From positions 4,677,502 through 4,741,501 of the forward strand of contig NZ_KI632509.1 of assembly GCF_000504245.1 (NCBI RefSeq): a stretch of 64,000 nucleotides of DNA, written 5' to 3'. The translations under genes were made by a program, and so were the position numbers. This DNA comes from Haloechinothrix halophila YIM 93223 (GTDB lineage: Bacteria; Actinomycetota; Actinomycetes; Mycobacteriales; Pseudonocardiaceae). Shown here piece after piece: positions 1-64,000 of the stretch (position 1 is its first letter; every line of letters begins with the position of its first letter). The notes under the pieces are model-generated. The model searched no databases. It was not told the DNA's origin and saw only the letters and a program-made list of their open reading frames with translations.

Positions 1-913
1 CGAACGACAGGCCGCGGACCAGATAGCGCTGGATGCACAGCGCGAGCACCAGCGGTGGCAGCACCGCCATCACCGCACCGGCCGCGACGAGGTTGAACCG
101 CACCTGGTTGCCGCCGAGGAAGGCCAGCGAACTCACCGTCACCGTCTGCGCGTCACCCGAGGTGAGCGTGAACGGGAAGATGAAGTTGTTCCAGGCGAAG
201 ATGAACGCCAGCAGGCACACCGCCGCGATGCCCGGCCGCACCAGCGGCAGCACGATCTTGAAGAACGCCTGCCTGCGGGTGTAGCCGTCCAGCAACGCCG
301 CTTCCTCCAGCTCGGCTGGCAGGTCCTGGAAGAACGAGCGCAGGATCCACACCACCAGCGGCATGGTCACCAGCTGCAGCACCCAGACCATCCCGAAGAT
401 CGTGTCGTAGAGGCCGATCTGCTGGTAGATCACGCCGAGCGGGATGATCACGACGAGTTCCGGCGCGAACCGGAAGCTCAGCAGCGTGAACATCAGGTCC
501 TCGCTGCCCTTGAACCGGTACCGGGCCGCCGCATAGGCGGCAGGGATGCCGATCGCCAGCGAGACCAGCACCGCTCCGGTGGACGTCGCGAGGCTGGCGA
601 GGAAGAACCGCACGTACGACGAGCCGGAGTCGCCAAGCCCGAGCACGGTCTGGTAGTTCTCCAGCGTCGGCGTGAACCACAGGTAGGTAGTGGTCTGCTC
701 GGCGTTGGTCTTCAGGCTCAGCGCCACGATGAACAGCACCGGTAGCAGCGAGAACGCGAAGTACAGCACCAGCGCCAGATTCGCGAGCAGACCTGCCGCG
801 GAGCCACGCTGTGCCGCACGCTGGTCTGCCCTGCGCGCAGCGGTCGGCGGTGGTTTCGTTGGTGCCGGTGCGGCGGCCGGTTGCGCCTGGGTCGGCTCGG
901 TCGTTGTTGCCAT
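1..913 (-). CDS. Carbohydrate ABC transporter permease, MalG-like (3' end outside window)
   Basis: Inner-membrane permease of a binding-protein-dependent sugar importer. About 304 codons are present and the C-terminus runs off the left edge. A Pro/Ala/Thr-rich cytoplasmic N-terminus (about 35 residues) is followed by hydrophobic spans starting at LLANLALVLYFAFSLLPVLF. The loop that docks on the ATPase is visible as EEAALLDGYTRRQAFFKIV, an EAA motif with its conserved Gly. The ATG at 911-913 lies 5 nt after the stop of the partner permease, so the two are probably co-translated. No ATPase gene is visible. In actinobacteria such importers often share an MsiK-type ATPase encoded elsewhere (inference). 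The substrate is unknown; neighbouring pentose-phosphate genes point to a pentose or polyol. Confidence 0.9.
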   Translation of the reverse strand, partial: MATTTEPTQAQPAAAPAPTKPPPTAARRADQRAAQRGSAAGLLANLALVLYFAFSLLPVLFIVALSLKTNAEQTTTYLWFTPTLENYQTVLGLGDSGSSYVRFFLASLATSTGAVLVSLAIGIPAAYAAARYRFKGSEDLMFTLLSFRFAPELVVIIPLGVIYQQIGLYDTIFGMVWVLQLVTMPLVVWILRSFFQDLPAELEEAALLDGYTRRQAFFKIVLPLVRPGIAAVCLLAFIFAWNNFIFPFTLTSGDAQTVTVSSLAFLGGNQVRFNLVAAGAVMAVLPPLVLALCIQRYLVRGLSF

Positions 914-918
914 CGCGC

Positions 919-1914
919 TCACACTCCCGCTGCCCGGTCTTGGATCCGGCGCAGGTACTTGACGAGGATCATGGAGATGACGAACACCAGCAGCCACAGC
1001 AAGAACATGTAGGTCAGTCCCCTGCTGTAGCGGGCGTAGCTGATCGCTTCCAGGTAGGCGCTGATCTGCAACGTCGTCGTGGCGTCACCCGGCCCACCTG
1101 AGGTGAGGCCGAAGATGACGTCGAACATCTTCAGGTTGTCCATCAGCCGGAAGATCACCGCGACCAGCAGGTACGGCCACAGCATCGGAAGCGTCAGCTT
1201 GCGGAACGTCAGCCACCAGCCAGCGCCGTCGACAGCGGACGCCTCGAATGGCGACTTCGGCAGCGACCGCAGCCCGGCGAGCGCGATGATCGCGACGAAC
1301 GGGGTGAAGATCCAGGCGTCGACGATCACTGCCCACACCATCGCCATCACCGGCGAGTCCGTGCCGTTGTAGTCGTTGACGCCGAAGAACTGCGCGATCG
1401 GACGGACCCAACCGACCTCGGGCAGCAGCAACAGCTTCCACATGATCGCCGCGAGAATCGGCGCCACCATCAGCGGCACGATGAGCACGCGTTCGAACAG
1501 CTTGCCGACGAGGCTGCTGCGGTTCAGCAGCAGCGCCACCCCGACACCAAGCACGGTCTCCAGCACCGTGGCGCTCAGCGCGAAGGTCAGCGTGACCCGG
1601 ACCGACGTCCAGAACGCATCGCTGCCGAGGATCGTGGTGAAGTTGTCGAAGCCGACGGCGTCCGGGGCGGGGTTGGCCGCCGAGAAGTCGAAGAACGTGT
1701 ACGAGACGCCGAGGAAGAACGGGTACAGGATGCCCGCGCACAGCAGCACGGCGGGCACCGACAGCAGGTACGGGCGCAACGCCTTGCGCCGCCGCGACAC
1801 CCTTGGCGCGCCGGCCAGCGGCGCTGGCTGGTTATCGCGACCTGCGCCGTCCGGCGGCGGGGTTTCAGCGGTGGCGGTACCACCGCGCGATCCCGCGAGC
1901 GGATCGTCGGACAT
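919..1914 (-). CDS. Carbohydrate ABC transporter permease, MalF/UgpA-like
   Basis: Partner permease of the importer, 331 residues, normal for the family. The first about 45 residues are polar and Pro/Ala-rich. The first membrane span follows at about residue 50 (YLLSVPAVLLCAGILYPFFL), with about six spans in all. The cytoplasmic EAA loop reads EASAVDGAGWWLTFRKLTLP, with Gly and the terminal LP in the expected places. The ATG overlaps the stop of the binding-protein gene by one base (TGATG), indicating translational coupling. Gene order binding protein, MalF-type, MalG-type is the usual CUT1 importer arrangement. No odd base composition was seen. Confidence 0.92.
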   Translation of the reverse strand: MSDDPLAGSRGGTATAETPPPDGAGRDNQPAPLAGAPRVSRRRKALRPYLLSVPAVLLCAGILYPFFLGVSYTFFDFSAANPAPDAVGFDNFTTILGSDAFWTSVRVTLTFALSATVLETVLGVGVALLLNRSSLVGKLFERVLIVPLMVAPILAAIMWKLLLLPEVGWVRPIAQFFGVNDYNGTDSPVMAMVWAVIVDAWIFTPFVAIIALAGLRSLPKSPFEASAVDGAGWWLTFRKLTLPMLWPYLLVAVIFRLMDNLKMFDVIFGLTSGGPGDATTTLQISAYLEAISYARYSRGLTYMFLLWLLVFVISMILVKYLRRIQDRAAGV

Positions 1915-3374
1915 CAGCCGTTGACCCTCCCCTCCAGGTCATTGGCGAGCTTGTCGAGCGTCCCCGATGCGTCGGAGCCGTTGTAGATCTGCTGCAGCGC
2001 GGCGGCCCAGGACGTTGTCGCGTCGAAGAAGTTGGTCTGCGGCGTGAACTGGATAGCGGTCTGCGGCATGACCTCCTCGAAGGTCTCGACGAAGTTGGTC
2101 GCCTTCGACAGCCGATCCTTGTATTCGGGCGAACCCGCCACCGACGTGCGCACCGCGTCGATGTGCTGCTTCTTGGTCGCCGCGTACTGCAGGTGCTCCT
2201 TCGATGTGGCCCACTGCAGGAACCACCAGGCGGCTTCCTTGTTTTCGGACGCGGCGTTCATGCCGAGCGACCAGATCCACATGTTGGTGTCCAGTGAGCC
2301 GTCGGGGCCCTTCGGACCCGGGTGCCAGGCGAGCTTGCCCGCCGCCGGAGTGTCCTCGTTCTGGAAGTACGCGGCGATATCGGCGTCGAACAGCATCGCG
2401 GCATTGCCAGCGCCAAGGTCGCTGGATGCCTGGTACCAGGTGTAAGACGTCCAGCCGGCCGGGCCGGAGTCGGCGACCATCTTCGCCCACTTGTCGGTGA
2501 ACTCCACCGCTTCCGGGGAGTTCATCATGGGGATGAGCTTGCCGTCGGCGAGTTCGAAGTCGGTCAAGCCCATGCGGGCGTACATCGTCATGAAGCCGGG
2601 GTGGATGGTGGCCCATTCCTTGGAGCCGCGCACCGCGATGCCATACATATCGCCGAATCCGGCCGACGACGCCTTCTTCGTGATCGCGTCCGCGGTCTCG
2701 ATCAGTTCGTCGAACGTCTCGGCGGGCCGCAGGCCCAGCTTGTCGAAGACGTCCTTGCGGTAGCAGACGGTGTTGGTCTCGAAGCCCCACGGCAGCATCC
2801 ACTGCTGGTCACCGCCGAGCGGGGCGCCGTTCTCGAAGTTCCACTGGCCCGCGGTGAGCAGGTTGGGGAAGAAGTCGTCCGGCTCGAACTCGGCCGCGGT
2901 TGCCGAGGTGTTGTCGATCCAGGGCTGGAGGTCCTCGAGGTAGCCGGGCGGGCCGTACTGCCACACCATGTACGCGCCGAGCATGAACGCGTCGTAGTTG
3001 CCCTGCCGCGAGCGCAGCTCCAGGGTGAGCTTGTCGAAGTAGTTCGACTCGGGGAACTCGTCGATCGCCAGCGTGATGCCGGTCTTCTCCTCGAATTCCT
3101 TGCGGTGCGCCTTGAGCGCGTCGGTGTACGGATGCTTGTTCATCAGCAACCGCACGGTCTTGCCCTTGTGCTTCTTCCAGTCGAACGATCCGGTGACGGC
3201 GTTGGCCGCCGAGTCACCCGATGTGCCTGCCTGTCCCCCGAAGCCGCAGGCCTGCAGCAATGGCACGGACGCCGCCGCGGCGGTCGCTGTACCCGCGATG
3301 CGGAGCAGGCGACGGCGACTGAGGCCGCGACCGGCGGTGCTGGTGATGAAGTGGTTGTCGTCCATGGCGCTCAA
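1914..3374 (-). CDS. Sugar-binding lipoprotein of ABC importer (SBP family 1)
   Basis: Extracellular solute-binding protein that captures the substrate and hands it to the two permeases. It is 486 residues if the TTG at 3374 is used; GGAGG sits 4 nt upstream of it. An ATG at 3365 is an alternative. The N-terminus has a twin-arginine-like motif (SRRRLLRIAG) followed by a hydrophobic stretch and a lipobox (LLQAC), so it is probably exported folded by Tat and anchored as a lipoprotein. The mature part has the fold signature of bacterial family-1 binding proteins (GKTVRLLMNKHPYTDALKAH, later NTVCYRKDVFDKLGLRPAET). It is the first gene of the importer operon. The sequence upstream contains inverted repeats that could be operators. 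Confidence 0.92.
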   Translation of the reverse strand: MSAMDDNHFITSTAGRGLSRRRLLRIAGTATAAAASVPLLQACGFGGQAGTSGDSAANAVTGSFDWKKHKGKTVRLLMNKHPYTDALKAHRKEFEEKTGITLAIDEFPESNYFDKLTLELRSRQGNYDAFMLGAYMVWQYGPPGYLEDLQPWIDNTSATAAEFEPDDFFPNLLTAGQWNFENGAPLGGDQQWMLPWGFETNTVCYRKDVFDKLGLRPAETFDELIETADAITKKASSAGFGDMYGIAVRGSKEWATIHPGFMTMYARMGLTDFELADGKLIPMMNSPEAVEFTDKWAKMVADSGPAGWTSYTWYQASSDLGAGNAAMLFDADIAAYFQNEDTPAAGKLAWHPGPKGPDGSLDTNMWIWSLGMNAASENKEAAWWFLQWATSKEHLQYAATKKQHIDAVRTSVAGSPEYKDRLSKATNFVETFEEVMPQTAIQFTPQTNFFDATTSWAAALQQIYNGSDASGTLDKLANDLEGRVNG

Positions 3375-3490
3375 CGAACCTCCGTTGCTTCGGGCGCTGC
3401 TTCGGGCGGCTAGCGCACGCGCTCTTGCTATTCCGATCTGGCCGGACGTCAGCCAGTCGTGTTATCCCAAGGTCGGGATCACACTCGATG

Positions 3491-3562
3491 GTGTGTTGTG
3501 ACACACACCTTGCCGTGATGTTCACACGAAGTCAAGTGTTGTTAACAAAGAATCTTGTTAAG
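3491..3562 (-). promoter_or_regulatory. Candidate operator/promoter region of the ABC importer operon
   Basis: The gap between the phosphatase stop and the binding-protein start holds several symmetric elements. These are GTGTGT-TGTG-ACACAC at 3491-3506, the perfect palindrome TTGTTAACAA at 3539-3548, and another TGTTAA at 3556-3561. The palindrome preceded by AAGTG resembles the AGTGTT/TTAACA element upstream of the sugar kinase at 5903-5916. A common regulator of the two operons is inferred; no regulator gene is visible here. Confidence 0.45.
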
Positions 3563-4295
3563 ATCTCGACGCGCTGTGCTTCCCCGGCCCCAGCGCGGGG
3601 TTGAACGCCACCAGCCGCCATGCCCCGTGGGTGTCGTCTTGTGCCAGCACAGCCCCAGAGACGTTGTGCACCACGGGAAACTCGCGGCGGTAGTCCGCCG
3701 GGTCGATGCCGGTGAGCGCGCAGGTGACCAGCCGCAACACCGTGCTATGGCAGACCGCCAGCACGACGCCGCCGGGATGTCGTGCGGCGATATCGGACAC
3801 CGCCGCGGTGCCGCGCGCGATGGCCACGCGGGGATCTTCGCCGCCGGGCAGCGGGTTGGCCACCGGGTCATGCTCGAACGCCGCGCGGAGCTCTGGCCAG
3901 CGACGCGCCATCTCCCGCGAGGTCAGCCCTTCCGCCTCACCGAAGTCGAGTTCGATCAACCGGTCGTCGACATGTACGGGAAGGCCGGCCGCACGGGCGG
4001 CGGGCTCAGCCGTGCGCGCGGCTCTGACCAGCGGAGAGCTGTAGACGGCGTCGAGTCCTGCCTGACCCGCCCACGCCGCGAGCTGATCCGCCTGCGCCTC
4101 GCCCGCTTCGGTGAGGCCGACGTCAGTACGGCCGCAATAGCGGTTTCCATCGTGGAACGGCGTCTCACCATGGCGGAGGAGATAAAGCGTCCTCGCCTCC
4201 CATGATTCGGACCTGCGAGCAGTCCTCGAGTCCGATGATTCGGACCTGCGAGCAGTCCTCGAGTCCGATGATTCGGACCTGCGAGCAGTCCTCAT
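3558..4295 (-). CDS. Histidine phosphatase (phosphoglycerate-mutase superfamily) with repeat-derived N-terminus
   Basis: Small phosphatase of the histidine phosphatase superfamily, 245 residues from the ATG at 4293-4295, which overlaps the kinase stop (ATGA). The catalytic domain starts at about residue 35 with LYLLRHGETPFHDGNRYCG (RHG nucleophile His). It continues through LTEAGEAQADQLAAW and SPLVRAARTAE, with the second catalytic His in VLAVCHSTVLRLVTC. Before it lies a non-homologous leader of three 11-residue repeats (RTARRSESSDS), encoded by three 33-bp DNA units. Substrate is unknown. Co-transcription with a sugar kinase suggests a sugar-phosphate or phosphoglycerate-type ester. The leader is basic and is not a signal peptide. 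Confidence 0.88.
   Translation of the reverse strand: MRTARRSESSDSRTARRSESSDSRTARRSESWEARTLYLLRHGETPFHDGNRYCGRTDVGLTEAGEAQADQLAAWAGQAGLDAVYSSPLVRAARTAEPAARAAGLPVHVDDRLIELDFGEAEGLTSREMARRWPELRAAFEHDPVANPLPGGEDPRVAIARGTAAVSDIAARHPGGVVLAVCHSTVLRLVTCALTGIDPADYRREFPVVHNVSGAVLAQDDTHGAWRLVAFNPALGPGKHSASRS
4204..4295 (-). repeat. Three tandem 33-bp repeats carrying the start codon of the phosphatase
   Basis: Units begin at 4204, 4237 and 4270 with exact 33-bp spacing on the plus strand (GATTCGGACCTGCGAGCAGT, then CCTCGAGTCC). Read on the minus strand each unit encodes RTARRSES plus three linker residues. The unit nearest the gene start includes the ATG. The same unit recurs at 5796-5854 and, with one mismatch, at 62193-62218. 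GGAC...GTCC arms within each unit allow a small hairpin just inside the mRNA coding region. Confidence 0.9.
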
Positions 4296-5854
4296 GCCGC
4301 CCCCGCCAGGGCCGTGCCCGCCAACGCGGCGTCGATCCACCCCAGCTCGGCCAGCCCGCGCACCAGATCGGCGTAGGCGGCGTCGAAGCGTTCGTGCGCC
4401 CCTGGCCGGGGCTCGACGACTCGCACCGGGCCGAGCATCCGTTCGGCCATCGCTGTCAACTGCTCACCCGGATCGCCACCCGTGCCAGCGGCGGCGAGCA
4501 CCGCCATGCCCACCGCGCCCTCGGCCACCTGTGGCACTGCCACCGGCCTGCCGAGGATGTCCGCCTGGAGCTGGGTCCAGTACGGGCTGCGGGTGGCGCC
4601 GCCGCTAATGGTGACCGGGCCGTCGACGGTCGCGCCGAGACCACGCAGGTGATCGAGACAGAGGCGTTCCACGAACGCGACACCCTGCAGCACGGCAGCG
4701 AACCGATCCGTCGGGTCACGGTCGTTACCCCAGCTCACGCCGGTCGCGTCGGACCGGAGGAACGGGAACCGCTCGCCGACGCCCGCCAGCGGGTACGTCA
4801 CCGACGCGGCGGGCTCACGGTTGGCGGCATGGCGTTCCAGCGCGGCGAAGTCGGCGCCGTCGAACTCCTGGCTCAGCACGCCAGCGCCCGCGCTCGATGC
4901 CCCGCCGGGCCACCAGCGACCGTCCGGGGCACGGTGCGAGTAGAGCGCACCGGACGGATCAGCCAGCAGCGTGTCGGAGACACCTTTGAGCACGGTCGTC
5001 GTGCCCACCACGAAGCTCCACTGCCCAGGACGCAGCACGCCGGAGGCGATCTGCGCGGCGCAGCCGTCGGTCATGCCCGCGACCACCGGCACACCGACCG
5101 CCAGGCCAGTCTGCTCCGCCGCGGCAGGCGACACCTCGCCCAGCACCGTGCCCGGCCGCACCAGCGGCGGCAGCAACCGAGGGTCGAGGCCAAGTCGGGC
5201 CAGGTCAGCGGTGGGCCAGCCGCCTTCGACGAGGTCGGCGCCAGACTTGAGCGCGTGGCTGGTGTCGGTGGGCGCAGGCCTACCGATCAGCCGCGACGTG
5301 ACGACGTCGGCCTGGTGCGCCAACCGCACGCCAGGGCCGGGGTCACCGCCACGGAGCAACCACAACGCCTTGGGCAACGCCCACGAGCGTTGCGGAGTGA
5401 GACCAGCGGCGCGCCACGCGGGAGCGGGGTCGTCGGCCACCCGGCGAGCCTGCTCGACGGCGCGACCGTCGTCGTACATCAGCCCGGGTGTGACGGGCTG
5501 CGCCGGGTCGTCCGGGGTCTCGCGCACCAGGGCGATCGTGCCGGACGTCGCGCAGCAGGCGAGCGCCGCGACCTCGACGTCTCCCGCCGCGGCGAGCGCG
5601 TGGCGGGTGGTGGCGGCGACGGCCTGCCACCAGTGCTCCGGATCCTGCTCGTGCCTGCCGTCAGGCCAGCGAGTACTGGTCAGCCGCTCAGCGGCGGAGC
5701 CGAGCACCGCGCCATCCGCGTCGACCAGCACCGCGCGCACGCTCTGGGTTCCGAGGTCGACACCGAGCCATGCCTGCCGGGTCCTCGGGTCCAACGATTC
5801 GGACCTGCGAGCAGTCCTCGCGTCCAACGATTCGGACCTGCGAGCAGTCCTCAT
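4292..5854 (-). CDS. FGGY-family sugar kinase (xylulokinase-like)
   Basis: Cytoplasmic kinase that phosphorylates a ketose or polyol, 520 residues, typical FGGY length. The first domain starts at about residue 26 with LGVDLGTQSVRAVLVDADG, the ATP-binding actin-like phosphate loop. GMTDGCAAQIASG contains the likely catalytic Asp. FVVGTTTVLK and the C-terminal ISGGATRSPYWTQLQADIL are FGGY_C hallmarks. The start is placed at ATG 5852-5854, preceded by GAAGGGTGG, rather than at the in-frame TTG 18 nt upstream. The first about 22 residues (two RTARRSES repeats) come from the 33-bp repeat and have no family counterpart. The gene is coupled to the phosphatase by ATGA. Divergent transketolase and transaldolase suggest that the product enters the pentose-phosphate pathway. 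A xylulose substrate is likely but not proven. Confidence 0.88.
   Translation of the reverse strand: MRTARRSESLDARTARRSESLDPRTRQAWLGVDLGTQSVRAVLVDADGAVLGSAAERLTSTRWPDGRHEQDPEHWWQAVAATTRHALAAAGDVEVAALACCATSGTIALVRETPDDPAQPVTPGLMYDDGRAVEQARRVADDPAPAWRAAGLTPQRSWALPKALWLLRGGDPGPGVRLAHQADVVTSRLIGRPAPTDTSHALKSGADLVEGGWPTADLARLGLDPRLLPPLVRPGTVLGEVSPAAAEQTGLAVGVPVVAGMTDGCAAQIASGVLRPGQWSFVVGTTTVLKGVSDTLLADPSGALYSHRAPDGRWWPGGASSAGAGVLSQEFDGADFAALERHAANREPAASVTYPLAGVGERFPFLRSDATGVSWGNDRDPTDRFAAVLQGVAFVERLCLDHLRGLGATVDGPVTISGGATRSPYWTQLQADILGRPVAVPQVAEGAVGMAVLAAAGTGGDPGEQLTAMAERMLGPVRVVEPRPGAHERFDAAYADLVRGLAELGWIDAALAGTALAGAA
5796..5854 (-). repeat. Two tandem 33-bp repeats carrying the start codon of the sugar kinase
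   Basis: Units begin at 5796 and 5829, the same 33-bp unit as at 4204-4295 with small changes in the linker (TCCAAC in place of TCCGAT). The upstream end coincides with the kinase ATG at 5852-5854. The repeat therefore supplies the first codons of this gene as well. Confidence 0.9.
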
Positions 5855-5890
5855 GCGGCCACCCTTCACCAAGTCTCTTCACAAGCTAGC

Positions 5891-5916
5891 GTGTTATGTG
5901 TATGTTAATTTAACAC
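5891..5916. promoter_or_regulatory. AT-rich divergent promoter with palindromic operator candidate
   Basis: Between the kinase (minus) and the small Cys-rich gene (plus) lies an AT-rich stretch unlike its surroundings. It has GTGTTA at 5891-5896 mirrored by TAACAC at 5911-5916. Inside is the near-perfect palindrome TGTTAATTTAACA at 5903-5915. The position suits control of both divergent operons. A similar TGTTAA-type element precedes the ABC importer operon. Confidence 0.5.
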
Positions 5917-5977
5917 TTTCTGTTGATATGAGGAAGTCGCGACAAGCTCAGACGTAACGCCCGTGGAGGGCCGCACC

Positions 5978-6276
5978 ATGACCGTCGACAACGAGACGCT
6001 GCATCCCGGACAGCTAGCCATCCTGCGCGCCGTCGCCTCCGGCCGCGCCGAGATCACCTGCAGCTGCGAACCCGACCTCTACGTCGACGGTGTGCCGTGC
6101 TGCAACCAGTGGGTCGTGCACGCGTTGGTGCGCTCCGGACACGTGCGGGCCGCGCGGCCCGGCCGGATCGGGCAGCGGGTCGCCGCGACCCTGACCGCAA
6201 GCGGCCGGAGTGCCCTCGGTGCTCTTGGTGCCGTCGCTCCCCGCCACTCCCCCGTCCCCGCAGCGAAGGAGATCGC

Positions 6277-6280
<4 letters not shown>
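5978..6280 (+). CDS. Small Cys-rich conserved hypothetical protein, possibly winged-helix
   Basis: A 100-residue protein starting at ATG 5978, with GGAGGG 7 nt upstream. The pattern PGQLAILRAVASGRAEITC, then CSCEPDLYVDGVPCC, then VVHALVRSGHVRAARPG and VAATLTASGRSAL, reads like a small winged-helix or MarR-like fold with a wing (inference). The cysteines (CxC, then CC ten residues later) could bind a metal. Small proteins of this kind are common in actinobacteria but I know of no assigned role. The last codons overlap the GTG of transketolase (GTGA), so it is translationally coupled to tkt and could regulate it or the locus. Confidence 0.75.
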
Positions 6281-8352
<2,072 letters not shown>

Positions 8353-8391
8353 CCCTAGGACAACGACCGCATCCGGCGGGAAAGGATGACG

Positions 8392-9489
8392 ATGACTAAC
8401 CGACTGGCACAGCTGAGCGACGCGGGCGTGTCGATCTGGCTCGACGACCTGTCGCGGCAGCGGCTCACGTCTGGGCAGCTTGCCGAGCTGATTCGCGACC
8501 ACCACGTCGTCGGCGTGACCACCAACCCGACAATCTTCGCCAAGGCCGTATCCAGCGGCGACGACTACGTGCCGCAGCTGCGTGAGCTGGCGGGGCGGGA
8601 CGCCGGGGTGCACGAGGCTGTCCGCGAGATCACGACCAGCGACGTCCGCGACGCGTGCGATGTGTTCCGCTCGGTGTACGACGCGACCGGCGGGGTCGAC
8701 GGCCGAGTCTCACTCGAGGTGGACCCGGAGCTGGCGTGGGACACCGACCGCACCGTCGCCGAGGCACTGGAGCTGGCCAAGACCGTGGACCGGCCCAACC
8801 TGTTCGTCAAGATTCCGGCGACCGAGCAGGGTTTGCCCGCGATCACCCGCACACTGGCCGAAGGGGTGAGCGTCAATGTCACGCTGATCTTCTCGGTGGA
8901 TCGCTACCGGGAGGTGATCGACGCGTTCATGACCGGGCTGGAACGTGCGCGGGCCAATGGACACCAGTTGTCCAGCATCCACTCGGTCGCGTCGTTCTTC
9001 GTCTCCCGTGTCGACGCCGAGGTCGACACGCGGCTCGAAGCCATCGGCACCGATGAGGCGCTCGCGCTACGCGGCGAGGCCGCGATCGCCAATGCGCGCA
9101 TCGCCCACGCCGTGCACCGGGAGCTGTTCGCCACCGACCGCTGGCAGGCACTGGCCGCCGACGGAGCCCACGTGCAGCGGCCGCTGTGGGCGTCGACCGG
9201 CGTGAAGAACCCGGAGTACTCCGACACCCGCTACGTCGACCGGCTCGTCACGGCGGGCGTCGTGAACACGATGCCGGAGCAGACACTGCAAGCCGTGGCC
9301 GACCACGCGGTCATTGAGGGTGACGCGGTGGTCGACCGCGCCGATGCCGCGCGGGAGACATTCGAGCGGCTCGAAGCGGCGGGTGTTGACCTGGCCGACG
9401 TGTTCCTCACGCTGGAGAACGAGGGCGTGGACAAGTTCGTGGCGTCCTGGCGCGAGTTGCTGGAGACGGTGGCGGGGCAGCTGGCGTGA
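8392..9489 (+). CDS. tal: Transaldolase
   Basis: Transfers dihydroxyacetone units from sedoheptulose 7-phosphate to glyceraldehyde 3-phosphate through a Schiff base; 365 residues, the usual length of the actinobacterial class. The ATG at 8392 is chosen over 8386 because GGAAAGG at 8379-8385 then has a 6-nt spacer. Motifs are [17 protein letters not shown], the catalytic Lys region [36 protein letters not shown] and [16 protein letters not shown]. It lies about 40 nt after tkt and is terminated by the strong hairpin at 9524-9563. Confidence 0.96.
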
Positions 9490-9523
9490 GGTGGCGCTTC
9501 GCACCCTGATCAAGCTCCGAATC

Positions 9524-9563
9524 TTGAGGCGTTGTGGCGATCCATATCGCCACAACGCCTCAA
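9524..9563 (+). terminator. Perfect 18-bp hairpin downstream of tal
   Basis: TTGAGGCGTTGTGGCGAT (9524-9541), a CCAT loop, then its exact reverse complement (9546-9563). It lies 35 nt after the tal stop. There is no long T-tract, as is common for actinobacterial terminators. Because the stem is symmetric it can act on either strand. Confidence 0.8.
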
Positions 9564-9596
9564 GGTCGACTCATGCGGGTTCCGCTCAGCGTGGAC

Positions 9597-9783
9597 TCAC
9601 AACGATCGCGCCCACGCTGCGACAGCTGCCAAGTGGTCGTCGGTGATCCCGGTTCGCGGGTTCACCGTGACCAACTCGGTCGACAGGTTCGCCGCCCGAC
9701 GTCGCATCTCGAACGTCTTCCGCCGGGGCGGCCCATGGGCTCAGCGGGCCATCGACATCCAATAGCAGCAGCGGCTTGACCAT
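9597..9783 (-). pseudogene. Remnant of a HAD-family gene (both ends present, middle lost)
   Basis: From ATG 9781-9783 the minus strand reads VKPLLLLDVDGPLSPWAAP, the nucleophile motif DVDGPL of a HAD-type protein common in actinobacteria (usually well over 100 residues). The frame then changes, and a second frame reads TELVTVNPRTGITDDHLAAV before stopping at 9597, which resembles the C-terminus of the same family. The central part is missing and the two ends are out of frame. I infer a deletion plus frameshift. The assignment of the C-terminal piece is the weaker half. Confidence 0.4.
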
Positions 9784-9977
9784 CACGGCTCCATCGGTTG
9801 ACACAGCCACGCAGGTAATAGGCACAACAGGGCGTAATCTTGCTTGATTCGCAGGCAAAACCCAAAGATGACGACGCCTTCGTCAGCAATGACCAGCGTG
9901 TGCTCCTTGATGCCATTCCGGACGCTCGCCTGGTCCTGTATTATGCCGCTGACCGCTCGTGGTCAGCATCTAGGAAA

Positions 9978-10487
9978 TCACATCTCGCGCGCCACGCGAG
10001 ACCAGTCGAAGCCGACGAGGCCGTCATCCCTGCGATGACTCAACGGATCGGCGTCGACGAATCGAACTCCCGCCTCCCGCAGCCGCGTGATGCTGTCGCT
10101 GTAGGCGGGATGCTCTCGAAGAGCCTGTTTGACGCAGGGCACAGCGGTGATGGGCACGCCCGTGCCGAGCAGTTCGCACAGGATGGCGACGGCGAGGGTG
10201 TCGGCAATCCCCGCTGCCCATTTGTTGAGCGTGTTGAACGTGAGAGGTGCTGCGAGGATCGCGTCCGCCTTGGGGAGCGGGTCCTGCTCGGTCGGGAGGC
10301 GGGCTTCGGAGCGCACGAGGCATCCCGTGGTCGCGGCCAGTTTGTCCACGTCGATCCACGATGCGGCAGCGGGACTGAGTATCAGGGACACATTCCATCG
10401 CTGCTGAAGCGCGTCGATGCCTTCTGCGATGCCGAGGACGGGCGGGGCCGCGCTGGCGATGACGTAGAGGCTACGACCGGCGCTCAT
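9978..10487 (-). CDS. Flavoprotein, PPC-decarboxylase-like fold
   Basis: A 169-residue cytoplasmic protein of the flavoprotein (DFP/CoaC-like) superfamily. It starts MSAGRSLYVIASAAPPVLGI, then has VSLILSPAAASWIDVDKLA, and the flavin-binding stretch ADAILAAPLTFNTLNKWAAG typical of this fold, followed by VPITAVPCVKQALREHPAYS. Proteins of this kind are often encoded directly after an XRE/TPR regulator, and here it follows the broken regulator gene at 10471-11549, overlapping it by 17 nt. Function is unknown; binding of FMN and a decarboxylation or redox role are inferred from the fold. Confidence 0.8.
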   Translation of the reverse strand: MSAGRSLYVIASAAPPVLGIAEGIDALQQRWNVSLILSPAAASWIDVDKLAATTGCLVRSEARLPTEQDPLPKADAILAAPLTFNTLNKWAAGIADTLAVAILCELLGTGVPITAVPCVKQALREHPAYSDSITRLREAGVRFVDADPLSHRRDDGLVGFDWSRVAREM

Positions 10488-11549
10488 CGGGCGACTCCGG
10501 CGCGTTGCGCAAGACCGCGCAGGCCGGCATCGCGACGCGGCGTTCCCGGGCGAGCAGGTCATTGATCAACCGGTTCGCGTCGGTGCTGTGGCGCACCAAT
10601 TCCGGTGCGACCCGTTCGGCGTCAAGCAGGTTGATCACCGCATGCGCGTCCTCGTTCAGGGCGCTGTTTGCCCACGCACTGTCGAGACACACCTGGGCTT
10701 GTCTGCCGCGCAGCTGGTCGGGGATGACAACGGTGTCCAGCCGGTCGGCGATGTCGAGAACCTCACGCGGCTGTTCGAGCGCGAGGGCCGCGCTCATGCG
10801 GTGGATCCGCACGTTGCTCGGGCCGAACGCGGTCCAGCCGATGTTTCCATCGGAACCGAGTTGGTCGGCAAGGTGTTCGGCGTGGGTGAGCCGTTCCCTG
10901 GTCGCGGCCCGATCATTCCGTCGGGCGGCGATGATCGCCGATGAGGGTGAGCGCACCGCGCCAGGTCAGACTTTGCGGGCTTCGATCACTGATCTTGGCG
11001 AGGGATTCGCCCGAGAGCCGTTCCGCGAGTTCGCTGCGGCCAGTCTTAAGTGCGGCGCAGACCAACTGGTAGGTGGCGGCCGCCATCGCATAACGGTCGT
11101 CGGCCAGTTGGGCGGCTTCCCGGGCTCGGGTGGCCGATTTCCAGGCCGCGGAACCGTGACCGATCTTCGTCGCCAGTTTCGCACCGACAACCTCAACGCT
11201 ACACAGGAGCCGCAGCGCGTTTCGACGATCGCTCGGTGGCGCTTCATCGACGAATGTCCGCGCGGCGGTAGTGAGCCTGGGCAGGATCGTGCCTAGCTCT
11301 TGATACCTCGTTGCCTGGTAACAGTGGTGGGCGTGCGAGACCAGCTGCACGATCTCCTCGGGGGCCAATGGACCGCTGATGTACGCGGTGGCGCTCTCGC
11401 CGAGCCGCGAGTTCGGGCTGGCACTTGACGTGTCCGTTGATCCTCCTCGGCGTTGGCTCCGTGCGACGGCGACTGCACGCCGCGCTGAAGCGGAAGTGGA
11501 TCAGGGTACGGCCGACGGGCAACTCATCGGTCTTGACGGTGCCACGCAT
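10471..11549 (-). pseudogene. Decayed XRE/TPR-type transcriptional regulator
   Basis: The remnant needs three frames. The N-terminus reads TDELPVGRTLIHFR, the usual opening of Pseudonocardiaceae XRE regulators. The rest of the helix-turn-helix domain is missing. A second frame reads LGESATAYISGPLAPEEIVQ, then helical repeats such as LVSHAHHCYQATRYQELGTI up to LTWRGALTLIG. A third frame, entered at about 10930-10945, reads IIAARRNDRAATRERLTHAE and ends at 10471. Intact relatives are about 400 residues with an N-terminal HTH and TPR-like helices. Loss of the HTH plus a frameshift argues for a pseudogene, leaving the downstream flavoprotein without its usual partner. Confidence 0.75.
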
Positions 11550-11579
11550 CCACCACATCAGAATGCCGGTACCGGATGT

Positions 11580-12231
<652 letters not shown>

Positions 12232-12329
12232 CTTCGCCAGGCAAATAGCCAATGGAAAACGGCAAACAGCTACTAATCCGGCGCAAATCGCGCCATTTCC
12301 CCGGCGAAGCTGCGGCACATACGTTGCCG

Positions 12330-13205
12330 TCAGCGGGCGTCCAGCAGTTCCTTCAACTTCTCCGAGAACGCGGCCGGTTGGCCCGGCATGCCGTACTCGT
12401 CGCGGAGGAATCCGCCGTGATGACTAGGGAAGGTGACCACCTCAGAGCCGAGGCGGTCGGCGATCGCGTGCGTCGCCCGTGCCGTCAGCTGGCCTTCGGA
12501 TTCCACACCCGCCGCCAGGTGGATCGTGGTGGATGCCGCCCGCAGGGCGTCGAAGTCGAGCTCGTAAGACGGGATGGTGAGCATGGCGCTACCCAGCAAT
12601 GGGTCGTCCCGATTGCCGTCGTCCTCGGTCGGCAGCCCGAACTGAGCTGGATCCGGTGCGGGCCGCTCGGCCCAGTCCTTGGGCAGTTCACCGGTGTAAC
12701 TGGTCAGCGCGATGAACTTGGCCATGGCCGCACCCATGCCGTCACGCTGGTACGTCTCGTGAATGTCGCGGCAGGCCGTCTCGAGTTGCTCGCGGTCGGG
12801 CAGCACCGATGCCGTCGGCGGCTCGTGCGCGACCAGGATCCGCACCTGCTCGGGGTGGGCGGCAACCAGCGCCAGGGCGTTGATCGCACCGCCGCTGCTG
12901 CCGAAGATGTTCACCGCGGGCAGACCCAGATCCTCGATCACGCGGTGCAGGTCGTCGGCGTGCACGTCCGGTGTGACCTCGGTGTCGTCGGTGAGCTCGC
13001 TGCGCTCGGTGTGGCGCGGATCGTAGGTCACCACGGGGCGGTCGGTGAGATAACCGGCCAACGTACCGAACCCGGCTGCGGCCATCGGCGAGCCGATCAG
13101 GAACACGGCGCGCTCGGCGGCGCCGGGGGCGAACAGATCACCGCGAATGTCGTACCGCAGCCGCGCGCCCGGTACGTCGAGGACGCGGGTTTCGATGCTG
13201 GACAT
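12330..13205 (-). CDS. Alpha/beta-hydrolase
   Basis: A 291-residue serine hydrolase starting at ATG 13203-13205, with GGAGG 4 nt upstream. The oxyanion region is VFLIGSPMAAAGF. The nucleophile elbow is NIFGSSGGAINAL (GxSxG). VRILVAHEPP follows, and the catalytic His is in FPSHHGGFLRDEYG near the C-terminus. There is no signal peptide, so it acts in the cytoplasm. Proteins of this type are annotated as general hydrolases or haloperoxidase-like enzymes; the substrate is unknown. No operon partner is seen. Confidence 0.88.
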   Translation of the reverse strand: MSSIETRVLDVPGARLRYDIRGDLFAPGAAERAVFLIGSPMAAAGFGTLAGYLTDRPVVTYDPRHTERSELTDDTEVTPDVHADDLHRVIEDLGLPAVNIFGSSGGAINALALVAAHPEQVRILVAHEPPTASVLPDREQLETACRDIHETYQRDGMGAAMAKFIALTSYTGELPKDWAERPAPDPAQFGLPTEDDGNRDDPLLGSAMLTIPSYELDFDALRAASTTIHLAAGVESEGQLTARATHAIADRLGSEVVTFPSHHGGFLRDEYGMPGQPAAFSEKLKELLDAR

Positions 13206-13604
13206 GGCGCCTCCCTCTCCAAACAATAGCCCTTATCCGTAAGACTCGTTGAAATCATTGAAGATGTCCGCCAGCTGCGTCCGTGTCATTCCCGGTGGCA
13301 TCGTCATCGGAGGTCCATAGGTTCCCTCAACGGCTCTTTTCAAACGTTCGGATGCATGCATATCCGCACCACAGAGCCGTGGGACATAGCGACCGTACGC
13401 AGCCACCGGATTATGAATGACGACAGTCCGCAATGCACATCTGCTGCTCTCCACCAAAACACATACCCCGAGCGCCCCGCCCGGGTAATCTCGTCGTTCG
13501 CAACGACCACTGGCCAGGGTCGTAACGCCCCGGCGTGACCGATGAGTCACTTACATGCTGGTCGGACCTGGTGAGGAGCATCCGCAGATTGGCGAGGGAG
13601 CAAC
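13206..13604. other. Mostly non-coding gap with one doubtful small ORF
   Basis: The 400 bp between the hydrolase start and the oxidase start carry the promoter of the hydrolase and a minus-strand open frame at 13233-13550. Its C-terminal part (HASERLKRAVEGTYGPP, then TRTQLADIFNDFNESYG) looks protein-like. The N-terminal half does not, and no good ribosome site is seen. I recognise no family. It could be a gene remnant, like several neighbours. Confidence 0.35.
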
Positions 13605-14147
13605 ATGGTGACGGAGCCGAGCGGGCAGCGCGTCCCGGAGTTCAGCGAGCCAAGCAGCAGCGCCGTCCCCTGGAGCGACGTCGAGCAGGTGTTGCGCGAG
13701 TCGGAGATGTTCTGGCTGTCCACCGTGCGCCGGGATGGGCGTCCGCACGTGGCACCACTGCCCGCGATGTGGCTGGACGGCGAGCTGCATTTTTGCACCG
13801 GAGCGCACGAACAGAAAGCCCGCAACCTCGAGTCGGACCCGCGTTGTGTGCTCACCACCGGCACGAACTCGTACCGCTCTGGCCTGGACGTGGTCGTCGA
13901 GGGCACCGTGGCGCAGGTCAGCGACGAGGCAACGTTGACCCGGCTGGCTCAGCTGTGGCGGGACAAACTCGGCTGGCCGTTCGAGGTTGTCGACGGACAG
14001 TTCAGCGATCCCGGCAACGACGACCACCGGGCACCCGTCTTCGCCGTGACACCGGCCAAAGTGCTGGCCTTCAGCAAGGCCCCATACAGCCAGACGCGCT
14101 TCACGTTCCCGGCCATCGGTGTTCCGGGTGCCGTCAGACATAGCTGA
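13605..14147 (+). CDS. Pyridoxamine 5'-phosphate oxidase-fold / F420-type flavin protein
   Basis: A 180-residue split-barrel protein. The FMN/F420-binding core reads FWLSTVRRDGRPHVAPLPAM, then ELHFCTGAHEQKARNLES and NSYRSGLDVVVEGTVAQVSD, the standard succession of strands in the PNPOx-like family. The ATG at 13605 is preceded by GAGGGAG. Actinobacterial members of this size usually bind FMN or F420 and reduce or bind diverse cofactors and toxins; which one cannot be told. The gene is monocistronic and convergent with the endonuclease V-like gene. Confidence 0.85.
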   Translation: MVTEPSGQRVPEFSEPSSSAVPWSDVEQVLRESEMFWLSTVRRDGRPHVAPLPAMWLDGELHFCTGAHEQKARNLESDPRCVLTTGTNSYRSGLDVVVEGTVAQVSDEATLTRLAQLWRDKLGWPFEVVDGQFSDPGNDDHRAPVFAVTPAKVLAFSKAPYSQTRFTFPAIGVPGAVRHS

Positions 14148-14218
14148 ACAACGGCGGAAAACCTCAGCAGCCACGAGGACCAGGCGAGGTTGGCCAACAG
14201 GATGAGCTTCGCGACCGT

Positions 14219-14896
14219 TCACAGCACACCAGCTCGCGCGGCCCGAGCCAGCCTCCTGGCTTCACGCAGCGGCGTTGGCGTCCGGTGTTTGGCGCACGCC
14301 GACACCACCCGCACCGCGACGTCCGGATCGGTGCGCCACCCGGCGTGCACCGCGACCGGCCGACGTCCTTGCCGTGTCCGCAACCAATAGGCGACGACAT
14401 CTCCCGCGAGCGCCACCGGGCTGGTCGCGCCACGTTCGTCAGGCGGCCACTCCCCTCCGGCGAGCAGCAGGCGATGCGTGACGCCAACCGTCGGCAGGTC
14501 GAGCATCGCACCGAGTTGTACCGCGAGACCGCAGCGGCGCGGATGGTCACGCCCAGTCGCGTCAACAAGCAGCACGTCGGGCGGCTGCGGCATGAGCCGC
14601 ACGACCGCGTCCAGTACGGGACCGACGCGCAGTGCGAGCAGCCCCGGCCGGTAGCTCCAACCAGCCGCGCTGGACGTCGTCGCGTGGCAGACGCGGCGGC
14701 GCCGATACGCCGCCGCACCAGCCCAGACCGGGTCTCCAACAGCGCCGGGACCGGCATACCCCTTCGGAAATGCCGCGAAGCATCCACCGATCAGCGGCTC
14801 GGCAGGTGGCCGCCACGGTTCCGGGTCAGCGGCCGCGAGTTCGTGCTGTGCTGCCACGAGGGCGTCGACGGTCGTCGGCCACTGCGTCATGCTCAC
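14219..14896 (-). CDS. Endonuclease V homologue lacking two catalytic acidic residues
   Basis: A 225-residue protein whose central region clearly belongs to the endonuclease V (deoxyinosine 3'-endonuclease) fold: SYRPGLLALRVGPVLDAV, PPDVLLVDATGRDHPRRCG, LDLPTVGVTHRLLLAG. In active enzymes the first strand has Asp (GVDVAF type) and the PGLLAFRE motif has a catalytic Glu. Here these positions read GGCFAAF and ALRV, so the Asp is replaced by Phe and the Glu by Val, while the VDATG Asp remains. It is therefore unlikely to cut DNA in the usual way. It could bind nucleic acid or do something else. The GTG at 14896 overlaps the stop of the phosphodiesterase gene (GTGA). Confidence 0.8.
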   Translation of the reverse strand: MSMTQWPTTVDALVAAQHELAAADPEPWRPPAEPLIGGCFAAFPKGYAGPGAVGDPVWAGAAAYRRRRVCHATTSSAAGWSYRPGLLALRVGPVLDAVVRLMPQPPDVLLVDATGRDHPRRCGLAVQLGAMLDLPTVGVTHRLLLAGGEWPPDERGATSPVALAGDVVAYWLRTRQGRRPVAVHAGWRTDPDVAVRVVSACAKHRTPTPLREARRLARAARAGVL

Positions 14897-15384
14897 GTCA
14901 CCGGCACGATCCGGGCGTCGACCAGCGTGCCGTCGTCGATCCGCAGCAGGCCGATGGTGCCGTGCGGCTGGCGCCTGCGGTCGGTTGGCGAGCCCGGGTT
15001 GAAGATCCGCAGCCGGTCGCCGGATTCATCCATCGGGATGTGCGAGTGGCCGAACACCACGAGATCGGCGGACGGGAACCGGCGCCGCATCCTGGCGAGC
15101 CTGCCCTGGGCCCGACCGGCGTCGTGGATCATGCCGACGCGCAGCCCGGCAAGGTCTACCTCCAGGACATCGGGCGCACCCCAGTCCGCGACGTCCTGCC
15201 GGTCGTTGTTGCCGAAGACCACGTACACCCGTGCGTATTCCGCGAGTTCGTCGAGCACATCGGCGGTACACACGTCACCGCCATGCAGGATGACGTCCGC
15301 GTGCTTGAGGTGTTCAGCGACCGCAGGCGGGCACGACTTCCACCGGCGCGGCGCATGCGTGTCGGACAGGACAACGACGTTCAC
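14893..15384 (-). CDS. YfcE/MJ0936-type metallophosphodiesterase
   Basis: A 163-residue calcineurin-like phosphoesterase. The metal-binding series is visible: VVLSDTHAPRRWK (DxH), VILHGGDVCTAD (GD), VYVVFGNNDRQD (GNND), GMIHDAGR and VVFGHSHIPMDESG (GHSH). The GTG at 15384 is chosen because it sits directly before the first strand; the longer open frame upstream has no homology. Members hydrolyse phosphodiesters with Mn2+ or Ni2+; the natural substrate is unknown. It is translationally coupled to the endonuclease V-like gene and follows the amidohydrolase closely. Confidence 0.88.
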   Translation of the reverse strand: MNVVVLSDTHAPRRWKSCPPAVAEHLKHADVILHGGDVCTADVLDELAEYARVYVVFGNNDRQDVADWGAPDVLEVDLAGLRVGMIHDAGRAQGRLARMRRRFPSADLVVFGHSHIPMDESGDRLRIFNPGSPTDRRRQPHGTIGLLRIDDGTLVDARIVPVT

Positions 15385-15398
15385 GCCGCCATTGTGCG

Positions 15399-16211
15399 TC
15401 ACTCCGGGAAGAGCCGCCGCGCGTTGCCAGACAGGAACAACTCTCGCGCCTCGTCGTCCAGGCCAAGCTCGTCCAGCCGCTTCAGTGCCTGCGCCGGGGT
15501 GACCATCGGGTAGTTGCTGCCGAACAGTACCTTCCGGCGGCCGTGGCCCCGCATGTACTCGACCAGCTCCGGCGGGTACCGGTGCGCCACATACGCCGAG
15601 GTGTCGATGTAGACGTTCGGGTACTTCGTGGCGAGCGAGATCATCTCCTGCGTCCACGGGTACCCGACGTGCCCGCCAATGATGACCAGCTCCGGGAATT
15701 CCAGCGCGACGTCGTCCAGATACGGGATCGGCCGACCGGTCTCAGATGTGCGCAACGGACCGGTGTGGCCAACCTGCGTCATGAACGGAATGCCCAGGTC
15801 GACGCACTCGGCGAACAGCGGGTAATACAGCCGGTGGTTCGGGGGCAGACCCCACAACCACGGCACGATCCGCAGCGCACGAAACCCGAGGTCGTGCACC
15901 GCCCGCCGCAGCTCTCGCACTGCCTTCATCGGGGAGCGGAGGTCGACCGATGCGACGCCGGTCAGCCGGTCGGGATGCGCCGCCACCCAACCGGCGACCT
16001 CGTCGTTGCTGATCAGCGCGCCACTCGCCTCGTACCACGCACACACCAGGCCACGCTCGACACCAGCCTCGTCCATCGCGGCGATGGTGGCGTCGATCGG
16101 GATCTCATCGGTGGGCGCCTCCTGCTTGGTCCAGCGGAGCACCGACTCCAGCATGTCGTGCTGGAAGAACCGCAGCGTCGGGTGCTGCATCCAAACGTCA
16201 ACGATCGTCAT
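15399..16211 (-). CDS. Amidohydrolase-2 family TIM-barrel protein
   Basis: A 270-residue metal-dependent hydrolase or decarboxylase of the ACMSD/amidohydrolase-2 class. The central part GFRALRIVPWLWGLPPNHRL, the metal-ligand His in FMTQVGHTGP and VIIGGHVGYPWTQEM, and the terminal VLFGSNYPMVTPAQALKRL are characteristic. The first HxH strand, VDVWMQHPTLRF, is altered from the usual DxHxH, so the metal site may be incomplete. Cytoplasmic. Relatives act on o-pyrocatechuate, gamma-resorcylate or unknown acids; no substrate can be named. It precedes the phosphodiesterase gene by 14 nt. Confidence 0.85.
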   Translation of the reverse strand: MTIVDVWMQHPTLRFFQHDMLESVLRWTKQEAPTDEIPIDATIAAMDEAGVERGLVCAWYEASGALISNDEVAGWVAAHPDRLTGVASVDLRSPMKAVRELRRAVHDLGFRALRIVPWLWGLPPNHRLYYPLFAECVDLGIPFMTQVGHTGPLRTSETGRPIPYLDDVALEFPELVIIGGHVGYPWTQEMISLATKYPNVYIDTSAYVAHRYPPELVEYMRGHGRRKVLFGSNYPMVTPAQALKRLDELGLDDEARELFLSGNARRLFPE

Positions 16212-16289
16212 GACGCCATGATGTCAGGGCGATGCAGCACAGGGACCGGGCGCGGCGCACAGACTGGGCTGTGCGCCGCGCCGCATGTT

Positions 16290-16737
16290 TCACGGGTGTC
16301 GTCCGATGAACGCCAGCAGCCGGGTCTGGACGTCGACGTCGTCGGGAACTTCGGTCCGTGGCCCGAACTGGCCACTCTTCCGCAGCACATCGTCCAGCGG
16401 CAGCATGCCCTCGAGCAGTTGTGCGCACTTGTCAGGGTCGAGTCGTTCGTCCTGTCCAGTCGCACGCGCCAGGTCCCACGTGTGCATGAAGACGTCCGAC
16501 GTGTAGAACCGGTCGGCAGCTCGACGCCCGCACCCGCTCGCAGGAACGCCGGGAACCACTCCACGAGGTGACGCACGACGTCGCGGGCGGTCCACCCCTC
16601 GCACGGCGCTGGGTTGTCCCATGCCGACGGACTCGCGCCACGAACGCGTCGGTGAACGCGGCGGCGATCCTGCGGTGCTCCTCCGCAGGGCCAGCCACGG
16701 CGGAGCGGTCCTTATCGCGTGAGCCACCGGAGCTCAT
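16290..16737 (-). pseudogene. DinB/mycothiol-dependent isomerase-type gene broken by two frameshifts
   Basis: Three consecutive segments of one TIGR03086-like protein lie in three different frames. The N-terminus is AEEHRRIAAAFTDAFVARV. A middle segment (from about 16622) reads AWDNPAPCEGWTARDVVRHL, the family signature. The C-terminus (from about 16515) reads DRFYTSDVFMHTWDLARATG to the stop at 16290. Joined, they make a protein of normal length (about 190 residues). Intact relatives are DinB-fold proteins acting with mycothiol or of unknown role. Two independent shifts make sequencing error less likely than real decay. Confidence 0.8.
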
Positions 16738-16861
16738 GCCGTCCTCCCGGACCGAATTACGAGGTTCACGCCGTCAGTATGCCGACACTGGCACCGAGAC
16801 ACCCCCAGCGACTCGGCGCGCCCTAGGCCACTTGTCGACATGTGTGCCCTCCGTCGCGGGC

Positions 16862-17436
16862 TCAGCGTACGACGCGGTACCGGAGATGAGTGGTCGTGCT
16901 GGATTCGAGCACATCGATCGGCCGCAGTTCGATGTGCTCGCTGCCGAGGTTGCCGAACAACCTGCGACCGGCGCCGAGTAGCACCGGAACCAGGTGGATC
17001 GACACCTCGTCGACCAATCCTGCCGCGAGGTACTGCTACGCGGTGTCCGCCCCGCCCATCACGCAGACGTCCTTGTCACCCGCGGCCGCCTGGCCTGCTC
17101 GAGCGCGCTCTCGATGCCATCCACGAACATAAACGGCGAACCGTCACCGAGGCCTTCCTCGTCGACCCCATGGGACACGACGAAAACCGGCGTACTACCC
17201 GCGGGACCCTTCCCCACGCCCCACCACGGCTTGCTGTTGTCGTAGGTGCGCCGACCGCTGATGATCGCGCCAGGCGCCGACTGCTCAAGCACCGTGCTTT
17301 CGACGTCGGTCCGGTCGGTCGTCAGCCAGTTGTGCAACCGCAGGCCACCCTCACCAAGGGGCTCGTCGGGACGGTCCTTCGGCGCGGCGATGAAACCGTC
17401 AAGGGACATCGTGATGTCGATGATTAGCTTTCCCAT
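16862..17436 (-). pseudogene. RibD C-terminal/DHFR-like reductase with frameshift and nonsense codon
   Basis: From ATG 17436 the frame reads KLIIDITMSLDGFIAAPKDR and continues to EQSAPGAIISGRRTYDNSKP, a typical dihydrofolate-reductase-family (RibD C-terminal domain) protein. Near 17095-17105 the frame shifts; the new frame reads GDKDVCVMGGADTA, then an in-frame TAG at 17036-17038, then QYLAAGLVDEVSIHLVPVLL and finally LESSTTTHLRYRVVR at 16864. The full protein would be about 190 residues. One indel and one nonsense change are both needed, so the gene is inactive. Confidence 0.85.
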
Positions 17437-17524
17437 GGAACCTCTCCCCTACCGTCGTCCCGGTCGACACCAGCCTGATCCCCGTGGCGTCGACCGGGCC
17501 TCCTCCGTACTCAGCTCGCGGCAC

Positions 17525-18031
17525 TCATGCCAGCTCCTCCAGCAGTTCATCCAGCAGTTCATCCAGTTGCTCGAAGGACTCACGGATGCCGGTCTCCATG
17601 CCACTGGCGATCATCGCGTCGCGGTCCTCGACCCTGTCCACAACGGACGTCGTCGTCACACGGGTGCGGCCACCGAGGTCTTCGAAGATCGCCTTCTCCA
17701 GCGAAACCCCCTCGGGCATACCCTCGAAGGTGAACGTCTGCACGATGCGGTCGTGTGGGCGCACCTCGTGGAAAACACCCCGGAACGCGTACTCGCTGCC
17801 GTCTGCGTCGACGTGCCGGTACCGGTAGGAGCCACCGGTACGAGCGTCGAACTCATCGATGTGCATCGTGAGTCTGCGCGGACCGAGCCACTGGCTGACC
17901 AGCTCCGGCTCGGTATAGGCGCGAAACACCAGCTCGGGCGGCGCGTCGAACTCCCGAGTCAACACGATCGTCGGCACGTTGGGATCCGCCACGATCTCGG
18001 TCTCGTTGTGGTGAGTGGTGTTGGTGGTCAT
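17525..18031 (-). CDS. SRPBCC (AHSA1/CalC-type) domain protein
   Basis: A 168-residue START-like ligand-binding protein. VLTREFDAPPELVFRAYTEP, LVSQWLGPRRLTMHIDEFDA, GGSYRYRHVDADGSEYAFRG and the terminal ESFEQLDELLDELLEEL match the AHSA1 group. It is coupled to the ArsR regulator by ATGA. ArsR-SRPBCC pairs are common; the SRPBCC member probably binds a hydrophobic ligand, but its role is generally unknown. Cytoplasmic. Confidence 0.88.
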   Translation of the reverse strand: MTTNTTHHNETEIVADPNVPTIVLTREFDAPPELVFRAYTEPELVSQWLGPRRLTMHIDEFDARTGGSYRYRHVDADGSEYAFRGVFHEVRPHDRIVQTFTFEGMPEGVSLEKAIFEDLGGRTRVTTTSVVDRVEDRDAMIASGMETGIRESFEQLDELLDELLEELA

Positions 18032-18393
18032 GATGCCTGTCCCTCCTGCGTGGTGCCGTCCTCCGAGGCTTCGTCTTTCAGCTGTTCGAGCACGACGTCC
18101 AGACGGCGGAACCGCTCCTCCGCCTCACGCCGATACCGTTCGATCCACTTCGTCATCAGGTCGAAGACCTCCGCTTCGAGGTGGCAGGGCCGCCGCTGCG
18201 CATCCCGCGTCCGGCTCACCAGCCCGGCGTCTTCGAGCACGCGGATGTGCTTGGACACCGCCTGCACGCTGACGTCGTATGGCTCGGCCAGCTCGTTGAC
18301 CGTCGCGTCCCGCACCGCGAGCCGAGCCACGATGTCGCGCCGCGTTGGATCGGCCAACGCTGAGAACACCTGGGACAGCTGGTCGTCCGTCAC
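18028..18393 (-). CDS. ArsR-family transcriptional regulator
   Basis: A 121-residue winged-helix repressor. QVFSALADPTRRDIVARLAV, then VNELAEPYDVSVQAVSKHIR (recognition helix) and VLEDAGLVSRTRDAQRRPC (wing), make a canonical ArsR domain. No CxC metal site is visible, so it likely senses something other than metal. The C-terminal helix is charged (ERYRREAEERFRRLDVVLEQ). It is the first gene of the pair with the SRPBCC protein. Symmetric TTCAAC/GTTGAA elements just upstream are likely its operator. Confidence 0.9.
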   Translation of the reverse strand: MTDDQLSQVFSALADPTRRDIVARLAVRDATVNELAEPYDVSVQAVSKHIRVLEDAGLVSRTRDAQRRPCHLEAEVFDLMTKWIERYRREAEERFRRLDVVLEQLKDEASEDGTTQEGQAS

Positions 18394-18407
18394 GTCATCC
18401 TCGATTC

Positions 18408-18476
18408 TTCAACCATCTCGTTGAATACGACGATACGACCCGTCGAGACGGTTGTCAACCCGATGGTTGAATACCG
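18408..18476 (-). promoter_or_regulatory. Candidate ArsR operators
   Basis: TTCAAC at 18408-18413 and GTTGAA at 18420-18425 form an exact 6-6-6 inverted repeat, directly upstream of the ArsR start. A second palindrome, GGTTGTCAACC, lies at 18450-18460 and another GGTTGAA just after it. All share the core GTTGA. Autoregulation is inferred. Confidence 0.6.
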
Positions 18477-18576
18477 TTCGCACGTTCACCCATCGCGGCT
18501 TCGCCGGGGACATCGCGCGATTCGCGCCGGATTCGCCGCTGTTTGTCCGTCTCTCGAGGCCGTTCGCCCGGCGAAG

Positions 18577-19581
18577 TCAGTGGGTCGCCGTAGGCTCCGA
18601 CACCGCGCGCTCACCCCGCGACTCCGGAGTCTCGCTCGGCGTCCCCACCGGCACCACCCGGCGCGACCTGCGACGCGAGATCGCCACGCCCAGCAGGCAC
18701 AGCGCGCCACCGGCGAAGCCGTACACCGTCGGCAACTCGGCGAGCCACACCCAAGACAGCAGCACCGACACCGCTGGCACCGCGTAGGTCGTCGCGCTGA
18801 GCCTGCCCGCGTCCATCCGCTTCAGCGCGTACGCCCAGGTGCTGAAGCCGATCGCGGTCGGGAACAGTCCTAAGTAGACGGTGCCGAGGATCGCGTCGGA
18901 CGGCGCCGTGGCCAGCTCACCGATGAGCTGCGGGGTCCATGGCAGCAGTGCGATGGTCGCGACAACACTGCCCAGCCAGGTCACGGTCATCCCATCAACC
19001 CGGCGCAGCGTTACTTTCTGGATCAGCACACCGGTCGCGTACAGCACGGCGGCGGTCAGGCACAGCACGATGCCGAGACCGTCGATTTGGCCTGTTGAGT
19101 CGAGCGCGATGACCGCCACTCCCCCGAACGCGATCACCGAACCAATCAGCAGCGGACGCGGGTAGCCCTCGCCGAGGAACCGGCCAGCACCGAAGGCCAC
19201 CAGCAACGGCGCGAGCGCGACCAGCAACGCCGCCGTCCCGGCGTCGACGAGTTGCTCGGCGGAGTTGAGCACGACGGTATAGCCGGCGAGCCAGAGCACG
19301 CCGTAGGCGAGGATCAATCGCAGCGACGTCCATGAGCGGGGAATACGCGGCGCACGCCGGGTCACGACGGCCACCATCACGGTCAGCGCCGCCGCGGCGA
19401 CGACGAGGCGCAGCAGCGCCATCGAGCCTGGCGAGAGCGTCTGGCCAATATCGCGGATGGCCACGAACGACGACGCCCACAGCAGCACGGTCACGCAGAC
19501 CGCGAGCAACGCCTTGACGTCAACCGTGCCGGACGCCGGAAGGATGCGAGGTTTCTGAAGTCGATTGGTCACGCCATCCAT
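18577..19581 (-). CDS. EamA/DMT-family membrane transporter
   Basis: About 334 residues with ten hydrophobic segments in two EamA repeats (first repeat from VKALLAVCVTVLLWASSFVA, second from IDGLGIVLCLTAAVLYATGV) and a charged, disordered C-terminal tail after SRRRSRRV. Such proteins export or import metabolites such as amino acids or purines; the substrate is unknown. The start is uncertain: ATG at 19581 is given, with GTG at 19590 and 19572 as alternatives. It is divergent from a LysR regulator, which probably controls it. Confidence 0.88.
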   Translation of the reverse strand: MDGVTNRLQKPRILPASGTVDVKALLAVCVTVLLWASSFVAIRDIGQTLSPGSMALLRLVVAAAALTVMVAVVTRRAPRIPRSWTSLRLILAYGVLWLAGYTVVLNSAEQLVDAGTAALLVALAPLLVAFGAGRFLGEGYPRPLLIGSVIAFGGVAVIALDSTGQIDGLGIVLCLTAAVLYATGVLIQKVTLRRVDGMTVTWLGSVVATIALLPWTPQLIGELATAPSDAILGTVYLGLFPTAIGFSTWAYALKRMDAGRLSATTYAVPAVSVLLSWVWLAELPTVYGFAGGALCLLGVAISRRRSRRVVPVGTPSETPESRGERAVSEPTATH

Positions 19582-19619
19582 CCTCAGCACGCCAATGCAT
19601 CAGCACAAGCGAATATTTC

Positions 19620-19644
19620 TACACTACTGTTAAGCTAAGGTGTA
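19620..19644. promoter_or_regulatory. LysR-type divergent operator candidate
   Basis: TACAC at 19620-19624 is mirrored by GTGTA at 19640-19644 around the AT-rich core CTGTTAAGCTAAG, in the 73-bp gap between the EamA gene and the LysR gene. The spacing and the T-N11-A-like core fit a LysR binding site. Confidence 0.45.
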
Positions 19645-19654
19645 CAGTCGTCGC

Positions 19655-20560
19655 ATGCTGGACATTACCCGCCTGCGCCTGCTCCGAGCCGTCGTCGCGA
19701 CCGGCTCGATCCGGACCACCGCCACGCAACTCGGCTACACGCCGTCCGCTGTCAGCCAGCAACTCGCATCGCTGCAACGCGAAACCGGGCTGCGACTCAT
19801 CGAGCGCGTGGGCAGAGGCATCTGCCCCACAGCGGCAGGGCACACCCTCGCGGCGGAGGCCGAGTCACTGTTCGAGACGCTCACCCGGATCGACGGCGTC
19901 GTCAGCGATCTGCGCGCTGGCCGCATGGGCAGCCTCTCCATCGGCTACTTCGGCTCGGCGGGCACCACCTGGCTGCCGCCTGTCGTCGCCGCGCTGCGCA
20001 CCGAGTTCCCCGAGCTGCGGCTCGACCTGCGGATCACCGAGTTCGACCTCGGCGGACCGGAGCCCGACATCGACATCTTCGTCGAGCACGCCCATCCCGA
20101 TCACGCCGCGGGCCGCGAGGTGCGACGTCTCATCACCGACCCCTACTTCGCCGTCGTGCCGAAAGACGATCCGCTGGCGGAGAAGGCCCAGGTGCCGCTC
20201 GCGGAGCTGGCTGGCAGCCGATGGGTGGACAACGACATCAAGAAAGGGCCGTGCCGCGAGGTACTGCTCAACGCCTGTGCCGAGGCGGGTTTCAGCCCGG
20301 AGTTCGCGGTGGAGACCCACGACTACCGCACCGCGATCTCGTTCGTGGCCACCGGAATCGGCATCACCGTCCTGCCACGGCTCGGCATCGGCACACTGCC
20401 GGACGGCCTGGTCACCATCCCGGTGGTCGCACCGACGCCGATGCGGCACATCAGCGTCGCGGTCCGGCCCGCCGTCGCGCAGCACCCGGCCGCGCGCCGG
20501 GCCATCGAGCTACTGGAACGCAGCGCCGTTCAGGACACCGTGACCGCGTCGGCGAGCTGA
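19655..20560 (+). CDS. LysR-family transcriptional regulator
   Basis: A 301-residue regulator from ATG 19655. The N-terminal HTH is LLRAVVATGSIRTTATQLGY, TPSAVSQQLASLQRETGLRL, then RGICPTAAGHTLAAEAESLF. The effector-binding domain starts at about residue 90 (GSLSIGYFGSAGTTWLPPVV), and the second subdomain contains ETHDYRTAISFVATGIGITV. Family members bind divergent promoters and respond to a small metabolite; the EamA transporter is the likely target. Its 3' end overlaps the convergent TrkA-fragment gene by 31 nt. Confidence 0.92.
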   Translation: MLDITRLRLLRAVVATGSIRTTATQLGYTPSAVSQQLASLQRETGLRLIERVGRGICPTAAGHTLAAEAESLFETLTRIDGVVSDLRAGRMGSLSIGYFGSAGTTWLPPVVAALRTEFPELRLDLRITEFDLGGPEPDIDIFVEHAHPDHAAGREVRRLITDPYFAVVPKDDPLAEKAQVPLAELAGSRWVDNDIKKGPCREVLLNACAEAGFSPEFAVETHDYRTAISFVATGIGITVLPRLGIGTLPDGLVTIPVVAPTPMRHISVAVRPAVAQHPAARRAIELLERSAVQDTVTASAS

Positions 20561-20805
20561 GTGCGCCGCACGAGGCGCAAGGCGTAGCGCAGCGCGAGGA
20601 TGTCGTCGTGCGTGACGACGGCGACGACGTTCCAGTCCTGCCCGAGCGCCTCGCGGAGTCGCTCGTCGGACGGTGAGGGCAGATGCCGGACGGTCGAGCC
20701 CCATCGGCGAGCCTGCTCAGCTACCGCCGCGCTGAGCGATCCCGCACCGATGAGCAGCACCCGCTGGGGGCACATCCCCGCCGTGCCGGCATCTGCCCGC
20801 GCCAT
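20530..20805 (-). CDS. Truncated TrkA-N (RCK) NAD-binding domain protein, probable fragment
   Basis: A 91-residue ORF that follows the symporter by one base. It contains the dinucleotide-binding start RVLLIGAGSLSAAVAEQARR, then VAVVTHDDILALRYALRL, as in TrkA/RCK potassium-channel regulators. Those proteins have at least 120 residues per domain and usually several domains; this ORF stops halfway through the Rossmann fold. It runs 31 nt into the 3' end of the LysR gene. A gene whose 3' portion was lost is the simplest reading; a functional mini-protein cannot be excluded. Confidence 0.6.
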   Translation of the reverse strand: MARADAGTAGMCPQRVLLIGAGSLSAAVAEQARRWGSTVRHLPSPSDERLREALGQDWNVVAVVTHDDILALRYALRLVRRTQLADAVTVS

Positions 20806-20806
20806 A

Positions 20807-22396
20807 TCAGCCGATCCGCTCCGGCTCGACCTCCACGTCGCCCTCACGGAGCCGCGCGCGGAACTTCGCCAGCTCCTGCTTGACCACCGGTGCCAGCAGG
20901 TACAGGCCCGCGATGTTGACCACCGAGAGCAGGAACAGCACCGCGTCGGTGAAGTCGAGCACGCTGCTGAAGGTCAGCACCGCGCCGACGACGATGAACG
21001 CGCAGTACACCAGCTGGTACACGCGGGTACTGAACGTGCTCTCGCCGAACAGGTGGCCCCACGCCTTCTGGCCGTAGTAGCCCCACGTGATCATCGTGGA
21101 GACGGCGAACAGGATCACCGCGAGCGTCAGCACGTACGGGAAGCCAGGCAGCACGGTCTCGAACGCGCTGGAGGTGACGGTGACGCCGTCGGCCTTCTCC
21201 CCGTCCGCGACGTAGGTCGCCTTCGCGTCGTTCCAGAACTGCGAGTTGGCGATGACGATGGTCAGCGCCGTCATGGTGCAGACGACGACGGTGTCGATGA
21301 ACGGCTCAAGCAGGGCGACAAGGCCCTCGGTCGCCGGGTAGCGGGTCTTGACCGCCGAGTGCGCGATCGGCGCGGAGCCGAGGCCCGCTTCGTTGGAGAA
21401 CGCGGCGCGGGTGAAGCCGACGATCAGCGCGCCGATGGCACCGCCGACGACGCCCTCGCCGGTGAACGCGCCGCTGAAGATCTGGCCGAAGGCGCCAGGA
21501 ACGAGGTCGATGTTGACCAGGATGACGATCGCGCACGCCGCGACGTAGATGGCGGCCATGGACGGCACGAGCCTGCTGGTCACGCGGCCGACCGACTTGA
21601 TGCCACCGAAGATCACCGCGCCGACGACGACCGCGAGGATGAGACCCATGATGAGCGCGGCACCGTCGCTGGCGAGGATGCTGTCCTCGCCACCGGTGAC
21701 GTCACGTAGCTGCGCGACGGTCTGGTTCGCCTGGAACATGTTGCCGCCGCCGATACCGAACAGCAAGATCATGACGGCGGCGAGCCCGGCGAGCGTCCCG
21801 CCGATCACGCGACCCGCCGAGCCGGGAATCCGCTCGGCGATGCCCTTGCGCAGGTAATGCATCGGGCCACCGGACACGGTCCCGTCCGGGTGCACCTCGC
21901 GGTACCGCACGCCAAGGGTGCACTCGACGAACTTGGTGCACATGCCGAGCAGGCCGCACAGCACCATCCAGAACGTCGCCCCCGCGCCACCGATGGTGAC
22001 CGCGACGCCGACACCGGCGATGTTGCCCAGCCCGACAGTGCCGGACACCGCCGAGCTCAGCGCCTGGAAGTGGGTGATCTCCCCCGGCTCGTCGTCCTTG
22101 GTGTACTTGCCGCGCACGACCTCGGTAGCCAGCTTGAAGCTGCGGAACTGGATGAAGCCGAAGTAGAGCGTGAAGATGATGCCGGCAAGGACCAGCCAGG
22201 ACACGATCCACGGGAAGGTGGCCCCGAAGACCGTGACCTCGGCGAAGACGAACCCGCCGAGCCCTTCGGCGATGGGGTCGAACCAGCTGTTGATCGTCTC
22301 TTCGATCCGCGCGAGAGTCCCTCCGCCCCCTTCGGGCTCCTGCGCGAGCACGGCTTCGGATCGGAACACCGATCCGTAGTGGTGAACGGGCACCAT
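20807..22396 (-). CDS. Alanine/glycine:cation symporter (AGCS family)
   Basis: A 529-residue integral membrane protein that takes up Ala or Gly with Na+ (or H+). The ATG at 22394-22396 has AAAGGAGA upstream. Family signatures are FGFIQFRSFKLATEVVRGKY, ITHFQALSSAVSGTVGLGNI, AGVGVAVTIGGAGATFWMVL, VSGGPMHYLRKGI and AAFSNEAGLGSAPIAHSAVK. About ten to eleven hydrophobic segments follow. The first about 60 residues are unusually long and polar before the first membrane span. A TrkA-N fragment follows in the same operon. Confidence 0.93.
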   Translation of the reverse strand: MVPVHHYGSVFRSEAVLAQEPEGGGGTLARIEETINSWFDPIAEGLGGFVFAEVTVFGATFPWIVSWLVLAGIIFTLYFGFIQFRSFKLATEVVRGKYTKDDEPGEITHFQALSSAVSGTVGLGNIAGVGVAVTIGGAGATFWMVLCGLLGMCTKFVECTLGVRYREVHPDGTVSGGPMHYLRKGIAERIPGSAGRVIGGTLAGLAAVMILLFGIGGGNMFQANQTVAQLRDVTGGEDSILASDGAALIMGLILAVVVGAVIFGGIKSVGRVTSRLVPSMAAIYVAACAIVILVNIDLVPGAFGQIFSGAFTGEGVVGGAIGALIVGFTRAAFSNEAGLGSAPIAHSAVKTRYPATEGLVALLEPFIDTVVVCTMTALTIVIANSQFWNDAKATYVADGEKADGVTVTSSAFETVLPGFPYVLTLAVILFAVSTMITWGYYGQKAWGHLFGESTFSTRVYQLVYCAFIVVGAVLTFSSVLDFTDAVLFLLSVVNIAGLYLLAPVVKQELAKFRARLREGDVEVEPERIG

Positions 22397-22648
22397 TGCG
22401 ATCTCCTTTGGACACGCTGTCGGGGCGCACCCAGGCTCAGTAGCCGAGACGGCGGGTGCGCTGTGCAGTTCGAAAACCGTATGTGAGCCCGAACACCCGC
22501 GTATTGTTCGATTGGCTAGGAAATCGCGCGTGATCTTGTGGAGGCGGACAAGGTCTAGGCTGAACGGCCGATGATCTCGTCCCATGCGTGGCGGCCCGTG
22601 TCGGAGGGGTGAGGTCGACAGTCGGCGGGCGCGACGCCACCTCCGGCG

Positions 22649-24184
22649 TCAGCTCACCTGACGCTCGCGGCCCTCCCAGAACGGGGCGCGGAGCTTGAAC
22701 TTCTGCAACTTGCCGGTCGCGGTGCGGGCCAGTTCCGTGCGGAACTCCACCGACGTCGGCGCCTTGTACCCCGCCAGCCGTTCCTTGCAGTGCTTGATCA
22801 GCTCCGCCTCGGACACCTCGGCGCCAGGCACGGTTACCACAAGGGCCTTGATCGTCTCGCCCCACTTCTCATCAGGCACTCCGATCACAGCGACCTCAGC
22901 CACGGCCGGATGGCTGTGCAAGCAGTCCTCCACCTCGATCGACGAGACGTTCTCCCCGCCGGTGATGATCACGTCCTTCTTGCGGTCCATGATCGTGAGG
23001 TAGTTCTCCTCATCGAACACGCCGCCATCACCGGTATGGAACCAGCCGCCCTCGAGCTGCCGGGCGCTCTCCTCCGGCTGCTCCCAGTAGCCCTCAAGGA
23101 CGACGTTGGACCGGGCGAGCACTTCGCCGGACTCCGACGTCCGCAGTGTCACGCCGAGGGCTGGCGCCCCCGCCCGCACCAGCTTGGCGGCGCGCTCACC
23201 CGCGCTGAAGTCGTCCCATTCGGAGCGGGAGCGGTTGATCGTCAGCAACGGCGACGTCTCGGTGAGGCCGTAGATCTGGATGAACTCCCAACCCAGTTCG
23301 GTCTCGACCCGCTCGATCGTCGTGGTCGGTGGCGGTGCGCCCGCCACGATCACGCGCACCCGGTCGCGGCCGGGAATCTCACCCTCCCAGTCTTTGACGG
23401 CGTCCAGTGCCGCGTTGACCACGGCGGGCGCGGCGCACAACACCGTGACGCCGTACTTCTCGACACGCCGCAGGATCTCCGCGCCGTCGATCTTGCGGAT
23501 GACGATCTGCGGCACGCCGAGCCCGGCCATCGCGAACGGCATGCCCCAGCCGTTGCAGTGGAACATCGGCAGCGTGTGCAAGTAGACGTCGCGATCGGTC
23601 ACGCCAGCGTGCAGCGCGAACGTCGTGGCGTTGACCCAGATGTTGCGGTGCGTCAGTTGCACACCCTTGGGACGCGCGGTGGTGCCGCTAGTGTAGTTGA
23701 TGGTGGCCGTGGCGCCTTCGTCGGCGGGCCACAGCTTCGGGTCCGCGTCGAAGCGGTACAGCTCGGCGTCACTGGCCGCGCCGAGCGTGAAGCGGTGTTT
23801 GATCGGAATGTCCGGCACGATGTCTTCGAGTTCGGGATCGACCAGCAGCACACTGGCGCCGGAATGCTCGACGATGTAGCGGATTTCCTCGGCGCTGAGC
23901 CGGAAGTTGATCGGGACGAGCACCCTGCCGTAGCCGCAGACCCCGAAAAACGACGTCAGCAGCCGCGCGCTGTTGTGCGACACGATCGCGACGCGCTCGC
24001 CCTGCTCGACGCCGAGCGCGTCCAGACCGGCCGCCTGTGCCCTGGCGAGTTCAGCGACCCGTTTGTAGGTCAGGCCGGGGAGCGGTTCTGCCGGCTGGTC
24101 GGGTTCATCCACGATTCCGGTTCGTTCGCCATAGACGCTTTCCGCCCGGTCGAGAAAATCCCGTGCGCTGAACGGCACGAACAT
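22649..24184 (-). CDS. Acyl-CoA synthetase / fatty acid-CoA ligase
   Basis: A 511-residue AMP-forming ligase that activates a carboxylic acid with ATP and CoA. The adenylate motifs are complete: INYTSGTTARPKGVQLTHRN (P-loop), IQIYGLTETSPLLTINRSRS, GGWFHTGDGGVFDEENYLTI (Asp), DRKKDVIITGGENVSSIEVE, and the C-terminal catalytic Lys in RTATGKLQKFKLR. The start at 24184 follows CAGGAGGCC. Acyl specificity is unknown; medium or long chain is typical for this FadD-like type. A perfect ACCCAC-4-GTGGGT palindrome lies 146 bp upstream. Confidence 0.93.
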   Translation of the reverse strand: MFVPFSARDFLDRAESVYGERTGIVDEPDQPAEPLPGLTYKRVAELARAQAAGLDALGVEQGERVAIVSHNSARLLTSFFGVCGYGRVLVPINFRLSAEEIRYIVEHSGASVLLVDPELEDIVPDIPIKHRFTLGAASDAELYRFDADPKLWPADEGATATINYTSGTTARPKGVQLTHRNIWVNATTFALHAGVTDRDVYLHTLPMFHCNGWGMPFAMAGLGVPQIVIRKIDGAEILRRVEKYGVTVLCAAPAVVNAALDAVKDWEGEIPGRDRVRVIVAGAPPPTTTIERVETELGWEFIQIYGLTETSPLLTINRSRSEWDDFSAGERAAKLVRAGAPALGVTLRTSESGEVLARSNVVLEGYWEQPEESARQLEGGWFHTGDGGVFDEENYLTIMDRKKDVIITGGENVSSIEVEDCLHSHPAVAEVAVIGVPDEKWGETIKALVVTVPGAEVSEAELIKHCKERLAGYKAPTSVEFRTELARTATGKLQKFKLRAPFWEGRERQVS

Positions 24185-24329
24185 GCTGGCCTCCTGAACA
24201 GTGTGTCCGCCTCAGATACACATCACAGTCACGGTCGCACCAGCGACGGGGAAACGCCAGGGCTCACCGACACACAACCGCGCCCGTTGGACGCACTCTT
24301 GACCACACTCTCGGCGCACGCCAGGCATC

Positions 24330-24345
24330 ACCCACCAGAGTGGGT
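24330..24345 (-). promoter_or_regulatory. Palindromic operator candidate upstream of the acyl-CoA synthetase
   Basis: ACCCAC-CAGA-GTGGGT is a perfect 6-bp-arm inverted repeat in the 280-bp gap between the ligase start and the IS element. Its position suits a TetR- or FadR-like repressor; no adjacent regulator gene exists. The rest of this gap shows no coding potential. Confidence 0.45.
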
Positions 24346-24465
24346 ATGTCGTCCTGCGCCACGATGGGTGAGACAGGTTGTGCCTATCTCGGACGGCCGC
24401 GGGCGGCGCTGGCTGCCCGGTTCGGGTCGTGCCGTGGCCCCATCGAGGACGTGCCAGCACGTTAG

Positions 24466-25886
24466 TACGACAGCGGTAGATCGAGATGTTCATGGTTCGG
24501 TTCGTGCGCGTCGCTGGTAGTGGCTGGTTTTGGCGCGGTACTGGTGTTGCCGTCGCCAGAGTGACCAGCGCAGTCGGTGGCTGAAGTCGCTGATCGGGCG
24601 GGCGATGAGGACGTTGAAGAGGTGGTGTATCTCGTTGCAGGTCAACGGGATCAACCCGTCGGGTGTCGGGTGGCGTTCGCGTTCGGTGGCAGCGAGCACG
24701 GCGAGGTAGGCGTGGGCAAGCATCGCCAGCACGGTCCAGCGGTGCCAGGAGACCCAGCGGCGAACCTGGTGCTGATCCAGCCCGGTCAGGCCTTTGCTGG
24801 CCTGGAACGACTCCTCCACGGTCCAACGCCGTCCGGCCACACGCACCAGCTCCGATAGCGGCACCGGGCTCGGGGCGTAACAGCGGTAGAACGCCAGCTC
24901 GCCGGTGCTGCTGTTGCGGCGGATGAGTAGCCATCGCTGCCCCGGCTTGGCGGTGTCGATGGTGATCCAAGCCCAGTCGTAGAACCGCTGGCCCCTGGAA
25001 CCCGCTCCGGCGGAGAGACGCTGCCAGGCGCATCTGGGCAGGCGGGCGGCGATGGCGTCTGCGCGGAGCTTTCTCGCCGCGGTCATCACGGGGTGGCTGC
25101 GGGCAACGGCCAGAACGTAGCCGACACCGCGATCCTCCAGTGCGTTGCGCAGGCGCGGGTCGGCACCATAGACCTCGTCGCCAGCCACCCAGGACGCGGT
25201 GGCGCCGCCGTCGAGCGCGGCGAGGATCATCTCGCGCGCCAGCGTGGGCTTGGTCGCGAACTCCACCTCGCCCGGCACCCCCGCAGCAGCACGCCGCTCG
25301 GTGTCGGCGACCCAGGATTTCGGGAGGTACAACGCCCGGTCGATCAGCGCATGCCCCCGACTGGTGGCATAGGGTCAGATACACCGCGACCTGCGAGTTC
25401 TCGATCCGACCAGCGGTGCCGGTGTACTGGCGCTGCACCCCGACAGTGCGATTTCCCTTCTTGAGATCGCCCGTCTCATCGACCACCAACACGGCCCGTT
25501 CGGCACCGAGGTGCTCGACCACATAGTCACGCAGGTCGTCCCGCACGCCGTCGTGGTCCCACACCGCCCGGCGCAGCAGGTGCTGCAGCCCTTCCGGCGT
25601 GGCGTGTCCAACATGCTCAGCGATGGTCCAACAGTTCTTCGTCGGCACCTCCGAGACCAGCCCGCGCACCAGGTCCTCGGCGTGGCGACGCGGCTCTACA
25701 CGGCCGAACCGGCCACAGATGCGTGCCAACAGATCCTGAAATCGCGCCCCGAACACGCCAGGGTCTACACTGGCAGCCGCGGCCACCGCAAGATCAACTT
25801 GGTTCCACACAAACCCGGCATGATCACGCGGTGGCCGCCCTCATGTCACGCCACCACGCCCAAGATCACGATCTACCGCTGTCGTA
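24466..25886 (-). mobile_element. IS701-type insertion sequence with terminal inverted repeats and TTAG duplication
   Basis: The element is 1,421 bp. The left end reads TACGACAGCGGTAGATCGAG; the right end, reverse-complemented, reads TACGACAGCGGTAGATCGTG, and similarity continues a few bases more. It is flanked by TTAG at 24462-24465 and TTAG at 25887-25890, a 4-bp target duplication of the YTAR type expected for IS701 elements. The ends are thus intact and the insertion recent, although the transposase gene has a frameshift. Confidence 0.9.
24490..25810 (-). pseudogene. IS701-family DDE transposase, single-base frameshift
   Basis: The N-terminal part from GTG 25810 reads FQDLLARICGRFGRVEPRRH, LVSEVPTKNCWTIAEHVGHA, TPEGLQHLLRRAVWDHDGVR, AVLVVDETGDLKKGNRTVGV (DDE Asp) and QRQYTGTAGRIENSQVAVYL. 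At the GGG of 25372-25374 one base appears to be extra; the frame that continues reads LYLPKSWVADTERRAAAGVP, VAGDEVYGADPRLRNALEDR (second Asp), WTVEESFQASKGLTGLDQHQ (Glu) and on to the stop at 24490. Removing one base restores a complete transposase of about 440 residues. A programmed shift is possible but there is no slippery heptamer. Confidence 0.88.
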
Positions 25887-26285
25887 TTAGGCCACCTGGA
25901 GGCCAGTGATACCGGAAGTTGTGACAACCTCTCATCGATCGGCGTTCGCATCACCATGCGTAATGCAACACTAGGCCAAATGCGCGGAATTGTTAGTCGA
26001 ACCTACCATCGCATTATCACGTATCGTTCGCCGCGCGTTTCTCGAACGCCGACCGCCGCGGCAAGATCACCTCAGTCCACGGCATAACCTGTGCCGATGA
26101 TCGCCCCAAAGAATTTGGTCGGTCGCTCTTTCAGGGAATGTACCGTCGCGTTCTCCCGCTGGTAACTTCCTATTCGCAACGGCCCAGTTCAAATGGCGAA
26201 ACCATGAGGACACGGTCACCATTCCGCCGTCCTCAGTGATAAACCGGCCAACCTGCGATCACCCTTTCCTGATTGGCGGTGGACT
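25887..26285. other. AT-richer intergenic region between the IS and the DXS-like gene
   Basis: About 400 bp without a convincing ORF on either strand, visibly less GC-rich than the surroundings. A palindrome GTTGTGACAAC lies at 25918-25928. The final part is the promoter and leader of the DXS-like gene. The composition suggests DNA of foreign or degraded origin, but no gene remnant could be recognised. Confidence 0.4.
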
Positions 26286-28001
26286 GTGACCAGCTCGGGC
26301 GACACCCTGCTGTCGCGGGTCAATGAACCATCCGACCTGCGCGGGCTCTCCGAGACCGAGGTGGCGCGCCTGGCCAGCGAGGCCAAGGAGCACCTCGACA
26401 CCCGCACCGAGGCCCTTAGTGGGGGCACCGTCGAGCTGACACTCGCAGTGCACCGGATCTTCACCGCCCCCAAAGACGTCTTGCTGTTCGACACTCACCA
26501 CACGGCCGCGGCGCGGGGAATCCTGACCAGCCGAGCAGAGGAGCCCGCTCACGCTCCGCCCCAGTTCAGCGACCACGCGCACGCAGCGACACCACTGTCC
26601 TATGCGGACGGAATGGCGAAGGCGTTCGCGGTGCGCGGCACGACACGGAAGCGGCGCGTGGTCGCGGTGATCGGCGACGACGCGCTGACCAGCGGGCTGA
26701 GCTGGGAAGCACTGAACAACATCGGCGCGGCACCCACCCGGCCGGTCGTGGTGGTACTCAACGATGGCGGCAAGCCGTATGCCTCGGTGCAGGGCGGGAT
26801 CGCCAGGCACCTCACCGAACTGAAGCGAGCGGCAGCAGGGCTGGCCGCGAGCCAGATTCCCGTGCAACGGCGAGGAAAACCGTTGCGGACGAACGTGTTC
26901 ACCGATCTCGGATTCGTCTATATCGGACCGGTCGACGGTCACAACATGAACGCTTTGGAACGCGCGTTGCGGCGGGCGGCTACCGTGGGCCGCCCGGTAC
27001 TGGTGCACTGCGTCACCAAACAGCAGACCGAATCCGTTGCCGTGCCACCAGAAACGACGAAGCGGCGGCGCTCCCGCGCGCGTAGGACGTGGACGTCGGT
27101 ATTCGAGACGGAACTGGCGGCGATCGGTGCCGACCGCGACGACGTCGTGTGCGTGACGGCAGGCACCGGTGTCGGTGAGTTCGCGACCCGGTTCCCCGAC
27201 CGAGTATTCGACGTCGGTAACGCCGAACCGCACGCCATCACCTCGGCAGCGGGCCTCGCGCTCGGCGGCGCACGTCCGGTAGTCCGGTTACGCGCGGACG
27301 CGCTGCCCCGAGCGTTCGATCGGCTGCTCGCCGACGTCGCACGCCACCGGCTGCCAGTCACCGTCGGGCTCGACCATGCCGGGGTGAACGGGCAGGGCGA
27401 CCACGGCGTGTGGGATCCAGCCGTGCTCGCCGCGATTCCCGGGCTGTGGCTCGGTGCGCCACGCGACACCGTCCGGCTCCGGGAGATGCTGCGCCAGGCG
27501 ATCGAACGCGACACCGGCCCGACCGTGCTGCGGCATCCGCCCGGCCCAGCGCCACTGGACGTCCCCGCGGCGAGGCGCGTCGGCCCGTGCGACGTGCTGC
27601 GCGAGGCGGCCGACCCGGACGTCGTGCTGCTCGCGCCAGGCGCGCTCGCGCAGCCGTGCCTCGCCGCGGCCGAGTCACTGGCATTGCGGGAGGTCAGCGC
27701 CACCGTGCTTGATCCACGATGGTCGGTCCCGGCTGACTCGGCGTTGATCAAGTTGCTCGCCCCGCACCGGATGGTCGTCGTGGTCGAAGAGGCCACGGCG
27801 ACCGGCGGGCTCGGCGCACGGCTCGCGCAAGCGCTGGCGGCGGCCGGGTCGGGCACCAGGGTCGTCACGCACGCGCTACCGCCGCGCTTTCTGCCCCGCG
27901 CCTCACGCGACCAACTGCTACGGGCGTGCTCGCTGGACGCCTCCGGCATCGCGCAGGTGGTGGGCACGCTGCTGGGTAAGCCGTCATTGCGGCAGGGGTA
28001 G
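26286..28001 (+). CDS. DXS-like thiamine-diphosphate enzyme with altered cofactor site
   Basis: A 571-residue homologue of 1-deoxy-D-xylulose-5-phosphate synthase (usually about 620-640). Recognisable blocks: LSGGTVELTLAVHRIFTAPK, VVAVIGDDALTSGLSWEALN, FTDLGFVYIGPVDGHNMNAL, DRVFDVGNAEPHAITSAAGL (AE-HA catalytic Glu) and the C-terminal VVVVEEATATGGLGARLAQA. Key positions differ from true DXS. The SGH before the first conserved block is lost. DVGHQ-Y-HK is replaced by DTHHTAAARG. The Mg/ThDP motif GDG is GDD and its partner NDN is NDG, and the DG-TH-G loop is shortened to GQGDHG. It may be inactive or act on another substrate. The GTG start has only a weak ribosome site. Confidence 0.75.
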   Translation: MTSSGDTLLSRVNEPSDLRGLSETEVARLASEAKEHLDTRTEALSGGTVELTLAVHRIFTAPKDVLLFDTHHTAAARGILTSRAEEPAHAPPQFSDHAHAATPLSYADGMAKAFAVRGTTRKRRVVAVIGDDALTSGLSWEALNNIGAAPTRPVVVVLNDGGKPYASVQGGIARHLTELKRAAAGLAASQIPVQRRGKPLRTNVFTDLGFVYIGPVDGHNMNALERALRRAATVGRPVLVHCVTKQQTESVAVPPETTKRRRSRARRTWTSVFETELAAIGADRDDVVCVTAGTGVGEFATRFPDRVFDVGNAEPHAITSAAGLALGGARPVVRLRADALPRAFDRLLADVARHRLPVTVGLDHAGVNGQGDHGVWDPAVLAAIPGLWLGAPRDTVRLREMLRQAIERDTGPTVLRHPPGPAPLDVPAARRVGPCDVLREAADPDVVLLAPGALAQPCLAAAESLALREVSATVLDPRWSVPADSALIKLLAPHRMVVVVEEATATGGLGARLAQALAAAGSGTRVVTHALPPRFLPRASRDQLLRACSLDASGIAQVVGTLLGKPSLRQG

Positions 28002-28023
28002 CAGCGGCGTCCCGCTGAGGAGG

Positions 28024-29088
28024 TCAGTACGGGTTTTCCTCCGCGCCACGCACGTCGACGACGTCGTCGGAGAGCCGCTTCGGGAACGACACGACGTCCG
28101 GCTGCCCGTCGGAGGTGTAGCGCTGCTTCGGGTGCTCGGCCAGCCAGTCCAGCCAGTACGCGGAGTCGAACTTGACCCTGCCCTTGCCTGACCGGATGCG
28201 CGGAACGCCACCGCCGTCGAGCCCGGCGAACGGCGACGGCGCGGGTTCGGCCCCGACCAGCATGACGCCGTCGAAGCGATAGGACTGGCCGTTCCAACTG
28301 CCGCGACGCACGAGGCGTCGATCACCAGGGAAGATGCCGAGCGGCAGCGCCATGGTGCGCACCGTCACGCCCGGTGCCGCGTCTTTGATGCCGTTGATGT
28401 TGCTGACCAGTTCGCGCTGCACGCCGGCGCTGTCCAGTGAGCCGAGGTTGGCGTGCGTGCTGGTGTGCGCGCCGATCTCGTAGCCATTGTCGTGCAGCCA
28501 CGCCAGCGCGCGCTCGTCCCCAGCGAACGGGTCGGCGTTAACGTAAAACGTTCCGGTCGGATTGAAATCGGAGTGTTTCTCACCGAACTCCGTCAGGATG
28601 CCGACCATGGTGCCCGGCTTCGGCTCGCCGTCCTTGCCGATGCGGATCTGACTCGCGGTGGAGTCGTCGAAGGTCAGCACCACCGGGTGCGTGCCGGCGG
28701 GCAGGTCGATATCGCCAGAGACGAGCTGTGCCGCCGTCACCGGCCGGTAGTCCTCACGGTACAGCCGTCTCAGTTCGGCGCGGAATTCCCTCGGCGTCTG
28801 GTCGTACTCGCTGACCGGGTTCGGCGTGAGCTGGTGGTACATCAGCACCGGAACGAGGCCGAGTTCGTTGGCGCCGACGTCCGCCGGGTCAGGGGCGGCC
28901 GACGTGGTGACCGACGCGGTGGGCGGTGGGCTGCTGGTCGTCGTGGCGCTCGTCGTTGACCGCGGCGCTGGGCTTGACGCGGCCACGTCTTGGGTGCCCG
29001 ACACCGGGGCGCTACACCCGCCGAGTACCGCGCCGATCAGTCCAATCGCAACCGTCGTTATCGCCGCGTGACCTGGTCCGATCGTCAT
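28024..29088 (-). CDS. Secreted lipoprotein, NodB-type polysaccharide deacetylase
   Basis: A 354-residue exported enzyme. The N-terminal hydrophobic segment ends in a lipobox (LGGCSAP), followed by a Ser/Thr/Pro/Ala linker to about residue 70. The catalytic domain shows VPVLMYHQLTP, the DD pair in VVLTFDDSTASQ, and the zinc-binding HxxxH in IGAHTSTHANLGSLD. It removes acyl groups from a surface glycan, probably peptidoglycan or exopolysaccharide, outside the membrane. It is divergent from the secreted glycoside-hydrolase-like gene at 29212, suggesting a shared wall-related role. Confidence 0.88.
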   Translation of the reverse strand: MTIGPGHAAITTVAIGLIGAVLGGCSAPVSGTQDVAASSPAPRSTTSATTTSSPPPTASVTTSAAPDPADVGANELGLVPVLMYHQLTPNPVSEYDQTPREFRAELRRLYREDYRPVTAAQLVSGDIDLPAGTHPVVLTFDDSTASQIRIGKDGEPKPGTMVGILTEFGEKHSDFNPTGTFYVNADPFAGDERALAWLHDNGYEIGAHTSTHANLGSLDSAGVQRELVSNINGIKDAAPGVTVRTMALPLGIFPGDRRLVRRGSWNGQSYRFDGVMLVGAEPAPSPFAGLDGGGVPRIRSGKGRVKFDSAYWLDWLAEHPKQRYTSDGQPDVVSFPKRLSDDVVDVRGAEENPY

Positions 29089-29211
29089 CTAAGTCAGGTT
29101 ACGGAACGCCTCGGTTCAGTCACTGATCGATTTGAGTGAATCTTGACGACAGCACCCCCGACAGGATGGATAGTAGAGACACGCGACACACGATCGGGGG
29201 TGCACGAACCA

Positions 29212-30792
29212 GTGAACAAAATCCGCATTTCCCGTCGATGGCTACTAGCCGTCATAGCGATCGTGGTCGTGGTCCTGACGTCAGTGACCGTCAGTGGAGT
29301 GACAGCGGAACAACCGACACTGGATGTGTCCGGACTACCCGCAGGCCTCATCGGTGCGGCCGCACTGTCCGATTTGGAACTTCGAGTCGAGACCGGTGGC
29401 GAGGATCCAAGCCCGATGACCCTCACCCTGGACGGCCAGCCCGTCAACGGCAGCGTCGTCGGCTCCACCATGGTCTACCGGCCGAGAGAGCTCAGCGACG
29501 GCGAACACCAGTTCGCCGCCGAACTCCCCGCGTCGGGTCCGCTCGGGTTCCTCAAGTCGTCCCGCACCGGCAGCCGCAGCTTCACCGTGGACGCCACCCC
29601 ACCCACACTGGACATCGATGAGATACCCGCCGTGACGTCGTACCGAGACGGCGTCACCGTGTCGGGCCAGACCGACGGAGCCAATCAGCTGACCATTGAC
29701 GGCGAGGACGTCACGCTCAGTCCGGACGGCACCTTCGAGGCAGACCTGCCGCACGTGCCCACTAACACGAAAGTCGTCGCGACCGACGCCGCGGGCAACC
29801 AGACGTCGACGAAGATCAGTGGATCAGTCACCACGCCGCAGATCAGGGCGGTGCACGTGACGGCACACGCGTGGGCGCACGACGGCCTGCGCGGCGACGT
29901 CCTCGACATGGCCCGGCGGGGGCTGATCAACGCCGTTCAACTCGATATCAAGGACGAGGACGGCATCGTCGGCTACGACTCCGAGGTTCCGCTGGCCAAA
30001 CGGTCCGGTGCGAACGCCGGAATCTACGACCCCAGTGCCGCACTGAAGAAGCTGCATCGGATGGACATCCGTGTGATCGGCAGGATCGTCGCGTTCCGCG
30101 ACCCGAAGCTGGCGGAGTGGGCGTGGCGGCACGGGCATCACGACTGGGTCATCCAGCACCCGGGCGGAGCGCCGTATGCCAGTAAGTACGGGCCGATCGC
30201 GTTCACCAACTTCGCACACGAGAAGGTGCGCCAATACAACATCGACCTCGCGACCGAGGCGGCGGAACTCGGTTTCGACGGGATCATGTACGACTACATC
30301 CGCAGGCCAGACGGCGACCTGTCCGGGATGGCCTTCCCAGGGCTCGACGTGAAGCCGCACGTGTCGGTGGCGCGGTTCCTGAAGGAAAGCCGGGAGCCGG
30401 TTCGCTCGGCTGGCGCACATCTGAGCGCGGCGGTGTTCGGGATAGCGGCCACCCGTCCGCACGAGATCGCGCAGGACATCCCGATGATGGCCGAGCACGT
30501 TGACTACCTCTCGCCGATGGTCTACCCGTCGCACTGGAACCAGGGCGAGTACGACGTCGCCAACCCGAACTCGCAGCCGTATCCGATCGTGCGGCGCTCG
30601 CTGAAGGACTTCAAGCGGCAGGTGCGCGGCACCGAGGCGAAGATCATCCCGTGGTTGCAGGACTTCAGCCTCGGTGTGAGTTATGGCGACGCCCAGGTCG
30701 CCGCGCAGATCTCCGGCGCGGCGGACGCGGGCATCGACAGCTTCTTCCTGTGGAGCCCCAGCGTCCGGTACCACTCCGGCGCCCTCGGCTAA
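29212..30792 (+). CDS. Secreted putative glycoside hydrolase (DUF4015/GH13-like barrel) with Ig-like domain
   Basis: A 526-residue protein. The GTG at 29212 opens a positively charged, hydrophobic N-terminus (RRWLLAVIAIVVVVLTSVTV) acting as signal peptide or anchor. Residues about 30-205 form two beta-sandwich-like segments (MTLTLDGQPVNGSVVGSTMV, VTSYRDGVTVSGQTDGANQL). The C-terminal barrel contains RAVHVTAHAWAHDGLRGDVL, NAVQLDIKDEDGIVGYDSEV, GFDGIMYDYIRRPDGDLSGM and VDYLSPMVYPSHWNQGEYDV, the conserved motifs of DUF4015 putative glycoside hydrolases. The substrate is unknown. It is divergent from the polysaccharide deacetylase. Confidence 0.88.
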   Translation: MNKIRISRRWLLAVIAIVVVVLTSVTVSGVTAEQPTLDVSGLPAGLIGAAALSDLELRVETGGEDPSPMTLTLDGQPVNGSVVGSTMVYRPRELSDGEHQFAAELPASGPLGFLKSSRTGSRSFTVDATPPTLDIDEIPAVTSYRDGVTVSGQTDGANQLTIDGEDVTLSPDGTFEADLPHVPTNTKVVATDAAGNQTSTKISGSVTTPQIRAVHVTAHAWAHDGLRGDVLDMARRGLINAVQLDIKDEDGIVGYDSEVPLAKRSGANAGIYDPSAALKKLHRMDIRVIGRIVAFRDPKLAEWAWRHGHHDWVIQHPGGAPYASKYGPIAFTNFAHEKVRQYNIDLATEAAELGFDGIMYDYIRRPDGDLSGMAFPGLDVKPHVSVARFLKESREPVRSAGAHLSAAVFGIAATRPHEIAQDIPMMAEHVDYLSPMVYPSHWNQGEYDVANPNSQPYPIVRRSLKDFKRQVRGTEAKIIPWLQDFSLGVSYGDAQVAAQISGAADAGIDSFFLWSPSVRYHSGALG

Positions 30793-30793
30793 C

Positions 30794-30855
30794 GCGAGTC
30801 TCACCGTATCCCGCGCGAGTCGCACCATGCGGCGCGCGAGTTTTCCGCGATCTCG
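30794..30855. repeat. 21-bp-period array, three units, upstream of cutA
   Basis: GCGAGT starts at 30794, 30815 and 30836, exactly 21 bp apart, each followed by a (T/C)(C/G)(C)ACC-like tract. The array begins at the stop of the glycosidase gene. Its units are the reverse complement of those in the array at 31241-31370, so cutA is bracketed by inverted arrays of one repeat family. Confidence 0.8.
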
Positions 30856-30874
30856 AAACCGTTACCCTCGACGT

Positions 30875-31204
30875 ATGCCTGCTGATCACGTGATCGTGTC
30901 CACGACGACCGACAGCGAATCCGCGGCCACGGCGCTGGCCTCCAGCGCGATTGAGCACCGCCTGGGCGCGTGCGCACAGGTCGTGGGGCCGCTGACCAGC
31001 GTGTTCCGATGGGACGGTGCGGTGCAGACCGAACAGGAGTGGCGCGTCGACATCAAGACCGTCGCGAACCGGGTCCGCGCGCTGACGGAGCACCTCAGAA
31101 CTGAACACAGCTACGACGTCCCCGAGATCATCGCGACGCCGATCGAGGGCGGTAGCGCCGAGTATCTCGACTGGCTGGTCGAGGAGACCGCCGACTCAGC
31201 CTGA
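30875..31204 (+). CDS. cutA: CutA divalent-cation tolerance-type protein
   Basis: A 109-residue trimeric ferredoxin-fold protein. The ATG at 30875 opens MPADHVIVSTTTDSESAATA, followed by LGACAQVVGPLTSVFRWDGA, EQEWRVDIKTVANRVRALTE and the invariant YDVPEIIATPIEGGSAEYLD. Length and motifs are normal. CutA proteins are linked to copper tolerance and signalling, but the precise role is unsettled. A longer upstream frame runs into the repeat array and the previous gene and is not used. Confidence 0.93.
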   Translation: MPADHVIVSTTTDSESAATALASSAIEHRLGACAQVVGPLTSVFRWDGAVQTEQEWRVDIKTVANRVRALTEHLRTEHSYDVPEIIATPIEGGSAEYLDWLVEETADSA

Positions 31205-31240
31205 CGCCAAGCCAGGTTTAGCAAGCCGGAAGTCGAAACA

Positions 31241-31370
31241 CGCGGGACTCGCGACCCTGCAAGTGGGAACTCGCGCCCGCGACGGTGAAACTCGCGCGCC
31301 ACAAGGTGTAACTCGCGGCGAATAGGGTGCGACTCGCCCGGGATAGGGTGTGACTCGCGGAGGTCAGGGA
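31241..31370. repeat. 21-bp-period array, six units, between cutA and the AraC gene
   Basis: ACTCGC starts at 31247, 31269, 31290, 31311, 31332 and 31353: one step of 22, then four of exactly 21 bp. Each is preceded by a GGTG(A/T)NN-like tract. The region lies between the convergent stops of cutA and the AraC regulator. Units are inverted relative to the array at 30794-30855. Confidence 0.85.
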
Positions 31371-31402
31371 GACGTCGAGGGCGGCCAGGGCTGCCGCAAG
31401 GC

Positions 31403-32443
31403 CTAGCCCCGCCCGGGGCGGGTGTAGGCGGCAGGGGTCACGCCCTTCCAGCGTTTGAAGGCGTGGATGAAGCTGGTCGCTTCGGCGTAGCCGAGGCGGA
31501 CGGCGACGTCGGACACCGACAGCGCACCAGTCGCCAGCATCTCCTCGGCCAGTGCCTCCCTGACCTCGTCCAACAGCATCCGATAGCTGGTGCCAGCCTC
31601 CGACAGCTTGCGCCGCAGCGTGCGAGTACTCACGTTCAACTCCGCGGCCACCGCGTCCATCCCGGTGTCCGCCCCGCCGAGATTGATCAGCCGTTCCCGC
31701 ACCTCGTGCGAGATCCCAGTCCGCGCCCTGCGCCGCGCCACCATCTCCCGGCACTGCGCCTCGCACATCGCCACGGTCTGCGCGTTGGCCTGCGGTAACG
31801 GCTTGTCCAGGTAGGCGACGTCGAACGTCGAGGCGTGCGCCGGACAGCCGAAGTCCGGCGTCACACCGAACACCTCCTCGTAGTCGTCCATCGAGGCCGG
31901 CGAGTCGAAGGCGAACTCCAACCGGCGGATCGGAACCCGCATCGGCAACAGGTCGTTCATGATCGTGTACATCGCGGCGAGGTCTCGCTCGACGAGGAAT
32001 CGGCGGAGCTGGCCGGGCACCGCGTCGTCGTGCAGTTGGATCTTGATCTCGAAGTCGCCGATCTCCACCTCGGGGATGCCGAACGCGAAGCTGAGGTCCC
32101 AGTAGCGCAACGCGAACGAGATGACGTCGCGCAGCGTCGGGCTGCTGACGCAGGCGAAGCCGAAGATCCCGAACGTCGTGACCTGATACCGCGCGCCGAC
32201 CCGCAGGCCAAGCCCCGGCTGGTCACCGAGGCAGGTGACGAGGTGGCGGACGACGGCGAGTTCCTGGTGCGCGTCAATCTGGGTGTCCGGGTCCTCCGCC
32301 TCGGCCAGCGTGAGCGCCGCGCCACGCAGCATGTCCTCATGCCCGACGCCGTGCTCGGCGGCGAAACGGGTCATCAGCAGCACGCTCGCCGCGCTGCGCG
32401 GGAAGTCCCATTCGCGCACCGAGGCCGCCGCATGTTCCACCAT
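31403..32443 (-). CDS. AraC-family regulator with arabinose-binding-like N-terminal domain (VirS/OruR type)
   Basis: A 346-residue activator. The N-terminal domain (residues about 15-200) has GLGLRVGARYQVTTFGIFGF and DVISFALRYWDLSFAFGIPE. The C-terminal double HTH reads DTGMDAVAAELNVSTRTLRR, KLSEAGTSYRMLLDEVREAL and SVSDVAVRLGYAEATSFIHA, ending FKRWKGVTPAAYTR. It is divergent from a flavin monooxygenase operon, the same arrangement as VirS and mymA in mycobacteria. A direct repeat of its own start region recurs 44 bp away and is a likely binding site. Confidence 0.92.
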   Translation of the reverse strand: MVEHAAASVREWDFPRSAASVLLMTRFAAEHGVGHEDMLRGAALTLAEAEDPDTQIDAHQELAVVRHLVTCLGDQPGLGLRVGARYQVTTFGIFGFACVSSPTLRDVISFALRYWDLSFAFGIPEVEIGDFEIKIQLHDDAVPGQLRRFLVERDLAAMYTIMNDLLPMRVPIRRLEFAFDSPASMDDYEEVFGVTPDFGCPAHASTFDVAYLDKPLPQANAQTVAMCEAQCREMVARRRARTGISHEVRERLINLGGADTGMDAVAAELNVSTRTLRRKLSEAGTSYRMLLDEVREALAEEMLATGALSVSDVAVRLGYAEATSFIHAFKRWKGVTPAAYTRPGRG

Positions 32444-32503
32444 GGCCGGAATTATGGATCGTGAGCGGCACTACCGGAAGGAAGACTGGCCGAAACTATG
32501 GAT
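32443..32503. promoter_or_regulatory. Direct-repeat operator between AraC regulator and monooxygenase operon
   Basis: TGGCCGGAATTATGGAT at 32443-32459 and TGGCCGAAACTATGGAT at 32487-32503 match at 15 of 17 positions and are 44 bp apart, about four helical turns. Direct repeats are what AraC-type proteins bind. The first copy begins at the regulator's own start codon, so binding could also repress it. Confidence 0.65.
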
Positions 32504-32556
32504 TTTCTGTCCGCGTATCACTGCTCACCGCCGCTACCTGGGGCTACGGTTAGCGC

Positions 32557-34035
32557 ATGAGAACTTCCACATCCCCGTCGGTCGCGATCGTCGGCACCGG
32601 CTTCGGTGGCATCGGCATGGCGCTGGAGCTCAAGCGCGCCGGGTTCGACGACATCGTCATCCTGGAGAAGGGTGACGACATCGGCGGCGTGTGGCGCGAG
32701 AACACCTACCCCGGCGCCGCCTGCGACATCCCGTCGCCGTACTACTCGTTCTCCACCGATCCGAACCCGGCCTGGTCGTCGCGGTTCTCGCCGCAGGCAG
32801 AGATCAAGGACTACATCCGTCGCGTCGTCGACGCCAACGACCTGCGTCGCCACATCCGTTTCGGTGTCGAGGTCACCGCAGCGACCTTCGACGAAGCCAG
32901 CACGCAGTGGCGGCTGAGCACCGACACCGGCGAGGAGTACGTGGCGGACGTCTTCGTGCCGGCCACCGGGCAGTTGTCCCGGCCCGCGCTGCCGACCATC
33001 GAGGGCATCGACACCTTCAGCGGACCGTCGTTTCACTCCGCCGAGTGGGATCATTCGGTCGACCTGCGCGGCAAGCGCGTCGCGGTGATCGGCACCGGGG
33101 CGAGCGCGGTGCAGTTCGTGCCCGCGATCCAGCCGGACGTCGAGCACATGACGGTGTTCCAACGTTCCGCCCCCTGGGTGTTGCCGCGTCCCGAGGTGGT
33201 CTACAAGCAGTGGCATCACACGATGTTCCGCACGCTGCCGTTCACACGGCTGGCCGAGCGGTTCGGATTCTGGCTGCTGTGCGAGGCACTCGCGCTGGCG
33301 CTGGTCGACGTCCCGAAGATGCGCCCGCTGTTCGCCGCGATCGCCCGGTTCCACCTGCACAGACAGGTGCCGGACAAGCGGCTGCGCGCCAAGCTGACCC
33401 CGGACTACGAGCCCGGCTGCAAGCGCGGGCTGTTTTCCGGTGACTACTACCCCGCGTTGGGCCAACCGAACGTCCACGTGGAGACGACCGGCATCGAACG
33501 CATCGAGCCCTCCGGGGTGCGCACCACCGACGGCACACTGCACCAGGCCGACGTGATCATCTACGGCACCGGCTTCAAGACGTCGGAGTTTCTCGGGCCG
33601 ATGGCGGTGCACGGCCTCGACGGCCGCAAGCTCGCCGACGAATGGAGCGAGGGCGCGCACGCCTACCTCGGCATGACTGTGCCCGGTTTCCCCAACATGT
33701 TCCTGATGTACGGTCCGAACACCAACCTCGGCGTCGGGTCGATCATCTACATGCTGGAGTGTCAGGCCAGCTACATCGGCAAGGCGGTGCGGCTGCTCGC
33801 GCGCAACGGCGCTCGTGCGATGGACGTCAAAGCGGACGTCGCCCGGCGGTTCGACGAACAGCTGCAGAGCAGGCTGGACCGATCGGTGTGGACGTTGTGC
33901 TCCAGCTGGTATCGCAACGAACACGGCCGCATCACCAACAACTGGCCGGGCACGGTCAGTTCGTATCGGCTGGCCACCCGCACCCTTGACCCGGACGACT
34001 ATCGGCTACTCGACCGCAAGGAGGCGGCAGCGTGA
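32557..34035 (+). CDS. Flavin-containing monooxygenase (Baeyer-Villiger type)
   Basis: A 492-residue FAD/NADPH enzyme. The FAD Rossmann motif is VAIVGTGFGGIGMALELKRA. The BVMO-like fingerprint FSGPSFHSAEWD lies at about residue 157. The NADPH motif KRVAVIGTGASAVQFVPAIQ follows, and VIIYGTGFKTSEFLGPMAVH is the second flavin contact. Enzymes of this type insert oxygen into ketones or oxidise S/N atoms. It heads a three-gene operon and overlaps the GMC oxidoreductase by 4 nt. Control by the divergent AraC regulator is likely. Confidence 0.93.
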   Translation: MRTSTSPSVAIVGTGFGGIGMALELKRAGFDDIVILEKGDDIGGVWRENTYPGAACDIPSPYYSFSTDPNPAWSSRFSPQAEIKDYIRRVVDANDLRRHIRFGVEVTAATFDEASTQWRLSTDTGEEYVADVFVPATGQLSRPALPTIEGIDTFSGPSFHSAEWDHSVDLRGKRVAVIGTGASAVQFVPAIQPDVEHMTVFQRSAPWVLPRPEVVYKQWHHTMFRTLPFTRLAERFGFWLLCEALALALVDVPKMRPLFAAIARFHLHRQVPDKRLRAKLTPDYEPGCKRGLFSGDYYPALGQPNVHVETTGIERIEPSGVRTTDGTLHQADVIIYGTGFKTSEFLGPMAVHGLDGRKLADEWSEGAHAYLGMTVPGFPNMFLMYGPNTNLGVGSIIYMLECQASYIGKAVRLLARNGARAMDVKADVARRFDEQLQSRLDRSVWTLCSSWYRNEHGRITNNWPGTVSSYRLATRTLDPDDYRLLDRKEAAA

Positions 34036-35771
34036 CTGACTTCGACTACGACGTCCTTGTCATCGGCTCGGGCTTCGGCGGCAGCGTGTCCGCGCTACGG
34101 CTGAGCGAGAAGGGTTACCGGGTGGGGGTGTTCGAGTCGGGGCGGCGCTGGCGGCCGGAGGACTACCCGAAGTCGAACTGGAACCTGCGCAAGTCGATCT
34201 GGGCGCCGAAGCTCGGGCTGACCGGAACGCAACGGATCAGCTGGCTCGGCAAGTGCGCGCTGTTCAGCGCGTCCGGCGTGGGTGGTGGCTCGCTGATCTA
34301 CGGCAACACGCTGTACGAGCCACTGGACAAGTTCTACTCCGACCCGGCGTGGGCGCACATCACCGACTGGCGCGCCGAGCTCGCACCGTACTACGACCAG
34401 GCGAAACGGATGCTCGGGGTCACCACCAACCCACGCATCACCCCGGCGGACGAGGTGCTGCGGGAGGTCGCCGAAGAGCTGGGCGTCGCGGACACATTCC
34501 ACCCCACGCAGGTCGGCGTGTTCTTCGGCGAGGGTGATGACACCGAAGGCAAGACCGTGCCCGACCCGTACTTCGGCGGCGCGGGACCAGAGCGCACCGG
34601 CTGTGTGCACTGCGCGCGGTGCTTCACCGGCTGTCCGCACAACGCGAAGAACACCACCACGACGAACTACCTCTACCTCGCCGAGCAGGCGGGCGCGCGG
34701 GTGCACGAGATGGCCACGGTGACCGACGTCCGGCCGCTGGACGGCGGAGGCTACGAGGTCACCGCGGTGCGATCCGGCAGCGTGCTCCGCAAGCAGCGTC
34801 GCCGCTACACCGCGGAGCACGTCGTGTTCTCGGCAGCGGCACTGGGCACCCAGAAGCTGTTGCACCAGCTCAAGGACACCGGTCGGCTGCCGAGGCTGTC
34901 GGATCGGCTGGGCGAGCTGACCCGCACCAACTCCGAGGCGATCCTGGTGTCGTCCAGCCGCACCCGACGCGACTTCGCGCAGGGCATCGCGATCACGTCG
35001 TCGATCCATCCGGAGGCCGACACCCACATAGAGGTGTGCCACTACGGCACCGGACAGAACTCGCTGTTCCCGCTCTCCGCGCCGATGGTTGACGGCGGGA
35101 AGCTGCGGGCGCTGCGATTCGTGCTGTCGGTGATCGCGCATCCGCTGCGGTTCCTGCGCTCGCTCAATGTGCGCGGCGCGTCAGATCGGTCGGTGATCCT
35201 GCTGGTCATGCAGTCACTGGACAACTCGCTGACGTCGTTCCGCAAGCGCGGGCTTTTCGGGCACCGGCTGTCGACACGGCAGGGCACCGGCGAGCCGAAC
35301 CCGACGTGGATTCCGATCGGACACGAGGCGAACCGGCGCTACTCCGACAAGATCAACGGCGACGCGCTCGGGCTCTACATGGACGTCGTCAACGTGCCGT
35401 CGACGGCGCATTACATCGGCGGCTGCCCGATCGGTGACTCGCCGGAGACCGGCGTGGTCGATCCGTACCAGCGGCTCTACGGCTACCAGGGGCTGCATGT
35501 GGTGGACGGCTCTGCGATCTCGGCGAACCTGGGCGTGAATCCGTCCCTGACGATCACCGCGCAAGCCGAGCGGGCGCTGGCGTTCTGGCCGAACAAGGGC
35601 GAGGCCGACCCCCGCCCGCCGCTGGGTGAGGCATACCGTCGGATCGACCCGGTGCCGCCGGCGCGGCCGACCGTGCCAGAGTCGGCGCCGGGCGCGCTGC
35701 GGCTACCGCTCACCCCGGTGAAGGCGCGCAAGGGCCGTGCGGCGAAGGCAACCAAGACGGAGCGAGCATGA
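34032..35771 (+). CDS. GMC oxidoreductase, cholesterol-oxidase-like
   Basis: A 579-residue FAD alcohol oxidase or dehydrogenase. The N-terminal nucleotide-binding motif is YDVLVIGSGFGGSVSALRLS; the flavin attachment region is ASGVGGGSLIYGNTLYEPLD. A Cys-rich loop TGCVHCARCFTGCPHNAKNT is typical of the ChoD-like actinobacterial branch. The C-terminal active-site segment contains IGGCPIGDSPETGVVDPYQR and VVDGSAISANLGVNPSLTIT. There is no signal peptide, and the Pro/Lys-rich tail after about residue 540 is non-conserved. It probably oxidises the alcohol whose ketone is the substrate of the upstream monooxygenase (inference). Confidence 0.92.
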   Translation: MTDFDYDVLVIGSGFGGSVSALRLSEKGYRVGVFESGRRWRPEDYPKSNWNLRKSIWAPKLGLTGTQRISWLGKCALFSASGVGGGSLIYGNTLYEPLDKFYSDPAWAHITDWRAELAPYYDQAKRMLGVTTNPRITPADEVLREVAEELGVADTFHPTQVGVFFGEGDDTEGKTVPDPYFGGAGPERTGCVHCARCFTGCPHNAKNTTTTNYLYLAEQAGARVHEMATVTDVRPLDGGGYEVTAVRSGSVLRKQRRRYTAEHVVFSAAALGTQKLLHQLKDTGRLPRLSDRLGELTRTNSEAILVSSSRTRRDFAQGIAITSSIHPEADTHIEVCHYGTGQNSLFPLSAPMVDGGKLRALRFVLSVIAHPLRFLRSLNVRGASDRSVILLVMQSLDNSLTSFRKRGLFGHRLSTRQGTGEPNPTWIPIGHEANRRYSDKINGDALGLYMDVVNVPSTAHYIGGCPIGDSPETGVVDPYQRLYGYQGLHVVDGSAISANLGVNPSLTITAQAERALAFWPNKGEADPRPPLGEAYRRIDPVPPARPTVPESAPGALRLPLTPVKARKGRAAKATKTERA

Positions 35772-36385
35772 CGGAACAGACCTACCCGCCGGAACCGTGG
35801 ACGCTGTGCGGCGACGCGTTCGTGTCGGTGTGGCGGTTACCAGAAGCGGAGCTACCCGCGCTGCCGGACGGCGTCGAGCCGATCACCGTGGCGGGTACGG
35901 GCGTCGTCGTCACCGCGTGGGTCGACTACCAGGAGCCGGGGGTGCTGTCCTACCGCGAGCTCATGGCGACCGTCGCGGTGCGCGACGGCGCCAGGCCCGC
36001 CGCGTCGATTACCCACATCTGGGTGGACAGCGAGACGTCGCTCGCGGGCGGCAGGGAGCTGTGGCGGATCCCGAAGGACATGGCGAAATTCGAGCTGACG
36101 AGGAGTCGTGCGATCACCGCGACGGCTCACATCGACCACGGCCCGATCGCGGGCGCGGCGTTCGTGCCGGTGGCGACACTGCCGATCGCGGTGCCTTCGG
36201 CGTTCGCGGTGATCCAGCGCGGTCCGCTACGTAGCCCAGTGCGGGTCGCGGGCAAGCCGGTGCTGGTGCGTTCGTCGTGGTGGGTGGATGCTGACGGCCC
36301 GCTCGGCTTCCTGCACGGGCGGAAACCGCTGGCCAGTATGGGGATCACTGGTTTCGAGATGCGCTTCGGAACGGATCGGGGCTAG
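35768..36385 (+). CDS. Acetoacetate decarboxylase-like protein
   Basis: A 205-residue protein of the ADC superfamily. PWTLCGDAFVSVWRLPEAEL, GVLSYRELMATVAVRDGARP, THIWVDSETSLAGGRELWRI and PKDMAKFELTRS follow the family order; a Lys in the GRE..-PK segment would be the Schiff-base residue. It overlaps the GMC gene by ATGA. Such proteins at the end of FMO-GMC operons have no proven reaction; a decarboxylase or lactone/enol-processing role in the same pathway is inferred. Confidence 0.85.
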   Translation: MTEQTYPPEPWTLCGDAFVSVWRLPEAELPALPDGVEPITVAGTGVVVTAWVDYQEPGVLSYRELMATVAVRDGARPAASITHIWVDSETSLAGGRELWRIPKDMAKFELTRSRAITATAHIDHGPIAGAAFVPVATLPIAVPSAFAVIQRGPLRSPVRVAGKPVLVRSSWWVDADGPLGFLHGRKPLASMGITGFEMRFGTDRG

Positions 36386-36508
36386 CGCACCAGCGCGCGT
36401 TGACCTCGGGCACGAGATGGATCTCGTCCGGCGGCCGGGTGCCGCCAACTCCAGTGATCAACGCGAAAAGCCGTTGCGCGCGCGAGCGCGGCCCCACACG
36501 CTGGGCGT

Positions 36509-36997
36509 ATGCGATTTCGCGACGCCACGGCCGAGGACTGGCCACGGATCTGGCCATTTCTGCGGCGCACCATCATCGAAGGCACGACGTTGACCTGGGA
36601 CCCCAACACCGACGAGGTGAGTGCGCGGGCACAGTGGATGCACGAGCCGCCGGGGCGCACGATCGTCGCCGTCGACGACGATGGCCGCGTGGTGGGCACG
36701 TCGGAGACCCACCCCAACAAGCCCGGCCCCGGTTCGCACGTCGCCAACGCCGGGTTCCTGGTTGACCCCGACCACGGCGGCAAGGGCATCGGCAGGCGGC
36801 TCGCGGAGTACACGATCAAGCAGGCCAGTGCGGACGGCTACCGGGCGATGCAGTTCAACGCCGTCGTCGAGACCAACACTCGTGCGGTGGAACTGTGGCG
36901 CTCGCTCGGGTTCACGATCCTGACGACCGTGCCGGAAGCCTTCCACCACCCGGAGAAGGGCTACGTCGGGCTGCACGTGATGTATCGACGGCTGTAG
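36509..36997 (+). CDS. GNAT-family N-acetyltransferase
   Basis: A 162-residue acetyl-CoA-dependent transferase. MRFRDATAEDWPRIWPFLRR is the first strand and helix; AGFLVDPDHGGKGIGRRLAE contains the acetyl-CoA pyrophosphate loop (Q/GxGxG/A); NAVVETNTRAVELWRSLGF is the last conserved segment. The acceptor is unknown. Its last 86 bp overlap the convergent quinone-reductase gene. Confidence 0.9.
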   Translation: MRFRDATAEDWPRIWPFLRRTIIEGTTLTWDPNTDEVSARAQWMHEPPGRTIVAVDDDGRVVGTSETHPNKPGPGSHVANAGFLVDPDHGGKGIGRRLAEYTIKQASADGYRAMQFNAVVETNTRAVELWRSLGFTILTTVPEAFHHPEKGYVGLHVMYRRL

Positions 36998-37802
36998 TGC
37001 CATAGTGCGCGACGACGTCTCTCCCGGACGTCTCGTCCCGCACGTAGTGCACGTCGAGGCCAGTCTGGCCCGGCGCCAGCTCCGGGCGTAACACCAGCGT
37101 GTCGTCGTAGTCGCCGCTGTCCTCGTGCCGGAAGGGCAGCGGTTCCGCTGTGAACAACGTGGCGAGTCGTTCCCGCAGGTCGGGCAGCACCGCGCGGTAG
37201 CCAGCGTCGTCCATGCGGTCCGCGCCGTAGACGACCATCGGCGGCAGTGCGGCCATGCCGGTGTAGAAGAACGTGCCGTGCAGCAGCGGGAACAGCACAT
37301 GATCGATGTCGCCGTGGATGCCGCGCGGGCCGAAGCTCGACGGACGGGCACCGACCGAGGTTGTCAGGAGGGCGCGCTTGCCCGCGAGCCCGCCGTCACC
37401 GTAGCGCCGGGTGCGGCCATCGGTGCCGGTGACTCCGAACGCGAAGCCCTGCACCAGCACGCGGTCGAACCAGCCCTTGAGGATGGCGGGTGGGCCGAGC
37501 CACCACAGCGGGAACTGGAAGATCACCGCGTCCGCTCGCGCGAGCTTGGTGTGCTCCGCGCGGATGTCCTCGCTGAGCGTGCCGCCACGGTAGCCGCGCT
37601 CCTGCTCGGCGCCGATGACGAACCGGTTGCCGACGTCGTGGCCGACGTCGCCCCTGTCGACGACGGGGTTCCAGCCCATCGCGTAGAGGTCGGACACCTG
37701 GACGTAGTGCCCCGCCTCGCGGAGCTGGCTGATGCCTTTGGTGAGAACTGCTCTATTCAATGAGCACTGCTCCGGGTGAGCGAAAATCCAGAGTACGTTC
37801 AT
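36912..37802 (-). CDS. NAD(P)H:quinone reductase / flavodoxin-fold protein
   Basis: A 296-residue FMN/FAD-dependent reductase. MNVLWIFAHPEQCSLNRAVL opens the flavodoxin-like fold; AVIFQFPLWWLGPPAILKGW and FDRVLVQGFAFG are the NQO/KefF signature, and GKRALLTTSVGARPSSFGPR follows. The last about 28 residues (VDTSRAARRS onward) read antisense into the GNAT gene, so the natural C-terminus may once have been earlier. It is divergent from a GlxA-type regulator, which probably controls it. Confidence 0.87.
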   Translation of the reverse strand: MNVLWIFAHPEQCSLNRAVLTKGISQLREAGHYVQVSDLYAMGWNPVVDRGDVGHDVGNRFVIGAEQERGYRGGTLSEDIRAEHTKLARADAVIFQFPLWWLGPPAILKGWFDRVLVQGFAFGVTGTDGRTRRYGDGGLAGKRALLTTSVGARPSSFGPRGIHGDIDHVLFPLLHGTFFYTGMAALPPMVVYGADRMDDAGYRAVLPDLRERLATLFTAEPLPFRHEDSGDYDDTLVLRPELAPGQTGLDVHYVRDETSGRDVVAHYGTTAVDTSRAARRSPSPGGGRLPARSSGS

Positions 37803-37873
37803 GGTCTCCAGCCTGACCGCGCCGCCCACTCGATACGAGTGGCCTGATGGACATGATGTGAAAGAATCGGGCC

Positions 37874-38842
37874 ATGCACCGAATAGCCGTCCTCGTCCGC
37901 CCCGGCCTGGTACCGCTGGAGCTGGGCATCGTGCATCAGGTCTTCGGCCGCGCCTTCGCGCCGGACGGCACACCGCTGTACGACGTCGTCACGTGCGCGG
38001 CGCGGCCGGGCCAGGTGCCCACCGACGCGGACTTCCCCATTACCGTCGCGCGCGGACCAGAAGCGCTGGCCGAGGCGGACACCGTGATCGTGCCCGCGAC
38101 ACACCCGGACGAGACGGAGACTGAAGGCCGTCTCGCGCCGGAGCTCGCGGCGGCGCTGGCGCGCGTCCAGCCGGGCACGCGGGTGGCGTCGATCTGCACC
38201 GGCGCGTTCGTGCTCGCCGCCGCCGGGTGGCTCGACGGGACGCGCGCCACGACGCACTGGAAGTCCGCCGAGCAGTTTCGGCGACTGTTTCCGCGCGTCG
38301 AGCTGGACCCCGACGTGCTCTACACGGACTCCGGCACGGTGCTGACGTCGGCGGGCGAGGCGTCCGGCATCGACCTGTGCCTGCATCTGGTGCGCCGCGA
38401 CCACGGCGCTGCGGTGGCCAACGACGTCGCGCGCACGACGGTGGTGCCACCGCACCGGGAGGGCGGGCAAGCGCAGTTCATCCCGCGCCCGGTGATCTCG
38501 CGGCGGGAGACATCCACCGGCGCGGCGCGGGCATGGGCACTCGCACACCTCGATCAGCCGCTCACGCTGCGGGAGCTGGCCGCGCGCGATGCGATGAGCG
38601 TGCGGACGTTCACCAGGCGCTTCCGGGAGGAGACCGGGCTGTCGCCGTTGCGGTGGCTGACACAGCAACGCGTAGCGCGGGCGCGGGAGCTGCTCGAGGA
38701 GACCGACCTCCCGGTGGACCGGGTCGCGGCTGCGGCCGGGTTCGGCACCGCCGTCTCGCTGCGCCAGCACCTGCACGCCGCGATCGGCGTCTCGCCTCGG
38801 GCGTACCGGGCGACGTTCCGGGGATGCCACACGGCGCCCTGA
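37874..38842 (+). CDS. GlxA-type AraC regulator with DJ-1/PfpI domain
   Basis: A 322-residue regulator. Residues 1-190 form a DJ-1/PfpI-like amidotransferase fold: IAVLVRPGLVPLELGIVHQV, then the nucleophile-elbow region RVASICTGAFVLAAAGWLDG, retaining the Cys. The C-terminal AraC HTH reads LTLRELAARDAMSVRTFTRR, FREETGLSPLRWLTQQRVAR and VDRVAAAAGFGTAVSLRQHL. It lies 71 bp from the divergent quinone-reductase gene. Its stop codon lies inside the first unit of the 21-bp repeat array that follows. Confidence 0.92.
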   Translation: MHRIAVLVRPGLVPLELGIVHQVFGRAFAPDGTPLYDVVTCAARPGQVPTDADFPITVARGPEALAEADTVIVPATHPDETETEGRLAPELAAALARVQPGTRVASICTGAFVLAAAGWLDGTRATTHWKSAEQFRRLFPRVELDPDVLYTDSGTVLTSAGEASGIDLCLHLVRRDHGAAVANDVARTTVVPPHREGGQAQFIPRPVISRRETSTGAARAWALAHLDQPLTLRELAARDAMSVRTFTRRFREETGLSPLRWLTQQRVARARELLEETDLPVDRVAAAAGFGTAVSLRQHLHAAIGVSPRAYRATFRGCHTAP

Positions 38843-38950
38843 ATGCACGACACGGCGCCCTGAATGCACGACACGGCGTCGTGAATGCAGGACACGGCGT
38901 CGTGAGCGCAGGACACAAGGTCGTGAGCGCAGGACACGAGGTCGGGGCTA
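38829..38950. repeat. Second 21-bp-period array, six starts, between the GlxA-type gene and galT
   Basis: ACACGG (or ACACAA/ACACGA) occurs at 38829, 38850, 38871, 38892, 38913 and 38934, every step exactly 21 bp. Consensus on the plus strand is ACACGGCGTCGTGAATGCAGG (broken as ACACGGCGTC GTGAATGCAGG). The sequence is unrelated to the arrays near cutA. The first unit supplies the stop of the upstream gene; the array ends about 50 bp before galT. Confidence 0.85.
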
Positions 38951-39001
38951 CCCGGTACGGTCTGGGGCCATGGCCGCAAACCCAGCGATAATGGCGCCGC
39001 C

Positions 39002-40087
39002 ATGAAGAAGACCGTGGCGCGGCTCGCCGATGGCAGACAGCTGATCTACTACGACACCACCGACGGTGGCAAATCCCGCGCGCGGCCGGCCGACAGCAGG
39101 CAGCTGTCCGCGCTGACCGTCGGCAGCGAACTGCGCTTCGACCCGCTCGTCGACGAGTGGGTCGCGATCGCCGCGCATCGGCAGGACCGCACCCATCTGC
39201 CGGACGCCGCCGAGTGTCCACTGTGCCCTTCGCGGGACGGCGCGCTCACCGAGATCCCTGCCAGCGACTACGAGGTCGTGGTGTTCGACAACCGGTTCCC
39301 GTCGCTGTCCGCCGACGTCGGTGAACTGGCATCCGCCGGTGAGGAGCTCGTCCCGCGGCAGCCTGGCATCGGCCACTGCGAGATCGTCTGCTTCACCAGC
39401 GACCACGACAGCTCGTTCGCCCAGCTCACCCCGGCGCGAGCGCGCACGGTACTGGAGGCATGGGCTGACCGGACCATCGAGCTCGGGCTGCAGCCGGGCA
39501 TCGAGCAGGTGGTGCCGTTCGAGAACCGGGGCGTCGAGATCGGCGTGACGCTGCAGCACCCGCACGGCCAGATCTACGCCCTCCCATTCGCCGCGCCCCG
39601 CACAAGGCGGATGCTGGAGTCCGCCCGCTCGTACCGCAGGCGCACCTGGCGCAATCTGTTCGCCGACGTCCTCGCCACCGAACGCAAGGCGGGTACCAGG
39701 ATCGTCGCGGAGAACGAGTTCTGGACAGCGTTCGTACCGGCAGCGGCGCGCTGGCCGGTCGAAGTGCACGTTTATCCGCACCGGCAGGTGCCCGATTTGC
39801 CTGCGCTGTCCGAGGCCGAGCGGGACGCGTTCTGCCACATCTACCTCGACCTGCTGCGGCGGCTGGACCGGCTGTACGACACACCGCTGCCCTACGTCGC
39901 CGCGTGGCAGCAGGCCATGGTCAACATCGACCGCGACCTCAGCTACCTGCGGCTGGAGCTGTTCTCCATCCGCCGCGCCGAGGACAAGCTCAAGTACCTC
40001 GCCGCGATGGAGTCAGCGATGGGGGTGTTTCTCAACGACGTCCGGCCGGAAGACGTCGCGCAGCGGCTGCGGGACCTCGGCGACTGA
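39002..40087 (+). CDS. galT: Galactose-1-phosphate uridylyltransferase
   Basis: A 361-residue Leloir-pathway enzyme that converts galactose 1-phosphate and UDP-glucose into UDP-galactose and glucose 1-phosphate. The metal-binding CPLC is at about residue 77 (AAECPLCPSRDG). The active-site HPH is in VTLQHPHGQIYALPFAAPR; WPVEVHVYPHRQVPDLPALS and LPYVAAWQQAM are later family motifs. No galK or galE is adjacent. UDP-galactose could feed the polysaccharide locus that begins 2.4 kb downstream (inference). Confidence 0.93.
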   Translation: MKKTVARLADGRQLIYYDTTDGGKSRARPADSRQLSALTVGSELRFDPLVDEWVAIAAHRQDRTHLPDAAECPLCPSRDGALTEIPASDYEVVVFDNRFPSLSADVGELASAGEELVPRQPGIGHCEIVCFTSDHDSSFAQLTPARARTVLEAWADRTIELGLQPGIEQVVPFENRGVEIGVTLQHPHGQIYALPFAAPRTRRMLESARSYRRRTWRNLFADVLATERKAGTRIVAENEFWTAFVPAAARWPVEVHVYPHRQVPDLPALSEAERDAFCHIYLDLLRRLDRLYDTPLPYVAAWQQAMVNIDRDLSYLRLELFSIRRAEDKLKYLAAMESAMGVFLNDVRPEDVAQRLRDLGD

Positions 40088-40190
40088 ACTGGACATCCGT
40101 GCGCGGCGCTGGTGGCGCGGCACCGGCCATGACACCGGTCAGCCGGACGCCGATCGACCGAGCCCACCCCAACTGAGTACGCTCGGACGC

Positions 40191-40769
40191 ATGGTGGCTG
40201 TGGAATCAACCATGCTCCCGCTCGGTACGACAGCGCCGGGTTTCGCGCTGCCCGACCCCGACGGCACCGTGTGGAGCCTGGAGCAGGTCGCTGGCCAGCG
40301 CGGCACCCTGGTCGCATTCGTCTGCAACCATTGCCCGTACGTGCGGCATCTCGCCGTCGAGTTCGGCAAGGCCACGTCTCGCTGGCAGGTATCCGGCATC
40401 GGCGTCGTCGGCATCAACAGCAACGACGTCACGTCCCACCCGGACGACCGGCCGGAGAAGATGGCCGAACAGGCGAAAGCATGGGGCTGGACATTCCCCT
40501 ATGTCAGTGACGTCGACCAGTCCGTCGCCAAGGCGTACCGCGCGGCGTGCACGCCGGACTTCTTCCTGTTCGACGACTCGCGCTGCCTGGTCTATCGGGG
40601 CCGGTTCGACGGCGCGACGCCGGGCAACGATGTCGCGGTGACCGGTGAGGAACTGGACGCCGCGGTGCGGTCGCTGCTCACCGGCGAGCCGGTCAGCGGG
40701 AACCAGGTGCCCAGCATCGGCTGCAACATCAAGTGGGCGCCGGGTAACGAGCCCGAGTGGTTCGGCTGA
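40191..40769 (+). CDS. Thioredoxin-fold/AhpC-TSA family protein
   Basis: A 192-residue cytoplasmic thioredoxin-like protein. LGTTAPGFALPDPDGTVWSL opens the fold; VAFVCNHCPYVRHLAVEF carries the redox CxxC (CNHC) followed by the PYV typical of this subgroup; GVVGINSNDVTSHPDDRPEK and AACTPDFFLFDDSRCLVYRG come next. Oxidoreductase activity is likely; the partner is unknown. It ends base-to-base with the convergent small hypothetical gene. Confidence 0.9.
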   Translation: MVAVESTMLPLGTTAPGFALPDPDGTVWSLEQVAGQRGTLVAFVCNHCPYVRHLAVEFGKATSRWQVSGIGVVGINSNDVTSHPDDRPEKMAEQAKAWGWTFPYVSDVDQSVAKAYRAACTPDFFLFDDSRCLVYRGRFDGATPGNDVAVTGEELDAAVRSLLTGEPVSGNQVPSIGCNIKWAPGNEPEWFG

Positions 40770-41129
40770 TCAGCTCTCGTCGCTCTGCGCCGTGCAGGAG
40801 CCGCAGTCGCAGACGTCGACCAGCCCGTAGCTGATCTCGTCGGCGACGCAGACCTCGAAGGTCTCCACCGACATCCCGCTCGGGGAGATCACCAGCCGCA
40901 CCCCGGTGCCGCCTTCAACCGGCGTGTATTCCGTCTTGCCGACGTCGTCGTGCAGCAGGCCGACAATGCGGTACTGCGCGAACGGCCGGATCAGTGTCTC
41001 TACCTCGTGATAGGCGGCGCGGACGTCATCCCGACTCGCCAACGGCTCGTCGGACTCCATCCACTCGGCATGGCCTTCGGTGATGTGCCATCCCGTCGCC
41101 TCTATGACGTACGAGGACTGCGTAGTCAT
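40770..41129 (-). CDS. Conserved-looking hypothetical protein (119 aa) with C-terminal CDCGSC
   Basis: Soluble 119-residue protein of a family I do not recognise. It is acidic, with ITEGHAEWMESDEPLASRDD, AAYHEVETLIRPFAQYRIVG and TGVRLVISPSGMSVETFEVC. The C-terminus VDVCDCGSCTAQSDES has three cysteines that might bind metal or form a redox pair. Its stop abuts the stop of the thioredoxin-fold gene, an arrangement that makes a functional link possible only by proximity. A 13-bp palindrome precedes the start at 41164-41176. Confidence 0.7.
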   Translation of the reverse strand: MTTQSSYVIEATGWHITEGHAEWMESDEPLASRDDVRAAYHEVETLIRPFAQYRIVGLLHDDVGKTEYTPVEGGTGVRLVISPSGMSVETFEVCVADEISYGLVDVCDCGSCTAQSDES

Positions 41130-41163
41130 ACGTGCACCCTTCAGCTCGCCTCGTGGACTTTCT

Positions 41164-41176
41164 CGTCACAGTGACG
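41164..41176 (-). promoter_or_regulatory. Palindrome upstream of the hypothetical gene
   Basis: CGTCAC-A-GTGACG, a perfect 13-bp palindrome 35 bp upstream of the start at 41129. It could be an operator. Nothing else in the gap to the asparaginase stop stands out. Confidence 0.4.
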
Positions 41177-41274
41177 GGGTTCGTTACCGCGATGACGGGC
41201 TAAACCGGCCGCTGATACTGAATCGAGTTCCCGGCGTAACACGCAATGCCGCGTACCGGACAATCGGGTGGAAA

Positions 41275-42243
41275 TTACCGCTTGATCAGGGCAGATGCGA
41301 GTCGCAGACCATCGGTGACGTCGTCGCTACCGTCCGCGCCATCGAGTACCGGCGCGAGCGCGGCGGTGTCGACACCCGCGAGCGCGAGCGCGGCGGCGCA
41401 GACGACGTCGCGCGCCCTGCTGGTGCCGTCGGCCACCTTGATCGCGACGGCGGTGCCGTCCGGCAGCGCGGCGACCTCGACTCCCTCGGCGCCGTCCTTG
41501 GCGATGAGGCCGGGCACGGCGCGGATCAGTTCGGTGACCGGGCGGGCGCTGCCGCCGAGTTGCATAGGATTTTCCCGAATCGACTCGGCGACCGCCGCCA
41601 TGGGTGAGCCGTCCGCCGCGCTGGCGACCGCACCGATAGCCCTGGCGAGCCCGGTCAGCGACAGCGCGAACAGCGGTGCGCCGCAACCGTCGACGGCCAC
41701 TTTGGCGATCTTCTCGCCGGACACCTCAGCCAACAACGACGCGATCTCGCGCTGCACAGGGTGCTCCGGATCGCGGTAGTCGTCCAGCGACCAGTCGTTG
41801 CGCCGCGCCGTAACCAGCATCGCGGCGTGCTTGCCCGAGCAATTCTGCGCCAGCCTGCTCGGCGGACGTCCGGCGGCGAGCCACTTGTCGCGCACGGCGG
41901 TGTCAAGCGGATACCCGATCGGGTTCCGCAGGTCGTCCTCGGACAACGACCCGGTGGCGAGGATGCGCAGCACGCCATCGACATGACACTGTTCGCCGGA
42001 GTGACTGGACGCCGCGAGCGCGAGCAGATCGGCGGGCAGGTCAAGGCCGCAGCCGACCATGGCGCTCGCCTGGATCGGCTTGACCGCCGAACGCGGATAC
42101 ATGACCGCGTCCGGGTCGCCGACCGCGTACCGGATGCTCCCGTCCGCGTCGAGCACGACGGCAGAGCCGTAGTGCACGCTCTCGGCCATGCCAGCGCGCA
42201 TGACGTAAGCGAGCGGTTCGTGGCGCGGCGCGCGCGGCTCCAT
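41275..42243 (-). CDS. Asparaginase II family protein
   Basis: A 322-residue amidohydrolase of the asparaginase-II family (unrelated to the classical bacterial AnsA/AnsB fold). HEPLAYVMRAGMAESVHYGS, MYPRSAVKPIQASAMVGCGL, ALAASSHSGEQCHVDGVLRI and RLAQNCSGKHAAMLVTARRN are the conserved blocks. The ATG at 42241-42243, with GGGGAAGGGGACG upstream, is preferred to a longer start at 42357. It probably converts L-asparagine to aspartate and ammonia in the cytoplasm. Monocistronic. Confidence 0.9.
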   Translation of the reverse strand: MEPRAPRHEPLAYVMRAGMAESVHYGSAVVLDADGSIRYAVGDPDAVMYPRSAVKPIQASAMVGCGLDLPADLLALAASSHSGEQCHVDGVLRILATGSLSEDDLRNPIGYPLDTAVRDKWLAAGRPPSRLAQNCSGKHAAMLVTARRNDWSLDDYRDPEHPVQREIASLLAEVSGEKIAKVAVDGCGAPLFALSLTGLARAIGAVASAADGSPMAAVAESIRENPMQLGGSARPVTELIRAVPGLIAKDGAEGVEVAALPDGTAVAIKVADGTSRARDVVCAAALALAGVDTAALAPVLDGADGSDDVTDGLRLASALIKR

Positions 42244-42495
42244 CGACGTCCCCTTCCCCTCGGCGGTGTCACCCGAACGGCGCCACTGTACCGGGACGCC
42301 ACTCCGCGCCGCCGCCGCCAACCCGCAGCACCGGCGGCATAACCGAGACAATCTCATTTTTCGTACTCGATTAAATACCTAGTGACGCGTATCGTTCATT
42401 CCTAGTCATCGTTGACCTGTGCGGAATCCATGAGTGAAGCCACGATCCCCAATACCCTCGGCTCCACTCCTGACCGTCACATTCAGGGAGTTCCT

Positions 42496-43491
42496 ATGGT
42501 CGATAAACCACGCGCTGTGCTTGTCACCGGAGCAGGCGGATTCATCGGAGGCCACCTGGTCAGACGACTTCTCGAGCAAGGAAAGCACGTGCGTGCGGTG
42601 GACGTGAAACCCGCTCATAAATGGGACCAGCGCTTCTCCGGCGCGGAAAACATCACACTCGACCTTCAATTGCTGCCACAATGCCGGATCGCGGCGGCCG
42701 GAATGGACGCGGTGTATCACCTGGCCGCCGACATGGGCGGCATCGGCTTCATCGAGAACCACAAGGCCGAATGCATGCTGTCGGTGTTGATCAGCACCCA
42801 CATGCTGCAGGCCGCCCGCGACGCGGGTGTGAGCGAGTTCTTCTACTCGTCGTCCGCCTGCGTCTACGCGGCGGACAAACAGGACCGGCCGGACGCCGAG
42901 TACCTGGTCGAGTCCGACGCCTACCCCGCGATGCCGGAGGACGGCTACGGCTGGGAGAAGCTGTTCTCCGAGCGCATGGCGCGCCACTTCGCCGAGGACT
43001 ACGGCATGCACACCCGCGTCGCCCGGTACCACAACGTCTACGGCCCGCACGGCGCGTGGCAGGGCGGCAGGGAGAAGGCTCCAGCCGCGATCTGCCGCAA
43101 GGTCGCCACCGCCAAGCTCACCGGCGACCACAGCATCGAGATCTGGGGTGACGGCAGGCAGACTCGCAGCTTCACCTACGTCGACGACTGCGTCACCGGC
43201 AGCATCATGATCGCCGAGGGCGACTACGCCCACCCGCTGAACCTGGGAAGCTCCGAACTGGTGACGATCAACGAACTGGTCGACGTCATCGAGGACATCG
43301 CGGGAATCCGGCTGCACCGGCAGTACAAGCTCGACGCGCCACAGGGCGTGCGCGGCCGGTGCAGCGACAACACGCTGATCGAGTCGGTCTACGGCTGGCA
43401 GCCGTCGATCTCGCTGCGAGAAGGCCTCACCGAGACCTACGCCTGGATCGAGCAGCAGGTAGCGAGGCAGCTCTCGCTGGCACCGGCGTAA
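42496..43491 (+). CDS. NAD-dependent nucleotide-sugar epimerase/dehydratase (GDP-mannose 3,5-epimerase-like)
   Basis: A 331-residue extended short-chain dehydrogenase. The start at ATG 42496 follows CAGGGAG. VLVTGAGGFIGGHLVRRLLE binds NAD. The catalytic triad region is YSSSACVYAADK with YGWEK (YxxxK). The blocks HLAADMGGIGFIENHKAECM and RYHNVYGPHGAWQGGREKAP resemble plant-type GDP-mannose 3,5-epimerases. It probably makes a precursor sugar for the polysaccharide locus at 44.8-56.9 kb. It stands alone and ends at a bidirectional hairpin. Confidence 0.9.
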   Translation: MVDKPRAVLVTGAGGFIGGHLVRRLLEQGKHVRAVDVKPAHKWDQRFSGAENITLDLQLLPQCRIAAAGMDAVYHLAADMGGIGFIENHKAECMLSVLISTHMLQAARDAGVSEFFYSSSACVYAADKQDRPDAEYLVESDAYPAMPEDGYGWEKLFSERMARHFAEDYGMHTRVARYHNVYGPHGAWQGGREKAPAAICRKVATAKLTGDHSIEIWGDGRQTRSFTYVDDCVTGSIMIAEGDYAHPLNLGSSELVTINELVDVIEDIAGIRLHRQYKLDAPQGVRGRCSDNTLIESVYGWQPSISLREGLTETYAWIEQQVARQLSLAPA

Positions 43492-43527
43492 CTGGGCGGG
43501 CCGCGGCAGGCTCGTGCGCGGCCGCAC

Positions 43528-43572
43528 TGAATGACGCCTTCGCTGCGTTCGCCGCGGCGAAGGCGTCATTCA
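43528..43572. terminator. Bidirectional hairpin between epimerase and methyltransferase genes
   Basis: TGAATGACGCCTTCGC (43528-43543) and its exact complement (43557-43572) with a 13-nt loop lie between the convergent stops. A diverged copy of the arm (GTGAAGCATCATTCAC) follows at about 43586, suggesting the hairpin derives from a short repeat family. Confidence 0.75.
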
Positions 43573-43623
43573 CGTCGCCCAGCGCAGTGAAGCATCATTC
43601 ACCGCGCCTCACCCCGGCGCGCC

Positions 43624-44484
43624 TCAGCGCGACGGGCCGAACACCGTGATGACGTCGCCGGGGTTCGGCAGGCTGAACCGGTTCCCCTCACCCCAGCGCG
43701 CGAACTGCCGGTGCACCCGCATCCCCGACTCAGTCACCAGCTCGGCGAACAGCTCCGCCGTCATCGCGGAGCGCCACCCCTCGGCGGAGCCGCCGTCACC
43801 GGGGTGATGGACGACGGCGACCGCGCCGGGCCGCATCACCCGCGCCAGCTCACGCAGATACCCCTTCTGGTCCACCGGAGCGATGTGCAGGAAGACGTCA
43901 AACGACCACACGAAGTCGATCGAACCGTCCGCGATGCCCGGCAGGGTGTTGCCGTCGGTGACCAGGTACGACAGGTTCTCACCCCGCCCGAAACGCTCCT
44001 GGCACAGCTCGATCGCGCGCTCACTGATGTCGGCGAGCGAAAGCGAGCGCACCCTTGGCAACAGCTCCCGCGTCCAACGGCCTGCGCCGGGACCGATCTC
44101 CAGCGCGTGTGCGTCCGAGGGCAGCAGCGGCGCGAGCACCTCGGCGACGACCGACTCGCGCCACTCCACCGATGGCGTCCACTCCTCACCGTCGTGCGAC
44201 CAGTCGTAGGCGGTCCACAACAGCCGGTTGTACTCGCGGGTGTTGACGCCGGGCAGGTCGCGCGCCCGCTCGCGAGCACGGGCGCGGCCGTCGAAGAACT
44301 GGCTCACCTTCGCGGCGGCGCGGTCGAGCACGTGGTAGCCGAGCCAGACCGGGTCGTTGGCCTTGAGCCGGTCTCGCAACACCCGCACCGCCCCGGCAGG
44401 CAGCGCCTCCCGGCCGCTGTCCCCCGCTACCGCCGTACGGGCCAACTCGGGGGCACTGCGCGCATCGCGGTCGGTCATCGTCAT
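43624..44484 (-). CDS. Class I SAM-dependent methyltransferase
   Basis: A 286-residue methyltransferase from ATG 44482-44484, preceded by GGGAGTGGAA. After an about 60-residue N-terminal helical part comes motif I ALEIGPGAGRWTRELLPRVR, then SLADISERAIELCQERFGRG and the post-motifs GSIDFVWSFDVFLHIAPVDQ and LARVMRPGAVAVVHHPGDGG. The acceptor is unknown; the position at the edge of the polysaccharide locus suggests a sugar or lipid-linked glycan. Confidence 0.88.
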   Translation of the reverse strand: MTMTDRDARSAPELARTAVAGDSGREALPAGAVRVLRDRLKANDPVWLGYHVLDRAAAKVSQFFDGRARARERARDLPGVNTREYNRLLWTAYDWSHDGEEWTPSVEWRESVVAEVLAPLLPSDAHALEIGPGAGRWTRELLPRVRSLSLADISERAIELCQERFGRGENLSYLVTDGNTLPGIADGSIDFVWSFDVFLHIAPVDQKGYLRELARVMRPGAVAVVHHPGDGGSAEGWRSAMTAELFAELVTESGMRVHRQFARWGEGNRFSLPNPGDVITVFGPSR

Positions 44485-44802
44485 TTCCACTCCCGGCTCT
44501 GTCGGTCGACTAGTCCCGCCTGTCCGTTTCCGGCACGGCGGACACGGCATTCCTTCCGTTGTCACGTAACGACCGACGGCGCATCTCGTTACGCATTCTT
44601 GAGGCGGTCATCGCCTTTTCGCGCGACTATTTCGAGGAGTTCCTATACGTGAGAAACTTACATCTCCGCAGCTCAACGCTGCTTAGCTATGGCAACACTC
44701 ACAGCGATCGCGCGAACGCGAACAATGCTCACTAAACCTACTACGATAAAAACCTAGTCGCACGTCCACAATCCGGGAAACCACACATGACAAGGGGGCC
44801 TT
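44485..44802. other. Divergent regulatory gap upstream of the glycosyltransferase operon
   Basis: About 320 bp, visibly AT-richer than the genes around it. It contains GTAACGA (44566-44572) mirrored by TCGTTAC (44586-44592). A further AT-rich stretch at about 44690-44760 looks like a promoter for the plus-strand operon. AAGGGGG at 44792 is the ribosome site of the GTG at 44803. No ORF is convincing. Confidence 0.5.
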
Positions 44803-45891
44803 GTGAAGCTTGGCCACTACTATCCGCACGCGACCGGGCCGCACTCCGGCGTCACGGCCGGCATCGCGTCCTGGACCACCGCACTGCTCGACGCGGGCCA
44901 GGACGTCGTCGTGCTGCACGACGGCGCGCCGGACACCACCCGGTACGGCACGGCCGAACTGCGGGCGGTGCGCCACGTCGGCAAGGGGCGGGCCAGCCGC
45001 GTGCCGATCGGCATGGCCGAGACGATCCGTGACCTCGACGTCCTTGTGCTGCACGAAGCGTGGTTCGCCGCGAACCCCGCGGCCGCGCTGGCGGCGAAGC
45101 GCGCGGGTGTGCCGTACGTCGTCGTGCCGCACGGCGTATTCGAGCCGACCTGGGTGAGCTACCTGAAGCAGCCACGCACGCTGCGGCAGGCCGTGGAGCG
45201 CGCTGTGCTGCGGGGCGCGGCCGCGGCGCACGTGTGGTTCCCGCAGGAGGCCACGCACGTGCGCCGGATCGAGCCGTCGGTGCGTTGCCTGCTCGCCCCA
45301 CCCGGTTTCGACGTCCCTGCCGAGCAGTGGCGTCCTGGCGGCGACTATCTCGCCTGGTACGGCCGGTACGCGGTGACGAACAAAGGGCTCGACGTCCTGC
45401 TGCGCGCGCTGGCGGCGATCCCGGTGTCGCTGCGCCCGCCGCTGCGGCTGCACGGTGTGGACTACGAAGGCGGCTTCGCGCGCACCAAGGCCCTGGTCAG
45501 CGACCTCGGTCTCACCCGCTGGGTCGATGTCGGCGGCCCGATATGGGGTGAAGACAAACTCGACTTCGTGCTGAACAGCGCCGGGTTCGTGCACCCGTCT
45601 CGATGGGACTGCATCCCGATCGCGGTCGCGGAGAACCTCGCGCTCGGTGTGCCGTGCCTGGTCTCCGACGCGATCAACCTGGCGCCCGACCTGGCGGCGG
45701 ACGGAGCGGCGACGGTCAGCGGCCTCGGCATCGCCGAGTTCAGCACGGCGCTGGCGAGCTTCCCTGAGCGCGGCCCCGAGCACGCCAACGCGGGACGCCG
45801 GTTCGTAGCCAAGCGGCTGAGCTGGGCGGAGATCATGCCCAGTTACCTGCGCCAACTCACCGACATCGTCAGCGGCTGCCGTGCCCACTGA
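44803..45891 (+). CDS. Glycosyltransferase family 4
   Basis: A 362-residue retaining GT-B glycosyltransferase of the inner face of the membrane. The GTG start opens MKLGHYYPHATGPHSGVTAG (N-terminal Rossmann glycine loop). The C-terminal domain has YLAWYGRYAVTNKGLDVLLR, FVLNSAGFVHPSRWDCIPIA and VAENLALGVPCLVSDAINLA, with a modified E-x7-E donor site. It is the first gene of a three-gene operon with a flippase and a GT39-like protein; the next gene overlaps by 11 nt. Confidence 0.88.
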   Translation: MKLGHYYPHATGPHSGVTAGIASWTTALLDAGQDVVVLHDGAPDTTRYGTAELRAVRHVGKGRASRVPIGMAETIRDLDVLVLHEAWFAANPAAALAAKRAGVPYVVVPHGVFEPTWVSYLKQPRTLRQAVERAVLRGAAAAHVWFPQEATHVRRIEPSVRCLLAPPGFDVPAEQWRPGGDYLAWYGRYAVTNKGLDVLLRALAAIPVSLRPPLRLHGVDYEGGFARTKALVSDLGLTRWVDVGGPIWGEDKLDFVLNSAGFVHPSRWDCIPIAVAENLALGVPCLVSDAINLAPDLAADGAATVSGLGIAEFSTALASFPERGPEHANAGRRFVAKRLSWAEIMPSYLRQLTDIVSGCRAH

Positions 45892-47326
45892 AGCGCCCGC
45901 GCCGACCGCGCGCAGGCTGGGCGGCTACGTCCTCTCGCTCGGCAGCGCCGAGATCCTGGGCCGGGGACTGTCCTTTGTGGCCATCATCGTGGTGGCTCGG
46001 GTGCTCGGGCCAGAGTCGTTCGGCCGGTTCGCGCTGGCGCAGGCGATCGTGCTGTACCTCGCCGCGCTCGGCGACGGCGGCCTGACACTGTGGACGCAGC
46101 GCGAAATCGTGCGCCGCCCGGCAGAACTGTCCCGGCTCATCGCACAGACACTGGTGGCGCAGGTGCTGCTCGCGGTGGCGGCGATGTCCGTGCTCGCGGT
46201 CATCGCGCTCGCCGCACCGGTACCCGACGACACCGCTGTGCTGATCCTCGCCGCCGCGCCCACCGCGTTGGCACAGGCGGTGAGCACGGTCTACGCGCTG
46301 CAGGCGCTGGAGTGGATGCGAGCCGCCGCCGTGGTCAAAGTGGTCACGCAGCTCGTCGCGGCGTCGCTGGCGATCGCCCTTGCGCTGCTGACCGCGAACC
46401 CCGTCGTGGTGATCATGACGATGTGGTCGGGTCTGCTGGCGGGTGCGGTGCTGGCGCTCGCGGTCCTGGTCCGCCGCGCTGGCCTGCGGGCACAGCTGCC
46501 GAGCTGGGCGCAAGTGGGCACCACACTGCGCGCGGGGTTGCCGATCCTCGGGGCGATCGCGCTGGTGCACTACTCGCAGCTGATGGACACCCTGGTGCTT
46601 GGTGTGCTGCGCGGCAGCCACGAGACCGGCGTCTACGCGGCGGCGGCGCGACTGATGGTGGTGGCAGCGGTAGTGGCGATGGTACTGGCCAACGCCGTCT
46701 ACCCGGAGATGGTGCGCCGCCACAGCGTGAGCACCGCCGAGCTTGGCGTGTTCAGCGGGCGGCTGCTCGCGGTGACGCTGCGGGTATCGCTGGTGGCCGC
46801 CGTCGTGACAGCCGCGCTCGCTCCCGTGATCATCGACCTCCTCTACGACGCGCGGTTCGCGGCGAGCGCCGACGTGCTGCGGGTGCTTGCCCTGCTCATG
46901 CCGGTGTTGTGCGTGAACAGCATCGGCACGCAGGTGCTGATGGCCGCGGGGCTGCGACGCCGGCTGCTGGCCGGTGTCAGCATCGGCGCGGCGGTGGCGT
47001 CGGTGGCCATCCCGCTGGCGACGCTCGCGTTCGGCGGGGTCGGCACGGCGGTGGCGCTGGTCGGGGCGATGGCGACGCAGTGCCTCGCGTTCAGCTGGCT
47101 CGCGAGGGGGCCGGTGACGACCGGCTGGGCGCGGCTACTCGGCGGCGAGATCGCGCTCGGTCTGGTGCCGTTCGCCGCGATCATCGCGCTAGGAGCCATC
47201 ACGGCCGCACCCCCTGCCGCGGCGGTGGCCCTGGCGTTGGCGGTGGCTGTCGGCATCGAGGCGGCGCGCGGCTGGCCCACGGCCGCCCTGCTGGCGCCGA
47301 GGCTGCCGGGGAGACGCCGATGCTGA
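45881..47326 (+). CDS. Polysaccharide flippase (Wzx/MATE-like)
   Basis: A 481-residue membrane protein with about 12-14 hydrophobic helices. RRLGGYVLSLGSAEILGRGL and IVVARVLGPESFGRFALAQA are the N-terminal features of the oligosaccharide flippase family. Mid-protein GAIALVHYSQLMDTLVLGVL and the C-terminal helices follow the same pattern. It would transfer lipid-linked repeat units across the membrane. Its GTG start overlaps the upstream glycosyltransferase and its stop overlaps the next start by 7 nt. Confidence 0.9.
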   Translation: MPTEAPAPTARRLGGYVLSLGSAEILGRGLSFVAIIVVARVLGPESFGRFALAQAIVLYLAALGDGGLTLWTQREIVRRPAELSRLIAQTLVAQVLLAVAAMSVLAVIALAAPVPDDTAVLILAAAPTALAQAVSTVYALQALEWMRAAAVVKVVTQLVAASLAIALALLTANPVVVIMTMWSGLLAGAVLALAVLVRRAGLRAQLPSWAQVGTTLRAGLPILGAIALVHYSQLMDTLVLGVLRGSHETGVYAAAARLMVVAAVVAMVLANAVYPEMVRRHSVSTAELGVFSGRLLAVTLRVSLVAAVVTAALAPVIIDLLYDARFAASADVLRVLALLMPVLCVNSIGTQVLMAAGLRRRLLAGVSIGAAVASVAIPLATLAFGGVGTAVALVGAMATQCLAFSWLARGPVTTGWARLLGGEIALGLVPFAAIIALGAITAAPPAAAVALALAVAVGIEAARGWPTAALLAPRLPGRRRC

Positions 47327-48591
47327 AAGCGCGGGTCCCGCAGGACACCGCCAGCCGAGTGGCGCGCTACTGGCATACACACGCGACGGCGATCGCACTC
47401 GGCGCCATCGCCGTGTCCGTGCTCGGCTGCCTCACCTACGGGTTCGCGCTCGGAGACGAGATCCGCTACGCCGACGAGCGCGACTACCTCGCGCTGACGT
47501 ACTCGCTGGTCAACGGTGAGGGCTATGCCTCGGACGGCCAGCCGACCGCCTACCGGCCACCCGGTCTGGTGTTGCTGCTCGCTCCGCTGACGGTGGTGCT
47601 CGGCGACAGCATGCCGGTGGCGCGACTAGTCGGCATCGCCGCGCTCGCGGTGTCGGTATGGCTGGCGTTCCTGCTCGGCCGCAGGCTGCGCTCGCCGTCG
47701 TGCGGCGCGGTGGCGGCGGTCGTCGTAGCGAGCTACCCGCTGTTCGTCTACACCGCGACGACGATCTACCCGCAGGTGCCCGGCATGGCGTTGCTGCTCG
47801 GGTTCCTGGAGGCAGCGTTCCGGGCGGCGGAGCGGCGCGGCATCCCGGCGGCACTGGTCGCCGGGCTGTGCGGCGGGATGCTCGCGCTCACCGTGCCGAC
47901 GCTGGCGGTGTCGGTACCGATCGTGATCGGGTTTCTCGCGTGGCGCCACCGTCCGCCACGCACGGTGCTCGTCACGATGCTGGCGCTCGCGCTGCTCATC
48001 CCTGGCGCGTGGACGGTGCGCAACGCCGTCGTGCTGGACGCGTTCGTGCCGGTATCGACCAACAGCGGCGTGAACCTGCTGCTCGGCAACAGCGAACACG
48101 TAACGCCGGAGACCGGCTCGGCGGCCGACATCACGCGCTACTACCGCGAGGCAGAGCAGCAGGACCTCGACGAGATCGAAGCCAACCGGTTCTACCGCGA
48201 GCAGGCGCTGGGCTGGATCAGCGACAACCCCGTCGAGGCCGCGGTGCTCTACGTGCGGAAGGTGGCGCACGCCTTCGCGTTCAGCGACGACCTCTTCACC
48301 GAGGAGCAGGCATCGCCACTACACGACGTCCTCGCCGCGATCACGTTCTCGGCGCTGTTCGCGCTGGTGGGACTGCGACTACTGCTCACCCGCTGGCATC
48401 CGCTCGATCCACGCGAGAAACTGCTTGTCACGCTGGTGGTGGTGAACATCCTCGTGCTCGCGGTGTTCTTCACGCGCATCCGGTTGCGGCTGCCGGTCGA
48501 CGGCCTCCTGATTCTGCTCGCCGCCTCCGCGCTGGTGCGGGTGGTGTCCCTGCTGCGCGAGCAGGGACACCACCGGATCAGCTCACCGTGA
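47320..48591 (+). CDS. GT39-like (ArnT/PMT fold) membrane glycosyltransferase
   Basis: A 423-residue multi-spanning protein. The first helix is followed by an extracytoplasmic loop with the characteristic acidic pair, GDEIRYADERDYLALTYSLV (DE as in the GT39/GT83 catalytic Asp), then YRPPGLVLLLAPLTVVLGDS and about nine more spans. A soluble segment GNSEHVTPETGSAADITRYY lies before the last helices. Such enzymes use polyprenyl-phosphate sugars outside the membrane. The ATG overlaps the flippase stop; GGGGAGACG is upstream. The 3' end overlaps the convergent beta-helix gene by 14 nt. Confidence 0.85.
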   Translation: MLKARVPQDTASRVARYWHTHATAIALGAIAVSVLGCLTYGFALGDEIRYADERDYLALTYSLVNGEGYASDGQPTAYRPPGLVLLLAPLTVVLGDSMPVARLVGIAALAVSVWLAFLLGRRLRSPSCGAVAAVVVASYPLFVYTATTIYPQVPGMALLLGFLEAAFRAAERRGIPAALVAGLCGGMLALTVPTLAVSVPIVIGFLAWRHRPPRTVLVTMLALALLIPGAWTVRNAVVLDAFVPVSTNSGVNLLLGNSEHVTPETGSAADITRYYREAEQQDLDEIEANRFYREQALGWISDNPVEAAVLYVRKVAHAFAFSDDLFTEEQASPLHDVLAAITFSALFALVGLRLLLTRWHPLDPREKLLVTLVVVNILVLAVFFTRIRLRLPVDGLLILLAASALVRVVSLLREQGHHRISSP

Positions 48592-50383
48592 TGGTGTGTT
48601 CCGCTGAGGCGGCCTGGCCGTTCTCGCCCCAGGCCACCAGGGTCACCCGGTAGACGCCAGGCTTCGGGTAGACGACGGTGCCATCGGCCGTGCGCGCCGG
48701 GCCGGTGCCGAGGTCCCACAGCACGTGCCGTGCCTTGCTTCCCCGGTACGAGACCGGCTCGCCCGCGACGGCGGTCGCTGGCATGCTGATCGACGGTTTC
48801 GGCGGCGACCACCGCTCGCCCCATTCCCCCGCGTCAAGGTCAGGGCACGGGTCACCGCAGTCATTGTGCTCCCAGTTGACGTTGGCTGGTGGTGTGGTGC
48901 GCCAGTCCACCAGATCGCTGTTGCCGGTCAGCGTGCTGTGCCGGACGGCGAGGCGGTCGGCGGCGATACCAGCGTGCGTGATCGCGCTGCCCGCGTTGTC
49001 GGTAAGCGCGATGCCGGTCATGGTCAGGTTCTCGACGACGTTCCACAGCGCGACACCGTGCCCGCCTAGCAGCAGACCACCTCGGGTCGAGTCGACCGTT
49101 CCGCCCTCGGCGAAGATGTGGCTGATCCGCTGCTGGCCAGCGTCGTCGGACTTGAACCAGAGGCCGATCTCGCGCGCGGCACGGACGTCGTTGCGCAGCA
49201 GTGCCAGCCGCTCGACGTCGCGCTCGCTACCCGCGAGCACGGCGATGCCGTGGTTGACGCCGGAGTCGACGACGTTGTCGGCGGCGACGACGTCGCGGGA
49301 GGTGCCCAGCTCGATGCCGACGAAGCCGGACGCGTCCTGCGGCTGCGCGACGGTGTTGCGCCGCACCGCGACCCCGAGGGACTCGACGACGCTGATGCCC
49401 TGGTCGAGCCGGTTGTCCTCGACGAACGAGTCGTCGCAACCGTGGTACAGCTCGATACCCCAGCCGTCGTCACCGACGTTCGTGACCACATTGGACCGGA
49501 CGCTGATCGCGCGTGCCGTGTGATCGGGGTCGTTGGCGCCGGACGGTGTCGCGCAGACGATGCCCCTGCCACCGACGCCGTCGACGATGTTGTCGCGGAT
49601 GCGCACGTGCTCGCTGCGGCTGACCGCCGAACCGGGCAGCGTGGTTACGCCGATTCCCTCGCCGCCGTCGTTGGGGTCGATGGCGCGGATCTCGTTGCGT
49701 TCGACGACGACGTCGCAGACGTTGCCGAGGCGGATGCCGTGCGACCAACTGCGGCTCAGGCCCCGCACGGTGATGTCGTGGACGTGCAGCGTGGGATCGC
49801 TCGTCGCGGCGCAGGAGTCGGCGGACCAGCCGTTGTTCCATGAGTTGATGCCGAACTGCGGCCATGACGCGCCATCGCCGTCCAGCGTGAGCCCCGCGAT
49901 CTCCACACCGGGCGCTGGCGCGGCGACACACGAGCCATCGCCGTCCGGCCGCTCGTTGACCTCGACCATCGCGGCCCCTTCGATGCCACAGACCCTGCCG
50001 GTCGCCGAGCGCAGCACCGCCGCGCGGATAATCGTCGCGTCGCGACCGGCGCCACGCAGCGTGGTGCCTTGGTCCAGGTCGATGGTGTCGTTGATGTGGA
50101 ACGTCCCCGCGCATAGCTCGATCAGTGATCCCGATCGGCGCTCGATCCGCGTGAGGTCGGTCGCGCCGAGGGTGTCGCCGGACGGCGCGAGGCAGCTGTC
50201 CTGGCTCGCGGCTGTCACCCGCGCTGGTGTGGCCGCGCCACTGCCCTGACCAAGCAGCAGGCCGGTGAGGACGAGGACCAACGCGAGCGCGACCCCGCGG
50301 GGCGGTCCTGACGTGCGATATGGAGAGATAGCGGCGTCATCCCTTCTTGTGGCGGCTTCCTGACAATTCGGTGTGGTGTCCAC
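48578..50383 (-). CDS. Secreted right-handed beta-helix protein with C-terminal PKD domain
   Basis: A 601-residue exported protein. The N-terminus has a hydrophobic segment GVALALVLVLTGLLLGQGSG. A pectate-lyase-like beta-helix runs from about residue 85 to 480, with repeated N-G-I and NxV turns such as IRDNIVDGVGGRGIVCA, SVRSNVVTNVGDDGWGIELY and ADNVVDSGVNHGIAVLAG. The C-terminus has a PKD-like domain (KARHVLWDLGTG to GVYRVTLVAWGENGQAASAE). It could bind, modify or cleave the extracellular polysaccharide (C5-epimerase, lyase or scaffold). It is the last gene of the minus-strand operon; its GTG overlaps the upstream glycosyltransferase by 47 nt. Confidence 0.87.
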   Translation of the reverse strand: MDTTPNCQEAATRRDDAAISPYRTSGPPRGVALALVLVLTGLLLGQGSGAATPARVTAASQDSCLAPSGDTLGATDLTRIERRSGSLIELCAGTFHINDTIDLDQGTTLRGAGRDATIIRAAVLRSATGRVCGIEGAAMVEVNERPDGDGSCVAAPAPGVEIAGLTLDGDGASWPQFGINSWNNGWSADSCAATSDPTLHVHDITVRGLSRSWSHGIRLGNVCDVVVERNEIRAIDPNDGGEGIGVTTLPGSAVSRSEHVRIRDNIVDGVGGRGIVCATPSGANDPDHTARAISVRSNVVTNVGDDGWGIELYHGCDDSFVEDNRLDQGISVVESLGVAVRRNTVAQPQDASGFVGIELGTSRDVVAADNVVDSGVNHGIAVLAGSERDVERLALLRNDVRAAREIGLWFKSDDAGQQRISHIFAEGGTVDSTRGGLLLGGHGVALWNVVENLTMTGIALTDNAGSAITHAGIAADRLAVRHSTLTGNSDLVDWRTTPPANVNWEHNDCGDPCPDLDAGEWGERWSPPKPSISMPATAVAGEPVSYRGSKARHVLWDLGTGPARTADGTVVYPKPGVYRVTLVAWGENGQAASAEHTITVS

Positions 50384-51539
50384 ACCGGACAGATTCGATG
50401 GCGTCCTGATAGGACGCGAGTAGCGACCGCAGCCCGTTATCCTCGGCGTAGCGGCGCAGGTAGCTGTCGCGAGCGCGCTGACCAGCCGCGTCGATGAGGG
50501 CGTCGTCGCGCAGCCTGGCGAGCGCGTCGGCCCAGCAGGGGACGTCGCCGGGTGGTGCGAGCCATTCCGAGCCCAGCTCGCCAGCGACCTCGGCGGGACC
50601 GGCGATGTCCGAGGCCAGCACCGGGACGCCCGCTGCCATCGCTTCCACTGCGGTCATGCCGAACGTCTCGTAGCACTCGGTTGGCGCGACGACGGCGCGC
50701 GAGTGCAGCAGGAGGGCGCGCACCTGGTCGGCGGGCAGCCAGCCGGTGAACCGCACGCCCTCCGGGGCGCGTCGCGCCAGCTCCGCGTACCGGGGGCCGT
50801 CGCCGACCAACAGCAGTTCAAGGTCGTCGCACCCCGCGGCACGCCAGGCATCGAGCAGGGTGTCGATGCCCTTCTCCGGTGCGAGCCTGCTGAGGCAGAG
50901 CACCCGCCGAGACGTCGATGGCGGCAGCGTGCGGGGTCCAGGGTCGGCGGCGCTGTGCGGTTTGACCGTGATGCGCTCCGGCGCGAAGCCCGCAGCGACA
51001 TAGACGTCTCTGACGAACTCCGACGGCGCGAGGAACCGCGCCACCCGTTGCCACGTGCCGCGTCGCGCCGCGAGCGCGATCGTTGCCGCGGCGACCGCCG
51101 ACTGTGCGCGCGAGCCCCGGTAGCAGCCGTGCCGCACCGCATGCCACGGCGAGTCGCCGACGCAGTCGGTGCACACCGCGCCGTCACGGAACAGCAGCGC
51201 GTTGCCGCACACCAGCCGGTAATTGTGCAGCGTCATCACGATGGGCACACCCGCATCGGCCAGCGCGTCCACAATGGACGACGAGAGGCTGAACCAGGTG
51301 TTGTGCATGTGCGCGACGTCCGGCCGGTCCTCCCGCAGCCTGGCGCGCAGTTCGGCGCCACGCAGCGGGTTCCACGGCGCGCCGGCGAGCGCTGCCGCCG
51401 CTCGCGCGCCGCCTGGGTTACGTACGCGCAGCGCATCGATCTGATGCCCAGCGTCGGCGAGCAGCCGCGCCTCCGCTTCGACGACCGAGTCCTCCCCGCC
51501 GGGCAACGCGTACTGGTTGTGCACCTGGAGCACCTTCAC
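50337..51539 (-). CDS. Glycosyltransferase family 4
   Basis: A 400-residue GT-B enzyme. MKVLQVHNQYALPGGEDSVV starts the acceptor domain; HMHNTWFSLSSSIVDALADA and VVMTLHNYRLVCGNALLFRD-type segments follow. The donor domain has RRVLCLSRLAPEKGIDTLLD, LELLLVGDGPRYAELARRAP and ECYETFGMTAVEAMAAGVPV (E-x7-E), so it is probably active. It acts on lipid-linked intermediates in the cytoplasm. ATGA overlap with the polymerase gene upstream. Confidence 0.92.
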   Translation of the reverse strand: MKVLQVHNQYALPGGEDSVVEAEARLLADAGHQIDALRVRNPGGARAAAALAGAPWNPLRGAELRARLREDRPDVAHMHNTWFSLSSSIVDALADAGVPIVMTLHNYRLVCGNALLFRDGAVCTDCVGDSPWHAVRHGCYRGSRAQSAVAAATIALAARRGTWQRVARFLAPSEFVRDVYVAAGFAPERITVKPHSAADPGPRTLPPSTSRRVLCLSRLAPEKGIDTLLDAWRAAGCDDLELLLVGDGPRYAELARRAPEGVRFTGWLPADQVRALLLHSRAVVAPTECYETFGMTAVEAMAAGVPVLASDIAGPAEVAGELGSEWLAPPGDVPCWADALARLRDDALIDAAGQRARDSYLRRYAEDNGLRSLLASYQDAIESVRCGHHTELSGSRHKKG

Positions 51540-52972
51540 GCGACCACCTCGCGGTCGCCGCGGGTAACGGGCACTGCAGGGCGGGAGCGGTCGGGCCCGG
51601 GCTCCTCAGTGCGGGTGAGCCCGAGGAACCGCCGGATCGACGTGACCAGGCCGTGCTGGCACGCGACGGCGGAGAGGTGGCCCAGCGCCCAGTAGTACGG
51701 CAGCGCACCGAACGGCGCTTCCAGCATCACGCCGACCAGCGCCACTCCCGGCATCCCCGCCGCGATCATGATGGCGAGCACGTCGACGTCGCTGAGGCGG
51801 GGTGCCCGCCCGCCGACGACGACGGCGAGCCGCCAGCCCAGCACGGTCAGCGCGAGCAGCAGCGCGAGCCCGAGCAGACCGAGCCGTGCCCACGCGCCGA
51901 GCAGGTAGTTGTGCGGGGATCGGACGTCCTCGCGGGTGCCGCTGTAGAGCTCGTGGTCGGCCTTGGAGTCGATGAGGTAGTTCGGCCCGAATCCGACGCC
52001 GACGACGTTGCGCGCCGGGTCGTCCTGCAGGTACCCAGCCAGTTGCGCCCAGGAGTGCGCGCGGGCGGACATCGTGCCCTGCGCTCCCCCGACGTCCGCC
52101 GTCGCGGAGAACAACCCGCCGACCGATGCGCTGAGCCGTTCGATGGCGTAGCCGTTGCTCGCCGCGATCCCCGCGATCGGCAGCGCGAGCAGAAGCAGCG
52201 CCACCGCCCAGCGCCGGGATCTGCTCCGGGACTCGCCGCGCGGCCGGTCCTGGAACTGGCTCGGCGACCAGCCCTGCGACCGGGACCGGCCCGGGATGCC
52301 GCGCCGACGGTGGCCAAGCAGCGCGACGGCGAGCAGGGCCGCGGTGACACCGAGCAGCGCGCCGCGCGAGCCGAGCCCGATGGTGACGGCGAGGCTGATG
52401 CCCGCGAGCGTCAGGTTCAGCACCGGCGCCCTGCCGCTGAGCGCGCGGTGCAGTGCGAGCCCGGCGAGTAGCCCGCTGATGAAGCCGTCGACGTCCGGCC
52501 GGGGCACGAACACCGGCACGGTCTCGCTCAGCGGCGGCACCAGCGCGACCACCGAGGGCAACGTCATCCCGATGACACTCCACGCGGCGTGGAACACCAG
52601 CGCGACGGTCACCGCCGTCTCCGCGCCACGTGTGTGCTCGGCGCGGGGTGCGAGCACAAGCAGCGCCACCAGCACGTAGGCGTAGGGAGCGGCGTCGCGT
52701 AGCGCGACCATCTCCCAGTCGCCGAGCAGCAGCCAGCCGAGCGAGAGGCCGAGCAGCGCGGTCGCGGCCAGCGCCAGCGTCGCGTCGTGCGGAGTGCGCT
52801 GGCTCCTGCCCGCCGCGAGGACGAGGACGCGGTCGAGCAGCAGGACGGCGAGCACGATGTCGGCGATGAACGGCGGCGACGCGGCGGGTAAGAAACTGCC
52901 CCAGCGGGCCGTAGCGAGCAAGAACAGCGCCAGTGCGAACACGCCGTAGCGCCGCAATCCGTCCGGTTTCAC
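51536..52972 (-). CDS. O-antigen ligase/polymerase-like membrane protein
   Basis: A 478-residue protein with about 12 hydrophobic spans and a large extracytoplasmic loop with VGVGFGPNYLIDSKADHELY and RSPHNYLLGAWARLGLLGLA. The HN of the last segment matches the PHN motif of the Wzy_C/O-antigen ligase family. It likely polymerises repeat units outside the membrane. It sits in the minus-strand operon between the Wzz-like protein and a glycosyltransferase, with ATGA overlaps on both sides. Confidence 0.88.
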   Translation of the reverse strand: MKPDGLRRYGVFALALFLLATARWGSFLPAASPPFIADIVLAVLLLDRVLVLAAGRSQRTPHDATLALAATALLGLSLGWLLLGDWEMVALRDAAPYAYVLVALLVLAPRAEHTRGAETAVTVALVFHAAWSVIGMTLPSVVALVPPLSETVPVFVPRPDVDGFISGLLAGLALHRALSGRAPVLNLTLAGISLAVTIGLGSRGALLGVTAALLAVALLGHRRRGIPGRSRSQGWSPSQFQDRPRGESRSRSRRWAVALLLLALPIAGIAASNGYAIERLSASVGGLFSATADVGGAQGTMSARAHSWAQLAGYLQDDPARNVVGVGFGPNYLIDSKADHELYSGTREDVRSPHNYLLGAWARLGLLGLALLLALTVLGWRLAVVVGGRAPRLSDVDVLAIMIAAGMPGVALVGVMLEAPFGALPYYWALGHLSAVACQHGLVTSIRRFLGLTRTEEPGPDRSRPAVPVTRGDREVVA

Positions 52973-54324
52973 CGCGCGGCCACCAGTACGGCCCCGGCGA
53001 CCGTCGCGCCCACGGCGGCGAGCTGGGCCAGCGCGGCGTCGACATCGCGGCGGGACGTCGTGCCCTCGACCACCACCAGCACCACGGCGTCAACCTGCGC
53101 CGCCACCGCGACCGAATCGGCGTACGGCAGGATCGGCGCGCCGTCGACGACGAGCGTGTCGTAACGCGGCGCGACCGCGCCAAGGAAGTCGCGAAACGTC
53201 CGCCCGCCGAGCAGCTCACCCGGCTGGCGCACGTCGGTGCCTGCCGGGATGACACCCAACGCGCTCGCCGTGGCCAGCGCACTCGGCCGCGGGTGCGGCT
53301 GGGGCACCGAGGCACCAGAGCCCGCGCCCCGCGAGGAAACGTCGACCACCACATCGGTGAGGAGGGCGCTACCACGCAGCACGTCGGTCAACCCGGGCTG
53401 TGTGGTCAGGCCGAGCCGCTGGCACAGTCGGGGCGCGCGCAGGTCGCACTCCACGAGCAGGGTCGTCGCGCCCGCGGCCGCGCTGGCGTTGGCGAACAAC
53501 GCCGCGACGGCCGACGCGCCCTCACCGCCCGAGACCCCGGCGACCAGCACCGTACGCAGCGGGTCCGCGGCGAGCTGCGATGTCGCGCGCCACCGGCGCA
53601 CCGACTCCAAGCTGGTCTCGTCCCACCGGCCCGCTCCGGGCAAACCGGTGCCGTCGGTGCTGTTGTCGGCCAGCGAGACGCGCGCGAGCGGGGTGACGCC
53701 GAGCGCTCGGCGCAGGTCATCCTCGTCGCGCACCGTGCGCTCCAGGATCTCCCTGCCGACCGCGACGCCCGCGCCGAGCAGCACCCCGACGACGACGCCG
53801 ACCGGCACCAGCCGCACGGGACTCGGCGCGGTCGTCGTCGCGGGATCCGCCCGGGACGCGATGGTCAGCGCGAGCCCGGACTCGCGCTGCCCGAACAGCC
53901 CGTTGACCAGCTCACTCGCCTCGGCCGCCGCCGCGTTCGCCAGCTGGACCGCGCGGTCGCGGCTCGCCGCGGAGGCGGTCAACGTGATCAGGTAGGTGTT
54001 GGTCGGCACCTGCGCGGTCAGTACCTCGCGCAACTCGGCGGGCGGTGTGTCCAGCGACAGCCGTGCCGCCACGCCCGTGGCGACGTCCAGCGAGGTGGCC
54101 AGGTCGGCATAGGTTTCCATGCCGGTCGCCGAGATCAGCGCTGGCGCTCGCGCGCCCGCCGCGTCCGATGCCGGGACCGGGGTGACCACCAGCGTGGCGG
54201 ACGCGGTGTGGCCGCCACCGGTCACGGCCCCGAACGCCAGCGCGCCGAGCACGGCCACTGCCACGACGACGGCGAACGTGCGCCACTGCCGCCGCAGCAC
54301 CTGGCAGAACTCGTCAAAGGTCAT
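52969..54324 (-). CDS. Wzz-like chain-length protein fused to a tyrosine-kinase-like domain with a degenerate P-loop
   Basis: 451 residues. The N-terminal Wzz domain starts with MTFDEFCQVLRRQWRTFAVV and a first transmembrane helix; the second helix is VRLVPVGVVVGVLLGAGVAV at about residue 180. The C-terminal half is a BY-kinase-type domain: VLVAGVSGGEGASAVAALFA at the Walker A position, LLVECDLRAPRLCQRLGL (A'), and DTLVVDGAPILPYADSVAVA (B). The Walker A Lys and Ser/Thr (normally GEGKST) are replaced by GEGASA, and there is no C-terminal Tyr cluster, so kinase activity is doubtful. It probably controls chain length with the polymerase next to it. Confidence 0.87.
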   Translation of the reverse strand: MTFDEFCQVLRRQWRTFAVVVAVAVLGALAFGAVTGGGHTASATLVVTPVPASDAAGARAPALISATGMETYADLATSLDVATGVAARLSLDTPPAELREVLTAQVPTNTYLITLTASAASRDRAVQLANAAAAEASELVNGLFGQRESGLALTIASRADPATTTAPSPVRLVPVGVVVGVLLGAGVAVGREILERTVRDEDDLRRALGVTPLARVSLADNSTDGTGLPGAGRWDETSLESVRRWRATSQLAADPLRTVLVAGVSGGEGASAVAALFANASAAAGATTLLVECDLRAPRLCQRLGLTTQPGLTDVLRGSALLTDVVVDVSSRGAGSGASVPQPHPRPSALATASALGVIPAGTDVRQPGELLGGRTFRDFLGAVAPRYDTLVVDGAPILPYADSVAVAAQVDAVVLVVVEGTTSRRDVDAALAQLAAVGATVAGAVLVAAR

Positions 54325-56117
54325 CAGCGGGTCCGCAACCAGATGCTCGACGGGAAGTGACCGCTCCCACGCCGGTCGTCGATGCCGCGGGTCATCGGAC
54401 GGGGGCGATAGTCGGGCAGCACGGCGGCGAGCGCGTCAGGGCGCGCGTGGTGCAGCGCGGACTGACAACTCAGCACCTCGAAGCGGTCGTTGCCGATCAG
54501 CAACGCCGACAGCAGCGCGGTCTCCTGCCAGTCCCAGATGTCGTCGAGCACCCACGGCGAGTACTGGTAGGGCAGGTAGATGTCGTGGATGTGCACCAGC
54601 ACGCCCTTCGGCAGCGATGGCAGCAGCTCGAGGTAGATGTGGTGCAGCTCGGAGCCGGTCTTGACGGCGTGGGTCGAGTCAATGAACAGCAGGTCCCCCG
54701 CGCCGAGGCCGGTGACCGTCTCGGCTGGCACCTGCTGCGCGGGGATTTCGCGCACCGACACATGCGGCAGGTGCCGCAGCGCGGCGGGGGCGTACGGGTC
54801 GATGGTGGTGATCTCGCTGGCTTGCCCGCCGTCGGCGACGGTGCGGCTGACGGCGGCGGACATGATCGCGGTGGACGCGCCGCTGCCGATCTCCACGATC
54901 CGCTTCGGGACAAAGGTTCGTACCGCGCAGTGCAGCACCTGTGCCTCGATCGCGCCATAGCGGAAGTCGATGCCGCGCGCATCCAGGTCGCGCAGAAAGC
55001 CGAAGCCGCGCACCTCGTCCAGGTAGGGCGCCTCGCACACTCGCGCGAGCCAGTCGAGCTGCTCATCCAGTCGCCACCGCACGCCAGGCAGCTCGGTGGG
55101 GCGGCGCCACAGCTCCTCGTTCTCCCGCAGCCACCGCCGTTGCGGCACCGAGGAGTAGAAGTGCGCGGGCAGTAGGTGCAACCGGGACCGCTCCAGCGAG
55201 GTCAGCGCGGTCACGGCGGCCCGTTTCAGCAGGCTTTTCGGGGCGATGCCTTGCGCGGCAGTGTGCTGTTCCTCTGCGGCGCGCGATGCCGTCCGATGTG
55301 CCGAGTGCTCAGCCATCTCGGTGCTCTCCTGTGTTGGCTCTTGCGCGTCGTGCAGCCGGGGCGGTGTGCGCAGCACGGCGGCGACGAAGCGAGGGTTGTG
55401 CTTGAGGTAGCGGGGTCCGAGCCGACGCGGTGAGCGGGCCATTCGGTACGCCCATTCGAAACCGGTCGGCCGGATCCAGGCGGGCGCCTCATCGACGAGC
55501 CCCGCGTGGATGTCGAACGCCGCACCGAACCCGAGCAGCGCGGGCGCGGTGACCCTGCCGAGCGCCCACGACATCCAGCGTTCCTGTTTCGGTGTCGACA
55601 TGCCGACGAAGACGATGTCCGGCTTCGCGGCGTTGATCTCGTCGATGAACGGGGCCTCCCCGTCGGGGTCGAAGTCCCCGAACGGCGGTGAGGCGGCGCC
55701 GACGATCGTGAGCCCGGGATACCACGCGCACAGCCGGTCGGCGAGGCGTTCCGCGACGCCGGGCGCCGCGCCGTAACAGTAGATCCGCCAGCCGCGGTCG
55801 GCGGCGCGTTCGGCCAGCGCTGGCATCAGGTCGGGCCCACGCACCCGGCCCATGCCCTCAGCGCCGACGTAGCGGCCTGCCCACAGCAACGGCGCGCCGT
55901 CCGGCACGGTCAGCCCGGACGCGTTGTGGATCCGGCGCAGTTCGGGGTCGCGCTGCGACTCCATCACGCCGTGCACCCCGCTGACGCAGACGTAGTGCTG
56001 CTCGCGACGATCGATCCAGCCGCCGATGCGCTCCAGCGCGTCGGCGATGGAGGTAATGCTGACCCGCACACCAAGTACGTCGACGCGCGGGTCGGTCACG
56101 GTCATCGTGATGCTCAT
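54324..56117 (-). CDS. Fusion of WecG/TagA-type glycosyltransferase and class I methyltransferase
   Basis: One uninterrupted frame of 597 codons. Residues 1 to about 250 are a GT26 (WecG/TagA/CpsF) enzyme: RVDVLGVRVSITSIADALER, SGLTVPDGAPLLWAGRYVG (catalytic-type Asp) and DIVFVGMSTPKQERWMSWAL. Residues about 330-580 are a Rossmann methyltransferase: FVPKRIVEIGSGASTAIMSA, ASEITTIDPYAPAALRHLP, DLLFIDSTHAVKTGSELHHI and GVLVHIHDIYLPYQYSPWVL. Between them an in-frame ATG at 55314-55316 has AGGAG nine bases upstream, so the methyltransferase (330 residues) may also be made alone. The gene starts at ATG 56115-56117 with GGAGG upstream and is TGATG-linked to the Wzz gene. Confidence 0.85.
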   Translation of the reverse strand: MSITMTVTDPRVDVLGVRVSITSIADALERIGGWIDRREQHYVCVSGVHGVMESQRDPELRRIHNASGLTVPDGAPLLWAGRYVGAEGMGRVRGPDLMPALAERAADRGWRIYCYGAAPGVAERLADRLCAWYPGLTIVGAASPPFGDFDPDGEAPFIDEINAAKPDIVFVGMSTPKQERWMSWALGRVTAPALLGFGAAFDIHAGLVDEAPAWIRPTGFEWAYRMARSPRRLGPRYLKHNPRFVAAVLRTPPRLHDAQEPTQESTEMAEHSAHRTASRAAEEQHTAAQGIAPKSLLKRAAVTALTSLERSRLHLLPAHFYSSVPQRRWLRENEELWRRPTELPGVRWRLDEQLDWLARVCEAPYLDEVRGFGFLRDLDARGIDFRYGAIEAQVLHCAVRTFVPKRIVEIGSGASTAIMSAAVSRTVADGGQASEITTIDPYAPAALRHLPHVSVREIPAQQVPAETVTGLGAGDLLFIDSTHAVKTGSELHHIYLELLPSLPKGVLVHIHDIYLPYQYSPWVLDDIWDWQETALLSALLIGNDRFEVLSCQSALHHARPDALAAVLPDYRPRPMTRGIDDRRGSGHFPSSIWLRTR

Positions 56118-56911
56118 GCCAGCGACCTCCGTCTCGGCGTGAGCCGATCGCGGGTGATGAGAAACCGCCCACCACCGACCGCCCTGATCCGGTTCTCGCT
56201 GACCCACCCGGAGCCGAGCGCCCAACGCGGCACCGCACTGAGCCGGATCGGTCTGCCACCGACCATCAGCAACGCGGTACGCCACAGAATCCAGATGTCC
56301 ATGCGTAGTGAGCCGTACTGCAGGTAGCAGAAGTCGTACTCCGGGCGTTCGTGCACCAGATAGTGCGACTCGTCGCCGATCTGCCACAGCCCGGTGCAGC
56401 CCTGCCGCACCAGCTGGCGGGCGTCGCGGTAGCCGGGGTCGGTCGGCTCGAACCGGTCCGGCATCTTCGGCCGAGGCCCGACCAGGCTCATCTTGAGCAA
56501 CGGCACCAGCAGCAGTTGGGGCAGCTCGTCGATGTGCCTGCGCCGAAGGAAGGCGGTGAACCGGTCGACCGGGATGACGTCGCCACCGTCCTTGAGCGCG
56601 TAGCGCGGCGTTGTCTTCGGCAGGGTCCGTAACTTCGGGAAGGTGATCGGCCTGCCATGCCGCCCGATCCGCCGATGCCAGAAGAACGGCCACTGTCCTA
56701 ACCGGATGGCCAGGACGACGGCGAGCGCGGCGATCACCGGGATCGTCGCCACCGCCAGGATCGTGCCGAGCACGATGTCCATGAACGCCTTTCCGGCGCG
56801 TCCGGCGAGCTGGCCGAGTCGCGCCGTGTCTATGTCGTGTTGATCCTGAAAGATCGTTGCTCTGTCACCAGCGGGCTGTACATACAGCGGATCCCTGACC
56901 GGCTCGCTCAC
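56114..56911 (-). CDS. Priming polyprenyl-phosphate sugar-1-phosphate transferase
   Basis: A 265-residue initiating enzyme of the bacterial sugar transferase family (WbaP/PglC catalytic type). A single hydrophobic hairpin, AFMDIVLGTILAVATIPVIA, is followed by the catalytic part: KLRTLPKTTPRYALKDGG, RRRHIDELPQLLLVPLLKMS with LVGPRPKMPDRFEP, and YLQYGSLRMDIWILWRTALL. It transfers a sugar phosphate to undecaprenyl phosphate to start the repeat unit. It is the first gene of the minus-strand operon and overlaps the fusion gene by ATGA. Confidence 0.92.
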   Translation of the reverse strand: MSEPVRDPLYVQPAGDRATIFQDQHDIDTARLGQLAGRAGKAFMDIVLGTILAVATIPVIAALAVVLAIRLGQWPFFWHRRIGRHGRPITFPKLRTLPKTTPRYALKDGGDVIPVDRFTAFLRRRHIDELPQLLLVPLLKMSLVGPRPKMPDRFEPTDPGYRDARQLVRQGCTGLWQIGDESHYLVHERPEYDFCYLQYGSLRMDIWILWRTALLMVGGRPIRLSAVPRWALGSGWVSENRIRAVGGGRFLITRDRLTPRRRSLA

Positions 56912-57311
56912 ACCTAACTCCCGAGTGCCCTACGCCGAGAAACGTGAAGACGAATCGTCGTTTCATCGCCCTTGTGGGGCCACCGCGATATTCAACGTGT
57001 TACTCACGACTTGGTTACGGGATCGATTTGTTTTATCGAGATTTCCCTACCATCGCTGTGACCTTTGTTACTCGCTTATAGTTATTTATGAAAATAACTC
57101 TGCTTTCAGGGGCGGGGCGCTGATTCCCTGCTCAGCGGCGTACCTTGCGCTAGCCAATCGCGATAAATACGACATTCAGGTCATGTCGACCATGGCTAGT
57201 CCTCGGCTCGGTGGAATGGCGGCAACCTGGCCGAGTAGTGGCGGTCGTGCGGGGCGCCCAACCCAGACGCGACGTCTTTTCATGAACGCGTACGACCGCG
57301 AGACTGTCCCC
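56912..57311. other. AT-rich divergent control region upstream of the LuxR-type gene
   Basis: About 400 bp between the priming transferase and the LuxR-type regulator. The part at 56985-57190 is strikingly AT-rich for this genome (for example TTATTTATGAAAATAACT at about 57084). It has no clear ORF with family similarity, although the LuxR frame stays open through it. It probably holds promoters for both divergent genes and a long leader. Confidence 0.5.
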
Positions 57312-60062
57312 ATGACGCATCACGAGGGGGACATCGGTCCCGCGCACTCACTGCCGCTGCGCGGGCGTGCGCGGGACCTCACCGCGCTGGACGAGATGCT
57401 CAGCCACGCCGCGACGGGTCGCGGCGGCGCACGGGTCATCGTCGGCGGCCCCGGGCTCGGCAAGACGGCGCTGCTCGACGCGGCGGCGCGCTCGGCGACC
57501 GGCTTCCACGTGCTGCGGGCCAGCGGCACCCCCGCGGAGTCGGCACTGCCGTATGCCGGGCTGCACCAGCTCCTGCTGCCACTCGGGGAGCTGACGGAGC
57601 GGATACCCGAGCGGCACCGGGCGTCACTCCTCCCCCTGCTCGATCCAGCGGTGGACGTCGCACCGCCCGACACGCTGGCGCTGCACGCCGCGCTGCACGC
57701 GTTGCTGGTCACAGCCGCCGCCGAACGACCGATGCTGTGTTGCGTCGACGCGGCCCACGACCTGGACCGGGCTTCGCTCGACGCGCTCGTCTTCACCGCA
57801 CGACGCAGCGACGCGGCCCCCCTCGCGCTACTGTTCACCGCCGACCTCGGCGGTACGGACACAGCCGAAACGCTGGCGGATGTCCCGATACAGCACCTCG
57901 GTCCGGTCGACGACGATGCCGCGCACCGCATCTTGACCGACCGCATCGGCCCCGCGATACCGCCCGAGCTGACCAGCAGCGTGCTCGACATCGCCGAGGG
58001 GAACCCGCTCGCACTGACCGAACTCGCCACCCGCGTCACCCCGGCGCAGCTCAGCGGCATCGATCCGCCGCCGTCCACGTTGCCAGCGGACAGCAGGCTC
58101 TGCCGCGCCGTCCGGCTCAGGCTGGCCGAGCTACCAGCGGCCACCGCACTGCTGGTGCGGCTCGCCGCCATCGACGAGCGGCTCGATGTGTCCACCGTGG
58201 ACAACATGGCCATGACGCTGGCTCTCGACGACGCGGCTCGCATCGGCGCACTGGTGGTCGCAGGCGACACCGTGCGGCTGGCCAATGGCGTGCCGCGCGA
58301 CGCGGTACTGGCCACGATGACCGCCGCGGAGCGGCGGCAGGCTCACCGGCTGCTGGCGGACGCCGCCGAGCCGACCGACCACGTCCGATGGCTCTGGCAC
58401 CGAGCGTCCTGCGCGACGGCACCGGCCCCCGCGTTGGCGACCGAGCTGGACACCGCTGCCGAGCTGGCACGACAGGCGCAACGACACGGCGACGCCGCCG
58501 CGGCCAGCGAACGCGCGGCGACACTGTCAGGCAGCGACGCCGACCGGGCCCGGCGATTGCTCACCGCCGCCGCCGACCACTGGGCGAGCGGCCATCCCCA
58601 CCGTGCCCGCACCGCGCTGCGACGAGCGCGCCCGCTGACCAGCCACGGCCCCGCCACCACGCTCGCCGGCGAGATCGAACTGCGCAGCGGCAACCCGGCG
58701 GCGGCAGCGGCCGACCTGCTCAGCACCGCCCACCAGCTCAGCCGCGCGGACACCGGACTGGTGGCCACCACGTTCCTGCTCGCAGGGGAGGCAAGCTGCG
58801 TCGCGGGTGACGACGACCGCTACTGCGCCACCGCACTCGACGTCACCCGGTGGCGGGAGCTGCACCGACAGCCCGCCACCCGGCTGGTGCTCGAGCACTT
58901 CGTCGCCATGTCCGCGACGTTCAACGGTCATCACGCGAAGGCCGCGAACCCGCTGCACAGTGTCGTCCGGCTGGGCGATGAGATCGCTGACCCGACCGCG
59001 AAGACGTTGGCGAGCCAGGCCGCGTTCACCCTTGGGGACGCCGCCGCGACGCGCGACCTCGCGCTGCAAGCCGTGGCATGCGCGCACGCGAGCGGCGACC
59101 TCGCGCGCGTGCCGTGGGCGTTGGTATATGCCGCGATGGCGGCGGTACTGTCCGGCGAGCACGCGCCCGCGATCACCAGCGCGTTGGATGGCCTGCGCCT
59201 CGCGGAGTCGCTTGGCCAGCCGAACTGCGTCGTGGACCATCTGACGATACTGGCGATGCTCGCGGCGTTGCGGGGCGATCGCGAGACGACCCGGCTGCGC
59301 CTGGATGACGCGGCCTCCGGCGTGGTCGAGCGCGGCCTCGGCCGGCCCGGCTCGCTGGCCAGTTGGGCGGCGGCGTGCGCCGACCTCGCCGCTGACCGAC
59401 CGGCCGACGCGCTGCATCGCTTCCGCCGGATGAGCGCGGGTCCGACGTGGAGCTTCTCGCCGATCCGCGTCATGGCAACGCCGCACTACGTCGAGGCGGC
59501 CGTGCGCTGCGGGAAGCAGCGAGACGCCGCCAACGCCGTCACCCATTTCGAACGGTGGGCCAACACAACCGGTGGGCAGGCGCGCGTCGCGCTCGCACAC
59601 CGCTGCCGGGGCCTGCTCACCGACCACCCCGGCGAGTCGGAGGAGCACTTCACCGAGGCGATCAGGCTGCATCGCAGCGCGGGCGCGTCCTACGACCTCG
59701 CCTACACCGAGCTGCTGCTCGCCAGCCGGCTCCGGCGACACCGCAAGCCACGGCAGGCGCGCGAGATCCTCATCGAGGCGGCGCAGGTCTTCGATGACCT
59801 CGATGCCCACCGCTGGCGCGACCACGCGCGTCGCGAGCTGCGGGCGTGTGGCTACCCGGTGGATCGGCCGTCCGATGGCGCGAGCAGCGAGCTGACGCCG
59901 CAGCAGGGCCGCATCGCCGAGTTGGTGGCCGAAGGCGCGACGAACCGCGAGATCGCGGCGACGTTGTTCATCAGCCACCGCACGGTCGACCACCATCTGC
60001 GCAACATCTTCGAGCGCCTCAACATCCGTTCCCGCGTCGAACTCGCCGCGCTGTACCGGTGA
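57312..60062 (+). CDS. Large LuxR-family regulator with AAA/TPR domains (MalT/LAL type)
   Basis: About 916 residues. The start is uncertain: ATG 57312 is chosen; 57282 is also possible, and neither has a good ribosome site. The ATPase module shows RVIVGGPGLGKTALLDAAAR (Walker A) and PMLCCVDAAHDLDRASLDAL, where the usual second Asp of Walker B is Ala. Residues about 350-830 are helical repeats. The C-terminal LuxR HTH is LTPQQGRIAELVAEGATNRE, IAATLFISHRTVDHHLRNIF, ERLNIRSRVELAALY. Such proteins activate transcription after binding an inducer or partner. Being divergent from the polysaccharide operon it is a candidate regulator of that locus. Confidence 0.9.
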   Translation: MTHHEGDIGPAHSLPLRGRARDLTALDEMLSHAATGRGGARVIVGGPGLGKTALLDAAARSATGFHVLRASGTPAESALPYAGLHQLLLPLGELTERIPERHRASLLPLLDPAVDVAPPDTLALHAALHALLVTAAAERPMLCCVDAAHDLDRASLDALVFTARRSDAAPLALLFTADLGGTDTAETLADVPIQHLGPVDDDAAHRILTDRIGPAIPPELTSSVLDIAEGNPLALTELATRVTPAQLSGIDPPPSTLPADSRLCRAVRLRLAELPAATALLVRLAAIDERLDVSTVDNMAMTLALDDAARIGALVVAGDTVRLANGVPRDAVLATMTAAERRQAHRLLADAAEPTDHVRWLWHRASCATAPAPALATELDTAAELARQAQRHGDAAAASERAATLSGSDADRARRLLTAAADHWASGHPHRARTALRRARPLTSHGPATTLAGEIELRSGNPAAAAADLLSTAHQLSRADTGLVATTFLLAGEASCVAGDDDRYCATALDVTRWRELHRQPATRLVLEHFVAMSATFNGHHAKAANPLHSVVRLGDEIADPTAKTLASQAAFTLGDAAATRDLALQAVACAHASGDLARVPWALVYAAMAAVLSGEHAPAITSALDGLRLAESLGQPNCVVDHLTILAMLAALRGDRETTRLRLDDAASGVVERGLGRPGSLASWAAACADLAADRPADALHRFRRMSAGPTWSFSPIRVMATPHYVEAAVRCGKQRDAANAVTHFERWANTTGGQARVALAHRCRGLLTDHPGESEEHFTEAIRLHRSAGASYDLAYTELLLASRLRRHRKPRQAREILIEAAQVFDDLDAHRWRDHARRELRACGYPVDRPSDGASSELTPQQGRIAELVAEGATNREIAATLFISHRTVDHHLRNIFERLNIRSRVELAALYR

Positions 60063-60194
60063 GCCGCCAAGACTGGCGATTTCACCGATACCGGCACGCC
60101 GGCCCCGGTGGCAAGAATCGATAACCGTTCGTCATCAGGCGGACCCGTCCGGTCACAGGACCGGGTGGCGCTCCCGACGAAAGGACTCGACACC

Positions 60195-61100
60195 GTGGGT
60201 TTCCGCATACAGCATCCACCACGCACATCGCGATGGCGGCTCCGGCACGCCTTCGCCGTGCTGTTCGCCACGCTCCTCTTGGTCGGCACGCCCGCCGCGA
60301 CAGGGGTGGCGACCGCTCAGGACAACCCGTACGAGCGCGGGCCTGATCCGACCGAGAGCAGCATCGAGGCCCCGCGCGGGCCGTTCGACGTCGCCACCAC
60401 CTCCGTGTCGAGCTGGGTGTCCGGCTTCGGCGGCGGCACCATCTACTACCCCACCGACACCAGTCAGGGCACCTTCGGCGGGGTCGCCATCGCCCCCGGC
60501 TACACCGCGAGCGAGTCGAGCATGAGCTGGTACGGGCCCCGGCTGGCATCGCAGGGCTTCGTCGTGTTCACCATCGACACCAACAGCCGCTACGACTACC
60601 CGGCGAGCCGGGGCAGGCAGCTGCTCGCCGCACTCGACTACCTGACGGAGCGCAGCTCGGTGCGGTACCGCGTCGACGAGAACCGGCTCGCCGTGATGGG
60701 GCACTCCATGGGTGGCGGCGGCTCGCTCGAAGCGGCGTCCGACGACCCGTCGTTGCAGGCCGCGATCCCGCTGACGCCGTGGAATACAGACAAGACCTGG
60801 TACGAGGTGACGGTGCCGACCTTCATCATCGGTGCGGAGGATGACAGCATCGCCCCGGTGCGCCGCCACTCGGAGCCGTTCTACGAAAGCCTGTCGTCGA
60901 GCCTGGACAAGGCATACCTGGAGCTGAACAACGCGGGCCACTTCGCGCCGAACTCCTCCAACACCACGATCGCCAAGTACAGCATCTCGTGGCTGAAGCT
61001 GTTCGTGGACAACGACACCCGCTACCACCAATTCCTCTGCCCAGCACCGAGCGGCTGGGCGATCGAGGAGTACCGGGAGACCTGCGACTACTCGCCATAA
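60195..61100 (+). CDS. Secreted cutinase / PETase-like polyester hydrolase
   Basis: 301 residues from GTG 60195 (AAAGGA upstream). A signal peptide ([20 protein letters not shown]-like; the segment is [18 protein letters not shown]) ends near [19 protein letters not shown], the mature start typical of actinobacterial cutinases. The catalytic Ser is in [17 protein letters not shown], the Asp in [12 protein letters not shown] and the His in [11 protein letters not shown]. The aromatic clamp and oxyanion residues are in [11 protein letters not shown] and [14 protein letters not shown]-terminal disulfide pair (FLCP, TCDY) is present. The sequence resembles Saccharomonospora Cut190 and Thermobifida cutinases, enzymes that hydrolyse cutin and PET. 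Monocistronic, ending at a strong hairpin. Confidence 0.93.
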
Positions 61101-61128
61101 GCCACGGCACGCAGGGCTACGAGCGTCC

Positions 61129-61164
61129 CGGGTCCCATCGGGTGAGCTCGCTCGATGGGACCCG
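61129..61164. terminator. 12-bp hairpin terminator between cutinase and SMP-30-like genes
   Basis: CGGGTCCCATCG (61129-61140), a 12-nt loop containing GAGCTC, then the exact complement (61153-61164). It serves the convergent cutinase and SMP-30-like genes. Confidence 0.75.
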
Positions 61165-61172
61165 TTCGTGCT

Positions 61173-61216
61173 TACCGCGCCAGTGCGCCTACCGCGCCAG
61201 TGCGCCTACCGCGCCA
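61173..61216. repeat. 17-bp tandem direct repeat at the SMP-30-like stop
   Basis: TACCGCGCCAGTGCGCC occurs at 61173-61189 and 61190-61206, and a third partial copy overlaps the stop of the SMP-30-like gene. It is a short local duplication. Because the partial copy contains the stop codon, the duplication may have arisen from the gene end. Confidence 0.7.
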
Positions 61217-62126
61217 TCGTGACGACGGCGTTCTCCAGCAGGCTGCCGAAGTACAGCTGGGCATCGCGTTCCCGCACCCCGGTCAGCATGTGAAAGCCGT
61301 CGATCTCGCCTTCGTAGGAATGCACGATGTCGCCCCTGTCATCGACCCCGATAACCCGCATCGTCTTGCTCGGCGCGGGCTGCAGCGACTCTGGCAGCTT
61401 GGTGACCGCGGAGCGGACCAGGCCCGGTAGCTTCTGCACCACGCCGAGGGCCGGGTTGCGCGGCGCGGGAATCGCGATCCAGATCAAACCATCGCTACCG
61501 GTTGAGGAGTTGTCCGGGTAGCCACTGAGATCGCCGACGAACAAATCGGCGGTACCTGCCCGCTGGCCCGTCAGCCAGAACCGGCGGACCTGGCACGCGC
61601 CCGACTCGGCCACCGTCACGAACGACTCGTCGGCGGCGAGCGCGACGCCGTTGGCGAAGTGCAGCCCGGTCAACAGCTCGTCGACCGTGCCGTCGGGATT
61701 GCGCCGCAGCAGTCGCCCGGTGCGAGTCTGCTCGATCAGGTCGGTGCGCCACTCCGGGATCGGGTAGCGGCGGGAGGAGTCGCTGAAGTAGATCGTGCCG
61801 TCGCTGGCCACCGCCGCGTTGTTGCAGGCGAGTATGGGTGCGTCGAACACGGTGTCCGCCAGCACCCGCACCGCACCTGAGGACAGCGACACGGCGAGCA
61901 ACCCGGCGTCCGATGCGCACACCACCAGGTCGTCGTCGCCATAGAACTCCAGCCCAAGGGGCCGACCGGGGCAGGTCGCGATGGTCTCGATGGTGCTGCC
62001 GTCATTGTCGACGCGAAGGACCCGTCCGTCGGTGAGCCCGGTGTAGATCCGACCCTGCTTGTCGACGAGGACGTCCTCGGTGCCCTCGCCGTTGACCGGG
62101 ATGACGGTGGCGGACTGGAAGCTCAT
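61206..62126 (-). CDS. SMP-30/strictosidine-synthase-like six-bladed beta-propeller
   Basis: A 306-residue lactonase-like propeller. GTEDVLVDKQGRIYTGLTDG is the first blade; RPLGLEFYGDDDLVVCASDA, NNAAVASDGTIYFSDSSRRY, HFANGVALAADESFVTVAES and GSDGLIWIAIPAPRNPALG follow, with the Asn/Asp positions that bind Ca2+ in SMP-30 proteins. The ATG at 62124-62126 has GAGGAGG upstream. Plausible activity is lactone hydrolysis or esterase. Its start overlaps (ATGA) the stop of a 31-codon leader ORF made from the RTARRSES repeat. Confidence 0.9.
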   Translation of the reverse strand: MSFQSATVIPVNGEGTEDVLVDKQGRIYTGLTDGRVLRVDNDGSTIETIATCPGRPLGLEFYGDDDLVVCASDAGLLAVSLSSGAVRVLADTVFDAPILACNNAAVASDGTIYFSDSSRRYPIPEWRTDLIEQTRTGRLLRRNPDGTVDELLTGLHFANGVALAADESFVTVAESGACQVRRFWLTGQRAGTADLFVGDLSGYPDNSSTGSDGLIWIAIPAPRNPALGVVQKLPGLVRSAVTKLPESLQPAPSKTMRVIGVDDRGDIVHSYEGEIDGFHMLTGVRERDAQLYFGSLLENAVVTMAR

Positions 62127-62218
62127 ACCGCCTCCTCTTCGCGCGCGGCACGCCGCGCCGTTGACTTGGCGTCGGCGAGCATGGTGCCCGATGATTCGGA
62201 CCTGCAAGCAGTCCTCAT
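62123..62218 (-). CDS. Possible 31-residue leader peptide coupled to the SMP-30-like gene
   Basis: ATG 62216-62218 is preceded by AGGAG at 5 nt spacing, immediately after the stop of the histidine phosphatase gene. It encodes MRTACRSESSGTMLADAKST and AARREEEAV-like residues (31 in all). Its TGA overlaps the ATG of the SMP-30-like gene (ATGA), the geometry of translational coupling. The first nine residues come from the same start-codon repeat that begins the sugar kinase and the phosphatase at 4-6 kb. No homologue is known to me; expression is inferred only from the ribosome site and the overlap. Confidence 0.5.
   Translation of the reverse strand: MRTACRSESSGTMLADAKSTARRAAREEEAV
62193..62218 (-). 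repeat. Single copy of the start-codon repeat (26 bp)
   Basis: It matches the repeat units at 4204-4295 and 5796-5854 over 26 bp including the ATG, with one mismatch (GCAAGCAGT for GCGAGCAGT on the plus strand). Here only one unit is present, and it starts a short leader ORF rather than a full protein. Confidence 0.85.
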
Positions 62219-62226
62219 ACGTGCTC

Positions 62227-62868
62227 CTAGCGGTAGGTGAGCAAGCTGCGGTGCTCGGCCTCGAAGTGCGCGTGCTCGTTGAACGCGAGCAGTGTGAGGC
62301 CCGACCGACCGGTCACCAGTTTGGTGATTCCGGCGTTGCATGTCACGCGGTGCAGCGCGGTGAACCGCCCTGGCTGATCACCGATCGCCCGTGCGGCGAG
62401 CGCGCCGATCACCCCGCCCGAGGTGAACACCAGCGCGTTGCCGCCCTTGGGCAGCCCCGCGGCCAGCTCGTCGAACGCCGCGTTCACCCGGTCAGCGAAC
62501 GCGGTCCACGGCTCGGTGCAGGTACTACCATCAGCCGCCGTGATCCAGGCGAGCAACGCCTCGTCAAGCGCGGCCTGGAACCCGCGCGGGTCCACCGGCT
62601 CCGGCAGCTCGGCCCCATGACCGCGCAGGACGTCGATGAAGTCGTACTCGTTCCAGCGCTCGTCCGCCGCGGCGTCGAACCCGGCAGCCGACGCGGTGTC
62701 GCGCTGCCGCGTCATCGTGCCGCAGCGGACCTCGGTGAACTCGACCCCACGTCTGCGCAGTTCGTCTCCGGCGACCTTGGACTGCTCGGCGCCGACGTCG
62801 GACAACTTGTCGTAGTCAGCCGAGCCGAACGACGCCTGCCCGTGCCGGACCAGATAAATGGCACCCAT
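62227..62868 (-). CDS. Histidine phosphatase family protein
   Basis: A 213-residue phosphatase of the same superfamily as the enzyme at 3558-4295 but of a different branch. IYLVRHGQASFGSADYDKLS carries the RHG nucleophile; TRQRDTASAAGFDAA and VFTSGGVIGALAARAIGD replace the usual SxxxR and second His (here a Gly/Ser stretch), so the distal His is missing or displaced. The ATG at 62866-62868 overlaps the stop of the kinase-like gene (TGATG). Role unknown; pairing with an APH-like kinase and an SMP-30-like protein is seen in actinobacterial lipid or steroid loci. Confidence 0.87.
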   Translation of the reverse strand: MGAIYLVRHGQASFGSADYDKLSDVGAEQSKVAGDELRRRGVEFTEVRCGTMTRQRDTASAAGFDAAADERWNEYDFIDVLRGHGAELPEPVDPRGFQAALDEALLAWITAADGSTCTEPWTAFADRVNAAFDELAAGLPKGGNALVFTSGGVIGALAARAIGDQPGRFTALHRVTCNAGITKLVTGRSGLTLLAFNEHAHFEAEHRSLLTYR

Positions 62869-63947
62869 CAGCCACCGGCCTTCGCGATGATTTCCTTGCA
62901 GCGCCACTCCAAGTAGCCGACGAACATCCAGTAGTCGGCGTAGCGCGTGTTGTGGGTGCCGCCGTCGTGGTAGCGCCGGTACAGCTGCTGGATGATCACC
63001 GCGAGCCGGAACAGCCCGTAGACCTCGTAGAACGTCCAGTCGTCCACCGCGAGGCCGGTCTTGGCGAGGTAGTAGTTCACCACCTCGTCCCTGGTGAGCA
63101 TGCCGGGCAGGTGAGTCGGCTGCCGCCTGCTCTGCGTGAAGACGTCGTCGTCATCGGCGTGCACCCAGTACGCCATGGTCGCGCCCAGTTCCATCATCGG
63201 GTCGCCCAGCGTTGACATCTCCCAGTCCAGGATGCCGACGACGTTCAGTGTCTTCGCCGCGTCCGGTGGCGTGAGAACGATGTTGTCGAACCGGAAGTCG
63301 TTGTGGATCAGGCAGGTGGCGACGTCGTCAGGCTGGTTGGCCGCCAGCCACGCCATCACCTCGGTGTAGGCGGGGACGTTCTCGGTGCGGGCCTTGCGGT
63401 ACCGGTCGGACCAGCCTTCGATCTGCCTGCGCACGTAGCCAGCGCCCTTGCCGAGGTCGGACAGCCCCGCCGCCTCGACGTCGACCTGATGCAGCTCGAC
63501 CAGCTTGTCGATGACGTCTTTGCACAGCTCGCGCACCGCGTCCGGGCCGAGGTCGAGGCCTTCCGGCAGGTCGCGGCGCAAGATGATGCCCTTCAGGCGT
63601 TCCATGACGTAGAACTCGGCGCCGATGACCGACTCGTCGTCACAGAACGCCACCATCTCCGGTACGTAAGGGAACACCGGCTTGAGTCCGGATTGGACCC
63701 GGTACTCGCGGGACATGTCGTGCGCGGAAGCAGCCTTGTGCCCGCGCGGTGGCTTGCGCAGGATCAGGTCACGGTCCGGATAGGACAGTTCGTACGTCAG
63801 GTTGGACGCACCGCCGGGAAACTGCCGCACGGTCGGCGGGGTGTCGCCAAGGCCATCGACCCGCGCCGACAGCCACTCGTGCACGGCGGCGGCGTCGAAG
63901 GCGTCCTCTTCCCTGACCTCGCCCGCGGTATCGACGAGTTCGCTCAT
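62868..63947 (-). CDS. Phosphotransferase family protein (APH/ACAD10-like kinase)
   Basis: A 359-residue kinase-fold protein. The N-terminal lobe has RQFPGGASNLTYELSYPDRD and LILRKPPRGHKAASAHDMSR (Lys for ATP). The catalytic loop is TCLIHNDFRFDNIVLTPPDA (HxDxxxxN), and VVGILDWEMSTLGDPMMELG carries the Mg-binding DWE. This branch often acts with acyl-CoA dehydrogenases, phosphorylating 4-hydroxyacyl-CoA. It overlaps both neighbours (ATGA with the gene upstream, TGATG with the phosphatase), so it lies in a coupled operon that continues beyond the right edge. Confidence 0.92.
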   Translation of the reverse strand: MSELVDTAGEVREEDAFDAAAVHEWLSARVDGLGDTPPTVRQFPGGASNLTYELSYPDRDLILRKPPRGHKAASAHDMSREYRVQSGLKPVFPYVPEMVAFCDDESVIGAEFYVMERLKGIILRRDLPEGLDLGPDAVRELCKDVIDKLVELHQVDVEAAGLSDLGKGAGYVRRQIEGWSDRYRKARTENVPAYTEVMAWLAANQPDDVATCLIHNDFRFDNIVLTPPDAAKTLNVVGILDWEMSTLGDPMMELGATMAYWVHADDDDVFTQSRRQPTHLPGMLTRDEVVNYYLAKTGLAVDDWTFYEVYGLFRLAVIIQQLYRRYHDGGTHNTRYADYWMFVGYLEWRCKEIIAKAGG

Positions 63948-64000
63948 GACAGCTTCCGCACCAGGCTCAGCGGGGCGAACCGCAGCACCTGCGCCAGCAC
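63944..64000 (-). CDS. C-terminus of an unidentified gene (5' part outside window)
   Basis: The last 18 codons read VLAQVLRFAPLSLVRKLS, followed by TGA overlapping the next ATG (ATGA). Too little is visible to name a family. A short-chain dehydrogenase or acyl-CoA dehydrogenase would be typical next to an APH-like kinase, but this is a guess. Confidence 0.6.
   Translation of the reverse strand: MLAQVLRFAPLSLVRKLS

Follow-up and report, generated by a model that had tools for sequence, protein, structure and literature searches.

The target of MIRUs is the DTGA stop/start overlap, and these repeats are usually regarded as peculiar to mycobacteria. We know of no mobiliser for them. The palindromic elements of Rickettsia are palindromic repeats placed in frame within coding genes. 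MIRUs appear to be mobile, go in at start codons and have an open reading frame coupled at −4 nt, according to an excerpt of a review (PMC12548453, crediting Supply et al., 1997). In the senX3-regX3 gap, 77- and 53-bp MIRUs have been described, and an excerpt of the source restricts their presence in this gap to M. leprae and the M. tuberculosis complex (PMC4213456). REP palindromes carry the tags GTAG or CGTC, as given in PMC3733652.

The stretch of DNA analysed here, termed the window, is 64,000 nucleotides long and comes from Haloechinothrix halophila YIM 93223. It carries copies of a repeat that very probably represents a mobile family. The family would be very short and without a transposase gene, and would insert at NTGA, above all at ATGA/GTGA stop/start overlaps. 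Six unit matches are present in the window vs. a mean of 0.00 in 100 shuffles. All are on the minus strand (4204-4227, 4237-4260, 4270-4293, 5796-5819, 5829-5852 and 62193-62216), the last with one mismatch, and the ATGs of the first units begin at 4295, 5854 and 62218. The two short-form arrays and their genes are the following.

4195 to 4295, minus strand: short-form array of 3 x 33 bp (99 bp inserted), in frame with the phosphatase and reading MRTARRSESSDSRTARRSESSDSRTARRSESWEA; from the repeat search and the 99-bp absence in the Dino_bin49 locus (L113)
4292 to 4295, minus strand: ATGA, the FGGY kinase stop overlapping the phosphatase start; insertion target
3558 to 4295, minus strand: histidine phosphatase (branch 1) with a repeat-made N-terminus (Pfam)
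5787 to 5854, minus strand: short-form array of two units, in frame with the FGGY kinase
4292 to 5854, minus strand: FGGY-family carbohydrate kinase (Pfam)

The phosphatase-array units have a period of 33 bp. An earlier note on this DNA had described a 33-bp unit repeated three times at the start of the phosphatase and twice at the start of the kinase, and coordinates and shuffles agree with that description. In the phosphatase, His_Phos_1 begins only with residue 37, and in the kinase FGGY_N begins only with residue 29 (Pfam); thus, the repeats are outside both domains. The phosphatase ATG doubles as part of the kinase stop (ATGA, 4295-4292), which explains the position of the array before the phosphatase.

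The 99-bp phosphatase array is absent from Dino_bin49 (L113), where the empty junction reads GCATGACCACCCTC and the phosphatase would begin MTTLYLLRHGE; a two-unit array is likewise present there at the place of the FGGY kinase. Single 33-bp insertions are found at two sites (L147 and L091 vs. L126; L151 vs. L110), and ATGAG stands on both sides of the insertion in L091. One Amycolatopsis junction was searched in 19 genomes, of which two without the orthologous site were left out; four of the 17 orthologous sites are filled, 11 are empty and in the remaining two the same ATGA is occupied by an unrelated mini-ORF element. Further pairs of a filled and an empty site correspond less exactly, differing by 27-108 bp. 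Among the 17 zero-unit pairs, L083 is a chance match, L095 is antisense and degenerate, and one site was entered twice (the window itself and L166); the L059/L058 pair, with flanks of 76-79%, may represent paralogues. Orthologous arrays compared in pairs differ in unit number in 28 cases, several of which concern a single site, and units are thus gained or lost in place. The window also has two sites that are free of the element and filled in a relative.

34010 to 34060, plus strand: element-free site; Dino_bin57 (L115) has a two-unit array there
35720 to 35770, plus strand: element-free site; Dino_bin57 (L115) has the long form there, with a less exact flank alignment

The third copy in the window, at 62 kb, is a long form of the element.

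62127 to 62218, minus strand: long-form element, 92 bp inserted; absent in G001, G002, G003 and G059
62123 to 62218, minus strand: mini-ORF MRTACRSESSGTMLADAKSTARRAAREEEAV of 31 codons; its TGA shares 4 nt with the next ATG (gene at 62126)
62198 to 62214, minus strand: first hairpin of the element, 6 bp with a bulged G and a CTTG loop; covariation across 47 distinct units
61206 to 62126, minus strand: strictosidine synthase/SMP-30-like gene downstream; it overlaps the stop of the mini-ORF (Pfam)
62227 to 62907, minus strand: upstream gene, His_Phos_1, ending in TAG (Pfam)

This form is missing from three genus mates (G001, G002 and G003) and also from G059, where the flanks are more diverged. 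Compared with G003, two copies of GTATGAG in the window enclose an additional 92 bases, and with this sequence at both ends the edge can be placed only to within 7 bp. The upstream TAG is 8 nt ahead of the mini-ORF, and therefore this site is not a stop/start overlap. The earlier note had given the third copy as 26 bp at 62193-62218 with the same ATG, encoding MRTACRSES; this ATG at 62218 stands, but it does not head a larger protein and opens a separate 31-codon mini-ORF (62218-62123). The comparison of orthologues for presence or absence that the note proposed has thus brought out empty sites in Dino_bin49, genus mates and Amycolatopsis.

The short form consists of n x 33 bp and is in frame with the downstream gene. 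Among 36 in-frame fusions, 19 have no in-frame ATG within 60 nt past the last 24-mer, and 10 have neither ATG nor GTG. The phosphatase is one of these 10, and no in-frame ATG, GTG or TTG is found in its 60 nt. Judged from the reading frames, the repeat's own start is likely to be used in the 10 fusions, if the gene is translated. Unit spacing is 33 in 26 of 26 fused intervals vs. 25 of 35 elsewhere, a difference that follows in part from how 'fused' was defined and that is left out of the evidence.

The long form adds a 3′ part, which contains a second palindrome, a Shine-Dalgarno sequence and a new RTGA. Its consensus is ATGAGGACTGCTTGCAGGTCC...GCGCGGCTTGCCGCG...AGGAGGCCGCATGA (alignment of 40 sequences, 14 of the 54 long forms being left out). 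MITE-type terminal inverted repeats were not seen on inspection of the ends of this 40-sequence alignment. The 54 long forms, counted after three of 57 palindrome hits had been dropped as not long forms of this element, have a predicted mini-ORF that spans 29-35 codons when counting starts at the last unit. It stops at an in-frame TGA in 54/54, and this lies within ATGA/GTGA in 52/54. With the 3′ end found independently of the reading frame, the length is 2 mod 3 in all 57 measurable long forms, some of these rows being orthologues of one insertion. Lengths are 86, 89, 92, 95, 98 and 104, with 92 as the mode (40/57; 17 differ). Seven candidates without the Shine-Dalgarno plus RTGA end were left out of the length test, and at least two of them (L074 and L153) are true long forms.

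The junctions of 123 clusters were scored with the analysis's own codon model, trained on 24 long window ORFs, and the gene calls rest on this model; eight more clusters at locus ends were left out. At the 5′ junction, ATGA is found in 87 clusters, GTGA in 25, CTGA in nine and something else in two. NTGA is therefore present in 121/123, with N being A or G in 112, C in nine and never T. The positions relative to starts that the earlier note had asked for show ATG or GTG at the junction in 112/123 clusters, and in 30/36 in the genome of this strain. The stop of the upstream gene is exactly the junction TGA (−1) in 75/123 clusters vs. 55 of 1199 VTGA sequences, a background drawn from the window only. 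The other 48 clusters comprise 15 unclear cases, 12 with the upstream gene on the opposite strand and 21 with another stop on the same strand; the 62-kb copy of the window, with its upstream TAG, is among the 48. On the downstream side, the reading frame continues into the next gene in 35 clusters and in 54 it ends at a stop sharing 4 nt with the next start; neither holds for the other 34, so that the downstream gene is fused or coupled in 89/123. At some copies, e.g. units at CTGA, a gene ends and there is no start. The junction, upstream-stop and downstream counts identify NTGA as the target, mainly in the form of the stop/start overlap that serves translational coupling; the copies share descent, which limits the independence of these counts. 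NTGA flanks both ends of the element. Flank correlation further out is weak (−1, −2 and −4 at P 0.012, 0.005 and 0.040), and matching at −3, −5, −6 and −7 is not significant among measurable long forms. For a MITE-type target-site duplication in the 33-bp-unit family there is thus NTGA at both ends, GTATGAG at both ends of the window's long form and a weak signal beyond NTGA.

The unit has a covarying hairpin. The earlier note had proposed a small GGAC/GTCC hairpin; a hairpin exists, but that version is too short, the stem having six pairs with one bulged G (3-19, 4-18, 5-17, 6-16, 7-14 and 8-13 in the 24-mer). Across 47 distinct 24-mers (one of 48 was removed as a chance match) 96.5% of cells pair vs. 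at most 52% in slid controls. Double changes occur at five of the six pairs, with 11 such cells vs. 1.3 in shuffled sets (0/500 shuffles). The changes alter encoded residues, and hence conservation seems to act on the structure of the nucleic acid and not on the peptide. RNA selection, single-stranded DNA recognition or palindrome-templated repair could each be the source of this conservation. The second palindrome is nearly invariant and thus gives no covariation support. RNA folds of two whole long forms are no better than those of shuffles (z −0.28 and −0.64), and a whole-element RNA fold was rejected on this basis; a two-unit array folds better than its shuffles (z −2.21; 4/200 shuffles as good). 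Over window positions 4100-6000 there were 0 matches to Rfam 15 at E ≤ 1, and a known RNA family was rejected for that region.

The strain's own genome, a single 5.55-Mb contig, has 70 units at ≤3 mismatches (0 with the reversed-pattern control). Four genomes of the genus have 63, 22, 27 and 42 units at ≤2 mismatches, and at this threshold no unit was found in the other 37 sampled relatives. When 84,980 species genomes were scanned for a 20-base pattern (one base being Y), 92 stretches were obtained. Carriers are the 'Actinophytocola' MAGs Dino_bin13, 49, 55 and 57, Amycolatopsis species, Mycolicibacterium/Mycobacterium, an Actinomycetes MAG and Prauserella halophila; the last match is inside an ORF and may be due to chance. 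Of 297 Pseudonocardiaceae genomes, 38 match the long-form profile at E ≤ 0.001; they belong to 12 of 46 genera. In a Mycobacterium sample 39 of 297 genomes match, two of them in two separate places. Weaker matches were counted on score alone, 13 candidates were scored per genome in both scans and the per-genome counts are lower bounds. Twenty of the matching Mycobacterium loci were read. Fifteen represent one junction and the remaining five have no good core. The flanking genes in L121 are thymidylate synthase and dihydrofolate reductase (Pfam), and the other loci at that junction were placed by resemblance. Several Mycobacterium species have chained 9-codon mini-ORFs here, and some of the stems are compensated. 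The hosts are mainly Pseudonocardiaceae, and in Mycobacterium the element is mostly confined to one locus. There was no match at E ≤ 0.01 in 72,556 plasmid and 50,697 phage records, and carriage by plasmid or phage was rejected.

The unrelated mini-ORF element found at the same site in two Amycolatopsis genomes belongs to a second family, termed F2 (GGGTGYCCCGCARGACACAGGAGG), whose sequence is unrelated to that of the 33-bp-unit element. Of 19 Amycolatopsis genomes, 11 contain F2; one of these has 41 units and another has 20. At ≤3 mismatches, F2 was also found in 10 of 41 relatives sampled, and it is absent from the strain's own genome at the same threshold. A mini-ORF that runs from NTGA to the next RTG, e.g. 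MIDNREAPIMRADRVRVPRRTQEAA of 74 nt, was found in 12 of 19 distinct loci read. F2 thus resembles the 33-bp-unit element in having a mini-ORF of about 74 nt that ends on the next start. It differs in that about 11 nt plus the TGA of the target, Shine-Dalgarno sequence included, are alike between its flanks. Over the 11 nt before TGA the mean matching run is 7.3 vs. 1.6 in shuffled flanks, for 27 of 59 clusters (31 in which the search rule did not find the 5′ NTGA and one with a short flank were left out); positions −7 and −10 are too uniform for an excess and −12 shows none. The phase is mixed, with 13 of 15 single copies at 2 mod 3 and seven of 16 within-array spacings at 75 nt. From these flanks, F2 appears to duplicate the module of ribosome-binding site and start when it inserts.

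Set beside the known systems, the 33-bp-unit element is closest to MIRUs. It shares with them insertion at an NTGA stop/start overlap, a mini-ORF coupled by overlap in the long form, a long-form length of 2 mod 3 and tandem arrays. It differs in also having a 33-bp short form (0 mod 3) that fuses in frame, in its covarying hairpin and in being hosted mainly by Pseudonocardiaceae rather than mycobacteria. In the senX3-regX3 gap of 30 Mycobacterium loci (27 placed, three not), units of 32, 41, 53 or 59 nt were found in 12; all four lengths are 2 mod 3 and give mini-ORFs such as MTRAYDDAERSDEEEWRR. By their place and the 53-nt unit they are taken for MIRUs. MIRU-type units in so many species are at odds with the restriction described in the excerpt of PMC4213456. 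Searched against these 12 loci, model R1 gave a best E of 0.88, and no sequence homology was detected. The two share their architecture but not their sequence, and a REP/RAYT relationship fails on tag, place and transposase; the element therefore works like a MIRU without being one by sequence, and has in addition a short form that fuses in frame. Rickettsia palindromic elements, compared by description only, share the palindrome and in-frame insertion, whereas the element described here is mostly at the start, at NTGA, and has a separate mini-ORF form. No published mention of the element's peptide strings was found, and no such element outside mycobacteria was named among the matches listed, most subscription journals lying outside the search.

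Several other explanations can be considered. One is that the repeat is a REP-type palindrome moved by a RAYT (Y1 transposase). Its short, imperfect, bulged hairpin after an unpaired stretch (TGAG), its dispersal and its tandem clusters do recall REPs, but the TGAG tag is neither of those given in the excerpt of PMC3733652, and copies are at starts and in reading frames, not extragenic. Y1_Tnp (PF01797) is present in two of four genus members and, at E ≤ 0.001, in four of six Mycolicibacterium/Mycobacterium carriers, with three over the cut-off; none was found in the strain's own genome (one contig, 98.9% complete), in the six Amycolatopsis carriers tested or in the Prauserella genome. A resident RAYT was therefore rejected as mobiliser for this genome, and the REP/RAYT explanation as a whole is quite improbable. 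The alternative of a purely local minisatellite, with arrays made at each start by slippage, by chance or by gene conversion and without transposition, would account for the varying unit numbers of orthologous arrays. It is hardly credible, as dispersal already contradicts it: the same sequence is found at tens of unrelated loci, and relatives have empty sites for single-unit and long forms as well.

The other two alternatives ascribe the repeat to its usefulness. The earlier note had considered a shared N-terminal tag, which would be selected at the protein level for targeting, stability or interaction. MRTA(R/C)RSES does head many unrelated proteins and the fusions keep frame, but stem-preserving double changes swap residues (RT becoming ST while S becomes C, for example), the long form yields a free peptide, units at CTGA sites are not at starts and the sites are lineage-specific. 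A functional tag is thus very improbable, and this part of the note was not borne out. An RNA regulatory hairpin at the start codon, selected for expression control and spread mainly because it is useful, would fit the covarying stem and the unit at the thymidylate synthase-dihydrofolate reductase junction of several Mycobacterium species, some of which have a compensated stem. Against it, presence at orthologous sites is patchy, and palindrome-templated repair can produce compensatory changes without selection. This explanation is unlikely.

The reading of a short mobile family suggests how insertion may be tolerated. The short form would leave the upstream stop intact, place a new start next to the Shine-Dalgarno sequence of the host and lengthen the downstream protein by 11 residues per unit. 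The long form would carry its mini-ORF with its own Shine-Dalgarno sequence and a new ATGA/GTGA, so that translation can pass from the upstream gene to the mini-ORF and on to the downstream gene via 4-nt overlaps. With translational coupling kept, insertion into an operon may be nearly harmless. Perhaps the hairpin, as single-stranded DNA or RNA, is the recognition structure for a trans-acting mobiliser, and arrays may enlarge afterwards by slippage or unequal exchange. The suggestion of a mobile repeat that inserts at, or can supply, translation starts is supported by the start enrichment, the empty sites and the 10 of 36 fusions without another in-frame ATG or GTG. The original observation is confirmed, and is larger than the earlier note had it. 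The note did not mention that stop/start overlaps are the target, that a long form exists or that MIRUs are a parallel.

The question of a MIRU-type mobiliser becomes testable in harmless actinomycetes, with a family that offers copies by the dozen, empty sites, a hairpin that covaries and two classes of phase. A broader reading is that high-GC actinobacteria have a general class of 'coupling elements', in which unrelated families (the 33-bp-unit family, F2 and MIRU) have converged on or share one machinery, and insert at and copy the ribosome-binding-site/stop-start module, so that mini-ORF and host gene both keep a working start. Its main reason is the copying of the Shine-Dalgarno/start module by F2, and it is held tentatively, at somewhat less than an even chance. 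Many starts in carrier genomes are repeat-made, which is a warning for annotation. The element may represent a route for mobile DNA into operons without breaking translation, and possibly a route by which new N-termini and small proteins originate.

The hairpin unit, a mobile repeat of 33-bp units, is located in Mycobacterium at the junction of the thymidylate synthase and dihydrofolate reductase genes. It is present there in one to at least four copies, each of 26–33 nt, and these often form chained 9-codon mini-ORFs. Some of the junction units display compensated stems (GGCC...GGCC).

Loci with the hairpin unit at the Mycobacterium junction:
L054, L071, L075, L089, L119, L121, L125, L130
15 of L201–L220

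Copies of the same element are also found at CTGA, where there is no overlapping start codon. The array at L147 has a spacing of 34 nt, and the gene calls on either side of it lie on the opposite strand.

Copies at CTGA:
L147, 1473, minus strand
L151, 1513, minus strand
L159
L171, in the genome that holds the window

Of the four genus members searched, two have a Y1 transposase gene (PF01797) without stops (L174 in G002, L175 in G001); none is found in the window's genome.

A second mini-ORF element family, F2, is found in Amycolatopsis genomes and is unrelated in sequence to the hairpin unit. Its motif is GGGTGYCCCGCARGACACAGGAGG. The F2 flanks match one another over ∼11 nt plus TGA, and the matching stretch encompasses a Shine-Dalgarno sequence.

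F2 loci, Amycolatopsis genomes:
L255, L256, L289–L348

The senX3-regX3 gap of 12 Mycobacterium genomes (12 of loci L221–L250) contains MIRU-type units, with lengths of 32, 41, 53 and 59 nt that are all 2 mod 3. This differs from the narrower host range given in PMC4213456, according to which only M. leprae and members of the tuberculosis complex have MIRUs in this gap.
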